NCBI GenBank assembly: GCA_017508285.1
Contig: JAFVZG010000009.1
Span: 1 to 51,202 of the forward strand
From: Lentisphaeria bacterium
GTDB taxonomy: Bacteria; Verrucomicrobiota; Lentisphaeria; Victivallales; Victivallaceae
Direction: 5' to 3'
DNA: 51,202 nt
Under the pieces are notes generated by a model that was not told where the DNA came from, did no database searches, and saw only the letters and a program-made list of their open reading frames with translations. Below, piece by piece: positions 1-51,202 of the stretch (position 1 is its first letter; each line of letters opens with the position of its first letter). Position numbers and translations under genes: made by a program.

Positions 1-33
1 CGTTTGGAGATCTGTTTTTTATAAACACATCGC

Positions 34-2052
34 TTACAGCCAATCCGGAATAATTGATTGCTCTTGCGGGGTGTCTTTTAAGACGAACTTCAGAACTCCG
101 CCTGCCAGCAATTTTTCAAGCGGAATGTACGGTTCATGGAAATCTTCTCCGTTGAATTGGTATCCGGCAGGATAAATTGCCGTCTCAGACTCTCTTTCAA
201 CTTCAATATTCAGGATGCCGCCGGCAACTTTTATTGAAGCTTTTTTTACCGATGGTGAGGTCAGAAGGCAGTATGGCGTTCCGGTCAGAGGATATAATCC
301 CAGGGTGCTTAAGACATACCATGAACTCAATCCGCCGGTGTCATTGTTTCCCGGGCATCCGCCGGAACCTTCAAAAAACATATAACGGCGGATATTGTCA
401 TGGATCTTTGCCTGCTTGTCAGCTCTGCCGCACCAGAGGTAGGCTGCCGGAGTTTCCATATCTGATTCATTATTCATGCCCTCAAAGCGATTGGGGATCA
501 TCGGACGGGCCGAAGAATAGGTGTCAGTGCATCCGAATCCGAAAAATCTATCCAGCAGTTTTTCAAATTGTTCTTCTCCTCCTGACAGGGCAACTCTTTC
601 TTTCATTTGCGGATGAGGACGGAATGAATAATTCCAGTTATCTCCTTCATAATAGACGGCATCGGCGATCAGCAACCCGGTTTTTTCATCATACGCTTTC
701 CGCCATATTTTACTTAATTCATATAATTCCCGGGCGAAATCATTATCCTGACAACTTCTTGCCACTTGACCGGCGGCATTGGCTGCACAGGCGAGATCGA
801 GAATATGGGTGGGGGATTTGCCTTCGGTCGAAGCATGAGAAAACTCTGATTTGAAAAACGCCTTTAATTCAGGATAATCACTGCTGTTAAGAATTCCTTG
901 GAAAAAACCGTCGCTTAAAATATTTACTGCGAGAGCCGTCGCCTGCATGTCGTGGCGGTGATAATTGCTGCTCATCATATAACAACTCGGAAAAAAACCG
1001 ATCCGCTTTGCCGTTTGCATCATTGACCGGAGCATTTTTCCGGCGGTTTGCGGTGCAATCATCATCATCAATGGCAACTGTGTGCGGTAGATATCCCACA
1101 AGGTTTGAAAATCGGTGAACTCTTTACCGGTATCTACCGGTTTGATCAGAGAATGGTAAAGGGCACTGCAAAAAATATTATACTCTTTTTCAGTTGCAAA
1201 TGTTGCCTGAATTGAGTTCAGAATTTCTCTCCATGCACTTTGAGTTTCGATTTTTATTTTATCAAATCCCTGTGCAGCAGCTTCTTCGGCGCGTTGACGG
1301 GCATCTTCCATGGAAGTCAGGGAAAAGGCGATAACGCTCTCTGCATTGCTACCGGTGATATCATACTCTATTACACCATTGAGCGCAGCTTGTCTGGTGA
1401 TATTTCCGGAAACTTTTACCGCATAAAAAATCTGGATCTCGTGAGCATAAATAAATCCGCCGTACCAGTTGTTGCCGTAATTTACGCAGTGATTGGAATA
1501 AATAGATTCATGATATCCCTCAATGGGGATATTTAACCCCATCTGGGTGGTATCTATGGTGACCTTGCCGCTTTTTTTGGCAAATTGATAGCGGTGCAAT
1601 GCGGCGAATTTTCCGGCAGTCAATTCAAAATTTACCCCGTAATCAGCCAATGTGCCGGAGAAATATCCCGGTTCGGCAAAAATATCTGTCAATTCCGAAA
1701 TATGGCGGTAGTCGCTGCCTTTACAAAATGCCTGTATTAAAAAGTAGTTGTAAAATTCTCCGAGAAAACCGGTGCCGGTCGCATGAAAATGCGTGAATCC
1801 AAATGCAGCCGGGCGGTCTGATACCTGCGGGGTAATGCCGTCACTTGATACACCGTTACAGCCGTATCCGGATGAGTATGCCCCGCTGTACGGCAGAACC
1901 GATACCCAGCCGAAAGGCGCGAGTGCTCCGGGATGAGTATTGCCGGTTTGGGCTTTGAGCCAATTCCAGTGTCTTGCCAGTTCTTCGCCTTGAGGCGCCG
2001 CCACATGTCCGTTGCCCCAGAATAAATCGGCGTGAGAAAAATTGTCAGCCAT
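34..2052 (-). CDS. GH92 family alpha-mannosidase, cytoplasmic
   Basis: Exo-acting alpha-mannosidase of glycoside hydrolase family 92, a calcium-dependent inverting family. The 672-residue protein has the family landmarks: FTHFHATGTG near residue 86, an EGDNWNYSF stretch matching the usual EGNAWQY region with the acid Glu, and the C-terminal GNNDTGGLSSWYV block followed by LGLYPLTGTPY. In the usual form of that block (GNDDxG) the first Asp is present; here it is Asn, so the base region is slightly altered. There is no signal peptide, whereas many family members are exported, so it probably acts on imported manno-oligosaccharides in the cytoplasm. ATG is preceded by AAGGAG seven bases upstream. 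It is the last gene of a minus-strand run, 19 bases after the MATE gene. Family assignment is firm; substrate linkage is not determined. Confidence 0.9.
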   Translation of the reverse strand: MADNFSHADLFWGNGHVAAPQGEELARHWNWLKAQTGNTHPGALAPFGWVSVLPYSGAYSSGYGCNGVSSDGITPQVSDRPAAFGFTHFHATGTGFLGEFYNYFLIQAFCKGSDYRHISELTDIFAEPGYFSGTLADYGVNFELTAGKFAALHRYQFAKKSGKVTIDTTQMGLNIPIEGYHESIYSNHCVNYGNNWYGGFIYAHEIQIFYAVKVSGNITRQAALNGVIEYDITGSNAESVIAFSLTSMEDARQRAEEAAAQGFDKIKIETQSAWREILNSIQATFATEKEYNIFCSALYHSLIKPVDTGKEFTDFQTLWDIYRTQLPLMMMIAPQTAGKMLRSMMQTAKRIGFFPSCYMMSSNYHRHDMQATALAVNILSDGFFQGILNSSDYPELKAFFKSEFSHASTEGKSPTHILDLACAANAAGQVARSCQDNDFARELYELSKIWRKAYDEKTGLLIADAVYYEGDNWNYSFRPHPQMKERVALSGGEEQFEKLLDRFFGFGCTDTYSSARPMIPNRFEGMNNESDMETPAAYLWCGRADKQAKIHDNIRRYMFFEGSGGCPGNNDTGGLSSWYVLSTLGLYPLTGTPYCLLTSPSVKKASIKVAGGILNIEVERESETAIYPAGYQFNGEDFHEPYIPLEKLLAGGVLKFVLKDTPQEQSIIPDWL

Positions 2053-2071
2053 AAACAGTCTCCTTCAAAAA

Positions 2072-3424
2072 TTATTGTAATTTATCCGGTATTTTCAACC
2101 ATCTCTGTGAGAGATAGTAACTCCAGGTAATTATACATCCGAGAGTAAAACCGAATAGCCCGTTCCAGAAAATTATCCGGTGTCCCAATAGAGAATCCGA
2201 TTTCAGCCAATAAGTGACAATTACCCGTAATGTCAGAGCGCAGAGTGCCACTATCGTCGGGATCACGGCGTGCTTTGTTCCCTGATAGACACCAAATAAT
2301 GGTACATAAAGCGATAATATAACAACGATCATGGCAATCGCATTGAGATAGCCGCGGCAGTAAGTCGATGCCGGTTCACTCAATGCGAACCATTCCGGGA
2401 TGATCCCGGCTAACCCCCATATCGGGATTGACAAAATAAAGGTGATCAAAAACGATATCAGCACTCCCTGCTTTGCACCCTGCTTGACCCGTGACATCAA
2501 TCCGGCTCCGGTGTTTTGACCGGTAAAGGTAGCCAATGTCGTTTGTAATGCGTTGCATGGCAGATGAAGGTACATCTCTATTCTCTGACCTGCTGCAAAT
2601 GCAGCTGTCATCGCCTGACCGAAACTGTTTACCGCTCTTTGGATAAAGGTCAAGCCAACGGCAACAAAGATCAATTGCAATGCGATCGGAGAACCGATTT
2701 TCAATGTCTCTGCAAATGCAGTTTTATCCCATTTGAAATTTTCTTTGCCAAAACGGAATACCGGATACTTTCTGTGCATATATATCCAAGCTGCAAAAAC
2801 AGAAACTGCCTGAGATATTCCGGTGGCAACCGCTGCTCCGGTAACTCCCCAGCGGAATATTGCAACAAATATAAGATCAAGAACGATATTCAGTAAAGAA
2901 GCGATCAGAAGAAAATAGAGAGTGGAGGCACTGTCTCCCACGGATCGGAGTATGGCCGCAAGAACATTGTAAAGATATTGAAATATCAATCCTGCACAAT
3001 AAAACCGGAAATAGAGAATTGTATCATCAAGTATTTCCGGAGGCACTGCTACCAGTTTTTGAAAAAGAGGTCTGGCAAAAACTGTTCCCACTACGGTGGC
3101 AATTGCTCCGGCAATGGTGAGCAGCAGAATGCCGGTCGCAGCACATCTCTGCATGGCATTGTGATCGGCTGCTCCGAAATTATGGGCAACCACAACTCCG
3201 TTGCCGGCAGCTAAACCAATGGCGATCGCCAAAAAGAAAAATGCCGGGGTGTTGGTCGTGCCGACCGCCGCCAGGGCATTTTCACCGGTGAAATTACCGA
3301 CAATAATGGTGTCTGCGGTTTGATAAAATTGCTGCAGCAGAGAACCGGCAAGTACCGGAATACAGAATTTCAGGATATGTTTCCATGGAGAACCGTTGGT
3401 CATCGGTTTGCGGGAAATTGCCAT
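2072..3424 (-). CDS. MATE family multidrug efflux transporter
   Basis: Multidrug and toxin extrusion transporter, 450 residues, about twelve hydrophobic segments in two homologous halves. The N-terminal half has the typical GSLLQQFYQTADTIIVGNF region (TM1 and its following loop) and GLAAGNGVVVAHNFGA. Such proteins exchange Na+ or H+ for organic cations or other metabolites across the inner membrane. The gene lies 32 bases after the Ca/Na antiporter and 19 bases before the GH92 gene on the same strand, consistent with one transcript. The ribosome site is weak. The substrate and the coupling ion cannot be read directly; the DinF/NorM-type split is not resolved here. Confidence 0.92.
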   Translation of the reverse strand: MAISRKPMTNGSPWKHILKFCIPVLAGSLLQQFYQTADTIIVGNFTGENALAAVGTTNTPAFFFLAIAIGLAAGNGVVVAHNFGAADHNAMQRCAATGILLLTIAGAIATVVGTVFARPLFQKLVAVPPEILDDTILYFRFYCAGLIFQYLYNVLAAILRSVGDSASTLYFLLIASLLNIVLDLIFVAIFRWGVTGAAVATGISQAVSVFAAWIYMHRKYPVFRFGKENFKWDKTAFAETLKIGSPIALQLIFVAVGLTFIQRAVNSFGQAMTAAFAAGQRIEMYLHLPCNALQTTLATFTGQNTGAGLMSRVKQGAKQGVLISFLITFILSIPIWGLAGIIPEWFALSEPASTYCRGYLNAIAMIVVILSLYVPLFGVYQGTKHAVIPTIVALCALTLRVIVTYWLKSDSLLGHRIIFWNGLFGFTLGCIITWSYYLSQRWLKIPDKLQ

Positions 3425-3456
3425 TTTTCTATTTCCGGTTGCAGGTAATTGTTGTT

Positions 3457-4401
3457 TTATTTTACAAACAAATATGCGGTGTATCCGATATATATCAGCA
3501 GCAAAAACGCTCCTTCAAGCCGGTTGATTGACCATTTTGAACGCATTATCGGGAAAAGTGCCAGAGTTACAAACATCATTACGGCAATATCCACGATATT
3601 GATTTGTGGCGCGTGGATCGGACTGATTATCGGTGCGACACCGAGAATACAGAGAATATTGAATATATTTGATCCGATCACATTGCCGATGGCAATATCA
3701 TGCTCATTTTTGAATGCAGCAACCACCGAGGTCGCCAACTCCGGCAAACTGGTTCCGAGGGCAACCACCGTCAATCCGATGACGGCATCAGATACTCCGC
3801 CGGCACGGGCAATGAAGATTGCGGCATTGACAAAAAGTTTCGCTCCGATGATCAATCCGGCAAGACCGCCGGCAACCATTGCTGCCGACAACCAGTAAGG
3901 GTAGATCTTGCTGTTGACTACATCGTCATCCCCGTCAGCCCCATCTTTTTTTCCGGCATAAATGTTGTAAACCGTATAGACAACGATTCCTGTGAAAAAG
4001 ATAATTCCCTGCCAGCGGGTGATCCCCTGCGAAGAGAGCAGGAATATCATCAGCAGGATGGATACTGCCGTCAGAAGCGGCAGATCAAAGCGCAACAATT
4101 TTTTCTGAACCGCCAGAGGGGCAATCAGGACACTCAGACCGAGAATCAGTGCTATATTGCAGATGTTGGAGCCGACAACATTCCCGATGCTTATATCCCC
4201 GGAACCTTTTAATGTAGCATCAACACTGACCACCAGTTCCGGTGCACTGGTGCCAAACGCCACCAGTGTCAATCCGATCACCAGAGCCGGGACCTTTAAT
4301 TTCAAGGCGATACTGACACCGCCTTTGATCAGAAATTCTGCTCCGTAATAGAGCAGGGCGATACCGGCAATGCCACCGGTGATTTGTAAAAATGTTTGCA
4401 T
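3457..4401 (-). CDS. Calcium/sodium antiporter, YrbG-type (CaCA family)
   Basis: Inner-membrane cation/Ca2+ exchanger of 314 residues. Both signature alpha repeats are present and complete: GTSAPELVVSVDATLKG with GNVVGSNICNIALILG in the first half, and GTSLPELATSVVAAFKN with GNVIGSNIFNILCILG in the second. These hold the acidic Glu residues that bind Ca2+ and Na+. About ten membrane segments are expected, which fits the length. It sits between the Na/Pi cotransporter (25 bases upstream) and MATE (32 bases downstream) on the same strand. Direction of transport is normally Ca2+ efflux driven by Na+ or H+ entry. Confidence 0.93.
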   Translation of the reverse strand: MQTFLQITGGIAGIALLYYGAEFLIKGGVSIALKLKVPALVIGLTLVAFGTSAPELVVSVDATLKGSGDISIGNVVGSNICNIALILGLSVLIAPLAVQKKLLRFDLPLLTAVSILLMIFLLSSQGITRWQGIIFFTGIVVYTVYNIYAGKKDGADGDDDVVNSKIYPYWLSAAMVAGGLAGLIIGAKLFVNAAIFIARAGGVSDAVIGLTVVALGTSLPELATSVVAAFKNEHDIAIGNVIGSNIFNILCILGVAPIISPIHAPQINIVDIAVMMFVTLALFPIMRSKWSINRLEGAFLLLIYIGYTAYLFVK

Positions 4402-4426
4402 AACGGTATAAAACTTTCGTCAAAAA

Positions 4427-6145
4427 TTATGGATTTTGTTTTGCCGCTTTGGGAAGTTTGGTATAAAGCATTCCGGCACGGTCATTGATGTTTTCAAGAT
4501 GCCGCGAGATCTTACGGATTTCTTCCAATAATTCCAGATAAAGAATGCCAACCTGCGGACGGCAGTCTCCGTTGTTGATACGGGCAAGATGTTTTGCTTC
4601 TGAATTCTCAAGCATGGTGAATATTTTTTCCGCCAGAATTGATGCATTTGCCCGGCTTTCTTCATCATTTTGCACCAGAATATTGATCGCCGCATTGGCA
4701 AGGTCAGTCAATGAAGAGTGGAGTTTTTTAAATTCCTCTTCAGCTTCCTGACTGAAACGGAGATTTTCACTGTTGAGTTTTTCGGTGATCGCCCGGATCA
4801 ATGCGGTATGGTCACCGATACGCTCGGTGTCGTTGGTGCAGTGGAGAAGCACCGGGATCTGTTCGGCTTCACGGGGGGTCAAATCACGGCGCATAAGTTG
4901 CGCCAGATAACCGGTGATATCCTTCTGCCTTTCGTCAATATCAGCTTCGCGCTTTTCCAGCTGACGGGCAATAGCTTGATTTTTTTCATTATTATCCAGA
5001 TAGATATTGATAGCGCAGTCGATCATTTTCCATGCTTTTTTCAGCATCTGGCGCAAACTGCTGGTGGTCTGAGCCAATGCGATAGGCGGAGTATCAAGCA
5101 AGTGCGGTTCCAACTGCTGGTATTTGACCTTGGCATCTTTTACCGGGATTATTCTCTGGCATACTTTTGCAAACAACGGAATAAATGGGAAAAGTACCAC
5201 GGTTGTGAATACATTGAAAAGGGTGTGGGCATTGGCGATTTGTCTGGGAATGTACTCTGTTCCTTCGCCGATACTTGGTGACAGCCATTCGATAATTGCA
5301 AAAAATGCCGGCTGATTTTGCCACGGTATCAGGAATGACAAAGAGACGATGATCACCCCGACTATGTTGAACAAAGTGTGTGCCAATGCTGCCTGTTTTG
5401 CCACCCGATTGGCTGCTATTGCTGCTAATTGCGCAGTTACAGTCGTACCGATATTTGATCCCATTACCAATGCAACCGCAGTGTAAAGATCCACCAGTCC
5501 GCTGGCTCCCAGAGCAATGATGATACCGGTACAGGCAGAACTGCTCTGAATGAGAAATGTGGCAATTATACCGATTGCAATTGCTCCCAGCATAGAGAAT
5601 AATGGAATCATCCATTCGCCCGCTGACGGAGCGCACTGGAATGTTTGAAAAGCATTCCTGAAAGCATCGTTTTCTGCAAGTCTCTTGAGCGTCTCGGACA
5701 TATATTGCATACCGAGAAAAAGAAACCCGAATCCGAGAATTGTTTCGCTCCATTTGGCGATCCTCGGCATGGGAACAAAACTCATCAGCAAGCCGAGAAA
5801 GATTGATGGCATGATGATCCAGGCAATATTAAAGGCAACCAATTGGGCAGTGATCGTAGTTCCGATATTAGCTCCGAAAATCAAACCGACCGCCTGGGTA
5901 AGGGTCAAAAGTCCGGCGTTAATGAAGCCGATGACCATAACTGTGCTGGCACTTGATGATTGGATCACGCAAGTTACCGTAGCTCCTGATATGACTGCGA
6001 TCAGCCGGTGGTTGGAAAACATCCGCAGAATGGAACGCATTCTTTCCCCGGCGACATGATGTAACCCGTCGCTCATCATTTTCATGCCGAAAATGAAGAT
6101 CGCCAAGCCACCGAAAACAGTCATGATAGTTTGTGTGAGATTCAT
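4427..6145 (-). CDS. Na/Pi cotransporter family protein with PhoU-like C-terminal domain
   Basis: Member of the NptA/YjbB phosphate transporter family, 572 residues. The membrane half (about 1-330) has the two inverted-repeat signatures VIQSSSASTVMVIGF and FLIQSSSACTGIIIALG, each followed by a GANIGTT or GSNIGTT motif. The C-terminal part (about 345-565) is a soluble helical bundle of PhoU type, with RIGDHTALIRAITEK in the middle. This architecture is standard for the bacterial family, which moves phosphate with sodium; E. coli YjbB works as an exporter. It is 21 bases downstream of the small membrane protein gene and 25 bases upstream of the Ca/Na antiporter, suggesting co-transcription. Confidence 0.93.
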   Translation of the reverse strand: MNLTQTIMTVFGGLAIFIFGMKMMSDGLHHVAGERMRSILRMFSNHRLIAVISGATVTCVIQSSSASTVMVIGFINAGLLTLTQAVGLIFGANIGTTITAQLVAFNIAWIIMPSIFLGLLMSFVPMPRIAKWSETILGFGFLFLGMQYMSETLKRLAENDAFRNAFQTFQCAPSAGEWMIPLFSMLGAIAIGIIATFLIQSSSACTGIIIALGASGLVDLYTAVALVMGSNIGTTVTAQLAAIAANRVAKQAALAHTLFNIVGVIIVSLSFLIPWQNQPAFFAIIEWLSPSIGEGTEYIPRQIANAHTLFNVFTTVVLFPFIPLFAKVCQRIIPVKDAKVKYQQLEPHLLDTPPIALAQTTSSLRQMLKKAWKMIDCAINIYLDNNEKNQAIARQLEKREADIDERQKDITGYLAQLMRRDLTPREAEQIPVLLHCTNDTERIGDHTALIRAITEKLNSENLRFSQEAEEEFKKLHSSLTDLANAAINILVQNDEESRANASILAEKIFTMLENSEAKHLARINNGDCRPQVGILYLELLEEIRKISRHLENINDRAGMLYTKLPKAAKQNP

Positions 6146-6166
6146 GAAATTTTTAGATTCCTTATT

Positions 6167-6721
6167 TTACGATTGAAGTTTTCTGTCCGGATCGTTGTTT
6201 TGAAAAAGTGATAAAATGGAGAAATTTTTTGCAAAGCATAAAGGATGATTTTTTAACAAATCTGATACGGCAGAAAGAAGCAGAATTAAACAGCAGGAAA
6301 AAAGTATCTGTCCGTGAAAAAGAATATTATAAAGTGAGGTAAAATACACCGCAGTGTGCGGACCGGCGCGTACAAAGTTTGCCGGGTCTGCGGTCAAGTG
6401 TCCAGCAGGGGTGGTGTGTGCGGAGTTTTCCGCGATGGAACTGACTGCGACCGGGATAAAACATAAAAAAGGCACACAGAATAAATTTTCCGTACGCCTG
6501 AAAGAGTTGCCGGATAAGTGATTGATTTTTGCAGAAGAAGCCGGGTGGATGCAAACCGGAAAATCGCTTTGTTCCGCAACCGGCAGTAAAGATTCTTCCC
6601 ATGTTCCCGTCAGAAGAGTGTTTTGAGTTGCCGAGAGTGCAAACAAAATGCAAAGACCGCAAAATACAGTGATTGCATAGTTGTTCAACAACTCTTTTGC
6701 CGATGTCTCAGGCTGTTTCAA
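6167..6721 (-). CDS. Unknown small membrane protein, TTG start
   Basis: I do not recognise this 184-residue protein. It has three hydrophobic stretches, at about 15-32 (YAITVFCGLCILFALSA), 80-95 and 137-153, with a His/Ser/Pro-rich middle. The start is TTG at 6721, supported by CAAGGAG seven bases upstream and by a clear promoter (TTGATT, 17 bp, TATATT) at 6760-6788. That makes it the first gene of the run leading into the Na/Pi cotransporter, 21 bases away. Against it: overlapping open frames on the same strand, composition unlike a typical membrane protein, and no family match. It may be a fast-evolving membrane protein, or the region may be an mRNA leader with a chance frame. Confidence 0.5.
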   Translation of the reverse strand: MKQPETSAKELLNNYAITVFCGLCILFALSATQNTLLTGTWEESLLPVAEQSDFPVCIHPASSAKINHLSGNSFRRTENLFCVPFLCFIPVAVSSIAENSAHTTPAGHLTADPANFVRAGPHTAVYFTSLYNILFHGQILFSCCLILLLSAVSDLLKNHPLCFAKNFSILSLFQNNDPDRKLQS

Positions 6722-6759
6722 AACGAACTCCTTGCCAATGGTTGAAAAATCGTCCGGTT

Positions 6760-6788
6760 AATATACACCGCAAGGTATAAGAAATCAA
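6760..6788 (-). promoter_or_regulatory. Promoter of the 6721-34 minus-strand operon
   Basis: On the minus strand TTGATT (6788-6783) is followed after exactly 17 bp by TATATT (6765-6760). The start codon of the small membrane protein lies about 40 bp downstream. Sigma70-type match read by eye. Confidence 0.65.
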
Positions 6789-6817
6789 GATATTTTATCC
6801 GGGCGTGATTCGAAAAA

Positions 6818-8062
6818 TTACGATTTTACCGGAAGTTTTTTCCAGAAAGCACACATGAGTAAACCGCATATCGAAGCAATACTCATAAATGCAAAAACCG
6901 CAGAATACGCTGCCGGAGGATATGAGAGTGAACCGGAGATCGCGTACTGTTGCAGTATCCTCCCTGAAATATTTTGAAAGCCGGCAATGAATATGAAGCA
7001 CCAGAAGTTGAGCAATGCAACCGCTAAACCGGTATCTTCAGGCGGATTCAACTCTTTGGCAGCCGCACTGAATATCGGAAAGAATCCCGCCGGGATGGCA
7101 ATAAGAATGAAACTTGCCGCCGTAGCAATTATTGATGCCGTTGTACGGAAAATGAAAAATCCAATGGCTGAGCCGGCAAGTGTCAGCAAAAAAGAATATA
7201 TGCAGAAGAGTTTTTTCCGGTTTCCGCATAAACGCAAAACAAAGTTCCCGGCTACATTATTGAGTGCGACGATTACTGTCAGAGTCATAATGATCGTCGA
7301 AGCTCCTTCCGGAGTCATTTCGCATTGATCGGTCAATATTTTTTGTCCGAGTTGCGAGGATATGATGTAATATATGCCAAAAATGACCGGAGAGAATATA
7401 CATAGTTTCCACATTTCCACATTTTTTAACATCAACAGGAGCGGTTTCAGAGCATTGCCGGATGCGGTCGCCCGGATCGTTCCGCGTATTTGGGTCAGGA
7501 TCACCGCAATACCGGCAAGCGCAATTATGCCGGGAATCGTCATTGCCCACTGCCATGAGGTGTATTTTACCAGCAGTACCATCGGAGTAGTTCCGCATAC
7601 CGGGCCGAAATAAGAGCAGAGCATTACTGTTCCCAGAACGAGAGCGAATTTTGCAGAAAACAAATCGTTGACCAATTTTACCACTCCCAGAAAAACGGTT
7701 CCAGCTCCCAATCCGGTAACGACGCGAAAAAAGATCATCAGCGGATAATTTGCCGTCCATGGGAAAGCTGTTGTTCCCACGGCAAAAAGTGTGCCGCCGA
7801 TCAACAATATCCGGACTCCGCCGTAGCGGTTGGAGAAAACACCCGCCAGCAGCTGACTTAAAGCGTAGGCATACATGAATGCTGCTCCGGTACCGGCGAT
7901 CATTCTGGTATCAAGACCGATTTTTTGCAGGTCATTGAAAATTATGCCGGGGATGAGCAATTTTGCCATACAGGTGAGAAAGTAGAGCAGTACTCCACAG
8001 AGCATAATGGTGAATTTCTTTTTGCGGATGATTTCTGCCGTGAGTAGTGATTTCTGATCCAT
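6818..8062 (-). CDS. MFS transporter
   Basis: Major facilitator superfamily transporter, 414 residues, about twelve membrane helices. Between helices 2 and 3 the loop reads SNRYGGVRILLIGG, a variant of the family's motif A. The first helix follows a short basic N-terminus (RKKKFT). It lies alone on the minus strand, diverging from the metallophosphoesterase/alpha-galactosidase pair, and has its own strong promoter. Given that neighbourhood it could carry a sugar or phosphorylated metabolite, but no substrate motif supports this. Confidence 0.9.
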   Translation of the reverse strand: MDQKSLLTAEIIRKKKFTIMLCGVLLYFLTCMAKLLIPGIIFNDLQKIGLDTRMIAGTGAAFMYAYALSQLLAGVFSNRYGGVRILLIGGTLFAVGTTAFPWTANYPLMIFFRVVTGLGAGTVFLGVVKLVNDLFSAKFALVLGTVMLCSYFGPVCGTTPMVLLVKYTSWQWAMTIPGIIALAGIAVILTQIRGTIRATASGNALKPLLLMLKNVEMWKLCIFSPVIFGIYYIISSQLGQKILTDQCEMTPEGASTIIMTLTVIVALNNVAGNFVLRLCGNRKKLFCIYSFLLTLAGSAIGFFIFRTTASIIATAASFILIAIPAGFFPIFSAAAKELNPPEDTGLAVALLNFWCFIFIAGFQNISGRILQQYAISGSLSYPPAAYSAVFAFMSIASICGLLMCAFWKKLPVKS

Positions 8063-8100
8063 AGTTTTTTACAGGTTGGGATTATTTAAGTTTGTTCCAT

Positions 8101-8129
8101 AATATAGGTGTGAAAACTCCCTTTTTCAA
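8101..8129 (-). promoter_or_regulatory. Promoter of the MFS transporter
   Basis: Minus-strand TTGAAA (8129-8124), 17 bp, TATATT (8106-8101), about 38 bp upstream of the ATG at 8062. Confidence 0.75.
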
Positions 8130-8150
8130 TCTCTTTTTGATAAACGATGC

Positions 8151-8179
8151 TTGAAATAATCTGCTCAGGAAAGTATTTT
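8151..8179 (+). promoter_or_regulatory. Promoter of the metallophosphoesterase/GH36 pair
   Basis: TTGAAA (8151-8156), 17 bp, TATTTT (8174-8179). It diverges from the MFS promoter, with the two -35 boxes about 22 bp apart, so both could be controlled from one shared site. Confidence 0.65.
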
Positions 8180-8233
8180 ATAGTGACAACTGCAAAAAAC
8201 ATTTGAAAACAACAATACAATTTGAGGTGTTTT

Positions 8234-9499
8234 ATGTCCGAACCTTTGAGAGTTGCAATAATCGGAGATTCTCAGGCTTATCCCCGGGAAACCGATTGGG
8301 GAACCCGTAATCTGATCAAAGCCTTTGAATTGCTTGCGCCCAAAAAGCCGCAAGTGCTGCTCATGGCAGGCGATCTTGCTGATGGTACCAATTTCGCTAC
8401 ATTTGATACATATCGTAAACTGCTTGACCGTTATTTTGACAAAGACATGGTTCATGTCGGCTGCGCCGGCAATCATGATTATTGGGTACCGCGCGGGCAG
8501 GAAAGAGATCCGGAGGGTATTTACCGGGAGTTCTGCACCCGGCTGCATCAAAAACATGCCAACCCGCTGCATGAGGTGGTCAATGGCATGTCCTTTATCG
8601 CGCTCTCCGAAGATTTCAAGGAGGTACACAGCGAAGAGATGCTCGGATTGCTGGAAAATGAAATAAAAACTGCCATTGCCAGAGATCCTGAGAAGCCGGT
8701 TTTTGTGATAACTCACTTCCCCCCGGCAAATACCATGTCTGGCAGTTTGCTCAGCTCCGGACGGGCTGAATTGCGTAACCTGTTTAACCGTTATAAACAG
8801 GTTGTTTCCATATCCGGGCATACCCATTATCCGTTGGAAGATGAGCGGTGCATCTGGCAGGGCGAGTTTACTGCATTTACCGTTGATACTCTTGCATACA
8901 GCTGTATGGATGATGGATTTTACAATACCTGCGGCAAAGTGATCGTACCTTTTGCCAGAGAAGGTATTCAGGCATTGTATATGGAAATATTTGATGACCG
9001 TTTTGAAATCCACCGTTACAATGTTGAGGATCAGCGGGAGATCAAGCCGGATGCCGTTTGGAGCGTCGCTATTCCCTATGATCCGGCAAAAGCTGTCTAT
9101 ACTGCTGACCGCAAACTGCAGCGCAAGGCTCCGCAATTTCCCGCCGGAGCGACTGCATCATTCCGTTATGATTTCGGTTATCTCTATTTGTTGATCGATC
9201 CGGCGGAGCATGATGATTTTGTTCACTGGTATAAGATCCGGGTCATCGAATGCGGAGAGGAAGAAAAGTTGATTTCGGAAGAGAAGTATTGTGCCGGATT
9301 TTATCGTCTTGAACGCTATCAGGGCGGAATGGAAGTTTTCCGGTTGCCCGGAGATTTGATCAAGCCGAAATCCCACTGCCGCTTTGAGATCATACCGGTG
9401 GAGTCATTCGGGCACGAGGGCGAAGCGTTGGTGATTGAGGCGGATATTCCCGGAGCATTGAGCTTCAGGAGCGGTGTGCCGGAGTGTCCGCAAGAGTAA
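8234..9499 (+). CDS. Calcineurin-like metallophosphoesterase
   Basis: Two-metal phosphoesterase of about 421 residues. The motifs appear in family order: GDSQ near the N-terminus (Gln where many members have His), GDLAD, GNHDYW, THFPP and SGHTHYP. The first ~270 residues form the catalytic domain; the last ~140 look like a beta-rich accessory domain. No signal peptide, so it is cytoplasmic. I chose ATG at 8234 because TTGAGGTG, eight bases before it, serves as ribosome site; a TTG twelve bases upstream is inside that site. The gene is 20 bases upstream of the GH36 alpha-galactosidase, implying a shared sugar-related role. The natural phosphoester is unknown. Confidence 0.88.
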   Translation: MSEPLRVAIIGDSQAYPRETDWGTRNLIKAFELLAPKKPQVLLMAGDLADGTNFATFDTYRKLLDRYFDKDMVHVGCAGNHDYWVPRGQERDPEGIYREFCTRLHQKHANPLHEVVNGMSFIALSEDFKEVHSEEMLGLLENEIKTAIARDPEKPVFVITHFPPANTMSGSLLSSGRAELRNLFNRYKQVVSISGHTHYPLEDERCIWQGEFTAFTVDTLAYSCMDDGFYNTCGKVIVPFAREGIQALYMEIFDDRFEIHRYNVEDQREIKPDAVWSVAIPYDPAKAVYTADRKLQRKAPQFPAGATASFRYDFGYLYLLIDPAEHDDFVHWYKIRVIECGEEEKLISEEKYCAGFYRLERYQGGMEVFRLPGDLIKPKSHCRFEIIPVESFGHEGEALVIEADIPGALSFRSGVPECPQE

Positions 9500-9519
9500 C
9501 GACATAGGGATAATGTGTT

Positions 9520-11133
9520 ATGAATGACATAAATTCATGGCAGCCTCCGCTGCCGGGATACCGTGCGTACCTTCCGGTGGATCTGCCGCCGGAAGCTTGT
9601 TATGTTTATCGGGGCTGCAACAATATGTCCAGTGCGGTCGTCGGTTCGACATTGCATTCCATCGACGGGTGCGATGAAATGCTCGTCTGTCACGATGTGA
9701 CCGTTGTTGGAGACACTAAAAGCGGTAAATATATTCTTGCCGGTGCGCTTACTGCATTCCGCTCGTTAACCTATTTTACTGTCATCCGCCGCGGCAGGAT
9801 ACAGGGGATCGAAGTATGGATGCCTCATATCACTGCCGGAGAAAATCCGGAAAAGCTGGTGGTTCTGGAGGGTAATGACCCTAATGAATTGCTGGTAAAG
9901 TACGCTGATATGGCTGCGGTTGAAATGGGTGTTCCAAAGTTTGATACCTCCGTCAATCTCACCGGCTACTGCACCTGGTATTATTATTATGCCGGAGTGT
10001 CAGAAAAGAACCTTTTGGAGAATGTGGAGGCGATCAAAGCCAACCGCTCTGTTTACAGTCCTGCTTATATTCAGATCGACGACGGCTATCAAACCCATCA
10101 GGGCGACTGGCTGGATCAGCGGGATGCGTGGCCGACTCCACTTGAAGAGATCGCCCGCAAGATCGAAGATGCCGGAAGTATTCCGGGGATCTGGATGATG
10201 CCGATGCTTGCTTCCTCTGCCAGCCGGGTGTATCAGGAACACCCGGATTGGTTTGTCAAAGATGAAAACGGGCAGCCCAAAGTGATCAAGGGGTGGTCGC
10301 CGCCGCCGGATGACCATTGGGGATGCCTGGATACTTCGCAGGATGAAGTGCTTGAACATCTGGCATTGATATTCCGCAAGTTCCGTTCATGGGGGTATAA
10401 GTACTTCAAAATGGATGGTATGGCTTACGGTTTGATGGAGGGGGTGCGCAAAGATCCTTGTGCTACTCCGATAAGTGCTTACCGTCAGGCTCTCAAGGCG
10501 ATCCGCGAGGCGGTTCCTGATTCGATCCTTCTGGCTTGTACTGCTCCATTCATACCAAGTATGGGACTGGTGGATAATTGCCGGGTCAGTGCAGATACCA
10601 GCCGTTATTTTGAATTGCGTTCACCTTATCCGGTGAATACGGATATCGACACTTGCTGTTCCATCCGGCGGGCTGCGCATCAGACCTTGAGCAATTGGTG
10701 GAAAATCGACCGTTGGTTCCGCTGTGACCCGGATACGATGATGGCTCGGCAGGATAATGCGTTTTACACCTATGGGGAAGCGAAAATTTCCATTCTGACC
10801 GGTATTCTTACCGGAGTTTCGTTGACCAGTGATCACCTGGGAACAATCGCTCCGGAGCGTTTGGCACTGCTCGGCAGGGCTCAGAATATCCGTATGCGCG
10901 ATCCCCGCCCGGTAAATTGGCAGGTCAATTTGTGGCCGCAAGTATTCAGTGGAACAGTCAATGGCAAAAAGGCTTTGGCGATCTTTAATGATTCAGAAAA
11001 AGAAGTCGTTTATTGTTTTGCTGATTACGGTATGCCTGCAGAGTGCCGCGAGGTGTTGGATACTCCGTCAGTGCGATGTAATAAGATTATTCTTCCGGCT
11101 CACGATGCAGCATTGTTGATTGCAGAAAAGTAA
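9520..11133 (+). CDS. GH36-like alpha-galactosidase
   Basis: Retaining alpha-galactosidase of the GH-D clan (GH36 type), 537 residues, without a signal peptide. The barrel carries IQIDDGYQ, PGIWMMPM, the nucleophile motif KYFKMDG with Asp at about residue 299, and the acid/base region RVSADTSRYFE with Asp at about 359. The 60-residue spacing between them is typical of the family. It is shorter than classical 700-residue GH36 enzymes because the large N-terminal beta domain is reduced. It probably cleaves alpha-galactosides such as raffinose- or melibiose-type sugars in the cytoplasm. It follows a metallophosphoesterase by 20 bases, and a bidirectional terminator lies just downstream. Confidence 0.87.
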   Translation: MNDINSWQPPLPGYRAYLPVDLPPEACYVYRGCNNMSSAVVGSTLHSIDGCDEMLVCHDVTVVGDTKSGKYILAGALTAFRSLTYFTVIRRGRIQGIEVWMPHITAGENPEKLVVLEGNDPNELLVKYADMAAVEMGVPKFDTSVNLTGYCTWYYYYAGVSEKNLLENVEAIKANRSVYSPAYIQIDDGYQTHQGDWLDQRDAWPTPLEEIARKIEDAGSIPGIWMMPMLASSASRVYQEHPDWFVKDENGQPKVIKGWSPPPDDHWGCLDTSQDEVLEHLALIFRKFRSWGYKYFKMDGMAYGLMEGVRKDPCATPISAYRQALKAIREAVPDSILLACTAPFIPSMGLVDNCRVSADTSRYFELRSPYPVNTDIDTCCSIRRAAHQTLSNWWKIDRWFRCDPDTMMARQDNAFYTYGEAKISILTGILTGVSLTSDHLGTIAPERLALLGRAQNIRMRDPRPVNWQVNLWPQVFSGTVNGKKALAIFNDSEKEVVYCFADYGMPAECREVLDTPSVRCNKIILPAHDAALLIAEK

Positions 11134-11147
11134 TTGAGATGGTTTGC

Positions 11148-11195
11148 AAAAAAAAGAACTTCCACCCGAATCAACCGGATGGGAGTTCTTTTTTT
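11148..11195. terminator. Bidirectional terminator between GH36 and the RRM gene
   Basis: A long A-run plus GAACTTCC arm pairs with GGGAGTTC plus a T-run (one wobble or mismatch), loop around ATCAACC. Because A and T runs flank both sides it can stop the plus-strand GH36 transcript and the minus-strand RRM transcript. Confidence 0.88.
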
Positions 11196-11209
11196 GTTCC
11201 CGGAGAAAA

Positions 11210-11482
11210 TCAGAAGCGTTTTTCTCTGAATTGACGGGGTTCACGGGGGCGTGCCTCGTTGACGACAGCTTTGCGGCCGCCGATATCGTTGCCGTTGAGG
11301 GCTTCGATCGCTTTGCGGGCTTCTTCATCATTGCTCATTTCAACAAAACCGAAGCCTTTGGCTCTGCCGGTTTCGCGGTCATTGACGATCCTTGCGGCGG
11401 ATACTTCGCCGAATGCTGCAAAAACTTCGCGCAAATCGTCCGGAGTGGTGCTGTACGGCAGGTTGCCGACGTAGATATTCAT
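11210..11482 (-). CDS. RRM-domain RNA-binding protein
   Basis: Single RNA recognition motif protein of 90 residues, the bacterial glycine-rich/Rbp type. RNP2 is IYVGNL at residues 3-8 and RNP1 is KGFGFVEM around residues 42-49, with the expected aromatic residues. The short C-terminal tail is basic (REPRQFREKRF). Such proteins bind single-stranded RNA and are often cold-induced in cyanobacteria and other bacteria. It is a single-gene unit with its own promoter (11566-11593), a roughly 75-base leader containing a hairpin, and a terminator right after the stop. Confidence 0.95.
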   Translation of the reverse strand: MNIYVGNLPYSTTPDDLREVFAAFGEVSAARIVNDRETGRAKGFGFVEMSNDEEARKAIEALNGNDIGGRKAVVNEARPREPRQFREKRF

Positions 11483-11518
11483 TCCTGATACTATCCTTTC
11501 TTTTGAAACCGGTAAGTG

Positions 11519-11533
11519 CCGGGACCGTCCCGG
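11519..11533 (-). other. Hairpin in the leader of the RRM gene
   Basis: CCGGGA and TCCCGG arms pair perfectly around a three-base loop inside the transcribed leader, about 37 bases before the start codon. No T-run follows, so it is not a terminator; it may be an mRNA stability or binding element. Confidence 0.5.
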
Positions 11534-11565
11534 AAAATAGTGGTCTCTTTCGTAACTTATTTATA

Positions 11566-11593
11566 ATTATATGAAAAAAACAACGAATGTCAA
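11566..11593 (-). promoter_or_regulatory. Promoter of the RRM gene
   Basis: Minus-strand TTGACA (11593-11588), 16 bp, TATAAT (11571-11566): both hexamers are consensus. Confidence 0.8.
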
Positions 11594-11632
11594 TAGTAAA
11601 TGGCAAAAAAATCAAAAAATATTTAAAATAAT

Positions 11633-11661
11633 TTGATATTTCTGCAGAAAAGCACTATTTT
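11633..11661 (+). promoter_or_regulatory. Promoter of the ybaK/DUF1805 pair
   Basis: TTGATA (11633-11638), 17 bp, TATTTT (11656-11661), 23 bp before the ybaK ATG. Confidence 0.6.
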
Positions 11662-11684
11662 ATACAATCGTATCGAGGTTATCC

Positions 11685-12167
11685 ATGGCAAAAAACAGTA
11701 TAAAAACCAATGCCCTGCGTCTGGCGGAGTGTGCCGGTTTGGCGTTTGAGGCATTTGAATATGATATATCTGATGGCAGAATAGACGGAATTTCCATCGC
11801 TGAAAAACTCGGCCGCTCCCCTGAAGAAGTCTTTAAGACTCTGGTTACTCAAGCCCCTGGTCATGAGTATTTTGTATTTATTGTTCCGGCGGCAGGAGAA
11901 CTTGATTTGAAAAAAGCTGCGGCCGCTGCCGGCCGCAAGAGCATTGAAATGATTCCGATGAAAGAACTTCTGCCGCTTACCGGTTATATTCACGGCGGCT
12001 GTTCGCCTCTGGGGATGAAAAAGTTGTTTCCGACCTTTATTGATGAGACAGCTGTGCTGTTTGACCGGATATGGGTTTCCGGCGGTAAAGTCGGTTTGAA
12101 TATGTCAGTGCCTCCGGAGGAACTGGCGAAAGTCATCGGTGCAGTTTTTGCAGATATTGCCAAATAA
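11685..12167 (+). CDS. ybaK: Cys-tRNA(Pro)/Cys-tRNA(Cys) deacylase, YbaK/EbsC family
   Basis: Trans-acting editing enzyme that hydrolyses mischarged Cys-tRNA(Pro), related to the prolyl-tRNA synthetase insertion domain. The 160-residue length and fold pattern match YbaK: the conserved Lys sits in VFKTLV (about residue 49), followed by FIVPAAGELDLKKAA, and the substrate-pocket stretch YIHGGCSPLGMKK. The C-terminal GGKVGLNMSVPPEELAKVIGA is also typical. Start ATG 11685 follows a GAGG ribosome site. A DUF1805 gene follows 27 bases later, probably in the same transcript. Confidence 0.93.
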   Translation: MAKNSIKTNALRLAECAGLAFEAFEYDISDGRIDGISIAEKLGRSPEEVFKTLVTQAPGHEYFVFIVPAAGELDLKKAAAAAGRKSIEMIPMKELLPLTGYIHGGCSPLGMKKLFPTFIDETAVLFDRIWVSGGKVGLNMSVPPEELAKVIGAVFADIAK

Positions 12168-12194
12168 CAGTTGTCTTTTACAAGGAGATTGGGT

Positions 12195-12476
12195 ATGGAG
12201 ACGATTTTTAAGGATGGATTGGAGTTTTCCGCCGGCACAATGGAACTTCACGGGATAAAGATCATGTTGATAAAAGGAGAAAATGGCGCACTGGGATGCG
12301 GCTATATCAATTTGGCGGCGGCAGAGAAATTCGGTCATGCTCTGGCGATCGTCAGCGGTGTCGCTTCTTATGAAGAGATGTTTGCCGCTGAGGTCAAAGC
12401 CGTCTCGTCAGCTGCCGGAAAATCCGGTGTAAAAGTCGGCATGAATGGCTTGGAAGCTTTGAAGATCATGAATTGA
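12195..12476 (+). CDS. DUF1805 family protein (YunC-like)
   Basis: Small soluble protein of about 93 residues resembling the DUF1805/YunC family, which has no established function. The family pattern is visible in the middle: IMLIKGENGALGCGYINLAAAEKFG, then an Ala/Val-rich helix (HALAIVSGV) and the C-terminal GVKVGMNGLEALKIMN. I chose ATG 12195 because CAAGGAG lies nine bases before it; the in-frame TTG at 12171 has no ribosome site. It follows ybaK by 27 bases and ends at a shared convergent terminator. Confidence 0.8.
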   Translation: METIFKDGLEFSAGTMELHGIKIMLIKGENGALGCGYINLAAAEKFGHALAIVSGVASYEEMFAAEVKAVSSAAGKSGVKVGMNGLEALKIMN

Positions 12477-12546
12477 GTTGTTTCCGAAAGCCGTATATGC
12501 GCTCGGATGATTCGGGCAGTTTGTATTCAGGAAAAATGCACAAAAA

Positions 12547-12592
12547 GGGCTGAGAGCCAAACCTCAAAAATGTTTTGCTCTCAGCCCCTTTG
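12547..12592. terminator. Bidirectional terminator between DUF1805 and the PilT gene
   Basis: A perfect 11-bp stem, GGGCTGAGAGC (12547-12557) with GCTCTCAGCCC (12577-12587), flanked by A-run and T-run, lies between two convergent genes. Confidence 0.88.
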
Positions 12593-12607
12593 TCCGTTTG
12601 TGGAAGA

Positions 12608-14773
12608 TCAGGTTCCTGAATCAAATTTGTAACGGTCGGCTTGGGAGATGATCCCCATTGCCAGGTAATCATCAAGACAGCGTGCCATAGTCTGCATGCC
12701 TTCTTTTGACGAACTTTCGATAGTTGACATCAACTGGTGGGTCTTGTTGTCGCGGATAAGGGCTCTTACTGCCATTGATCCGGTCATGATCTCATACGCG
12801 GCGATCCGTTTATCCGGTATATCCTGCCTTGGAATGAGCCGCTGGGAAACAACTGCCAGCAGACTGGCTGCAAATTGCTGGCGCACCTGATTTTGCTGTC
12901 CGGCGGGGAATACGTCGATCAGGCGTTCCACGGTCTGGCAGACATTGTTGGCGTGCAATGTTCCCAATACAAGGTGCCCGGTTTCTGCCGCAGAAAGAGC
13001 AGCCTGAATAGTTTCCAGATCCCGCAGCTCACCGACCAGAATAATATCCGGAGCCTGACGCATCGCACTGCGCAGACCGGACGTGAAGTTGAGGGTATCT
13101 GTGCCGATTTCCCGCTGTTCGATGACACAGACATCGTGTTCGTAAACATATTCGATAGGATCTTCGATCGTGATGATGTGACGCGGGAAGCGGTGATTGA
13201 CCTGATCGATCAAACTTGCCAGAGTAGTTGATTTACCGGAACCTGTCGGACCGGTAACCAGAATAAGCCCTTGTTTTTTCTGCATCAATTCACTTAACAC
13301 CGGCGGAACTCCGATCGTTTCGGGAGTCGGGATATTCTGGGATATCAAGCGTCCGACGAGAGCAAGATTGCCGCGTTGGAAGAAGGTATTCAAACGGAAT
13401 CGGCGATTGTTATCTTCTCCGAGTTTTACTGAAACCGCCAGGTCGAGTTCCCGTTTTTCTTCAAGAATGATACGCTGACTGCGGTTGAGCAGACTATAAA
13501 CCAGTCTCTGCACATCTGCTCCGCTCAATGGCGGCAGATCCAAAGGCGCAAAATCTCCATTTATATGCAACAACGGCGGAGTGCCTACTGTGATCAGCAG
13601 GTCGCTTGCACCGGATTTTACCGCTGCTTTGAAGAGGTCGCGCATATCGATTTGATTCAACCCGGATGAATCTCCGGCGTAAACTGCTTTTTCTTCATTA
13701 TTGGCGGTACTCATGCCGCGCTGCATCAGGCGCAATTCATCCGGATTATCTGATGCTGACAATGCATCATCCAGAGAGATAACATGCTGTCTGATGAAAT
13801 TTATCAGAGAGTTGTTGAATGTCAGCATCCCCTGATGAGCCCCCAGCTGCATCGTTTGCGGCAACTCGGAAAAACGCTGTTCTTTGATCTGTTTTTTGAC
13901 CACCCCGGTGCCGAGCAGGATATCCATCGCCGGAACCATCCCGTTCCCGTCAAGCCGGGGAACCAGCCGCTGACCGATGACTGCTTCCAATGCAGTAGCG
14001 ACACTGGATGCCACTGAATCCCGCTGTTGTTCGGGAAACATCTCAAGCATTCGTTCAATAGCCGATGAGGCATCAGATGTGTGCATGGTACAGATAATCA
14101 GGTGTCCGGTAAGTGCCGCTGAAAGTGCCGCCATGACGGTTTCCTGATCTCTGATCTCACCCAATACTATCACATCAGGGTTTTCCCGCAGGGCATTGCG
14201 CAACGCAGAGGCATAGCCGCCTTTGAGTTTGCCGATTTCCCGCTGGGATATGAGCGAGAGGTTGTCATGGTGAATGTACTCAATCGGGTCTTCCAGAGTG
14301 AGTATATGTTTGGATGCGGTATTGTTTATATGATTGATGATCGCGCTCATTGTCGTGGATTTACCGGAGCCGGTGGTACCGGTGACAATGATCATGCCGC
14401 GGGGGATCTCCGCGATTTTTGTCATGATTTCGACCGGGAGATGCAAAGTATTGAAGTCACACATAGAACCGACCCGTATCGGGCGGGCGACCAGACATGG
14501 GCCATTGATCGAATCATAAAAGTTGATACGGAAGCGGTTGCCGTTGTGAGCGAAGGCGCAATCCATACCACCGGTGGCAAGATACTCTTTTTCACCGGTT
14601 TCGCCGATACATTCCTTTCTGAATGTATCGATGGTTTCCGCTGATGTCGGGGGAATGTTATCTGCCGGAGTGATCGCCCCGGATATGCGGAAACTCGGTG
14701 GCTTGCCGCTGCCTATAAAAAGATCGGAGGCATTGAATTTGATCGCCGCATCAAAAAGTTTCCGGATACTCAT
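12608..14773 (-). CDS. Tandem PilT-PilT twitching-motility ATPase
   Basis: Type IV pilus retraction-type ATPase, but with two complete PilT units in one 721-residue chain. A standard PilT is about 350 residues. Unit 1 (about 1-345) has Walker A GTTGSGKST at about 132, EDPIEY at 161, Walker B VIVLGEIRD at 201 and the His box GHLIICTMHT at 223. Unit 2 (about 372-721) has Walker A GPTGSGKST at about 508, EDPIEYV at 537, Walker B IILVGELRD at 577 and GHLVLGTLHA at 599. All ATP-binding and catalytic motifs look intact in both. A 25-residue linker separates the units. ATG follows a GAGAGGG ribosome site. No other pilus gene is nearby. Confidence 0.92.
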   Translation of the reverse strand: MSIRKLFDAAIKFNASDLFIGSGKPPSFRISGAITPADNIPPTSAETIDTFRKECIGETGEKEYLATGGMDCAFAHNGNRFRINFYDSINGPCLVARPIRVGSMCDFNTLHLPVEIMTKIAEIPRGMIIVTGTTGSGKSTTMSAIINHINNTASKHILTLEDPIEYIHHDNLSLISQREIGKLKGGYASALRNALRENPDVIVLGEIRDQETVMAALSAALTGHLIICTMHTSDASSAIERMLEMFPEQQRDSVASSVATALEAVIGQRLVPRLDGNGMVPAMDILLGTGVVKKQIKEQRFSELPQTMQLGAHQGMLTFNNSLINFIRQHVISLDDALSASDNPDELRLMQRGMSTANNEEKAVYAGDSSGLNQIDMRDLFKAAVKSGASDLLITVGTPPLLHINGDFAPLDLPPLSGADVQRLVYSLLNRSQRIILEEKRELDLAVSVKLGEDNNRRFRLNTFFQRGNLALVGRLISQNIPTPETIGVPPVLSELMQKKQGLILVTGPTGSGKSTTLASLIDQVNHRFPRHIITIEDPIEYVYEHDVCVIEQREIGTDTLNFTSGLRSAMRQAPDIILVGELRDLETIQAALSAAETGHLVLGTLHANNVCQTVERLIDVFPAGQQNQVRQQFAASLLAVVSQRLIPRQDIPDKRIAAYEIMTGSMAVRALIRDNKTHQLMSTIESSSKEGMQTMARCLDDYLAMGIISQADRYKFDSGT

Positions 14774-14888
14774 GTTTTTCCCTCTCGTAAATAAACTGCA
14801 ATAATCCTGTCATACATAAAAGTTAGCATTGTTTGTATTTTTTTCAATCGTTTTTGCAGTCTGTTTATGAAAAATATTTGTATTATAC

Positions 14889-14916
14889 TTGAAAAAAATG
14901 CATATCGACTTATAAT
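14889..14916 (+). promoter_or_regulatory. Promoter of the MscS-related TM-repeat gene
   Basis: TTGAAA (14889-14894), 16 bp, TATAAT (14911-14916), about 65 bp upstream of the start codon. Confidence 0.7.
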
Positions 14917-14981
14917 TCAATCTTGTAGACCCGGAAATAAAGAGGAAAAATCCGGAAAAACAAGAGGAGAGGAATGGAGAA

Positions 14982-16460
14982 ATGAAGAGTTTTTTTACAG
15001 AATTATGGCAGATGATATTGGAGAGCAATTTGCCGGGGATAATCGGAGCACTGCTGGTTCTGCTTGTCGGCTGGTTTCTGGCATTGTGGCTTTCGCGCAG
15101 AGTATCGCATGTTTTGCGCTCCGCTATCGGAATGTATAAACATCATTGCGATGATGGCAGCGGGAGTAATAAAACACCTTCACGCGCATACATATGGACC
15201 GGCAGAATCGTTTACTGGATGGTTATGATTCTTGCTCTGCTTGCATGCATGTCTTTGCTGCATCTTGAATATGCTGCCGTGCCGCTTCGGGAATTTATCA
15301 CGGTTATTGCCGGTTACATCCCCAATGTTATCGGAGCATTGCTGCTTTTGCTGGCGGCTCGTATTCTTGCCGGTTTTGCCAGAATGATCGTCAGGAAAAT
15401 AATGCTTGCCAGTTCTTTTGCCGGTAAAGGAGTTGAGGTCTTTGAAGTCAACTCCGAAAAGTCTGTGAAGTTTGTATCTCAGAGTGCGTATTTTCTGGTT
15501 TATCTGTTTTTTATTCCGGCAATATTGAATGCGTTGGGGATTTATGGAATAACTGCTCCGCTGCAAGCAATGTTTGCAGTGATCCTTATCTATCTGCCCC
15601 GGGTGATCGCAGCGGTTTTTATCCTGTTCGTCGGGTTGTGGGCGGCACGGATAATCCGGCGGGCGGTATTCGGATTTTGGGAAAGTGCCAAACTCAGCAG
15701 CTTTATGCACTTGCCGGAAAACGCCGGAATATCCGGATGCCGTTTGGGGAAATTATTCGGATCGATTGCCTGGGTGTTGGTTGTTATTCCGGTGGCGGCA
15801 GCGGCATTGACCGCATTGAATATCGAGATGCTTTCCGGTGCGGTCAGCGGATTTTTTAATTTGCTGCTCGGGGTTTCCGGGAACATCGCCGGAGCTGTAC
15901 TGGTTTTGCTGGTGGCGTTTATCGGTGCCCGTATCGCTGAAAGTGCCGCCCGCAAATTGAGTGAAGCAGTCAGTGTCGATACCATCGTGAAAAAATCCGG
16001 CGCATGGCGGATCGAAGACGGAAAAAACTCAATTTCTCCCGTTATCGGAAAGGTGGTTTTTGTAAGCTTAATGCTGCTGGGGATGGAAGCTGCCTGCGGG
16101 ATCATGGGGTTTGACGGTTTGTCTGCTGTGGTCAGGCGTTTTATCATCTTTGGCGGCAATCTGGTTTTGAGCGCAATTATTTTGACGGTGGGGATGATTA
16201 TTGCCGGATTTGCGGCAAAACTTTTGAATGAAACTGACAATGGAATACTGCCGGTTCTTATCCGCTGGACCATAATAATATTCGCATCTGCTCTGGCATT
16301 GAGCAACCTTGATATCGGCAGAGGGATCGTGGAAGTGGTGGCGGCGATGATTTTTGGCGGCTTATGTTTGGCAATCGGTCTTGCTTTCGGACTTGGCGGC
16401 AGGGAATTTGCTGCCGGTATTCTTGAGTCGTGGCAGAGAAAATTGAAAAAAGATAACTGA
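14982..16460 (+). CDS. MscS-related conserved TM-helix-repeat membrane protein
   Basis: Integral membrane protein of 492 residues built from repeated 'conserved TM helix' units related to mechanosensitive channels. Repeats are visible at NLPGIIGALLVLLVGW, YIPNVIGALLLLLAARI, YLPRVIAAVFILFVGL, GNIAGAVLVLLVAFIGARI and NLVLSAIILTVGMIIAGF. It ends with GLAFGLGGREFAAGILESW, which in MscS proteins precedes the cytoplasmic beta domain; that domain is absent. This is the CmpX-like family often annotated as a small-conductance mechanosensitive channel. ATG 14982 follows a long purine-rich GAGGAGAGG stretch. Single-gene unit ending in a good terminator. Channel activity is inferred only from the family. 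Confidence 0.82.
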   Translation: MKSFFTELWQMILESNLPGIIGALLVLLVGWFLALWLSRRVSHVLRSAIGMYKHHCDDGSGSNKTPSRAYIWTGRIVYWMVMILALLACMSLLHLEYAAVPLREFITVIAGYIPNVIGALLLLLAARILAGFARMIVRKIMLASSFAGKGVEVFEVNSEKSVKFVSQSAYFLVYLFFIPAILNALGIYGITAPLQAMFAVILIYLPRVIAAVFILFVGLWAARIIRRAVFGFWESAKLSSFMHLPENAGISGCRLGKLFGSIAWVLVVIPVAAAALTALNIEMLSGAVSGFFNLLLGVSGNIAGAVLVLLVAFIGARIAESAARKLSEAVSVDTIVKKSGAWRIEDGKNSISPVIGKVVFVSLMLLGMEAACGIMGFDGLSAVVRRFIIFGGNLVLSAIILTVGMIIAGFAAKLLNETDNGILPVLIRWTIIIFASALALSNLDIGRGIVEVVAAMIFGGLCLAIGLAFGLGGREFAAGILESWQRKLKKDN

Positions 16461-16478
16461 TACAGTCTCCTTGTTGTC

Positions 16479-16516
16479 GCCCCCCGGCAGATTTATTCTG
16501 TTGCGGGGGCGTTTTT
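16479..16516 (+). terminator. Terminator after the TM-repeat gene
   Basis: GCCCCC (16479-16484) pairs with GGGGGC (16505-16510), with further pairing CAGA/TCTG inside, followed by GTTTTT. Confidence 0.8.
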
Positions 16517-16575
16517 CGTTGCGGGAAAAGTTGTAAAATGTGAGTAAATATATTGCAAAAAACTCTTTTTTTTAC

Positions 16576-16604
16576 TTGTAAAGAACTTTTTTCAGCATTA
16601 TATT
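16576..16604 (+). promoter_or_regulatory. Promoter of the acyl-CoA ligase/PFOR operon
   Basis: TTGTAA (16576-16581), 17 bp, TATATT (16599-16604). The transcript would have a leader of about 100 bases that contains the inverted repeat at 16656-16688. Confidence 0.65.
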
Positions 16605-16655
16605 ATTAAGATTTAGTAGCGATTCTGAAAAGGCAGGATCGAAGTTCAAGGGGGT

Positions 16656-16688
16656 GGAACAGAAACAGGAAAGAGGATAATCTGTTCC
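16656..16688 (+). repeat. Inverted repeat in the operon leader
   Basis: GGAACAGA (16656-16663) and TCTGTTCC (16681-16688) are perfect 8-bp arms separated by 17 bases. It lies between the promoter and the ribosome site of the first gene (AGAAAGG at 16697-16703). It could be an operator or an mRNA hairpin; the loop is purine-rich. Confidence 0.55.
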
Positions 16689-16713
16689 GGAAAGTCAGAA
16701 AGGTTTGTCAATC

Positions 16714-18120
16714 ATGAAAAAAGCAGTAGTGACCGATGCGACATTGCGGATGTGTGATTACGCCGGTTGTACGCTGGGGTTCAAAGAAAAAATCGAGATA
16801 GTAAAGAATCTCGATCGACTTTGTATCGATGTTATCGAGACCGCTCCGCTTCTTAATGGCAAATCTGATGTTCTTTTTTTGCATACCATTGCACCGCTGG
16901 TTAAAAAGTGCGTTATCAGTTGTGCCGTACCTCTGGATGATGCGTTGGTCGATCTCAGTTGTCAGGCGATAAAAAAAGCGGTAAATCCGCGGTTGAATAT
17001 TATTGCTCCGGTTTCTACTGTGCAGATGGAGTACCATTGCCACCGGAAACCGGCGGCGGTTTTGGAAAAAATCGCCGCTTTGACTGCTAAAATCCGGCAG
17101 GAGGGGATCGAAACGGAAGTTTCTTTTGCCGATGCCACCAGAGCAGAACATGAGTTCCTGATTTCAGCTGTGAAATGTGCGGTGGATTCCGGTGCGCAGA
17201 TCATCACCCTCTGTGATTCTGCCGGAATGATGCTTCCCGGAGAAATGAGTGATTTCATCAACCGGGTCAAGGCAGATATCCCGGAATTGGATAATGTGCT
17301 TTTGTCGGTTGAGTGCGCTGATGAATTGCATATGGCTCCGGCTTGTGCTATTGCCTGCATCCGTTCCGGGGTCGGTCAGATAAAAACTGCGATAGGCGTA
17401 CACGGATTGCTGGGGCTGCGCGAATTTTCCGATGTTTTGAAAGCGAAAGGCGATGCCCTCGGGATAACCGCTTCTTTCAACCGGACAGCATGTTCCTCTA
17501 TAATCTCTGCGATAGAGAGTATCATCAGTGGTAAAATTCCGACTGCGCAGGAGAAAGTTTCTGCTGTTATTTCCGATGATGACTGGAAATTGACCTCTGC
17601 AGATGACATGGCTGCCATCGGAGAAGCTGTTAAAAAACTCGGTTATGAGTTGTCGGCGGAAGATCTGGGAAATGTGTATAACGAATTTCAGCGGATAGCT
17701 GTAAAAAAAGAGTTGGGAGCCAAGGATCTGGATGCTATTGTTGCAACAGTTGCCATGCAGGTTCCTCCAACTTATTCCTTGAAAAGTTTTGTTATCAACA
17801 GCGGCAATATCATTACCTCCATGGCTCATGTGGTTCTGTTGAAAAACGGCGAAGAGGTACAGGGATTCAGCATGGGAGACGGCCCCATTGATGCGGCATT
17901 TCTTTCCATCGAAAATATTGTCGGCCGTCATTTTGAATTGGATGATTTCCAGATCACTGCAGTTACCGAGGGAAGGGAGGCCGTGGGATCAGGTATCGTA
18001 CGGCTGCGTTCCAATGGGAAGCTGTACTCCGGCAAAGGAATATCCACCGATGTGATCGGAGCCAGTATCAGGGCATATGTCGATGCTCTCAATAAGATTT
18101 GTTACGAGGAGAATAATTGA
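16714..18120 (+). CDS. 2-isopropylmalate-synthase-like protein with altered active site
   Basis: 468-residue protein with the DRE-TIM barrel (about 1-275) and the LeuA dimer/regulatory domain (about 350-462) of 2-isopropylmalate or citramalate synthases. The regulatory domain is well preserved (GDGPIDAAF, AVTEGREAVG, DVIGASIRAY). The barrel aligns at IIAPVSTVQMEYHCHRK and GAQIITLCDSAGMMLPGE. However the N-terminal TLRDG motif reads TLRMC (residues 10-14), and the metal-binding HxHND segment reads ECADE (200-204), so both His ligands are missing. The GERAGN loop is also replaced (GVHGLLG). Activity is doubtful or changed. ATG 16714 is ten bases after AGAAAGG; a TTG nine bases earlier overlaps that site. 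First gene of the operon. Confidence 0.8.
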   Translation: MKKAVVTDATLRMCDYAGCTLGFKEKIEIVKNLDRLCIDVIETAPLLNGKSDVLFLHTIAPLVKKCVISCAVPLDDALVDLSCQAIKKAVNPRLNIIAPVSTVQMEYHCHRKPAAVLEKIAALTAKIRQEGIETEVSFADATRAEHEFLISAVKCAVDSGAQIITLCDSAGMMLPGEMSDFINRVKADIPELDNVLLSVECADELHMAPACAIACIRSGVGQIKTAIGVHGLLGLREFSDVLKAKGDALGITASFNRTACSSIISAIESIISGKIPTAQEKVSAVISDDDWKLTSADDMAAIGEAVKKLGYELSAEDLGNVYNEFQRIAVKKELGAKDLDAIVATVAMQVPPTYSLKSFVINSGNIITSMAHVVLLKNGEEVQGFSMGDGPIDAAFLSIENIVGRHFELDDFQITAVTEGREAVGSGIVRLRSNGKLYSGKGISTDVIGASIRAYVDALNKICYEENN

Positions 18121-18122
18121 TC

Positions 18123-20606
18123 ATGAAACTCTCCTTTTCTACCAACCGTTGGAAAAATTACAGTTTTGACCAATTTGTTGATATCGCTGATGAATATCGT
18201 TTTCAGGGTATCGAGATCCATGATATCAGAGCTGCCTTTGAGATATCCGAGCCGGGGAAGATCACTGCGGCTTACCGTCGTCTGATGGAGAAGCGTCTGG
18301 CGGTTTCCTGTGTTGATCTGACCGCCGATATCGTTGCAGACGGCGAAGCTGCCTTGAATGAACTGACAGTCGCTCTGGATGCCGCAAAACGCCTGCATTC
18401 GCCATGCGTGCGGGTCAAAACAGTTATTGAGAATGATAAGACTGATGATGCAGTAAAGGATTTTTTGAGTGCAGCATTGCCGGCGGCAGAAAAAAATTCT
18501 GTAACATTGCTGGTGGAGACCGTTGGGCCTTTCGCTGACACGGCGAGGTTGCGCGCACTTTTTGAAACCTTTGTAAGTGACAATCTTGCTGCATTGTGGG
18601 ATCTGCATTACCCGTTCCGGGTAAAGGGAGAGGCTCCGGAAGAGACGATCCGTAATCTTGGAGCGTATGTCCGTCATGTTCACATGAAAGACTCCGAAAG
18701 TGCTGATAAACTTATGCTTGTCGGAGAAGGTTCATTGCCTATCGAGTCGATCATGAATGCTTTGAAGTCAGTAAATTATGACGGTTTTATCTCTATTGAA
18801 TGGGATCCTGAATGGGATGAGGTGAGCGATATTGATATTATTTTTCCGCATTTTATAAGTTATATGAGCCGTTATGAGTTGGCGCGTATGCGTTCACCGC
18901 TTTATGACAATAATGCGCATACCGGTAAATATGTGTGGAAAAAAGAAACTTTGATCGAAAAGACCTTTTCTCAGGTGCTGGATACGATGGTGCGGGAATT
19001 TCCGGATCATCTGGCATTCAAATATACAACTTTGGATTACACCCGTACTTACTCTGAATTCCGTGATGATGTGGATCAATTTGCCCGTTCACTGATCGCT
19101 CTCGGTGTGAAACCGGGCAGTCATGTGGCAGTTTGGATGACAAATCTGCCGCAGTGGTATATCGCCTTCTGGGCGACAACCAAGATCGGAGCGGTTCTGG
19201 TTACAGTGAATACGGCGTACAAAATAGCCGAGGCAGAATATTTGCTCAAACAATCTGATACCCACACTCTTATTCTTGAAAAAGGATGGCGTGATTCCGA
19301 CTATGCCGGTATTATTGCCCAGCTTTGCCCGGAGATGGCGACTACCGCCTCCGGAGCGCAATTGCATGCCAAACGGTTGCCGTTCCTGCGTAATGTGATT
19401 ACCGTCGGATACCGGCAAAAAGGGGCAATCACCTGGGAAGATGCATTGTTGAGAGCAAAAAGTGTGCCGGCAGAGGAGTTGCGCCGCCGGGCCGATGCGG
19501 TGGATATTCACGATGTTTGTAATATGCAGTACACTTCCGGTACTACCGGGTTCCCGAAAGGCGTGATGCTCACCCATTACGGTGTTGTCAATAACGGTAA
19601 GTGCATCGGTGACCGAATGGATCTTTCCACCGCAGACCGGATGATGATCGAGGTGCCGATGTTCCACTGTTTCGGCATGGTTCTGGCAATGACAGCCAGC
19701 ATGACTCACGGAGCAACATTGCTGCCGCTGCCTTATTTTTCTGCAAAACCGGCTCTGGCTTGTATCAATCAGGAGAAAATCACCTGTTTCCACGGCGTAC
19801 CGACAATGTTCATTGCTCTGCTGGGACATCCGGATTTTCCGAAAACCGATTTTTCATGTATGCGTACCGGTATTATGGCAGGTTCTCCCTGTCCGATATC
19901 AGTTATGCAGGATGTTATTGACAAAATGCACATGACTGAGATCACCATCGTGTACGGTCAGACTGAAGCATCTCCCGGATGCACCATGTCGACCACCAGT
20001 GATCCGATCGAAGACCGGGTGGCCACCGTCGGCAGAGATCTGCCGGAAATTGAGAACCGTATCATTGATCCGGAAACCGGCAGAGATCTGCCGGATAACG
20101 AGATCGGGGAATTTGTCACACGCGGTTATCATGTGATGAAAGGGTATTACAAGATGCCGCGGGAAACTGCCGCGGCAATCGACAGTGAAGGCTGGCTTCA
20201 CACCGGAGACCTTGCATTGCGTACTCCGGAAGGGAATTATAAGATCACCGGCCGTCTGAAAGATATGATCATCCGCGGCGGCGAAAACATTTATCCGAAA
20301 GAGATCGAAGAATTTATCTATACGCACAACAAGGTTGAGGATGTACAGGTCATCGGTATTCCGGATAAGCAGCTGGGTGAAGAGATTCTGGCAGCGGTCA
20401 TCCTCAAACCCGGGGAAAACATGACTGCGGAGGAATTGCAGGACTATGTTCGTCAAAATATGGCAAAACACAAAGTTCCGCGTTATGTGGATTTTGTGGA
20501 AGCATTCCCGCAGAATGCCGCCGGAAAAATCTTGAAATATAAAATGCGCGAAGATGCTGCCAAACGCCTCAATATTGCCAAAGTTGACGGCATTGTCGCT
20601 GATTGA
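18123..20606 (+). CDS. Fusion: xylose-isomerase-like TIM barrel plus acyl-CoA synthetase
   Basis: One chain of about 827 residues. Residues 1-265 form a sugar-phosphate isomerase/epimerase-type barrel with a plausible metal site: Glu in LLVETVG, Asp in LWDLHYP, His in VRHVHMKD and Glu in SIEWDPEW. Residues about 280-825 form an AMP-forming acid-CoA ligase: YTSGTTGFPKG (about 469), VYGQTEASPG (about 610), HTGDLA (about 693), KDMIIRGGENIYPKE and the C-terminal NAAGKILKYKMRE with the catalytic Lys. The ligase is nearest to medium/long-chain fatty acyl-CoA synthetases. Start ATG 18123 follows GAGGAG by 11 bases; TTG 18117, overlapping the previous stop, is possible. Second gene of the operon, translationally close-coupled. 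Confidence 0.85.
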   Translation: MKLSFSTNRWKNYSFDQFVDIADEYRFQGIEIHDIRAAFEISEPGKITAAYRRLMEKRLAVSCVDLTADIVADGEAALNELTVALDAAKRLHSPCVRVKTVIENDKTDDAVKDFLSAALPAAEKNSVTLLVETVGPFADTARLRALFETFVSDNLAALWDLHYPFRVKGEAPEETIRNLGAYVRHVHMKDSESADKLMLVGEGSLPIESIMNALKSVNYDGFISIEWDPEWDEVSDIDIIFPHFISYMSRYELARMRSPLYDNNAHTGKYVWKKETLIEKTFSQVLDTMVREFPDHLAFKYTTLDYTRTYSEFRDDVDQFARSLIALGVKPGSHVAVWMTNLPQWYIAFWATTKIGAVLVTVNTAYKIAEAEYLLKQSDTHTLILEKGWRDSDYAGIIAQLCPEMATTASGAQLHAKRLPFLRNVITVGYRQKGAITWEDALLRAKSVPAEELRRRADAVDIHDVCNMQYTSGTTGFPKGVMLTHYGVVNNGKCIGDRMDLSTADRMMIEVPMFHCFGMVLAMTASMTHGATLLPLPYFSAKPALACINQEKITCFHGVPTMFIALLGHPDFPKTDFSCMRTGIMAGSPCPISVMQDVIDKMHMTEITIVYGQTEASPGCTMSTTSDPIEDRVATVGRDLPEIENRIIDPETGRDLPDNEIGEFVTRGYHVMKGYYKMPRETAAAIDSEGWLHTGDLALRTPEGNYKITGRLKDMIIRGGENIYPKEIEEFIYTHNKVEDVQVIGIPDKQLGEEILAAVILKPGENMTAEELQDYVRQNMAKHKVPRYVDFVEAFPQNAAGKILKYKMREDAAKRLNIAKVDGIVAD

Positions 20607-20629
20607 ACTTTTAGAAACAAGGATATGTC

Positions 20630-23600
20630 ATGAGTAAAGAAAAAAAATTCGTTACAATGGATGGTAATGAGGCGTGTGCTTATGCGGCATACGCTTTTAC
20701 CGAAGTTGCAGCAATTTACCCCATTACCCCGTCAAGTCCGATGGCAGGCAAAACCGATGCATGGGCGGCAAAAGGCAGAAAAAATATTTTCGGACAGAGT
20801 GTCACATTGGTTGAGATGGAGTCTGAAGCCGGTGCTGCGGGGGCTATCCACGGTTCATTGGAAACCGGTGCATTGTCTGCAACATTTACCTCATCGCAAG
20901 GGTTGCTGCTGATGATTCCTGTAATGCATCGCATTGCCGGAGAAAGATTGCCCGGAGTGCTTCATGTGGCATCAAGAACGGTTGGAACTCATGCACTTTC
21001 TATTTTCGGCGATCATTCAGATGTGATGAATTGCCGGCAAACCGGATTTGCCATGTTGAGTACAGCCAACTCTCAGGAGATCATGGATCTTGCTCCGGTG
21101 GCACATCTTGCCGCGGTCAAGGGGCGGATCCCGTTTTTACACTTTTTCGATGGTTTCCGCACATCTCACGAGATGAGCAAGGTGGAGGCTATCGATTATG
21201 AAGATCTCAGCAAACTGATGGATTATGAGGCTCTGGATTCATTCCGGGCTCAAGCCCTCAATCCGGAACATCCAAGATTGCGTGCCACTGTGCAGAATGG
21301 GGATATATTCTTCCAGGTGCGTGAAGCTAACAACCGCTTTTATGATGAATTGCCGGGGATCGTGCAGGAATACATGGATAAAATCTCTGCCTTGACCGGC
21401 AGGAATTATCATCTTTTTGATTATTATGGTTCTCCGGAAGCCGAAAATGTTATCATCGCCATGGGGTCGGTTTCCGGTGCGGTGAAAGAGACCGTTGATT
21501 ATCTTAATGACAAGGGTAAAAATGTCGGTTTTCTGCAAGTGAGATTGTACCGTCCGTTTGCGGCAGATGTTTTTCTTTCGGCACTTCCGGCAACGACCCG
21601 CCGGATCGCGGTTCTTGACCGCTGTAAAGAGATGGGCAGTGCCGGTGAGCCGCTTTATCAGGATGTCTGTACCGTTGTTGCCAATGCCGGCAGGAACATA
21701 AAGGTCATTGGCGGCCGTTACGGTTTATCCAGTAAAGATGTCGATCCTGCTCAAATTTGCGCAGTATACCGACATTTGGAAAAAGATGAACCATTCAGTA
21801 ATTTTACTATTGGCATCGAGGATGATGTCACTCATCTTTCTCTGCCGACCGAAGGAGCCCTTTATCCGGATGATGAGCATCAGGTTTGCTGCAAATTCTG
21901 GGGGCTTGGGTCTGATGGAACTGTCGGTGCCAATAAAAGTACGGTCGAAATCATCAACGCCCATACTGCAAAATTTGCCCAGGCATACTTCGAATATGAT
22001 GCAAAAAAATCTTTCGGCGTGACCAAATCACATTTGCGTTTCGGAGATTCCCCGATACGGGCATCATATTTCGTAAAGTCCGCTGATTTTATCGGGTGTC
22101 ATAATGAAACTTATATCCGCCAGTATGATGTTGCCGGAGAATTGAAAAAAGGCGGAACATTGCTGCTTAATACCTCTTTGGATCCTGAAGAATTGGAAAA
22201 ACTTATTCCAGCTGCTGTCAAACGGGAACTGGCGGAAAAAGAGGCAAATCTTTACACCATTGATGCTGTTTCAATTGCATCCTCGCTCGGCTTGGGAAAC
22301 CACTACAATCTGGTGCTGCAGTCGGCATTTTTCCATCTGGTAAATATTATTCCCGGTGAAGATGCTGATAATTACATGAAAGATCTGGCAAAGCGCACTT
22401 ATTTTTCCAAAGGTGATGAAGTTGTCGCCCGCAACCTGGCGGCGATCGATGCCGGAGCAAAAGCATTCAAAAAGGTGGAAATACCTGAAGCGTGGCGCAA
22501 TGCGGAAGATGAGTGCATGGATGATGCCCCGGAGCGTCCGGCGGTGGTTAAAAATATTGCCGATCCGATCAACCGTCAGAAAGGTGATGATCTGCCGGTC
22601 AGCGCATTCAAAGGGTATGAGGATGGCGTGATCGATATGGGGTTGACCGCGTATGAGAAGCGGGGAATCGCCGTTAATGTGCCGGTTTGGGATGCCTCAA
22701 AGTGTATTCAGTGCAACCGTTGTGCATTGGTCTGTCCTCATGCGGTGATTCGGCCGTATTTGCTCAATGAAGTTGAAAATGCTGCAAAACCGGCAGGATT
22801 CGATACCCTTGAAGTTCGCGGAAAATCTGGATTGTATTTTACTTTGCAGACCAGTTTTGCTGATTGCACCGGTTGCGGAGCGTGTGTGAATGCCTGTCTT
22901 GCCAAAGATAAGGCATTGAGTATGCATCCTTACCGTGAGGTCGGCAATCAGTTTGAGAAGTGGGAGTACGCTCAGAAATTAAGTGATAAAGGTGATGTCT
23001 TTGATGTCTGGTCGATCAAAGGCAGTCAGTTCCGGCAGCCGTTGCTGGAATTTTCGGCAGCATGTGCCGGTTGCGGTGAAACTCCGTATGCGAAATTGCT
23101 TACTCAACTTTTCGGAGATCACGTTTACTGGGCCAATGCCACCGGATGTTCTCAGGCGTGGGGATCTCCCATGCCGGGGATCCCGTATACCACTAACCGT
23201 GAGGGCAGGGGACCGGCGTGGAGCAACTCGCTTTTTGAAAACAATGCGGAATTTTCTCTCGGGATGGCGTTATCCGTAAAACAGCAGCGTGCCAGAGTCA
23301 AAATGATGGTGGCAGAATTGTTGAATATGGATATTCCGGATGCATTGCGTTCTGCCTGTAAAGATTTTATCGGCGGCTTTGACAGTATTGCCGAGTCGCG
23401 GAAAACTGCAGATATCCTCTGTGAAGAGTTGGCAAAGTGTGACTTGCCGGAAGCCGGGGAGATTCTCAAAAACCGGGATATGCTGGCTAAAAAAACATTC
23501 TGGATGTTCGGCGGCGATGGCTGGGCGTATGATATCGGCTTCGGCGGTCTTGATCATGTAGTTGCCAGCGGCGAAAATATCAATGTGCTGGTAGTTGATA

Positions 23601-24130
23601 CTGAAGTGTACAGTAATACCGGTGGTCAATCTTCTAAAGCCACACCGGTTGGAGCAGTCGCGCAATTTGCCAGTTCCGGCAAACCGAGTCCCAAAAAAGA
23701 TCTCGGTGCGATTTTTATGACTTACGGTAATGTGTATGTCGCTCAGGTGGCAATGGGGGCAGATCCGAATCAGTTGATAAAGGCGATCAAAGAAGCAGAA
23801 GAATTCAATGGCCCATCGGTTATTATCGCCTATACTCCGTGTTTGTCTCATGGATTAAAATGCGGCATGGGGTGCGCTCAGGAGGAGATGAAGCGGGCGG
23901 TGGAGGCTGGATATTGGATGCTTTACCGGTACAATCCGACCAAAGAAAAACCGTTTACGCTGGATTCTAAAGAGCCGTCTGCGTCTTACATGGATTTTCT
24001 TGCTGGAGAGACCCGTTATGCGGCATTGAAGCGTACATTCCCCGGAAATGCGGAAACTTTTTTCGCACAGGGTGAATCTCTGGCACAGAAAAAGTATCAA
24101 CATTATAAAAAGATGGAAGATAATCAGTAA
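20630..24130 (+). CDS. nifJ: Pyruvate:ferredoxin (flavodoxin) oxidoreductase
   Basis: Full-length homodimeric PFOR of 1166 residues, converting pyruvate and CoA to acetyl-CoA and CO2 with reduction of ferredoxin, or the reverse. Domain order is complete: N-terminal pyruvate-binding domain (AIYPITPSSPM), the CoA-binding region, a 2[4Fe-4S] ferredoxin domain with CIQCNRCALVCPH near 692 and CTGCGACVNAC near 745, and the TPP domain. There CAGCGETPY and GCSQAWGSP hold the proximal-cluster cysteines, and GDGWAYDIGFGG plus NTGGQSSKATP bind TPP-Mg. The C-terminal CGMGC supplies a last cysteine. Oxygen-sensitive enzyme typical of anaerobes. Third gene of the operon, between two acyl-CoA ligase genes, so its acyl-CoA product may feed them. 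Confidence 0.97.
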   Translation: MSKEKKFVTMDGNEACAYAAYAFTEVAAIYPITPSSPMAGKTDAWAAKGRKNIFGQSVTLVEMESEAGAAGAIHGSLETGALSATFTSSQGLLLMIPVMHRIAGERLPGVLHVASRTVGTHALSIFGDHSDVMNCRQTGFAMLSTANSQEIMDLAPVAHLAAVKGRIPFLHFFDGFRTSHEMSKVEAIDYEDLSKLMDYEALDSFRAQALNPEHPRLRATVQNGDIFFQVREANNRFYDELPGIVQEYMDKISALTGRNYHLFDYYGSPEAENVIIAMGSVSGAVKETVDYLNDKGKNVGFLQVRLYRPFAADVFLSALPATTRRIAVLDRCKEMGSAGEPLYQDVCTVVANAGRNIKVIGGRYGLSSKDVDPAQICAVYRHLEKDEPFSNFTIGIEDDVTHLSLPTEGALYPDDEHQVCCKFWGLGSDGTVGANKSTVEIINAHTAKFAQAYFEYDAKKSFGVTKSHLRFGDSPIRASYFVKSADFIGCHNETYIRQYDVAGELKKGGTLLLNTSLDPEELEKLIPAAVKRELAEKEANLYTIDAVSIASSLGLGNHYNLVLQSAFFHLVNIIPGEDADNYMKDLAKRTYFSKGDEVVARNLAAIDAGAKAFKKVEIPEAWRNAEDECMDDAPERPAVVKNIADPINRQKGDDLPVSAFKGYEDGVIDMGLTAYEKRGIAVNVPVWDASKCIQCNRCALVCPHAVIRPYLLNEVENAAKPAGFDTLEVRGKSGLYFTLQTSFADCTGCGACVNACLAKDKALSMHPYREVGNQFEKWEYAQKLSDKGDVFDVWSIKGSQFRQPLLEFSAACAGCGETPYAKLLTQLFGDHVYWANATGCSQAWGSPMPGIPYTTNREGRGPAWSNSLFENNAEFSLGMALSVKQQRARVKMMVAELLNMDIPDALRSACKDFIGGFDSIAESRKTADILCEELAKCDLPEAGEILKNRDMLAKKTFWMFGGDGWAYDIGFGGLDHVVASGENINVLVVDTEVYSNTGGQSSKATPVGAVAQFASSGKPSPKKDLGAIFMTYGNVYVAQVAMGADPNQLIKAIKEAEEFNGPSVIIAYTPCLSHGLKCGMGCAQEEMKRAVEAGYWMLYRYNPTKEKPFTLDSKEPSASYMDFLAGETRYAALKRTFPGNAETFFAQGESLAQKKYQHYKKMEDNQ

Positions 24131-24164
24131 TGGTGCTGATTGTTGTTATATAAGGATAATGAAA

Positions 24165-26480
24165 ATGGCTGAAAAACAGGAGAATGTGCCGTCCAATGTA
24201 TTTGGCGGCAGTGATGTGGCAGAACAACTTAAACTCACCGGAAAGCGAATTAGCGAGGCCCGCAAGGCTCTCGGCATCAGCATTCGTGAGATGGCTATTC
24301 TGCACAACATTACTGAGTCGGATTATCTTCTGCATGAAGATGGTAAAGTCGACAGTTCGTTTTCCTTTCTGCTTAAGACCGCCGAGCGTTTCGGCATGGA
24401 TATCAATGCACTGATAACCGGAGAATCTCCCCGTCTGAGTTTTTACACTCTGACTCGCAAGGTTTCCGGTCAAAAGGTGGAACGGCGTCCTGATTTCGAA
24501 TATTTCCATCAGGCAGCTCAGATGAAAAACCGTATGGCAGAACCTTTTGTGGTGCGTGCTCCTTTTATTGGAGATGATGCGCCGGTTCATCTTTCAACTC
24601 ACGCCGGTCAGGAATTTGATTATGTTTTAAGCGGTAAGCTGAAAGTTCAATTGGAAGATAAAGTAGAGATACTTGAGGCAGGTGACAGTGTCTATTACGA
24701 CAGCCGTCACCCTCATGGTATGGTTGCGGTCGGTGGTGAAGATTGCTCGTTCCTTGCGGTGGTGATGAAATCCGGGGATTCGACATTGCCGGAAACGGTT
24801 CATGTGGAAAGTGCCGATCATGTCGTTGACAAGAGTGATTTGATCTATCACCGTTTCATGGATGAGACTATTGATGAAAACGGTTTGTTGACTGCGGTAA
24901 AATTCAATATCCCGGAGAACTTCAACTTTGCCTACGATGTGTTGGATGAATTGGCAAAGAAATATCCGGAAGGCAGAGCAATGCGTTATGTTTCTGCCGA
25001 TCAGAGCGTGGTTCGGGATTTTACCTACCGGGAAATTTCCGAATTGTCCCAGCAGGCGGCAAATTATTTTGTTTCGCTCGGCATCAAAAAAGGCGACCGG
25101 GTATTGTTGATTTTGAAGCGTCACTACCAGTATTGGTATGTGATAAATGCATTGCATCGTATCGGCGCAGTGGCGATACCGGCTCCGAATCAGTTGCTGG
25201 CTAAAGATATCGAATACCGGCTGCAGAGTGCCAATGTGCGGATGGTCGTGACGACTTCTGAAAAAGCCGTAACGGATTCGATGGATGAGGCATGCCGCTC
25301 CTACAAAGGGGTCGAATTCAAACTTTCCGTTAATGGCAAAGTTGACGGATGGCTGGATTTCGATGAGGCAGTCGGCCGATTCAGTAAAGAGTTTCCCCGT
25401 CCTGCAGATCACAAAGTTTCCGATCCGATGCTGATGTTCTTTTCCAGCGGCACATCCGGTTATCCGAAAATGGTTCTGCATGATCATGCTTATCCTCTCG
25501 GTCATATTCTGACTGCCCGCTGGTGGCTGAATGTACAGCCCGGACAACTGCATTTTACGATCAGTGATACCGGATGGGGCAAATCAGCATGGGGCAAACA
25601 CTACGGACAATGGTTGTGTGAAGCTCAGGTTTTTGTATTTGACTTTGACCGTTTCCATGCGGATGAAATATTGCCGATGTTCAAGAAGCATAATATTTCC
25701 ACATTCTGTGCGCCGCCGACGATGTACCGTTTCTTCATCAAAGAAGATTTGTCAAAATATGATTTTTCCACATTGAAGTACGCTGCAACTGCTGGCGAAG
25801 CTCTCAATCCGGAAGTATTTTATCAATTTTACAATGTTACCGGCTTGAAGATCATGGAGGCTTTCGGACAGACGGAAACCACCATGTCGCTGGGAAATTT
25901 GGTCGGCACGATCCCTCAGCCGGGTTCGATGGGCAGACCAAGTCCCCAGTATCCGATCGTACTGCTTGATGCGGATTGCAATCCGGTTGCTGCCGGTGAA
26001 ACCGGAGAAATTTGCATCAAAGCATCAAAAGTCGGTGAGATCCCCGGACTTTTCTGCGGATATAACAATGATCCGGAACGCACTGCCGAGGCGTGGCACG
26101 ATGGTTTTTACCATACCGGCGATGTGGCATGGTGCGATGAAAACGGTTATTACTGGTATGTCGGCAGAAGTGATGATGTTATCAAAACTTCCGGTTATCG
26201 CATCGGGCCTTTTGAGGTCGAGAGCGTGATAATGGAGTTGCCTTATGTTCTTGAGTGCGCGGTTACCGGTGCTCCGGATCCGGTGCGCGGTCAGGTCATT
26301 AAAGCATGGATCATGCTGACCAAAGACACGGTTCCCGGTGATGAACTCAAGAAAGAAATCCAGGATTATGTCAAAGCGCATACCGCGCCGTACAAATATC
26401 CCCGTTTGATCGAGTTCGTTGACAGCCTTCCAAAGACTACCAGCGGTAAGATCCGCCGGACGGAATTGCGGGATAAATAA
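24165..26480 (+). CDS. XRE-cupin regulator fused to acyl-CoA synthetase
   Basis: One chain of about 771 residues. Residues 22-85 are an XRE-type helix-turn-helix (GKRISEARKALGISIREMA). Residues 130-200 are a cupin sensor domain (HAGQEFDYVLSGKL, then GDSVYYDSRHPHGM). Residues about 225-771 are an AMP-forming acyl-CoA synthetase of the acetyl/benzoate/medium-chain type: FFSSGTSGYPKMV, EAFGQTETT, HTGDVAW, YVGRSDDVIKTSGYRIGP and the Lys in PKTTSGKIRR. I chose ATG 24165 because AAGGA lies eight bases before it; the longer open frame upstream lies within the PFOR gene. Last gene of the operon, followed by a terminator. It may both make an acyl-CoA and sense it. Confidence 0.87.
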   Translation: MAEKQENVPSNVFGGSDVAEQLKLTGKRISEARKALGISIREMAILHNITESDYLLHEDGKVDSSFSFLLKTAERFGMDINALITGESPRLSFYTLTRKVSGQKVERRPDFEYFHQAAQMKNRMAEPFVVRAPFIGDDAPVHLSTHAGQEFDYVLSGKLKVQLEDKVEILEAGDSVYYDSRHPHGMVAVGGEDCSFLAVVMKSGDSTLPETVHVESADHVVDKSDLIYHRFMDETIDENGLLTAVKFNIPENFNFAYDVLDELAKKYPEGRAMRYVSADQSVVRDFTYREISELSQQAANYFVSLGIKKGDRVLLILKRHYQYWYVINALHRIGAVAIPAPNQLLAKDIEYRLQSANVRMVVTTSEKAVTDSMDEACRSYKGVEFKLSVNGKVDGWLDFDEAVGRFSKEFPRPADHKVSDPMLMFFSSGTSGYPKMVLHDHAYPLGHILTARWWLNVQPGQLHFTISDTGWGKSAWGKHYGQWLCEAQVFVFDFDRFHADEILPMFKKHNISTFCAPPTMYRFFIKEDLSKYDFSTLKYAATAGEALNPEVFYQFYNVTGLKIMEAFGQTETTMSLGNLVGTIPQPGSMGRPSPQYPIVLLDADCNPVAAGETGEICIKASKVGEIPGLFCGYNNDPERTAEAWHDGFYHTGDVAWCDENGYYWYVGRSDDVIKTSGYRIGPFEVESVIMELPYVLECAVTGAPDPVRGQVIKAWIMLTKDTVPGDELKKEIQDYVKAHTAPYKYPRLIEFVDSLPKTTSGKIRRTELRDK

Positions 26481-26497
26481 AAAACATTATACTTTTC

Positions 26498-26526
26498 GCC
26501 CTGCCGGATTGCAGGGCGTTTTTTTT
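26498..26526 (+). terminator. Terminator of the acyl-CoA ligase/PFOR operon
   Basis: Perfect 7-bp stem GCCCTGC (26498-26504) with GCAGGGC (26511-26517), six-base loop, then eight T. Confidence 0.92.
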
Positions 26527-26570
26527 ACCATATCATTAATGATTTATTCAGCGGTTTTTCGGTTGAAGTC

Positions 26571-26598
26571 TTGTAAAAATATTTTTTTGGAGTATATT
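26571..26598 (+). promoter_or_regulatory. Promoter of proA
   Basis: TTGTAA (26571-26576), 16 bp, TATATT (26593-26598), about 35 bp before the proA start. Confidence 0.6.
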
Positions 26599-26632
26599 AC
26601 GCTGACTTGTAATAATTATTATCAGAGGTGAG

Positions 26633-27898
26633 ATGATGGAGATCAGTGAGATAAAAGAGGTTCTGGAACATATCGGAAAGAAAGCCCGCCGGGCGGCTGC
26701 GGCTTTGGCAGTTTTGCCGGCGGAAGCAAAGGTCGTATGTTTGAATCAGATGGCAGACGGATTGATCGCCGGTTCTGCATGTATCATGCAGGCCAATCAA
26801 AAAGACATAGACAATGCCAGACGCAATGGCATGGATGAGGCTAAAATAGATCGTTTAAAACTTACCGCAGAACGGATAAGCGCAATGGCAGACGGATTGA
26901 GACAGGTCGCTTCTCAAGAAGATCCGGTCGGCAGGATACTGGGGGAAAACATCCGCCCCAATGGTCTTGTTATAACCAAAGTATCTGTTCCATTCGGAGT
27001 GATCGGTATAATTTACGAGGCCCGCCCAAATGTTACTGCTGATGCCGCCGGAATTTGTATAAAAGCCGGTAACGCAGTTATTCTGCGCGGTGGGAAAGAA
27101 GCTTTTGAAAGCAATACGGCGATAGCCGGTATTTTGAACCGGGCAGCAGCGCAAACCGGTTTGCCTGATGGGGTGGTGCAGTTGATTCCGTGGACTGACC
27201 GGGAAGCGGTTAAATTGATGCTGAAAATGGATCGCTATATTGATTTGGTGATTCCCCGCGGCGGTGAAAGTTTGATACGGACTGTGGTAGCAGAGGCGAC
27301 AATGCCTGTTTTAAAGCACTATAAGGGTGTGTGTCACCTTTTTGTCGATGCTGAATGTGATCGGGAAGCCGCGGTGAATATCATCATCAATGCCAAATGT
27401 TCGCGTCCTGCAGTTTGCAATGCTCTGGAAACGCTTTTGATCGATAAAAGTATATTGCCGGAATTCGCTCCGATGTTAGCCGGGGCATTGAGTAAGAAAG
27501 GCGTGGAAATGCGTGGTGATGGAGAATTCTGCCGTGTCGTTCCGGAAGCACTCCCGGCATCAGAAGAGGATTATTACGCCGAGTATCTTTCTCTGATACT
27601 GGCAATCAAAACCGTAGACGGGGTGGAAGAGGCTGTGGAACATATTAATACTTACGGTTCACGGCACAGTGACGGAATAATTTCAAAAATTGATGAAAAT
27701 ATCGCATATTTTACTGCCAATACCGATTCATCTACGGTTTATGTCAACGCTTCCACCCGTTTTACCGACGGCGGTGAATTCGGTATGGGAGCGGAGATCG
27801 GCATCAGTACTGATAAACTTCATGCACGGGGACCGATGGGGGCTGACGAATTGACGACATACAAGTATATTGTGCGCGGCAATGGTCAAATCAGGTAA
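26633..27898 (+). CDS. proA: Gamma-glutamyl phosphate reductase
   Basis: Second enzyme of proline synthesis: NADPH reduction of gamma-glutamyl phosphate to glutamate semialdehyde. The 421-residue length is normal. Signatures include VPFGVIGIIYEARPNVTADAA, GNAVILRGGKEAFESN, the catalytic Cys in RPAVCNALETLL, and FTDGGEFGMGAEIGISTDKLHARGP near the end. Two adjacent ATG codons (26633 and 26636) follow GAGGTGAG; the second has the better spacing. proB is not next to it, so the pathway genes are split. Monocistronic by appearance, with its own promoter, and the V-ATPase pair has a separate one. Confidence 0.97.
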   Translation: MMEISEIKEVLEHIGKKARRAAAALAVLPAEAKVVCLNQMADGLIAGSACIMQANQKDIDNARRNGMDEAKIDRLKLTAERISAMADGLRQVASQEDPVGRILGENIRPNGLVITKVSVPFGVIGIIYEARPNVTADAAGICIKAGNAVILRGGKEAFESNTAIAGILNRAAAQTGLPDGVVQLIPWTDREAVKLMLKMDRYIDLVIPRGGESLIRTVVAEATMPVLKHYKGVCHLFVDAECDREAAVNIIINAKCSRPAVCNALETLLIDKSILPEFAPMLAGALSKKGVEMRGDGEFCRVVPEALPASEEDYYAEYLSLILAIKTVDGVEEAVEHINTYGSRHSDGIISKIDENIAYFTANTDSSTVYVNASTRFTDGGEFGMGAEIGISTDKLHARGPMGADELTTYKYIVRGNGQIR

Positions 27899-27922
27899 TT
27901 CGGATATTTTAATTAAAAGAAC

Positions 27923-27951
27923 TTGAAATTTTTCAGCAGAAGTGTTATATT
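27923..27951 (+). promoter_or_regulatory. Promoter of the V-ATPase I-K pair
   Basis: TTGAAA (27923-27928), exactly 17 bp, TATATT (27946-27951), 37 bp before the subunit I start. Confidence 0.75.
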
Positions 27952-27987
27952 TTACTGTTGTCAAGTTATTCAGGAAGAGAGTTTTTT

Positions 27988-29802
27988 ATGATCGTACCGA
28001 TGAAAAAAGTAACACTTCTGGTTATGCAGAGTGAGCGCGAAAGTGCATTGACTGTATTGCGTGATCTTGGTGTGATGCAGATCGAATTCGGTGATCATGA
28101 CTCGGTTTCCTCTACTACGGCATCCGCATTTGAGCAGTTGAACCGGTTGAAGCATATTTACGGGAGCTTGGAGCAAATAGCTGCTGATCGGCAAATGAGC
28201 GGAAATGATCTCCCGTGTGCAGCGGAAAATGCCGCTGATTTGGCAAAAAAGGTTGTAACATATCAGGAACGCCTTGCTGCGCTTGATGCAGAAATATCTG
28301 ATATCCGGAGACGCTTGGAGGCATTGGATGTCTGGGGCGAATTCGACAGGGATCTTTTTGACGGGATCCTGAATTCCGGTATCGATATTCAGTTGTGTCT
28401 CGGCAGCAATGATGATCTGCGAATGGCGCAAAGCATGGAAAACTGCCGTTGTGAAGTCATCAATCGTACTAAAGGCAAGATCGCATTTGCAGTGATTTCT
28501 CTGGAAAAGACCGATATTGAATGTCTGCCGGTGATTTCGTTATCCAAAGATGATGATCCTAAAAAATTGAAGCAAAAACTGCAGGTGGATCTGGATGAAA
28601 AGTCATCGGTGGAAAAAGAGTTGGTCGCATGTGCCGGAAAACGGGGATTGATTGCCGCGGAAATTGAAGAAAAGAGTGCACTGTGGGAGTTTTGCAGGGT
28701 ACGAGATTCAATCGGCGAATATGGTGAGATCGCAGTATTAAACGGATTTGTTCCTGAACCGCAGATGCAGAAACTTGTTGAAACTGCCAACGATCAGGGC
28801 TGGGGATTGGCATTCCGCGATCCTTATGAGGATGAAGAGGTGCCGGTTCTGTTGAAAAATAATCGCTTTACCCGTATAATCAAGCCGCTCTTTGATTTTC
28901 TCGGGATTGTTCCGGGATACCGTGAAATCGACATTTCCGGAGCAGTGCTGATTTTCTTTACGATCTTCTATGCTATTATCATCGGTGATGCCGGTTATGG
29001 TATCGTTTTCGGAATCGTTTCACTTGCCGGTTTGCGTTTATCCCGCAAGCATCCGGGATTGCTTGCTCCGATGCGGCTGTTACTGATTTTAAGTATTGCA
29101 GCAACAGTATGGGGGGCTTTGTGCGGAAGTTGGTTCGGTTTGTCGGTTATTCCCGGCACGAATAAGGCGATTCCGGCATTGGAGTGTTTCCGGGATTTTT
29201 CAGCCAGCAGTGCCAAACAGGCAAACATTCAGTTTTTCTGCTTTATTCTGGCAGTAATTCAGTTATCCGCCGGTAGAATTTGGCGGGCACTGAAAGAAGG
29301 TAATTTCAGGGCATTCGGTCAGCATTTGGGGTGGATGCTGATAATTTGGGGAAACTTCTTTTTGACCGTCCGCTTGATCGTGTACCCGGGAGAATTTCCG
29401 CAATTCATGTATATCCTATATGGTGTCGGATTGCTGATGGTTATGATCTGTGGTGTGAATTGGAAACAGGCATCGGATGTTTTTCAATTTCCATTCGATA
29501 TTATTGGCAGTTTTACCGATGTGTTGAGTTATATCCGTTTATTTGCAGTAGGTCTTGCCGGTGCCTGTATCGCCGGAAGTTTTAACGGTATGGCTTTTGA
29601 TCTGTGCAAGGTTTCCGCCTGGCTGCTGCCTGCCGGAATATTAGTGGCATTGGTCGGGCATGCGTTGAATATTGCCCTGGCATTGTTAAGTGTATTGGTG
29701 CATGCTGTGCGTCTTAATACTTTGGAGTTTTCCAATCATACCGGGTTATCCTGGAGTGGACAAAGTTTTAATCCTTTCAAATCAAATAAAAAACAGGAGT
29801 AA
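27988..29802 (+). CDS. ntpI: V-type ATP synthase subunit I
   Basis: Stator/ion-channel membrane subunit (subunit a equivalent) of the V/A-type ATPase, about 604 residues. The N-terminal ~310 residues are the soluble coiled-coil arm, starting IVPMKKVTLLVMQ, with heptad-rich Glu/Lys segments. The C-terminal half has about seven membrane helices, including IIIGDAGYGIVFG, the region SYIRLFAVGLAGACIA with the Arg next to the ring, and GHALNIALALLSVLVHAVRLNTLEF. I chose ATG 27988, six bases after AGGAAGAGAG. The gene is followed after six bases by subunit K. The A, B, D, E, C, F and G subunits are not in the window. Confidence 0.93.
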   Translation: MIVPMKKVTLLVMQSERESALTVLRDLGVMQIEFGDHDSVSSTTASAFEQLNRLKHIYGSLEQIAADRQMSGNDLPCAAENAADLAKKVVTYQERLAALDAEISDIRRRLEALDVWGEFDRDLFDGILNSGIDIQLCLGSNDDLRMAQSMENCRCEVINRTKGKIAFAVISLEKTDIECLPVISLSKDDDPKKLKQKLQVDLDEKSSVEKELVACAGKRGLIAAEIEEKSALWEFCRVRDSIGEYGEIAVLNGFVPEPQMQKLVETANDQGWGLAFRDPYEDEEVPVLLKNNRFTRIIKPLFDFLGIVPGYREIDISGAVLIFFTIFYAIIIGDAGYGIVFGIVSLAGLRLSRKHPGLLAPMRLLLILSIAATVWGALCGSWFGLSVIPGTNKAIPALECFRDFSASSAKQANIQFFCFILAVIQLSAGRIWRALKEGNFRAFGQHLGWMLIIWGNFFLTVRLIVYPGEFPQFMYILYGVGLLMVMICGVNWKQASDVFQFPFDIIGSFTDVLSYIRLFAVGLAGACIAGSFNGMAFDLCKVSAWLLPAGILVALVGHALNIALALLSVLVHAVRLNTLEFSNHTGLSWSGQSFNPFKSNKKQE

Positions 29803-29808
29803 AAGATT

Positions 29809-30264
29809 ATGGAAATGAGCGTAATGCAATCATTGGCGATCGGTGTCGGCTATGTCGCTGTCGGTTTGGCAGCAGTCGGTTCAGCGATCGGAGCCGGTCT
29901 TGCCGGTTCAGCGGCAATCGGGGCGTGGAAAAAATGTTATCAGCAGGGCAAGGCTGCTCCGTTTCTGTTGATCGCTATGGTCGGAGCTCCTCTTTCGCAG
30001 ACGATTTATGCCATGTTGATGATGGTGCTTTCCAAACAGGCGATCGTTGAAAAACCGCAATTTGCACTTGCTTATGTCTGCATGGGATTGCTGGGAGGTA
30101 TTGCTCAGATGGGATCGGCTATCTTTCAGGGGAAATGCGGAGCTGCCGGTTGTATCTCTTTCGCTGAAACCGGCAAAGGATTTGCCAACTATCTGATTGT
30201 ACTCGGAGTGGTTGAAACCTGTGCTATTTTTGCTCTGGTATTTTCCTTTATGGCTATGCCGTAA
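29809..30264 (+). CDS. ntpK: V-type ATP synthase subunit K (ion-binding proteolipid)
   Basis: Ring proteolipid of 151 residues made of two fused two-helix hairpins (GSAIGAGLAGSAAIGAW in the first, GLLGGIAQMGSAIFQGK in the second). The carboxylate that carries the ion is Glu136 in VVETCAI; only the second hairpin has it, as usual for K subunits. Aligned with the Na+-binding E. hirae NtpK, the other ligands are conserved too: Ser63-Gln64 in APLSQT for Thr64-Gln65, and Gln107 in IFQGK for Gln110. This supports Na+ rather than H+ coupling. It follows subunit I by six bases and ends at a terminator. Confidence 0.93.
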   Translation: MEMSVMQSLAIGVGYVAVGLAAVGSAIGAGLAGSAAIGAWKKCYQQGKAAPFLLIAMVGAPLSQTIYAMLMMVLSKQAIVEKPQFALAYVCMGLLGGIAQMGSAIFQGKCGAAGCISFAETGKGFANYLIVLGVVETCAIFALVFSFMAMP

Positions 30265-30281
30265 TAAAAATCTCAAAGATG

Positions 30282-30319
30282 GGTCGGAGACCGCAAAAGG
30301 TATTCCGGCCTGTTTTTTT
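30282..30319 (+). terminator. Terminator after subunit K, abutting lplA
   Basis: GGTCGGAGACC (30282-30292) pairs imperfectly with GGTATTCCGGCC (30299-30310), then seven T. The lplA ATG lies only eight bases after the T-run. Confidence 0.7.
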
Positions 30320-30327
30320 ATACACTT

Positions 30328-31311
30328 ATGAAAATTTTGCTTAATCCATCATTTGATCCGGCATACAATCTGGCCCTGGAAGAGTTACTGGCTTCCGAAT
30401 ATCCGGAGGAAGCATTGATGCTCTGGCGGAATGCCCCGGCGATTATCGTCGGGTGCAATCAAAATACTGAGGCTGAGATCAATGCAGAGACTGTGCGCAA
30501 ACTAGGGATTCCGGTTATACGCCGGATAACCGGTGGCGGAGCCGTTTATCATGATACCGGCAACATCAATTATACGATCGTTGCCAATGATCGCCAACTT
30601 GAAGCTGAAGCGTTTGCGCGTAATGCATCCGTAATAATAAAAGTGCTTGAGAAAATGGGATTGGAAGCCGGATTTTTCGGAAGGAATGATATTTTGCTTG
30701 ATGGCAGAAAAATTTCCGGAAGTGCCAAAAGTGTGCTGAAAAACCGCACATTGTTTCATGGTACATTGCTGTTTGATGCCGAGTTGAGTGTTTTATCTCA
30801 AGTTCTCACTCCGGATGTAGATAAAATTCGGGCAAAAGGGATAAAATCGGTGCGTTCAAGAGTCGCCAATATACGGGAATATCTGCCGATGTGGGATGAA
30901 GATGAGTTTTTATGCCATTTAAGTTCCGGATTGAGAAAAGAGTTGGGAGAAGGGGAATTTACACCTATCCCGGAAGAATTAAGCATCAAAGCATCAAAAC
31001 TTGCGGTTGACAAGTACCGGTCATGGGAGTGGAATTACGGTTCAAGAATGCCTTATAATTACCGGCAGAAGGGGCGTTTTTCTTCCGGAAGTGTGGAAAT
31101 CGCATTCAATGTTTCAGATAACCGGATTTGTGATTTGAATATCAGCGGTGATTTTTTCGGCAGACTTCCTGTAACGGAACTTGCTGAAAAATTAAACGGC
31201 ACTCTTTCCCGGTTTGATAATATTGCCGGGAAAGTTGCCGCTATTGATATTGATGAATATATTTCCGGTATGAGCGTAAACGAGTTTATGACTCTTTTCC
31301 GATTGAGTTGA
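30328..31311 (+). CDS. lplA: Lipoate-protein ligase A
   Basis: Attaches lipoate to E2 or GcvH proteins through lipoyl-AMP. The 327 residues include the N-terminal NPSFDPAYNLALEELL, the core RRITGGGAVYHDTGNINYTI, the lysine region GRKISGSAKSVLKNRTLFHGTLL, and VRSRVANI. The C-terminal ~90 residues form the small accessory domain of the E. coli-type bipartite enzyme. The N-terminus fits homologues so the ATG start is secure, yet no ribosome site precedes it: the upstream bases are the T-run of a terminator. Its stop lies four bases from the stop of the convergent CBM9-like gene. Confidence 0.94.
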   Translation: MKILLNPSFDPAYNLALEELLASEYPEEALMLWRNAPAIIVGCNQNTEAEINAETVRKLGIPVIRRITGGGAVYHDTGNINYTIVANDRQLEAEAFARNASVIIKVLEKMGLEAGFFGRNDILLDGRKISGSAKSVLKNRTLFHGTLLFDAELSVLSQVLTPDVDKIRAKGIKSVRSRVANIREYLPMWDEDEFLCHLSSGLRKELGEGEFTPIPEELSIKASKLAVDKYRSWEWNYGSRMPYNYRQKGRFSSGSVEIAFNVSDNRICDLNISGDFFGRLPVTELAEKLNGTLSRFDNIAGKVAAIDIDEYISGMSVNEFMTLFRLS

Positions 31312-31315
31312 TCCG

Positions 31316-31957
31316 TTATTTGATTATCAAATCGGCAAAATAGTCTGGATTGCTGGCAATACCGGGATGTTGAGGGTAACAGCTTGTTTCTTTTTCAGGA
31401 AGGAATCTGGAATAGTTCCGCCTTACGATCATGACTTTCCATTGATCTTTGGCGTTAAGGCTCAAACCTTTTGCTTTGAAAAGATCCTGCGGGATGGTCA
31501 CTTCACAGTGCCAATTGCCTTGGGTAATAGCATTTTTTACTGAAAATCCCGGTTTTTCTTTAAGTTCCGGATAGAACATTCTTCCTGCACCGGGGTGAAG
31601 GAAACAGGAGCGTTTCCCGTTGGGGGAAACGATGAATTCCCAAAGCCAGGTGTCTTTTTCGGATTTTAGCAGAATGGTAACGCTGTCACCGGATGAACTG
31701 AGATTGCCCTGATCTTTTTCAGCTTCATTGAATATATCTGAATCGATCATATCCAAAATAAATTTTAAAGTTTTTCCATCGCATTCAACTTTCACCTTTC
31801 CTCCTTCAACCGGGCGACAGTTGAAGTCTTCTGCGCGTTTAACGGTGACACGAAAGTTTTCCGCTTCTCCGCATACCAGCGCACGACGGACAAAAACTTT
31901 GGCATCCAGAGTAAAAATTGCGAATGCTGCAGTGAGCATGATCAATACTTTTTTCAT
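31316..31957 (-). CDS. Secreted CBM9-like (DOMON-fold) protein, paralog 2
   Basis: 213 residues with an N-terminal signal peptide (KKVLIMLTAAFAIFTLDA). The rest resembles family-9 carbohydrate-binding-like domains found alone in many Lentisphaerota and Planctomycetota proteins: DMIDSDIFNEAEKDQ, GDSVTILLKSE, WLWEFIVSPNGKR, WHCEVTIPQDLF. It is a clear paralog of the preceding gene: both end in a pattern W-K/R-[MI]..R.NYSR[FY]L.E.E.S..PQ..G followed by YFA. A ribosome site AAAGGAG lies 11 bases before ATG. It ends the long minus-strand run from znuA. Ligand unknown; sugar binding is only a family-level guess. Confidence 0.7.
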   Translation of the reverse strand: MKKVLIMLTAAFAIFTLDAKVFVRRALVCGEAENFRVTVKRAEDFNCRPVEGGKVKVECDGKTLKFILDMIDSDIFNEAEKDQGNLSSSGDSVTILLKSEKDTWLWEFIVSPNGKRSCFLHPGAGRMFYPELKEKPGFSVKNAITQGNWHCEVTIPQDLFKAKGLSLNAKDQWKVMIVRRNYSRFLPEKETSCYPQHPGIASNPDYFADLIIK

Positions 31958-31978
31958 AATAAAACAGTCTCCTTTTAT

Positions 31979-32734
31979 TTATTGAAGTTCTATTTCTGCA
32001 AAATATTTCAGATTATGGTACCCACCGACGGTTTGAGGGAAGCTGGAAAACTCCAATTCGCTGAGATAGCGGCTGTAATTATATCTTGCCGTTTGTATCC
32101 GCCACTTTTCGCCTTTGGCAAAAGGGACTGTGCCGGCAGGATGATCTTTTGTGAGGTGCGGGCGATTCAATTCTGCGGTCGGTATCGCAATCAGCATTTG
32201 ATAACCTTGATCCCGATCGGAACAGTTATTGAATGTTCCGTTGATACGGGAGAATACTTTTATTCCAGATTCCACATGGCGGAAACTCGATGGTATACCG
32301 ACCGTACCTTTGCCGGAGAAATAAAATCTGGTATTCAAGTTGTTGGGAGTGCCGTAAATTTCCCAGTAGTAATTGGCATTTACCGGCTTGATAAATACTT
32401 CCACCAGATCTCCGTTACGGTAATGATGCTCGCCGTTGACGGTGCCAAAATTCATGATATCCGAGTCGATATAGTCGGTAAACACATAGAGATAGTTGTC
32501 ATCGTAGAGATATTTTACGGTTCCTGTTTCCGAGGCCCGGCAATGGATATCTGACGGAGAATAAATCAATGTCATCAACTCATAGGCTTGACTGTTTTTC
32601 CATGCCGGATCGTTTATACCGTTTTTTAAGTCGAAGTTTTTCACCTTTTGTACCGGGATCGTCGGACGGAAACAATCCGCACCGGCGACTGTTATGGCAG
32701 CAGCAAGGATGGGCAACAGTAATAATTTTTTCAT
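31979..32734 (-). CDS. Secreted CBM9-like (DOMON-fold) protein, paralog 1
   Basis: 251 residues starting with a signal peptide (KKLLLLPILAAAITVAGA). The mature part begins DCFRPTIPVQKVKNFDLKNG, then has beta-strand features of CBM9-like domains: LYDDNYLYVFTDYIDSDIM, GDLVEVFIKPVNANYYWEI, GYQMLIAIPTAEL. The ATG (32734) shares one base with the stop of the lipoprotein gene upstream (TAATG), and GGGAGA lies seven bases before it; the longer frame to 32794 runs into the upstream gene. Paralogous to the 213-residue gene 21 bases downstream. Probably extracytoplasmic, possibly partner of the lipoprotein. Confidence 0.75.
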   Translation of the reverse strand: MKKLLLLPILAAAITVAGADCFRPTIPVQKVKNFDLKNGINDPAWKNSQAYELMTLIYSPSDIHCRASETGTVKYLYDDNYLYVFTDYIDSDIMNFGTVNGEHHYRNGDLVEVFIKPVNANYYWEIYGTPNNLNTRFYFSGKGTVGIPSSFRHVESGIKVFSRINGTFNNCSDRDQGYQMLIAIPTAELNRPHLTKDHPAGTVPFAKGEKWRIQTARYNYSRYLSELEFSSFPQTVGGYHNLKYFAEIELQ

Positions 32735-33306
32735 TAAAATTCTCCCATTGGCTTTTCTTTGTGAAATACTTGCAGAATATCTACGTCGCTGCATAAATCC
32801 AGTGAAGCAAGGTTTATTTTTGCCTTGATAAAATAACGGCGCATTTTACCGGGAGAAACCCGGAGCTTTTCAATAAAAGGCAACTGCTTCACCACCATGA
32901 CCCGGTTGCCCGGCATCAATATCAACGGATGATGGAATATCGGCTGCTTGAGCACGGGAGCTAATTCTATCCAGTTATCCGGGGATGGTTCTTTCATGCC
33001 GGTAAGGTATGGCTGAATGAAAAGCGTGATATTGTCGTTTTCATTGCTGTACCACTCGGAAATAGTTTTTTTGCTGTTTCCGGTATAGATCAGAGAGTAT
33101 ATCAACTCTGCTTTTTCTCCCGCCGGAAGATCTTTTTTGCCGGTTAATTTAAGTGTGAGATTTTTTGCTGAAACCGGAGAATATTTTTTTGCACCATCCG
33201 GAACCCCCATTGCCAATTTCATTGGAGGTGGTTCTGTACGCCGGCATCCGGCGGCACAGAATAAAACGGTTGCAAGCAGGGCAGGGAGTAGTGAAGTTCG
33301 TTTCAT
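32734..33306 (-). CDS. Lipoprotein of unknown function
   Basis: 190 residues with a lipoprotein signal peptide (lipobox LFCAAGC, Cys at about 21). The mature part is beta-rich; a stretch such as LTLKLTGKKDLPAGEKAELIY suggests an Ig-like or transglutaminase-type accessory fold, but I do not recognise a family. Its ATG overlaps the dnaG stop (ATGA), with AGGAG nine bases upstream, and its own stop overlaps the next start by one base. It is thus translationally coupled on both sides. Likely anchored in the cell envelope and working with the two CBM9-like proteins after it. Confidence 0.7.
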   Translation of the reverse strand: MKRTSLLPALLATVLFCAAGCRRTEPPPMKLAMGVPDGAKKYSPVSAKNLTLKLTGKKDLPAGEKAELIYSLIYTGNSKKTISEWYSNENDNITLFIQPYLTGMKEPSPDNWIELAPVLKQPIFHHPLILMPGNRVMVVKQLPFIEKLRVSPGKMRRYFIKAKINLASLDLCSDVDILQVFHKEKPMGEF

Positions 33307-35129
33307 ATGCGGTTCTCCTGTTGATTGTTAGCTGATTGAATAGACTGCAACTCCATAAGTATCTTCATTTTCTCTTCCTGAGAAGCGGCTATCCGTAATT
33401 TTGCTAAAAGTTCCTGTTCGCTTTTTCTGCGATTGGCACTGAATAATTCACCTATGGCATCCTGCAAGGCCTTTTTTTTAGCATCATGCTGAAATTCTGT
33501 CGGCAGTGATATCACCCGACTGACTTCGGGGGAGGGGAACTCTATCAGGAGATTGCTTAATTCACTGTGCAGAGAATCATGTTCTTCATTCAAGGCGGCA
33601 TTTATTGCCATATTCAACGCTTTTCCGACTGCATCGTCTGGAATATACTCCAATGGCAACACTTCGGAAAGAAGTCTGCCGGTATCAGGATCGGCGATTG
33701 CAAGTTCAAGCAATGTGATCAGTGCTGCATTCGCAACAGATTTTGCTTTTTTATCAACCGTTTTTGCGGATGGCGGAACTGCAGCCGCTGCCGATCTGAA
33801 TTGATTATCTCTACGGGCATCAGACAGCTCTATTTTCATCGCATTTTCGCTGATATCCAGCATTTTTGCGGCTTCTCTGGTATATACTTCCAATTCGACC
33901 TGATTATTCAGCAGCTTCAAAAATGAAGCAACGAAAGCCGCTGCCTGACTTCTTCCTACCGGTGATGAGAGATCAAATTTTTCCGGCAGAGTTTCCTGCA
34001 GTATTGTCAGCCAGGATACCGTATTATTGTGCAGAGCATCGGCAACAGCATGCTCTCCGCCATTGGCAAACAACTCATCAGGATCTTTACCGCCGGGAAT
34101 TTGCAGCACTTTCAAGTCGACCGACAACGGCAGTAATATCTCTGCGGCCCGCAAAACGGCTTTTCTGCCGGCCCCGTCTGCATCAAATGCCAGAATGATA
34201 TTGCTTGTGTAGCGACGGATGATTTTTGCCTGATCCGGAGTAAATGCGGTTCCTAAAGGAGCGATCGCACATTCAAACCCGGCGCGGTGAAAAGCGATAG
34301 CATCCAACTGCCCCTCGCAGAGAATGGCATATTTGAATTTATTTATTCCCTGTCTTGCTTGCGGCAATGCGTAAAGGAGGTGACCTTTGTGGAAAACCGG
34401 AGTTTCCGGAGTATTGAGATACTTTCTGCCATCCAGCGGCTTTGGTTCGAGTGAACGCGCACTGAATCCAACCGGCTTTCCCTGTTCATTTTCAATGGTA
34501 AAGGTCAGGCGTCCTTTAAATTGGTCATAGACTCTTCCGGTATCTTCTTTGCGGCGGAGAATACCGGCTGTTATCATATCTGCTTCGGTAAATCCCCTGG
34601 ATAATCCGTACTCTTTGCAGGCAGTCCAACTGTCGGGTACGGCACCGATTCTGAATTTATCTGCTACATCCCGGGGAATATTGCGCTTTGCAAGATAAAT
34701 CGCTGCCGGAGAATTCGGATTATCTCTCAAATAACGGCAGAAAAAATTGCTGAATTCGGCATTGATCGCGAACATTCTCTCTCTTTCACTGCGTTTTCCC
34801 GGTGATTCCCGATGGCCATCATTTTTTTCAGGAATAAGCACATTGGCTCTGGCAGCAAGAATTTGTGCAGCGTTGATGAAGTCAAGATTCTCTTTATCCA
34901 TGAAGAAGCGGAAAACATCTCCTCCTTTGCCGCATCCGAAACAATGAAAAGTCTGCCGGGTAATGTCTACATGAAAAGAAGGGGTTTTTTCCTGATGAAA
35001 AGGACACAACCCTTTGAATGTTGAGGCCCCGGAACGCTTCAATTGCACTCCGCATCCGCTGATGACATCTGCAATGTCACACCGCTGGCGGATCTCCTCT
35101 ATGACTTCTTTATTCAGATCCAGACTCAT
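33303..35129 (-). CDS. dnaG: DNA primase
   Basis: Replicative primase of 608 residues. The N-terminal zinc-binding domain is complete: CPFH, then CFGCGKGG about 20 residues on. The catalytic core has the RNA-polymerase motif GFSARSLEP and the TOPRIM residues ILCEGQLDAIAFH (about 268) and ILAFDADGAGRKA (about 315). The C-terminal ~170 residues, expected to bind the replicative helicase, are divergent. No clear ribosome site precedes ATG, which lies six bases after the TPR lipoprotein stop, suggesting coupled translation. It is not in the usual rpsU-dnaG-rpoD order here but sits behind a zinc-uptake operon. Confidence 0.95.
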   Translation of the reverse strand: MSLDLNKEVIEEIRQRCDIADVISGCGVQLKRSGASTFKGLCPFHQEKTPSFHVDITRQTFHCFGCGKGGDVFRFFMDKENLDFINAAQILAARANVLIPEKNDGHRESPGKRSERERMFAINAEFSNFFCRYLRDNPNSPAAIYLAKRNIPRDVADKFRIGAVPDSWTACKEYGLSRGFTEADMITAGILRRKEDTGRVYDQFKGRLTFTIENEQGKPVGFSARSLEPKPLDGRKYLNTPETPVFHKGHLLYALPQARQGINKFKYAILCEGQLDAIAFHRAGFECAIAPLGTAFTPDQAKIIRRYTSNIILAFDADGAGRKAVLRAAEILLPLSVDLKVLQIPGGKDPDELFANGGEHAVADALHNNTVSWLTILQETLPEKFDLSSPVGRSQAAAFVASFLKLLNNQVELEVYTREAAKMLDISENAMKIELSDARRDNQFRSAAAAVPPSAKTVDKKAKSVANAALITLLELAIADPDTGRLLSEVLPLEYIPDDAVGKALNMAINAALNEEHDSLHSELSNLLIEFPSPEVSRVISLPTEFQHDAKKKALQDAIGELFSANRRKSEQELLAKLRIAASQEEKMKILMELQSIQSANNQQENRI

Positions 35130-35135
35130 TTTTTA

Positions 35136-35888
35136 TCACAGTTGGCGCAAACGCTTTTTTGCGGCAATCACTTTCGCCGGATCTTTTTTTCCCCGTGCTC
35201 TTACATAGAGGTTGTAAAATTTTCTGCTTTCTGATGCGGGGAAGCGGCAGCGGTCGAAACAATTTGCAATATCGTATATGATATCCGGCTTTTTCATTCC
35301 CCCGCACTTGTTTAATGCGGCGAGCATAAAGCGTTTGGCTGCTTCGATATTGCGCTTCTCAGCCTGCCGCATCCCCAACAGGAAATGCAATTCCAGCGAG
35401 GTGGCGAATTCAGGTTTCTGTTTGAGTAAATTCAAATATTTATCGGTATTCGGTTCCTGCCGGATAACTCCAAGATTACAGAGCAGGATCAAGGTGTTTG
35501 TATCTCCTGGTTTACGGATAAGAGCCTCTTCCAATGTGGTGAATGCTTCACTGTGCCGTTGATGATCATGGGAGTAAAGTCTTCCCAGAGTGTAGAGCGC
35601 AGTAAAATCATCCGGCGAAGCATTTACCGCCTGTCTTGCCAAATCAAGAGCTTTATTGTATTCACCATCTTTTTCATAAGCCAATGCACTGAGAATCAGC
35701 GGCGCCGATGCTTTTTCAGAGACAAGCGCGACATCTTGAGCATATTTGCCGGCGAGCTGCCAGTTGCCGTTGCGGGCTTGATTAACTGCGTGATTCAACT
35801 TCTCTGCCGCAGTATTGCTGTCAGAGCATCCGCAGAGGATAACCCCTGCCGTCAGGAGTGTACTGTAGAAACGGAAATGATTTTTCAT
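35136..35888 (-). CDS. TPR-repeat lipoprotein
   Basis: 250 residues. Lipoprotein signal peptide with lipobox VILCGC (Cys at about 21), followed by tetratricopeptide repeats: LILSALAYEKDGEYNKALDLARQAVNASP and ALYTLGRLYSHDHQRHSEAFTTLEEAL are the clearest, with weaker copies up to about residue 215. TPR lipoproteins act as envelope scaffolds. The gene lies 21 bases after znuB, with GGAG 11 bases before ATG, and six bases before dnaG. No specific partner can be named. Confidence 0.82.
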   Translation of the reverse strand: MKNHFRFYSTLLTAGVILCGCSDSNTAAEKLNHAVNQARNGNWQLAGKYAQDVALVSEKASAPLILSALAYEKDGEYNKALDLARQAVNASPDDFTALYTLGRLYSHDHQRHSEAFTTLEEALIRKPGDTNTLILLCNLGVIRQEPNTDKYLNLLKQKPEFATSLELHFLLGMRQAEKRNIEAAKRFMLAALNKCGGMKKPDIIYDIANCFDRCRFPASESRKFYNLYVRARGKKDPAKVIAAKKRLRQL

Positions 35889-35909
35889 AAAATATATTTC
35901 TCCGGAATA

Positions 35910-36752
35910 TTATTGGGCAAAATACTTCTTAAATGCCATGCTTGCCGCATAAACAATTCCGGCAAGCACCACTATCGTCGGTCCGGAGGGCAATGACAGA
36001 ATACAACTGAGCAGTAATCCGGACAAAATAAACAAAACATTGAATACTGCAGACAACAGCATCGTTGTCCGCAAATGCGAAGTGTAGCATGCCGCCGCGG
36101 CAGACGGCAGAGTCAGCAGGGCGATCACCAGCATGATGCCGACCAGATTTATCAACAAAACAATCGTCAGTGCAGTGAGTATCAGCAATCCAAGATAGAG
36201 GATGGTTACATGGATCCCCCGCAATCTGGTAAAAGTATCATCAAAAGTCATAGCCAGCAAAGACGGAAAAAATACAACAGTCGGGATGATTATTACGGCA
36301 TCGAGGATCAGTGTCATCACCAGATCTTCTCCGGTCAACAGCAAAATACTGCCGAAAAGATATCCCTGCCAATCAACATAGCCGGGGGTGCGATCGAGAA
36401 AAAGCAGACCGACTGACATCCCGATCGCCCAAACAGCTCCGATCACTGTATCTTCGCGTTCTTTGGCATATATGCTGACAATTCCCACGGCAACAGCGGC
36501 TGCAACTGCCCCGATCACCGCTCCGAGGGTCGGCGTGAACCACTCCAATTGGATCACTCTCTGCAGAAACAGAGCCAGTCCGAATCCGCCAAGCGCAGCA
36601 TGGGTGCTGGCTCCGGCAAGCGATGATATCCGTCTGGTAACGACCATCGTGCCGATTATGCCGAGAGCAGGGGCAAGGCACACTCCGACAAGCATTGCAA
36701 AGCGCAAAAACGCCCACTCCGGTGAAAAACAAAGGTTGTATATGTCAATCAT
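35910..36752 (-). CDS. znuB: Metal (zinc/manganese-type) ABC transporter permease
   Basis: Membrane subunit of a cluster 9-type metal importer, about 280 residues with eight or nine helices. Family stretches include GTMVVTRRISSLAGASTHAALGGFG near the N-terminus and GLLILTALTIVLLINLVGIMLVIALLTLPSAAA, a characteristic block of ZnuB-like permeases. ATG 36752 follows GGAG by ten bases and overlaps the ATPase stop by eight bases; a longer frame to 36797 is less likely. Zinc rather than manganese is suggested by the His-rich loop in the neighbouring binding protein. Confidence 0.9.
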   Translation of the reverse strand: MIDIYNLCFSPEWAFLRFAMLVGVCLAPALGIIGTMVVTRRISSLAGASTHAALGGFGLALFLQRVIQLEWFTPTLGAVIGAVAAAVAVGIVSIYAKEREDTVIGAVWAIGMSVGLLFLDRTPGYVDWQGYLFGSILLLTGEDLVMTLILDAVIIIPTVVFFPSLLAMTFDDTFTRLRGIHVTILYLGLLILTALTIVLLINLVGIMLVIALLTLPSAAAACYTSHLRTTMLLSAVFNVLFILSGLLLSCILSLPSGPTIVVLAGIVYAASMAFKKYFAQ

Positions 36753-37521
36753 GTTTTTGGTGCTCCGTTTTACAGTGACAGAAGCATGAGTGATCATGCT
36801 TGATCATATTCACATGATGGTGATATACTTCGTCGGCGGTTTCAGCAGTAAAATCTGTTGCCCTGTGAATGTTTACGCTACGGTTGACACAAATAACCAG
36901 ATCGGTTTCACGATTAACAAATCCGAGGTCATGGGAAACAGTTATCACAGTCATGCGGCGGCGCAACTCATCCAATGTGGCGTAGAATTGCTCTTCTGCG
37001 CCCGGGTCGATATTGGCAGTCGGTTCATCAAGCAGCAGTAATTCCGGTTCTCCGGCAAGGGCGCGGGCAATCAGGACCCGTTGCCGTTGTCCGCCGGATA
37101 ATCCGGCAAAAGATTGTTCAGCTAAATCGGCAATACCGAGGATATCCAACGCCTCCATCGCCGCATTGCGGTCACTCTTTTTGTAGGCAAAAAAAGTTCG
37201 TGGTGTCAATCTGCCCATCAGGGCAACTTCCAGTACGCTGGCAGGAAAAGATGCATCCAGTTGATGATATTGCGGCATGTAACCGATTTTTCTCCGGGAT
37301 TTTGCCGGAGAGCCGCCTAAAACTTTTATTGAACCGGAAACCGGCTGCAGCAAGCCGAGCATGAGCTTCAAGAGTGTGCTTTTGCCGCCGCCATTGGGGC
37401 CGACTATGCATCCGGATTGTCCGCTGGGGATTTCCAGAGAGACATTTTCCAGTACCGGTAATCCCGGCGTGTAGGAAAAGCTCAAATTTGAAATTGATAT
37501 TACAGGTTGATTTTTGGACAT
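36745..37521 (-). CDS. znuC: Metal ABC transporter ATP-binding protein with His/Cys-rich tail
   Basis: ATPase of the same importer, 258 residues. Walker A GPNGGGKSTLLKL near 40, Q-loop region YMPQYHQLD, signature LSGGQRQRV, Walker B LLLLDEPTANID and the H-loop TVSHDLG are all present. After the ABC core, the last ~30 residues are rich in metal ligands (YHHHVNMIKHDHSCFCHCK then EHQKHD), an extension that could sense or buffer zinc in the cytoplasm. It is five bases downstream of the binding-protein gene and overlaps the permease start. Confidence 0.93.
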   Translation of the reverse strand: MSKNQPVISISNLSFSYTPGLPVLENVSLEIPSGQSGCIVGPNGGGKSTLLKLMLGLLQPVSGSIKVLGGSPAKSRRKIGYMPQYHQLDASFPASVLEVALMGRLTPRTFFAYKKSDRNAAMEALDILGIADLAEQSFAGLSGGQRQRVLIARALAGEPELLLLDEPTANIDPGAEEQFYATLDELRRRMTVITVSHDLGFVNRETDLVICVNRSVNIHRATDFTAETADEVYHHHVNMIKHDHSCFCHCKTEHQKHD

Positions 37522-37526
37522 GGCAG

Positions 37527-38417
37527 TTACTTTTTCTGATGGGTGAACCCCGCGTCAAGAGCGGAGGCGATTTTTCGCAAATTGCCGGAAAGATCAGATG
37601 CCAGCGGATCAAGGGCGACAACATCGCCGTTTATCTGTCTGGCAAGGGCAAGTGCGCTGCCAGGATTGAATTGTTCCTGAACAAAAATCGTGGATACTCC
37701 TGCTGCTTTTGCTTCTTTGGTGATGCGGGCAAGCTGGGGCGCAGAAGCTTCTCTGCCATTCAACTCGATGGCACGCTGTTTGAGTTTATAGGCATCGGCA
37801 AAGTAACCGAATGCCGGATGGTAGACGAAAAATGTTTTATTTCGGTGAGGCTGAAGTTTTTTTACAATTTCCTTATCCAGAGAATCCAATTCACTTTGGA
37901 GCAATTCGAAGTTACGCTGATAAATCATTTTACCATCCGGATCGATCGCAGTCAGATCATCCCGGATATTGGCGGCGATGGCTATTGCGTTCCTGCATGA
38001 AAGCCACACATGTGGATCGTGATCGTCATGGGTGCAGCCGTCGTGGTGGTGGTGGGAGTGATCTCCTCCGTCGTGAAACGCAATGCGCTTGATCTTTCTT
38101 GAAACATCGGATATTTGTTTGCCGTTTTCCAGCATGAACTTTTCGACTTTTTTCTCAAAAGGCATTCCGGTTGAAAAAAAGACCGAAGCCGATGAAGCAT
38201 CTTTTAAAGTTTGTATGCGTGGAGTGAAGTCATGGGGTGTGCGCCCCTGAGGCAGAATGGAGATCACCGTTGCACGATCTCCTGCAATGCGCGACACCAA
38301 GCCTGCGGTCGGCGGAATCCCGGCAGCAATAATCAATTTATCCGGTCTCTTTTCCCCGGAACATCCTGAGATAACCGCCAGAAGCAGAAAGCATATCATG
38401 CCTCGAAAAAGTTTCAT
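37527..38417 (-). CDS. znuA: Zinc ABC transporter substrate-binding lipoprotein
   Basis: Cluster 9 (A-I type) metal-binding protein of 296 residues, lipid-anchored (lipobox VISGC, Cys19). Metal ligands fit ZnuA: His62 in PHDFTP, His136 in DPHVWLS, the His in FFVYHPAFGYFA, and an Asp near the C-terminus (ALDPLASD). Between the first two is a His/Asp-rich loop (residues about 115-134, DHSHHHHDGCTHDDHD) typical of zinc carriers. First gene of a minus-strand run with a consensus promoter just upstream. Confidence 0.93.
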   Translation of the reverse strand: MKLFRGMICFLLLAVISGCSGEKRPDKLIIAAGIPPTAGLVSRIAGDRATVISILPQGRTPHDFTPRIQTLKDASSASVFFSTGMPFEKKVEKFMLENGKQISDVSRKIKRIAFHDGGDHSHHHHDGCTHDDHDPHVWLSCRNAIAIAANIRDDLTAIDPDGKMIYQRNFELLQSELDSLDKEIVKKLQPHRNKTFFVYHPAFGYFADAYKLKQRAIELNGREASAPQLARITKEAKAAGVSTIFVQEQFNPGSALALARQINGDVVALDPLASDLSGNLRKIASALDAGFTHQKK

Positions 38418-38450
38418 GTCTCACTCCTCTGAAAAATCTATACCAAACAC

Positions 38451-38480
38451 ATTATAAATATAACACCTTTTTACTGTCAA
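38451..38480 (-). promoter_or_regulatory. Promoter of the znu run
   Basis: Minus-strand TTGACA (38480-38475), 18 bp, TATAAT (38456-38451): both consensus. The -10 lies within TTATA-TT-TATAA, a small inverted repeat that could be part of a metal-repressor site, though I cannot match it to a known Zur box. Confidence 0.75.
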
Positions 38481-38565
38481 GTCAAGGTGCTTTTACAATT
38501 CCGTACCGGCTTTCCTCTGAAGTGGCTTTTTTCAGTAAAAAGTTACTGCTTTAAACGGAGTCGAC

Positions 38566-38594
38566 TTGAAAAAAATAAGATTGCGGTGTATAGT
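38566..38594 (+). promoter_or_regulatory. Promoter of the SDR-hisF pair
   Basis: TTGAAA (38566-38571), 17 bp, TATAGT (38589-38594). The start codon at 38713 implies a leader of about 110 bases. Confidence 0.65.
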
Positions 38595-38622
38595 TAACAA
38601 GTTGCACTTATTGCATATTGAA

Positions 38623-38672
38623 AATTCCGGGTTAATATCAGTAACCGCGGCGGTTCGCATCCCCCCGGAATT
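38623..38672 (+). promoter_or_regulatory. Candidate structured leader RNA upstream of SDR-hisF
   Basis: Nested perfect stems: AATTCCGGG (38623-38631) with CCCGGAATT (38664-38672), enclosing AACCG (38643-38647) with CGGTT (38651-38655). No T-run follows, so it is not a terminator. It sits about 40 bases before the start codon. I cannot match it to a known riboswitch class. Confidence 0.5.
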
Positions 38673-38712
38673 GCGTCGAGAGAGTGCTCCGCCGCATAAC
38701 ACAGGTTTAGTA

Positions 38713-39882
38713 ATGAATAAAGTTCTGGTAACAGGTATCACCGGTTTGGTGGGTAGTGCATTCGTGGTTGCTCTGGTTCGCGAACGCAAAGATGACTATG
38801 AGTTTGTCTGTCTGGTTCGCAGCGGCGGTGGAAAAAGTGCCGAAGAGCGAGTTGATTCCATCATTCGGGATGAGTGTGCTTTCGATGGTTGTCCGGAGAT
38901 CGCCGATCTGGTTTTGAGCAAAATCAAAGTTGTAGAAGGCGATGTCGCGAGCATCAATCCGGCAGAATTGGCAAAAAAAGACAAGTTGCAGGGAGTCGAC
39001 ATAGTCTTTCACTGCGCAGCAGATGTCAATCTCGGCAAGGATCCCACCGGCAAAGTTTTCCGGATCAATTACGAGGGAACCCGTAATATGGTCGAGCTTG
39101 CCAAATTGCTCAATGTGAAAGAATTTCATTATGTCGGCACGGCTTATGTCGCCGGTAAACTCTGCGGCACAGCTTACGAGGGTGCCCCGGTTGACAATGG
39201 TTTCAATAACCCTTACGAAGAGAGTAAATTCAAAGGCGAGTATCTGGTTCGTGAATCCGGTATTCCTTTCAGTGTCTACCGTCCGGCGATCATTACCGGT
39301 CGGCGCTCCGACGGCAGAATCCGCAAGCCGCTTGCATTTTACCGGATTTTGGAATTCCTCGGCAAGGTGAAGAGTCACCGTTGTTCCAAAGCGGGGGTCG
39401 ATCCGGTCGATTTTGTCGATATGCAGATCAATTTTGCGGCAGTTCCCTCTGAACATGTTTATTTTGTGCCGATCGATTATGTGCAGGAAGCTATTACGGC
39501 TCTTTTCCAGCTGCCGGTCAGCAATACCGGTTATCACATTACCGGAGACAGTCCGGTGACCACCAGGCAGATCGAGGATTCCATCAGCAAGATACTGCGT
39601 CTGGATGGAGTATCTGTCAGTGTCGAAAATGAAAAGAATGCACAGGAAGGTTCTCAGTTGATGACCCGTTTCGTCGGGGATCTTTTTCCTTATTTCAGCA
39701 GTGACATTGTTTTCGACCAGAGTAATGTGCGTGCTGCACTCGGCGACAGTGTGCTGGATTGGGAGTATGGCACAAAAGGGTTGGAGACTTTGATCAAATC
39801 TTTCTATCAGGATCACTTCCCCAATGTGGAATGGTTGCAGAAAGTTATTTCCGAGGAACCTCCGCGGTTGCCCCGGCGTTGA
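38713..39882 (+). CDS. Extended SDR oxidoreductase, thioester-reductase-like
   Basis: NAD(P)-dependent extended short-chain dehydrogenase, about 389 residues. The Rossmann motif is VTGITGLVGSAFV at the N-terminus, and the catalytic YxxxK is PYEESKFKGEYL. VDIVFHCAADVNLGK and VYRPAIITGRRSDGRI are typical of the thioester reductase/fatty-acyl-reductase (NAD_binding_4) branch. No carrier or adenylation domain is attached. I took ATG 38713 because the Rossmann motif begins right after it; the upstream frame covers the promoter and leader. It precedes hisF by 19 bases, an unusual pair. Substrate unknown; an acyl thioester or nucleotide-sugar is possible. Confidence 0.82.
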   Translation: MNKVLVTGITGLVGSAFVVALVRERKDDYEFVCLVRSGGGKSAEERVDSIIRDECAFDGCPEIADLVLSKIKVVEGDVASINPAELAKKDKLQGVDIVFHCAADVNLGKDPTGKVFRINYEGTRNMVELAKLLNVKEFHYVGTAYVAGKLCGTAYEGAPVDNGFNNPYEESKFKGEYLVRESGIPFSVYRPAIITGRRSDGRIRKPLAFYRILEFLGKVKSHRCSKAGVDPVDFVDMQINFAAVPSEHVYFVPIDYVQEAITALFQLPVSNTGYHITGDSPVTTRQIEDSISKILRLDGVSVSVENEKNAQEGSQLMTRFVGDLFPYFSSDIVFDQSNVRAALGDSVLDWEYGTKGLETLIKSFYQDHFPNVEWLQKVISEEPPRLPRR

Positions 39883-39901
39883 TTAATATAAAGGAGTTCG
39901 T

Positions 39902-40663
39902 ATGGGTAGAATGGTTTCGGTGATGCCGTGTCTGGATATGCAGTGCGGCAGAGTGGTAAAAGGTGTTCACTTTGTGGATATCGCAGATGCCGGTGATCCG
40001 GTCGAGTGTGCAAAAGCATACTGTGCGGCAGGTGCCGATGAGTTGGCACTTCTTGATATTACTGCCACCGTCGAAAACCGGAAAACCCTTACTGAAGTTG
40101 TTCGCAAAGTTGCAGATGTTTGCAGCGTGCCTTTTACCGTGGGCGGCGGAATCCGTGATATTGCATCAGCCGGTGAGGTGTTGGCGGCAGGTGCCGATAA
40201 AGTTTCCACCAGCAGTGCAGCATTCCGCAACCCTGAGCTTATCCGGCAATTGATTGCGGAATTCGGTGTCGATGCGGTAACTGTGGCAATTGATCTGGAT
40301 GTAAATCCGGCAATGCCATCCGGCTACGAGGTTTATATTGATGGAGGCAGAACAGCGACCGGTGCCGATGCGGTTGACTTTGCTAAAAAAGTTGACGATT
40401 TTGGTGTTAAGGTTATTTTGCCGACCAGTAAAGCCGGAGACGGAGCCAAGACCGGTTATGATTTGCCGGTTATAAGAGCAATGGCAGAGAGTTGTTCTGC
40501 CGCCATTGTAGCTTCCGGTGGCGCCGGTAAGATGGAACACTTTATTGAAGCTGCCCAAGCTGGAGCAAGTGTGCTGCTTGCCGCATCGGTGTTTCACTTT
40601 AATATGATTTCCATTCCGGATCTGAAGGCAGAATTGACCAGAAAAGGTTTTGAAGTCCGTTAA
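39902..40663 (+). CDS. hisF: Imidazole glycerol phosphate synthase cyclase subunit
   Basis: Cyclase half of the HisFH enzyme in histidine synthesis, 253 residues in a (beta/alpha)8 barrel. The catalytic aspartates are present: Asp12 in PCLDMQCGRVVKG and Asp131 in VAIDLDVN. The phosphate-binding loops are GGGIRD in the first half and IVASGGAGKMEHF in the second. The ATG follows AAAGGAG. No other his gene is adjacent, so the histidine pathway is dispersed. A strong terminator follows. Confidence 0.93.
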   Translation: MGRMVSVMPCLDMQCGRVVKGVHFVDIADAGDPVECAKAYCAAGADELALLDITATVENRKTLTEVVRKVADVCSVPFTVGGGIRDIASAGEVLAAGADKVSTSSAAFRNPELIRQLIAEFGVDAVTVAIDLDVNPAMPSGYEVYIDGGRTATGADAVDFAKKVDDFGVKVILPTSKAGDGAKTGYDLPVIRAMAESCSAAIVASGGAGKMEHFIEAAQAGASVLLAASVFHFNMISIPDLKAELTRKGFEVR

Positions 40664-40685
40664 GGTGCCGGGTGCATCTGAAATG

Positions 40686-40725
40686 AAAGTGGCATTCCGG
40701 AAAAGTTCCAGAATGTCACTTTTTT
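40686..40725 (+). terminator. Terminator after hisF
   Basis: AAAGTGGCATTC (40686-40697) pairs with GAATGTCACTTT (one G-T wobble), with an inner GGAA/TTCC stem, followed by a T-run. Confidence 0.9.
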
Positions 40726-40749
40726 GATTTTTCGTGGAGTTTTGCAGTA

Positions 40750-41526
40750 ATGGCAGAAAAAAGTCTCCCTGAAAACAGTAAGGGCGTGGTGTCCGGAAAA
40801 AAAAGAAAGTTGTTGTGGTGTTTCCTGACAGCTCTGCTTTGCACTGTCCTTTTCTTGCTGATATGGGGCGCAATTCTTATTCCCGGCAAGTTGACTTCAG
40901 ATAACCCGCGTTTTAATCTCCGTTCACACGATGTGCAGGGCATAGGATATTGGCAGAAGAATAGCAGCGAATTGCTCAGAAGAGTGAATATTACTCCCGG
41001 TGTCAATGTTTTCAACCTGAATGTCGGAGAAATTCGAAAACATTTGCTGGGTATTTCCAATATCGAAAGTGCCGAAGTTCAAATAGTATTGCCGGATATG
41101 TTGATTTTCCGTATAAATGAAAGAGTGCCAAGAGCAATTGTCAACAAGAATTTTGTAATTGATGAAAACGGAAAAATTTTCAAGCGCAGCGAGTCGGCAG
41201 CAGCCGATCGCACCCTGCCGGTTATTTCCGGGAAACGCGATAAGACTCTGTACAAAGAGGCGGTTGCTTTGATTATGACCGCAAACCGGGAGTGCCGGGA
41301 TATTGTCATCGACAAAATCGATATAAAAGATGAATTCAGCATGACTGTCTGGCTGACATATCGCGGAGATCGGCAATGGAAAGTGATTTTTCCTGTTGCG
41401 AAAGAGAGTTACAGCATCCTTTTCAACAAACTGCAGAATGCAATACTTCACTGCGCATTGAAGCGTGATAATCCTGTTGGATTCAATCTGCGCTACCGTG
41501 AGTATGCCATTCCCATTTATGATTGA
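40750..41526 (+). CDS. ftsQ: FtsQ/DivIB-like cell division protein
   Basis: Bitopic protein of 258 residues: basic N-terminus (SGKKRKLLW), one membrane helix at about 22-45, then a POTRA domain and a beta domain. The POTRA signature is recognisable: NITPGVNVFNLNVGEIRKHL, ISNIESAEVQIVLPDML, FRINERVPRAIV, then DENGKIFKR. FtsQ links FtsL/FtsB and other divisome proteins. The gene is not next to murC, ddl, ftsA or ftsZ, the usual neighbours, and lies alone after hisF's terminator. Sequence identity to well-known FtsQ looks low, so the call rests on architecture. Confidence 0.75.
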   Translation: MAEKSLPENSKGVVSGKKRKLLWCFLTALLCTVLFLLIWGAILIPGKLTSDNPRFNLRSHDVQGIGYWQKNSSELLRRVNITPGVNVFNLNVGEIRKHLLGISNIESAEVQIVLPDMLIFRINERVPRAIVNKNFVIDENGKIFKRSESAAADRTLPVISGKRDKTLYKEAVALIMTANRECRDIVIDKIDIKDEFSMTVWLTYRGDRQWKVIFPVAKESYSILFNKLQNAILHCALKRDNPVGFNLRYREYAIPIYD

Positions 41527-41556
41527 TATTTTTTTGCCCGAACATCTATTTTGGGA

Positions 41557-41585
41557 TTGCAAATTGTTAGGATTTGTGTTATATT
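41557..41585 (+). promoter_or_regulatory. Promoter of the MarR-RND operon
   Basis: TTGCAA (41557-41562), 17 bp, TATATT (41580-41585). Confidence 0.7.
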
Positions 41586-41587
41586 AA

Positions 41588-41616
41588 ATCATCTATTCAG
41601 TTTTATAAGAGATGAT
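41588..41616 (+). promoter_or_regulatory. Candidate MarR operator
   Basis: Perfect 7-bp inverted repeat ATCATCT (41588-41594) and AGATGAT (41610-41616) beginning two bases after the -10 box and ending ten bases before the marR ATG. Its place suits autorepression of the operon; it could instead fold in the mRNA. Confidence 0.5.
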
Positions 41617-41625
41617 CTGACAGAT

Positions 41626-42117
41626 ATGAGAGACAGAAACAATGAACCGGCATATACTGATATCGGCGGTATGATTTGCGATGCAGCAGATGAATTGCGG
41701 GATATTTGGTGGAGTTGTAAGCTGCCGGAAGAAGTGAAGCGCGAAATCATGAAGTTGACTGTAAGCCAGCAACGGATGCTGCGTATGGTGTGGCGGTTGA
41801 CCCGTGATTCTTCCCGGGGCATAATGCTGCGGGAATTGGCTGATAAATTTGGTTTGACCAGCAGTGCTGTTTCGGTCATGGTAGAGAGTTTGGTTAAAAT
41901 AAAATGTCTGGAGCGAACTGTTGATCCGGATGATCGCCGCAAGGTGATGATAAAAATTTCCGCTGACGGGATGAAACAATGCCGTATAGCGGAAGAAAGT
42001 TTCAGCGAGAAAATAGCGGAGTTCGTTGAAACTTATGATGCTGATAAATTGGCCGCATTTAAAGGTGTATTGACTGATTTTACAAAATTTTTAATCCTAA
42101 AAAAAGGAGATTGTTAA
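41626..42117 (+). CDS. MarR family transcriptional regulator
   Basis: Winged-helix regulator of about 163 residues. The core reads LTVSQQRMLRMVWRL, MLRELADKFGLTSSAVSVMVESLVKIKCLERTVDPDDRRKVMIKISADG, with the DDRRK wing motif typical of MarR. I chose ATG 41626, which starts a chain of normal family length; the longer frame would include the promoter. First gene of an efflux operon, so it probably represses the pump and is released by a small-molecule ligand. It overlaps or abuts the membrane-fusion gene. Confidence 0.9.
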   Translation: MRDRNNEPAYTDIGGMICDAADELRDIWWSCKLPEEVKREIMKLTVSQQRMLRMVWRLTRDSSRGIMLRELADKFGLTSSAVSVMVESLVKIKCLERTVDPDDRRKVMIKISADGMKQCRIAEESFSEKIAEFVETYDADKLAAFKGVLTDFTKFLILKKGDC

Positions 42118-42119
42118 AA

Positions 42120-43226
42120 GTGAGATCGTTTTGCAGAAAAAAATTGGTGCTGGGAATTCTGTTTTCCGGAATGATGTCTCTTGCCTTTGCAGCTGCCCGA
42201 CCGGCAGAACCGGTCAGGGTTGATAAAGTCAAGATGATCGAAAGAGAAACATCGAGAAAATATATCGGTAAAATAACAGCCGTAGATGATGTTTCCATGG
42301 TGGCCCGGGTATCGGGAGTTGTGTTGGATCAGAAGTTTACCAATGGCGATTTCGTTAAAAAAGGACAGGTTTTGATCCTTTTGGAAGACACCACCTATGT
42401 TGCCGCCCAAAAGGCAGCCAAAGCTAAATTGGCGCAGTGCAAAGCTGAGTACGAATTTGCCAAGCGCAATCTTGCCCGTCAGCAGACCTTGTGGAAAAGC
42501 AAAGCTACAAGTGAGAGCACCTATGATGAAGCTGTCCGTACTGAAGCAACCTGCAAGGCTGCGGTAGCGGCGGCAGAAGCAGCCCTGATGGATGCTGAAA
42601 ATAATCTTTCTTACACCAAAATAGTTTCTCCTATTAACGGCAGAACCAGTCGCGCTATTTACTCTCCGGGCAACTATGTTACTCCTGCAAGCGGCAATTT
42701 GATCAATATTGTTTCCATGGATGAGATGTATGTCAACTTCTGGATCAGTATGAATGATTATCTTGCCATGTTCGGCGGATCTTTTGAAACTTTGCAAAAA
42801 GAAGCCAATACTGCGATTATTATGGCAAACGGCAGTGAATTCAAGGGTAAGTCAGCAATAGTTTTTATCGACAACCGTGTTGACAAAGATACCGATACCA
42901 TCCGGGTTCGGCTCAGAGTGAAGAATGATAATCATATTCTGCTCCCGGATAGTTTGGTAACGATCCGGCTTTCCCGGAAATATCCGAAATCAACAGCAGT
43001 TCCGGTTTCAGCGATCATCAATAACGGAAAAATGAATTTTGTCTATATCCTCGGAGATAAAAATATCCCGCAGGTCCGTCCGGTAGAGATCGGCGAGATC
43101 AGCGGTAATATGCAGATGATCATGAAAGGGTTGAAAGAAGGGGAAACAGTGGTCATAGATGGGACTCACAAAGTTTTTCCCGGTCAACCGGTCAATCCTG
43201 TTCCGGTAAAAGCGGAGAATAAATAA
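42120..43226 (+). CDS. RND efflux periplasmic adaptor (membrane fusion protein)
   Basis: HlyD/AcrA-type adaptor, about 368 residues. GTG start at 42120, ten bases after AAGGAG; a TTG at 42111 is too close to that site. The N-terminus is a signal peptide without lipobox Cys (LVLGILFSGMMSLAFA). The lipoyl halves are MVARVSGVVLDQKFTNGDFVKKGQVL and TKIVSPINGRTSRAIYSPGNYV, separated by an alpha-hairpin rich in Ala/Lys; the beta-barrel and membrane-proximal domains follow (PVSAIINNGKMNFVYILG). It forms a complex with the RND pump encoded two bases downstream. Confidence 0.93.
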   Translation: MRSFCRKKLVLGILFSGMMSLAFAAARPAEPVRVDKVKMIERETSRKYIGKITAVDDVSMVARVSGVVLDQKFTNGDFVKKGQVLILLEDTTYVAAQKAAKAKLAQCKAEYEFAKRNLARQQTLWKSKATSESTYDEAVRTEATCKAAVAAAEAALMDAENNLSYTKIVSPINGRTSRAIYSPGNYVTPASGNLINIVSMDEMYVNFWISMNDYLAMFGGSFETLQKEANTAIIMANGSEFKGKSAIVFIDNRVDKDTDTIRVRLRVKNDNHILLPDSLVTIRLSRKYPKSTAVPVSAIINNGKMNFVYILGDKNIPQVRPVEIGEISGNMQMIMKGLKEGETVVIDGTHKVFPGQPVNPVPVKAENK

Positions 43227-43228
43227 CT

Positions 43229-46200
43229 ATGTTTTCGCAGATATTTATTGACCGCCCGAAGCTGGCGATGGTTGTTTCCATCGTCACTGTTATTGCCGGA
43301 ACTCTCTGCCTTTCTCAAGCACCGATTGCAGAATATCCGGAAATTGCTCCCCCCTGTGTCATGGTAATGGCAACCTATAACGGAGCAAGCAGTCAGGAGC
43401 TTGCCGATACTGTGGCTACTGTTATCGAAGAACAGTGCAACGGTTTGGAAAATTTACTTTATTTCAGCAGTACATGCAGTAATACCGGCATGTATCTGTT
43501 GGAGATAACTTTTGCATCCGGCTCCAATACCGATATCAACCTGGTCAATGTGCAAAACGCGGTAAAGCGTGCTGAACCGTTATTGCCGGATCTGGTAAAA
43601 CGCAATGGCGTAAGACAATTTAAACGCAGCGGAGATGTTTTGGCATTTTACAACTTTACTACCGACGGCAGTAAGTTGACTTTAACTCAGTTGTCAAACT
43701 TTATCCGTACCAATGTCCGTGACCCCCTGTCGCGAATCCCCGGCATCAGCGAAGTGTCGATCATGGGTGAGAGAAACTATTCGATGCGGTTGTGGCTTGA
43801 CTCTGCAAAGATGTCCAATCTCGGAATATCGGTCGATGAAGTATCCAATGCGGTAAAAAATCAGAATATTCAAGCTGCTGCCGGTTCTATCGGTTCAGAA
43901 GGAAGCAGCAGCTTTTTGCAGTTGAAATTGAGTACTCTCGGTCGTTTGCACACGACTGAACAATTTGAAAATATCGTTGTCCGTTCAAAGGAAAACGGTG
44001 AACAGGTCAAAATCAAAGATATTGCCAGAGTGGAATTGGGGGCAGAAAGTTACTCCAACGGCAGCCGTTTCAATGGGCAGGATGCTATCGGTGTAATGAT
44101 CTACCGCAATACTGATGCCAACGCTCTGGATGTGGTCAACCGGGCCAATGCTTTGTTGGACGAGTTGAAAGAAACTCAGTTCCCCGAAGGTGTCGATTAT
44201 CAGATCGGTTATGATCCGACGAAGTATATCCGGATCACGATGATGGAAATTTTTGAAACCCTGATCCTCACTCTGGTGTTGGTCGTGGCGATCACTTATT
44301 TGTTCCTGCAGGATTGGCGGGCAACACTGGTGCCGACATTGACGATCCCGGTGAGTTTGATCGGTACATTTATTTTTATGATCCCGTTGGGATTTTCCAT
44401 TAACCTTTTGACAATGTTCGGGTTGATTCTGGTGATCGGTTCTCTGGTCGATGATGCCATCGTGGTTACAGAAAACTGTATGAGGATCATTGAGGAGGAA
44501 GGTCTTTCGCCGAAAGAGGCTGCAAGTAAAAGCATGAAGCAGATAACCGGTGCGGTTATCGCTACCACGCTGGTTATCGTGGCGATCTATGTGCCGGTAG
44601 GCTTTTATGGCGGTATGGTAGGCACGATTTACCTTCAATTCTCGGTCACAATGTGTATTTCTCTGTGCTTATCCACAATAAATGCACTTACGCTCAGTCC
44701 GGCTCTTTGTGCATTGTTGCTGCGTAAACCCCAAGCCAATAAGGTATTCTGGCTTTTTAACAAATTCCTTAACGGCAGTTGTGCCGGTTACATGAAAATT
44801 TCCCGCTTCATGGTGCGTTATACGATTATTGCCATCGTGATATTTGCCGGGGTGATCTACATGAACTATCATTATCTGTCAACCATCCCGTCATCTTTCA
44901 TTCCACCGGAAGATAAAGGTGCGGTCATGGGAATGGTTGATCTGCGCCCGGGGGCAACTCTTGCAGAAACCAATGCGGTTTTAAGTCAGGTGGAAAAAGA
45001 GATCAAAAATGTTCCAGGTGTTGAAAATTGTATTTCCATTTACGGTTACAGTTTCACTTCCGGTGCCGGTGAAAACTCCGGAACTTTTATCGTAACTTTG
45101 AAAGATTGGGAATTGCGTACCTCAAAAGAGACGCAGATCAATGCGATTCAGGCAAAATTACAGCAGATTGCATCACAAATCCCGGAGGCACGGATCAACT
45201 TTTTCCAACCTCCTGCGATCATGGGATTGGGCGTTACCGGTGGAGTGACATTTATGCTTCAGGCCAATGCCGGACAGACTCCTGCCGAACTCCATCAGGC
45301 AATGAATAAAATGCTTATGCGTTTGAATACCCAATATCCTGATAAGGTAATGATGGCATTCGGCAGTTTTGAAACCGGAACTCCGGAGCTGTATCTGGAT
45401 ATTGACCGGGAAAAAGCTGAGGCTCTCGGCGTGCCGGTAAACAAGGTGTTTGATGTGCTTGCCGGTAATGTGGCTTCCAATTACATCAACGACTTCAATT
45501 TGTTGGGCTATTCGTTCAAGGTTAAAATGCAGGCAGAAGATTCTGAACGCGCCAATGCCAATGAGTTGCTGCAGTTAATGGTGCAAAGCAATCGTGGTGC
45601 CATGGTGCCGCTGAGTTCGTTTGCATCTTTGCGCCGGACTGCAGGCTCGCGTTCTCTGACCCGCTTCAATCAGTTGCTGGCGGCAAAAATCACCGTGCAG
45701 GGCAAACCTGGCGTCAGCAGTCAGGTGATCATGAAAGATATCGAAACAATCATGAAAGAAGACTTCCCCCGCGGCTATCAGGTCAGTTGGACGGATATGA
45801 GTTATCAGGAGCGCGGCAACGAAGGGCGTATTGTCAAATTGTTGATACTCGCTTTGATTTTCGGATATCTCTTCCTGGTCGGTCAGTATGAGAGCTGGAC
45901 GATTCCGATATCGGTCGTCTTGAGCTTCTTCTTTGCAATGCTTGGCGGATTCATGGGTATGAAATACAGCGGCTTGGATTTCAGTATCTATGCGCAGTTG
46001 GGAATCGTTATGTTGATCGGACTTGCATGTAAGAATGCCATCTTGATGGTTGAATTCTCCAAACAGGAACGGGAAGCCGGAAAGAGTGTGGAAGAAGCCG
46101 CTCAGAATGGTTTCAGTCACCGCTATCGTGCTGTGTTGATGACCGCATGGTCGTTTGTAATCGGTGTATTCCCGATGGTCATCGCCACCGGAGCCGGTGC

Positions 46201-46357
46201 AGGCAGCCGTCAGGCAATCGGTATAACGACTTTCTACGGAATGTTGCTTTCCACGATCATCGGTATTGTCTTTATTCCGGCGTTGTATGCATTCTTCCAG
46301 CGGTCACGGGAAAAGGTTTACGCATGGTTTGGCCGCAATAAAAATATTAAGGAGTAA
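43229..46357 (+). CDS. RND multidrug efflux permease, AcrB/HAE1 type
   Basis: Inner-membrane proton-driven pump, 1042 residues, the standard length. The N-terminus is FIDRPKLAMVVSIVTVIAGTL. The TM4 proton-relay aspartates are in IGSLVDDAIVVTENCMR and the TM10-TM11 region contains GLACKNAILMVEFSKQ with the conserved Lys. The porter-domain segments (GASSQELADTVATVIEEQ) are typical of HAE1 pumps for hydrophobic drugs. It follows the adaptor by two bases. No outer-membrane TolC-type gene is in the operon, so a shared exit duct elsewhere is implied. Confidence 0.96.
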   Translation: MFSQIFIDRPKLAMVVSIVTVIAGTLCLSQAPIAEYPEIAPPCVMVMATYNGASSQELADTVATVIEEQCNGLENLLYFSSTCSNTGMYLLEITFASGSNTDINLVNVQNAVKRAEPLLPDLVKRNGVRQFKRSGDVLAFYNFTTDGSKLTLTQLSNFIRTNVRDPLSRIPGISEVSIMGERNYSMRLWLDSAKMSNLGISVDEVSNAVKNQNIQAAAGSIGSEGSSSFLQLKLSTLGRLHTTEQFENIVVRSKENGEQVKIKDIARVELGAESYSNGSRFNGQDAIGVMIYRNTDANALDVVNRANALLDELKETQFPEGVDYQIGYDPTKYIRITMMEIFETLILTLVLVVAITYLFLQDWRATLVPTLTIPVSLIGTFIFMIPLGFSINLLTMFGLILVIGSLVDDAIVVTENCMRIIEEEGLSPKEAASKSMKQITGAVIATTLVIVAIYVPVGFYGGMVGTIYLQFSVTMCISLCLSTINALTLSPALCALLLRKPQANKVFWLFNKFLNGSCAGYMKISRFMVRYTIIAIVIFAGVIYMNYHYLSTIPSSFIPPEDKGAVMGMVDLRPGATLAETNAVLSQVEKEIKNVPGVENCISIYGYSFTSGAGENSGTFIVTLKDWELRTSKETQINAIQAKLQQIASQIPEARINFFQPPAIMGLGVTGGVTFMLQANAGQTPAELHQAMNKMLMRLNTQYPDKVMMAFGSFETGTPELYLDIDREKAEALGVPVNKVFDVLAGNVASNYINDFNLLGYSFKVKMQAEDSERANANELLQLMVQSNRGAMVPLSSFASLRRTAGSRSLTRFNQLLAAKITVQGKPGVSSQVIMKDIETIMKEDFPRGYQVSWTDMSYQERGNEGRIVKLLILALIFGYLFLVGQYESWTIPISVVLSFFFAMLGGFMGMKYSGLDFSIYAQLGIVMLIGLACKNAILMVEFSKQEREAGKSVEEAAQNGFSHRYRAVLMTAWSFVIGVFPMVIATGAGAGSRQAIGITTFYGMLLSTIIGIVFIPALYAFFQRSREKVYAWFGRNKNIKE

Positions 46358-46361
46358 TTCC

Positions 46362-47033
46362 GTGTTAAAAAAAAGGTTGAATGCAGCAGTTATCGCGCTT
46401 GTCAGTTCGCTGTCAATTTTTGCCGGTGAACCAGCGGGAGAGCTGTTGCGTTTGACCAGAGAAAACCGGGAATTGCGCAAAAAACTGCTTGATGCCGAAA
46501 AGGAAATCGGCGAATACCGTCTCTGGTTGGGAAGTTTGACAGTTGATCACCGGAAGATGCTGGCTACAGAAAGAGAGAAACGCTCGTTGTTCATTCTTGA
46601 TGAGTTGGCAAAGCGCGGCAACTCTCTTTCCATTTCCGCTCTGGCTGTACACGAAGAGTGCCGCAAATTACTCGCCGAACTCCCTTTGGGACCGGTTCGC
46701 AAGGCACAGGTGGAGTTGCGCCTTGATGAGTTGGAGCGTGCTGCCGGAGCTTTTGCAGCGTTGACAGTGCCAAGTGACTCCGGTGCCGGAAATAGTCGTA
46801 TTTTGGCAGTTGACAAAGAGTTGAAAGTGGTTGTGCTTTCAGCCGGAGCAGGGGCAGGAGTTTTTCCCGGGATGATATTTTCTGCGAAATCCAGAAAAAA
46901 TCTCAAGTTAAGGGTGATCGCAGTCCGCTTTGACGGAGCTCTTGCTGAAATTGTTTCCGGCAGAATACATGAGTTCGTGCCGGGGATGGAGATGTCTGCT
47001 CTTCATCATACTCCGACGGTGAAAAGTATTTAG
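46362..47033 (+). CDS. Exported coiled-coil protein of unknown function
   Basis: About 223 residues with a GTG start at 46362, eight bases after AAGGAG, four bases after the pump gene. A signal peptide (KKRLNAAVIALVSSLSIFAG) is followed by a coiled coil (about 25-60, LLRLTRENRELRKKLLDAEK) and helical segments to about 130. A C-terminal beta-rich part holds SRILAVDKELKVVVLSAGAGAGVFPGM, resembling MreC-like or flagellar-assembly (FlgT-like) beta barrels, though I cannot assign a family. Its stop overlaps the stop of the convergent mntP by three bases. Position suggests an accessory role for the pump or simple co-transcription. Confidence 0.72.
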   Translation: MLKKRLNAAVIALVSSLSIFAGEPAGELLRLTRENRELRKKLLDAEKEIGEYRLWLGSLTVDHRKMLATEREKRSLFILDELAKRGNSLSISALAVHEECRKLLAELPLGPVRKAQVELRLDELERAAGAFAALTVPSDSGAGNSRILAVDKELKVVVLSAGAGAGVFPGMIFSAKSRKNLKLRVIAVRFDGALAEIVSGRIHEFVPGMEMSALHHTPTVKSI

Positions 47034-47623
47034 AAAGCAGGGATTATTTTCAAATATTGCAATAAAATCTTTACACCGATAGCAATAATGACCACTCCGC
47101 CGGAGATGGTCAATTTTTTTACATTCCATGAAGATTTTTTTGCTATTTGTTTTCCTGATAAAACACAAACTGCAGAAACTGCTGCGGTGATTATTCCCAT
47201 AAAAATCGCAGCAATAAAAACATTCTCTCCTGAAAATCGCAATCCGGCTCCGATTGCCAATGCATCTATACTGGTCGCTATTGCCGGAATCAACAAGTTG
47301 CGCGGAGAGAAAAATTCCCCTATGGGGCATGATTCTCCGGATTCCGTCTGCCGGCAGGCATCTGCAATCATTTTGCTGCCGACAAATGCCAATAAAGCCG
47401 CTGCGATATAGTGTTCAAGATGACCGACGGTACCAGATAAGAATTTTGCGGTTAAAGCTCCGGTCAGCGGCATAATAAATTGGAATCCGCCAAAAAATAA
47501 AGCGGCATTGAGTGCACAATGCCGCTTGGAATATTTTCCCGGACACAATGAGCCGCTGACGGATACAGCTGCCGCATCTATTGATACGCCGAATGCGATC
47601 AAAAGCGTTTCAGTTACGGTCAT
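47030..47623 (-). CDS. mntP: MntP-type manganese efflux pump
   Basis: Six-helix exporter of the MntP/YebN family, 197 residues. The two homologous halves each hold an Asp-containing motif: AFGVSIDAAAVSVSG in helix 1 and AIATSIDALAIGAG in helix 4. The MntP length (about 190) matches. Known members export Mn2+ and are usually controlled by a manganese riboswitch or MntR. Here no such leader exists: the ATG overlaps the argF stop (TGATG), so it is translated from the arginine transcript. Confidence 0.9.
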   Translation of the reverse strand: MTVTETLLIAFGVSIDAAAVSVSGSLCPGKYSKRHCALNAALFFGGFQFIMPLTGALTAKFLSGTVGHLEHYIAAALLAFVGSKMIADACRQTESGESCPIGEFFSPRNLLIPAIATSIDALAIGAGLRFSGENVFIAAIFMGIITAAVSAVCVLSGKQIAKKSSWNVKKLTISGGVVIIAIGVKILLQYLKIIPAF

Positions 47624-48528
47624 CAGCGATTGCCCATAAGCATGGTCATGACTGCTTTTTGGACATGCAGACGGTTTTCTGCCTCATCAAATACAATGGA
47701 TCGGGATGAATCCATTACATCTGCTGCGACTTCCTCGCCGCGGTGGGCAGGCAGGCAGTGCAGGAATTTTGCATCTGCTTTTGCTTTTTCAAAAAGTTTT
47801 GAAGTAACCTGATAAGGACGGAAAATTTCCATCCGGCGGGCTCGTTCTTCTTCAAAACCCATGCTGACCCAAACATCAGTGTAGAAGTAGTCAACGCCTT
47901 CTGCGGCTTTCAACGGATCTTTTTCCCAGACGATATTCGCGGCATCACCGATCAACTCCCGATTCGGTGATTCCTCTTCCGGAGCGGCAATGACCAACTC
48001 CATACCGCTCAATTTCGCCGCAAGGATCAGAGAGTTTGCCATATTGCTTCGACCATCGCCGTAAAATGCAATGCGGATACTTTTATCTACCTTGCCGGAA
48101 TACTCTTTGATTGTCAACATATCGGCGAGCAGCTGACAGGGATGAAATTCGTCAGTCAATGCATTGATCACCGGAATGGAGGCTTCTTTTGCCAATTCAC
48201 AAACATCAGAGTGGGCAAAAGTCCGGATGACGATCCCATGGAGATAACGGCTCAATACATGGGCTGTATCTGCAACGGTTTCACCGCGGCCGACTTGCAT
48301 TTTTGATTGATCAAGGTACAGAGGTCTGCCGCCAAGTTCTCCGACGCCAACTTCAAAAGAAACTCTGGTGCGGGTCGAAGATTTTGCAAAAATCAAACCT
48401 ACGCTTTTGCCGGCGAGGGGAGTGAAATTCAAATTCCCGCGTTCTTTTTTCAGTTTGGTTGATAATTCAAAGATCTTCTCCAGATCATCTCTGGTAATAT
48501 CCTGCAGGGTGAGTAAATCTTTTTTCAT
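47623..48528 (-). CDS. argF: Ornithine carbamoyltransferase
   Basis: Makes citrulline from ornithine and carbamoyl phosphate in arginine synthesis. The 301 residues contain the carbamoyl-phosphate motif SSTRTRVSFEVG, the HSDVCELAKEASIPVINALTDEFHPCQ region, and the ornithine-binding Cys loop HCLPAHRGEEV. It starts three bases after argD; AGGAAGGA lies nine bases before its ATG, inside the end of argD. mntP overlaps its stop. Confidence 0.96.
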   Translation of the reverse strand: MKKDLLTLQDITRDDLEKIFELSTKLKKERGNLNFTPLAGKSVGLIFAKSSTRTRVSFEVGVGELGGRPLYLDQSKMQVGRGETVADTAHVLSRYLHGIVIRTFAHSDVCELAKEASIPVINALTDEFHPCQLLADMLTIKEYSGKVDKSIRIAFYGDGRSNMANSLILAAKLSGMELVIAAPEEESPNRELIGDAANIVWEKDPLKAAEGVDYFYTDVWVSMGFEEERARRMEIFRPYQVTSKLFEKAKADAKFLHCLPAHRGEEVAADVMDSSRSIVFDEAENRLHVQKAVMTMLMGNR

Positions 48529-48531
48529 GAC

Positions 48532-49737
48532 TTAAAATCCTTCCTGTTTTGCAAAAACTTCCAATGCTTTGCCGATTTTTTCGATTGCCAGTTCAGAATC
48601 AGCTCTGGTGATTGTCAGCGGCGGAACCAGGCGCAGGACAGTCTCACCTGCAGAAAGGGCCACCATCTTATCTTTCAAAAGTATTGAAACAAGTCCGGAA
48701 GCCGGGCGATCCAGAACCATACCGATCATCAATCCCATGCCGCGCACTGTCTTTACGAATGGATATTTTTTGCCGAGTTCGGCAAGTGCTGCACGGAGGA
48801 ATTCTCCTTCGCGTTCACAATTTTCCAATACTCCATCTTTATCAAAGGCATCCTGAACTGCCAACGCCGCAGCGCAGGCAAGCGGCGTGCCGCCGAATGT
48901 GCTGGCATGATTGGCTATCTCAAAAACATCCGCACATTTTTTGCCGGCGAGGATCGCTCCCATCGGGAATCCGTTGGCGATGGCTTTTGCCATGGTGATG
49001 ACATCCGGCTCAACTCCGAATTTCTGATAGGCAAAACGGGTACCGAGACGCCCCATTCCGCATTGAACTTCATCACAGAGCAGCAGAATATCTTTTTCAT
49101 CACAAAGAGCGCGTACTTTTTTCAGATATTCGACATCGGCTGGGAAGACTCCACCTTCGCCCTGAAGCATTTCCAGCATAATTGCACAGGTTTGCGGAGT
49201 TATAGCGGCTTCCAATGCCTCAAAATCATTGAAAGGCACCTGACTGAATCCGGGCACATCCGGTTCAAAGCCTTTGCGGTATTTTGCTCTGCCGGTGGCG
49301 GCGAGAGTCGCAAGAGTTCTGCCGTGGAAACTGTTATCCATGGAAATGATATGGTTGCGCCCGGTTTTATTGCCGTATTTACGGGCGAGTTTGATCATTC
49401 CCTCATTTGCTTCAGCACCTGAATTGCAAAAGAAAACCTTTCCGCCGGGCAGGGAGTTTTTTACCAGACGCTCCGCAAGAAGCGGCATCAATTCATTCAT
49501 GTACAAATTGGATACATGCACCAATTTACTGCATTGCTCTTGAATCGCAGCAGTAACACGCTCGTTGCAATGCCCCAGAGAACAAACCGCAATACCGGCG
49601 GCAAAATCCAGATATTCATTGCCTTCATCATCCCAGAGACGGGCATCTTTGCCGCGGACAAACATGATTTGCGGGGCATAGGTCGGCATTACATAAGATT
49701 TGAATCTTCCTGCAGTTTTTTCAAAAAGTGTACCCAT
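48532..49737 (-). CDS. argD: Acetylornithine aminotransferase
   Basis: PLP-dependent class III aminotransferase of about 401 residues in arginine (and possibly lysine) synthesis. The motifs FCNSGAEANEGMIKLARKYG, NSFHGRTLATLAATG, LLCDEVQCGMGRLG and the PLP Lys in TMAKAIANGFPMGA are all present. I chose ATG 49737 (MGTLFEKTAGRFKSYVMPTYAP), which matches the family N-terminus and is preceded by GGAG; the longer frame upstream is AT-rich and hydrophobic by chance. First gene of argD-argF-mntP. Confidence 0.95.
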   Translation of the reverse strand: MGTLFEKTAGRFKSYVMPTYAPQIMFVRGKDARLWDDEGNEYLDFAAGIAVCSLGHCNERVTAAIQEQCSKLVHVSNLYMNELMPLLAERLVKNSLPGGKVFFCNSGAEANEGMIKLARKYGNKTGRNHIISMDNSFHGRTLATLAATGRAKYRKGFEPDVPGFSQVPFNDFEALEAAITPQTCAIMLEMLQGEGGVFPADVEYLKKVRALCDEKDILLLCDEVQCGMGRLGTRFAYQKFGVEPDVITMAKAIANGFPMGAILAGKKCADVFEIANHASTFGGTPLACAAALAVQDAFDKDGVLENCEREGEFLRAALAELGKKYPFVKTVRGMGLMIGMVLDRPASGLVSILLKDKMVALSAGETVLRLVPPLTITRADSELAIEKIGKALEVFAKQEGF

Positions 49738-49760
49738 GATATAAATAACTCCATATAGAA

Positions 49761-49787
49761 TGATAATATCAAGTAAACAGATAATAT
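49761..49787. repeat. GATAATAT repeats next to the argD promoter
   Basis: A perfect small palindrome TGATA-A-TATCA (49761-49771) shares GATAATAT with a second copy at 49780-49787, 18 bp away. They cover the -10 and the transcription start of argD, a place where a repressor such as ArgR would act. The match to known ARG boxes is poor, so this is tentative. Confidence 0.3.
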
Positions 49788-49810
49788 AAACCATATTTCA
49801 GAAAAAGCAA
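49783..49810 (-). promoter_or_regulatory. Probable promoter of argD-argF-mntP
   Basis: Minus-strand TTGCTT (49810-49805), 16 bp, TATATT (49788-49783). Weaker -35 than the others in the window. Confidence 0.45.
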
Positions 49811-49830
49811 GTGACAAAAGTTATTTTTAC

Positions 49831-49859
49831 TTGACAACAAGTATTTTCCCGGCTATATT
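49831..49859 (+). promoter_or_regulatory. Promoter of the second metallophosphoesterase
   Basis: TTGACA (49831-49836), 17 bp, TATATT (49854-49859), 31 bp before the ATG. Confidence 0.8.
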
Positions 49860-49890
49860 ATGCGATATTCCGGATAATATGGGAGAATTC

Positions 49891-50697
49891 ATGAAAATAG
49901 TACACTTCTCTGATCCACATGGCGGCGGGCCTGCCGAGGATTTTATGGCATATTTTGACAAACGCTGGGTAGGGGTATTCAATTATTCATTCCGGAGAAA
50001 ATTCCGCCATGATCTATCCCGGTTGTGCAGGGCGGTGGAATACATAATGGATACCAAGCCGGATCTGGCGGTATGTACCGGAGATCTGACCAGTGCCGGG
50101 CAGCCGGGGGAGTTCGAAAAAGTTCTCAATATTATCAAACCATTGTGGCAATCAGACATTCCTTTGATCTACACTCCGGGAAACCATGATTGCTATGTCA
50201 AACGCACAAAGTGCGTTGAAGCAGTAAAAAATGCGGTAAGGATCATGGCGCAGGGCAAATACTCTTTTGACACCATGCCGTTGAAGTTGAATTTTTCCGG
50301 TGTTGATCTGCTGATCATCAATACCAGTGCTCCGTCAAATCTGCTGTGCTCGTGGGGGTTTCTCGGCGAGAAAAACCGTGAATTCATAAAGAGTGCCTGT
50401 GAGAAAAATCCAGATATCCCCAAAATACTGATATCACATTATCCGATGACAGAAGATCATCCGTGGCTGAGGGTGCGGCACCGGCTTTTCGGGCAGGGAG
50501 AGATATTGGATTTGATGGAAAGTAAAAAATTGGATCTGGTACTTTGCGGTCATGTTCACCGCCCGTATTTGAAAGTCGACCAATCGGGCAGGGGGGAGTG
50601 CTGCGCCGGCTCCGTGAGCAGCAATGGTTCTATGGTGGAAATAAGTTGTGATCAAAAATCGCACAAATTTGATTTCAAAAATATCGCACTTGACTGA
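49891..50697 (+). CDS. Metallophosphoesterase, calcineurin-like
   Basis: Cytoplasmic two-metal phosphoesterase of 268 residues resembling the CpdA/Icc group. The five motifs are in order: SDPHGGG (Asp and His), CTGDLTSAG, PGNHDCYV, SHYPMTEDHP and CGHVHRPYL. I chose ATG 49891 because GGGAG lies five bases before it; the longer frame covers the promoter. It stands alone, divergent from argD, and precedes pyrF, which has its own promoter. Not closely similar to the first phosphoesterase in the window. Cyclic nucleotide hydrolysis is a family possibility only. Confidence 0.88.
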   Translation: MKIVHFSDPHGGGPAEDFMAYFDKRWVGVFNYSFRRKFRHDLSRLCRAVEYIMDTKPDLAVCTGDLTSAGQPGEFEKVLNIIKPLWQSDIPLIYTPGNHDCYVKRTKCVEAVKNAVRIMAQGKYSFDTMPLKLNFSGVDLLIINTSAPSNLLCSWGFLGEKNREFIKSACEKNPDIPKILISHYPMTEDHPWLRVRHRLFGQGEILDLMESKKLDLVLCGHVHRPYLKVDQSGRGECCAGSVSSNGSMVEISCDQKSHKFDFKNIALD

Positions 50698-50714
50698 TTG
50701 TGATGTACTGAGCC

Positions 50715-50743
50715 TTGAAAAACTCCGTTTTGTCATCTATATT
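50715..50743 (+). promoter_or_regulatory. Promoter of pyrF
   Basis: TTGAAA (50715-50720), 17 bp, TATATT (50738-50743), about 35 bp before the ATG. Confidence 0.75.
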
Positions 50744-50778
50744 AATCAGGAACAATTAACATAAGGAGTAATATCGTT

Positions 50779-51202
50779 ATGAATTTTATGCAAAAACTCT
50801 CTGCTGCCATGCAGAAAAACAACTCTTTGGTTTGTGTCGGTTTGGATCCTGCAATCGGAAAACTTCCGGAGTGCATCCGTAACCGTCCGGATGCAATTTA
50901 TGAATTCAATTGCCGCATTGTCGATGCTACAAAGGATTTTGTTTGCGCTTACAAGCCGCAGGCAGCTTATTATGCCGGTCAGGATTGTGACGAGGCCCTT
51001 AAAGAAAGTATCCGTTATATTCAGAAAGTTGCCCCGGAAGTGCCGGTCATTCTGGATGTGAAACGCGGCGACATCGGTTCCACTGCGGAATATTATGCCA
51101 AAGAGGCATTTGAGCGTTACAATGCCGATGCTGTGACGGTCAACCCTTACATGGGTTATGATGCAGTAAAGCCGTTTCTGGATTATGAGGATAAAGGGGT
51201 GA
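50779..51202 (+). CDS. pyrF: Orotidine 5'-phosphate decarboxylase, 3' end outside window
   Basis: Last step of UMP synthesis. The open part encodes 141 residues and runs off the window edge. ATG 50779 follows AAGGAG by eight bases. The sequence begins [23 protein letters not shown] and includes the catalytic core [19 protein letters not shown] with the Lys-Asp pair, then [15 protein letters not shown]. These features fit the type 2 (longer, PyrF-2) group, which has about 270 residues, so roughly half the gene is present. Confidence 0.93.

Follow-up and report, generated by a model that had tools for sequence, protein, structure and literature searches.

LEUAL, a LeuA-derived pseudoenzyme encoded next to an acyl-CoA ligase, as a candidate leucine sensor in gut Lentisphaerota and Bacillota

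We analyzed a stretch of 51,202 nucleotides (the window) from a Lentisphaeria bacterium whose genome assembly is 71% complete. The gene in focus, here called LEUAL, lies on the forward strand together with a promoter-like block and three downstream genes:

16576 to 16604, + strand: candidate sigma70-like promoter (TTGTAA at 16576-16581, 17-base spacer, TATATT at 16599-16604), 110 bases before the ATG
16714 to 18120, + strand: LEUAL, a LeuA-derived pseudoenzyme of 468 amino acids (PF00682 and PF08502; LeuA fold, catalytic residues lost in 84/84 relatives)
18123 to 20606, + strand: partner gene, a fusion of a xylose-isomerase-like TIM barrel (residues 1-269) and an AMP-forming acyl-CoA ligase (PF01261, PF00501, PF13193)
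20630 to 24130, + strand: operon-specific pyruvate:ferredoxin oxidoreductase (PFOR) paralogue, a candidate carboxylating 2-oxoacid:ferredoxin oxidoreductase (TIGR02176, 1705 bits)
24165 to 26480, + strand: HTH-cupin-acyl-CoA ligase fusion (HTH_19 just under its cut-off, Cupin_2, AMP-binding)

The LEUAL reading frame starts with ATG and translates into 468 residues. The sigma70-like block in front of it is invariant or near-invariant across 10 orthologous loci and thus presumably acts as a promoter; the upstream alignment contained only this promoter-like block, and an Rfam search of the window for riboswitches and T-boxes found nothing that reached the gathering score. The HTH-cupin ligase starts at 24165 (or 24159) and not at 24048, and no aminotransferase gene was found beside the ligases and the PFOR of the window. 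Elsewhere in the window, a 721-aa open reading frame on the reverse strand (12608-14773), known by its translation only, reads as a single chain with a pair of PilT-like ATPase modules (GTTGSGKST and GPTGSGKST).

LEUAL matches the HMGL-like profile PF00682 at 106 bits, but it reaches only 240 bits with the LeuA model TIGR00973, for which the cut-off is 598.7, and it also stays under the cut-off of every other LeuA model. Its AlphaFold model (mean pLDDT 75.5) had LeuA and relatives of LeuA as best matches, and the top structure matches included LeuA of Mycobacterium tuberculosis (1sr9/3fig, with 3fig being leucine-bound). The original prediction, which had described a LeuA-like protein, had proposed a superposition on isopropylmalate synthase as a check, and the LEUAL barrel indeed overlaid on 3ewb, the 2-isopropylmalate synthase domain from Listeria, with a TM-score of 0.87 by target length and 2.1 A, in agreement with a LeuA fold. 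As three defining features of 2-isopropylmalate synthase were tested and found to be missing, the sequence places LEUAL outside this enzyme family, but its descent from LeuA is apparent.

The regions of LEUAL that are relevant for this assignment are the following:

16741 to 16755, + strand: TLRMC (residues 10-14) where LeuA has TLRDG, without the metal Asp (Asp in 1% of 84 relatives versus 12/12 LeuA controls)
17311 to 17325, + strand: ECADE (residues 200-204) where LeuA has HxHND, with neither metal His present (each His in 1% of 84 relatives versus 12/12 controls)
17395 to 17415, + strand: GVHGLLG where LeuA has the GERAGN metal loop (GER deleted in 84/84, Asn in 4%)
17548 to 17568, + strand: deletion site of the LeuA NAFAHESGIHQDG catalytic-His segment, at about residues 279-285 by linker-region alignment
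17716 to 18099, + strand: LeuA allosteric (dimerisation) domain, residues 335-462 (PF08502, 104 bits)
17875 to 17895, + strand: conserved GDGPIDA motif inside the allosteric domain

For the conservation analyses, we used a set of 84 non-redundant LEUAL members from fetched loci, which came from Lentisphaerota and Bacillota and had the active-site losses in common, together with 12 LeuA controls. The individual metal, catalytic, and substrate roles were assigned after LeuA structures. The divalent-metal site, consisting of the Asp of TLRDG, the HxH, and the Asn of GERAGN, is entirely missing from the LEUAL of the window, and all three motif changes that had been predicted, TLRMC, ECADE, and the altered GERAGN loop, were found at these positions. 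The losses go further than the prediction had recognized: the Glu preceding DATR is replaced by Ala139 (the catalytic Glu is kept in 6% of the 84 orthologues), the substrate-site His is replaced by Gln104 (kept in 0%), and the NAFAHESGIHQDG catalytic-His segment, which reads HESGIHQDG in LeuA, is deleted in 84/84 orthologues. All tested active-site features (Asp, Glu, His, Asn, GER, and NAFAHESGIHQDG) were present in 12/12 LeuA controls. By sequence, the catalytic machinery of the LeuA type is lost throughout the family.

It had also been considered that LEUAL works by a different chemistry, in which Glu200 and Asp203 would be the ligands. This part of the prediction did not hold, because only 33/84 orthologues have Glu200 and only 24/84 have both residues, so that the ECADE pattern is poorly conserved; position 200 is a Ser in L049 and an Ala in L050. 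We therefore rejected these two residues as new metal ligands. A replacement His pair at the metal site, which would have spoken against the predicted loss, was not found among the 84 orthologues, in which His206 occurs in 34/84. Chance, an assembly error, or a pseudogene were rejected as explanations as well, as 84 intact non-redundant orthologues have the same losses.

The regulatory domain, in contrast to the catalytic site, is conserved. PF08502 (LeuA_dimer) matches LEUAL at 104 bits with a cut-off of 24.9, and the nine key residues Gly388, Gly390, Pro391, Gly420, Gly440, Gly442, Thr445, Asp446, and Asn460 are each kept in 99-100% of the 84 orthologues, in agreement with the prediction of a well-preserved dimer domain. 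A phmmer search with the regulatory domain alone matched no solved structure. The relationship to the LeuA family, together with the T-boxes described below, points to leucine as the probable ligand.

Directly downstream of LEUAL, the TIM-barrel/ligase fusion was found in 82/84 loci, and the other two loci lie at contig ends. The two genes often overlap by 4 bases or are separated by a gap of a few bases, and among 149 relatives the fused ligase is present in exactly the 29 genomes that have LEUAL, which establishes a fixed gene pair; three more of the 149 match the ligase domain alone, with 48-50% identity. The ligase motifs YTSGTTG, YGQTE, and GRLKD do not vary, and neither does the AGK lysine, so the partner ligase is probably active. 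Among acyl-CoA ligase models it matches PRK12583 best, below the cut-off; MbcS is the best NCBIfam match of the HTH-cupin ligase, also below its cut-off. The fused TIM barrel (18123-18929) is much less conserved than the ligase (55% versus 80%), and its metal-type residues are kept in Lentisphaeria but missing from many Bacillota. Like the barrel of LEUAL, it may be in decay, which would give the system two such barrels.

The PFOR of the operon is 66% identical to the operon PFORs of Bacillota and about 48% identical to housekeeping PFORs of related Lentisphaeria, and it forms a separate lineage that is common to both phyla. Within the genus of the window, two PFOR copies are found in most LEUAL-positive genomes and at most one in LEUAL-negative genomes. 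A total of 126 columns are fixed differently between operon and housekeeping PFORs, including a change from GCSSI to GCSQA. We take the GCSSI segment to lie beside the active site of the Desulfovibrio africanus PFOR, with its Ile lining the pyruvate pocket, and the exchange may therefore enlarge this pocket. The pyruvate-binding Arg is kept, and the operon PFOR could still use pyruvate.

The nearest relatives of LEUAL are found in gut metagenome-assembled genomes of Lentisphaeria/Victivallales. LEUAL is present in 18/34 genomes of the genus (including the genome of the window) and in 11 genomes from another family of the same order. It was further found in one Ruminococcaceae and one Erysipelotrichaceae record, and in the corresponding orders it occurs in about 51/245 and 6/196 genomes, respectively. 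A maximum-likelihood tree was calculated with 42 LEUAL, 12 LeuA, and 3 other rows. All LEUAL rows were on one side of a single branch with 100/100 support in this tree, whose root was not tested, and the catalytic loss is therefore most simply regarded as ancestral to the family. As the Lentisphaerota rows nest among the Bacillota rows in this same tree, and as the operon PFOR lineage is shared, we suggest that the LEUAL module may have moved between the phyla.

In Bacillota, T-box leaders are found directly upstream of LEUAL. T-box leaders activate their genes when the matching tRNA lacks its amino acid, which for leucine T-boxes means leucine shortage, and the specificity of a T-box is accepted as an indication of what the gene does (PMC2494555). 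The specifier was taken to be the triplet that precedes the lower Stem I helix by one base; in L070, whose GUCUCA context is the same, CUC was assigned by eye. All 19 T-boxes that were read upstream of LEUAL specify leucine, with CUC in 17 and CUG in two of them (L059 and L104). Five of the T-boxes used score 77-92 bits, compared with the Rfam gathering score of 93, with E-values of at most 1e-16 in the stretch searched. T-boxes were not found for Lentisphaeria, and leucine-responsive expression is thus limited to the Bacillota evidence.

The Bacillota clusters also contain HTH-cupin ligases, which occur there in tandem and have Ile and Val T-boxes of their own (L088, L097, L103, L104, and L107). 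An isoleucine T-box (AUC) precedes the first copy in 5/5 cases (L088, L097, L103, L104, and L107), and a valine T-box (GUC or GUA) precedes the second copy in 3/3 cases (L097, L103, and L107). These proteins may be ligases for 2-methylbutyrate and isobutyrate that regulate themselves. Beside the ligases, several clusters hold VorB, VorA, and VorC together with the branched-chain aminotransferase IlvE, so that all three steps, CoA activation, ferredoxin-dependent carboxylation, and transamination, are represented within a cluster; the VorB is a clear family member (540 bits, cut-off 399). Two further genes recur in these regions, namely an amidohydrolase (PF04909) of about 270 aa beside the LEUAL-ligase pair (L098 12903-13712, L090, L094, L095, L097, L099, L101, and L107), and, located between the HTH-cupin ligase genes and VorB, an ATPase of the CbiA/ParA type with about 220 aa (L098 4359-5033, L088, L089, L090, L094, L096, L103, L104, and L050).

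The distribution of LEUAL was compared with that of LeuC, using TIGR02086 as probe, for which 141/245 Bacillota genomes were over the cut-off. LeuC was found in 2/51 LEUAL-positive versus 139/194 LEUAL-negative Bacillota (p = 8e-20; counting a third possible carrier, 3/51 versus 138/194, p = 3e-18), and in the genus a strong LeuC match (at least 414 bits) was found in 16/16 LEUAL-negative versus 1/18 LEUAL-positive genomes (p = 1e-5 with 5/18 LEUAL-positive genomes counted as LeuC carriers); these p-values are too small, as the tallies treat related genomes as independent, but the pattern recurs in two phyla. Because bacterial-type LeuC falls under the TIGR02086 cut-off, as aconitases do, LEUAL-positive genomes with two matches below the cut-off were treated as possible LeuC carriers. 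An example is G015, which has a complete classical leuACDB operon with a bacterial-type LeuC below the cut-off. LeuC is retained by some LEUAL-positive genomes (G030, G015, probably G021, G372, G239). Apart from such exceptions, LEUAL-positive genomes strongly avoid LeuC. In the window's own genome, as covered by its incomplete assembly, no LeuC was detected.

IlvC was found in 0/9 of the tested g41 genomes and in 5/32 LEUAL-positive versus 10/10 LeuC-positive Bacillota. As 12/16 LEUAL-positive members of the genus of the window keep IlvC, probably leucine alone has moved to the carboxylation route in this genus.

LEUAL likely acts most like a regulatory pseudoenzyme subunit: its catalytic residues are lost in 84 intact orthologues, and it has a fixed partner that is an intact enzyme (82/84 adjacent, co-occurrence 29/29). 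The predicted role as a sensor or subunit is hence strongly supported by the family-wide catalytic loss, the conserved regulatory domain, the fixed partner, and the leucine T-boxes. In the mechanism that we propose, LEUAL would form a complex with the downstream acyl-CoA ligase, and its regulatory domain would control the ligase as it formerly controlled LeuA, supplying leucine feedback. The substrate that the ligase converts to a CoA ester would be a branched acid of short chain length, most likely isovalerate, and a ferredoxin oxidoreductase (the operon PFOR in the window, VorBAC in many Bacillota) would reductively carboxylate this ester to 2-oxoisocaproate. A branched-chain aminotransferase would then turn 2-oxoisocaproate into leucine, instead of LeuABCD, and the HTH-cupin domains of the putative Ile and Val ligases may do there the regulatory job of LEUAL. 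The assignment to an isovalerate carboxylation pathway appears well supported, and strongly so for genomics alone. We consider it probable that LEUAL is a dead, leucine-sensing LeuA descendant that exerts feedback control on an isovaleryl-type CoA ligase in carboxylative leucine synthesis. With somewhat less confidence, we favor the wider view of a new family of LeuA-derived leucine sensors that inhibit isovaleryl-CoA ligase, within a complete gene system (with T-boxes in Bacillota) that forms Leu, Ile, and Val from branched acids and replaces the classical pathways in two gut phyla.

As the sequence gives no substrate and the closest solved ligases are of fatty-acyl, feruloyl, and coumaroyl types, it could be argued that LEUAL is a leucine-sensing partner of a ligase for another branched, straight-chain, or aryl acid. 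The leucine T-boxes, the Ile and Val T-boxes on the sister ligases, the adjoining VorBAC and IlvE genes, and the avoidance of LeuC all indicate a leucine precursor, however, and we regard a different substrate as unlikely. That LEUAL is still an enzyme, which with Glu200/Asp203 as metal ligands or metal-free supplies an intermediate to the ligase, appears still more doubtful. The barrel does have conserved residues of its own (Asp8, Pro99, Ser101, Met105, Glu106, Tyr107, Asp140, Arg143, Cys167, Asp168, and Lys224), but several of them are common to LeuA and may be structural, and neither the poorly conserved Glu200/Asp203 pair, nor a substitute His pair, nor the universally deleted catalytic-His segment leaves a basis for such chemistry.

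Such ferredoxin oxidoreductases and CoA ligases work in both directions and also take part in amino acid fermentation, and the operon could in principle run catabolically from leucine to isovalerate with LEUAL signaling a leucine surplus. This direction is very improbable, as LEUAL replaces LeuC instead of accompanying it and as the T-boxes switch on under leucine shortage (PMC2494555). Hardly any weight can be given to the idea that LEUAL joins a true LeuA in a mixed oligomer as its regulatory subunit: the dimerisation domain is common to both and a few genomes hold both proteins (G015 and G372), but most LEUAL-positive genomes are without LeuC, and the fixed partner gene encodes a ligase and not LeuA. 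Moreover, the sole other LeuA-family match in the 71% complete genome of the window fits citramalate synthase best. This protein, encoded at L109 6543-8081 on contig C77, has the Leptospira-type citramalate synthase CimA as best match, with 585 bits and thus below the cut-off of 950.

If LEUAL is the leucine sensor of a carboxylation route, as we favor, the clusters supply candidate genes for all three acid-activation steps and for the carboxylation step of a rumen-type pathway, together with a candidate sensor that evolved from the very enzyme that was replaced. We would predict that some LeuC-lacking gut species merely look leucine-auxotrophic and depend on the branched acids of their neighbors. 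In the open-access literature, to which the search was limited, we found neither genes named for the isovalerate carboxylation route, nor a leucine sensor for this route, nor a LeuA pseudoenzyme, which is weak evidence for novelty.

In comparison with known systems, LEUAL has the barrel fold, the regulatory domain, and the domain order of LeuA (TIGR00973; M. tuberculosis 1sr9/3fig; Listeria 3ewb), from which it differs by the loss of the metal and catalytic residues and of the catalytic-His segment, as is also reflected in the low profile score (240 bits versus the cut-off of 598.7). HisZ is a HisRS-like regulator of the short ATP phosphoribosyltransferase and, as a dead paralogue of a biosynthetic/aminoacylation enzyme, a similar case, since LEUAL would likewise sense an end product and thereby control a catalytic partner to which it is not related. 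LEUAL, whose regulatory function is a prediction, differs from HisZ in its ancestor (LeuA), its partner (an acyl-CoA ligase), and its pathway. Among the potential enzymes of the pathway, the VorB of the Bacillota clusters clearly belongs to the VorBAC-type 2-oxoisovalerate:ferredoxin oxidoreductases, whereas the HTH-cupin ligase is closest to the MbcS-type branched-chain acyl-CoA synthetases, yet under the cut-off. That rumen bacteria form isoleucine from 2-methylbutyrate and valine from isobutyrate has likewise been known since the 1960s. The carboxylation of isovalerate to leucine in rumen bacteria was described in the 1960s by Allison and co-workers, whose work is cited in PMC7356843. The reactions predicted for the LEUAL system are the same as in this rumen route, in which the acid is converted to the CoA ester, reductively carboxylated, and transaminated; the rumen route is known as physiology, whereas the LEUAL system is known from its genes.
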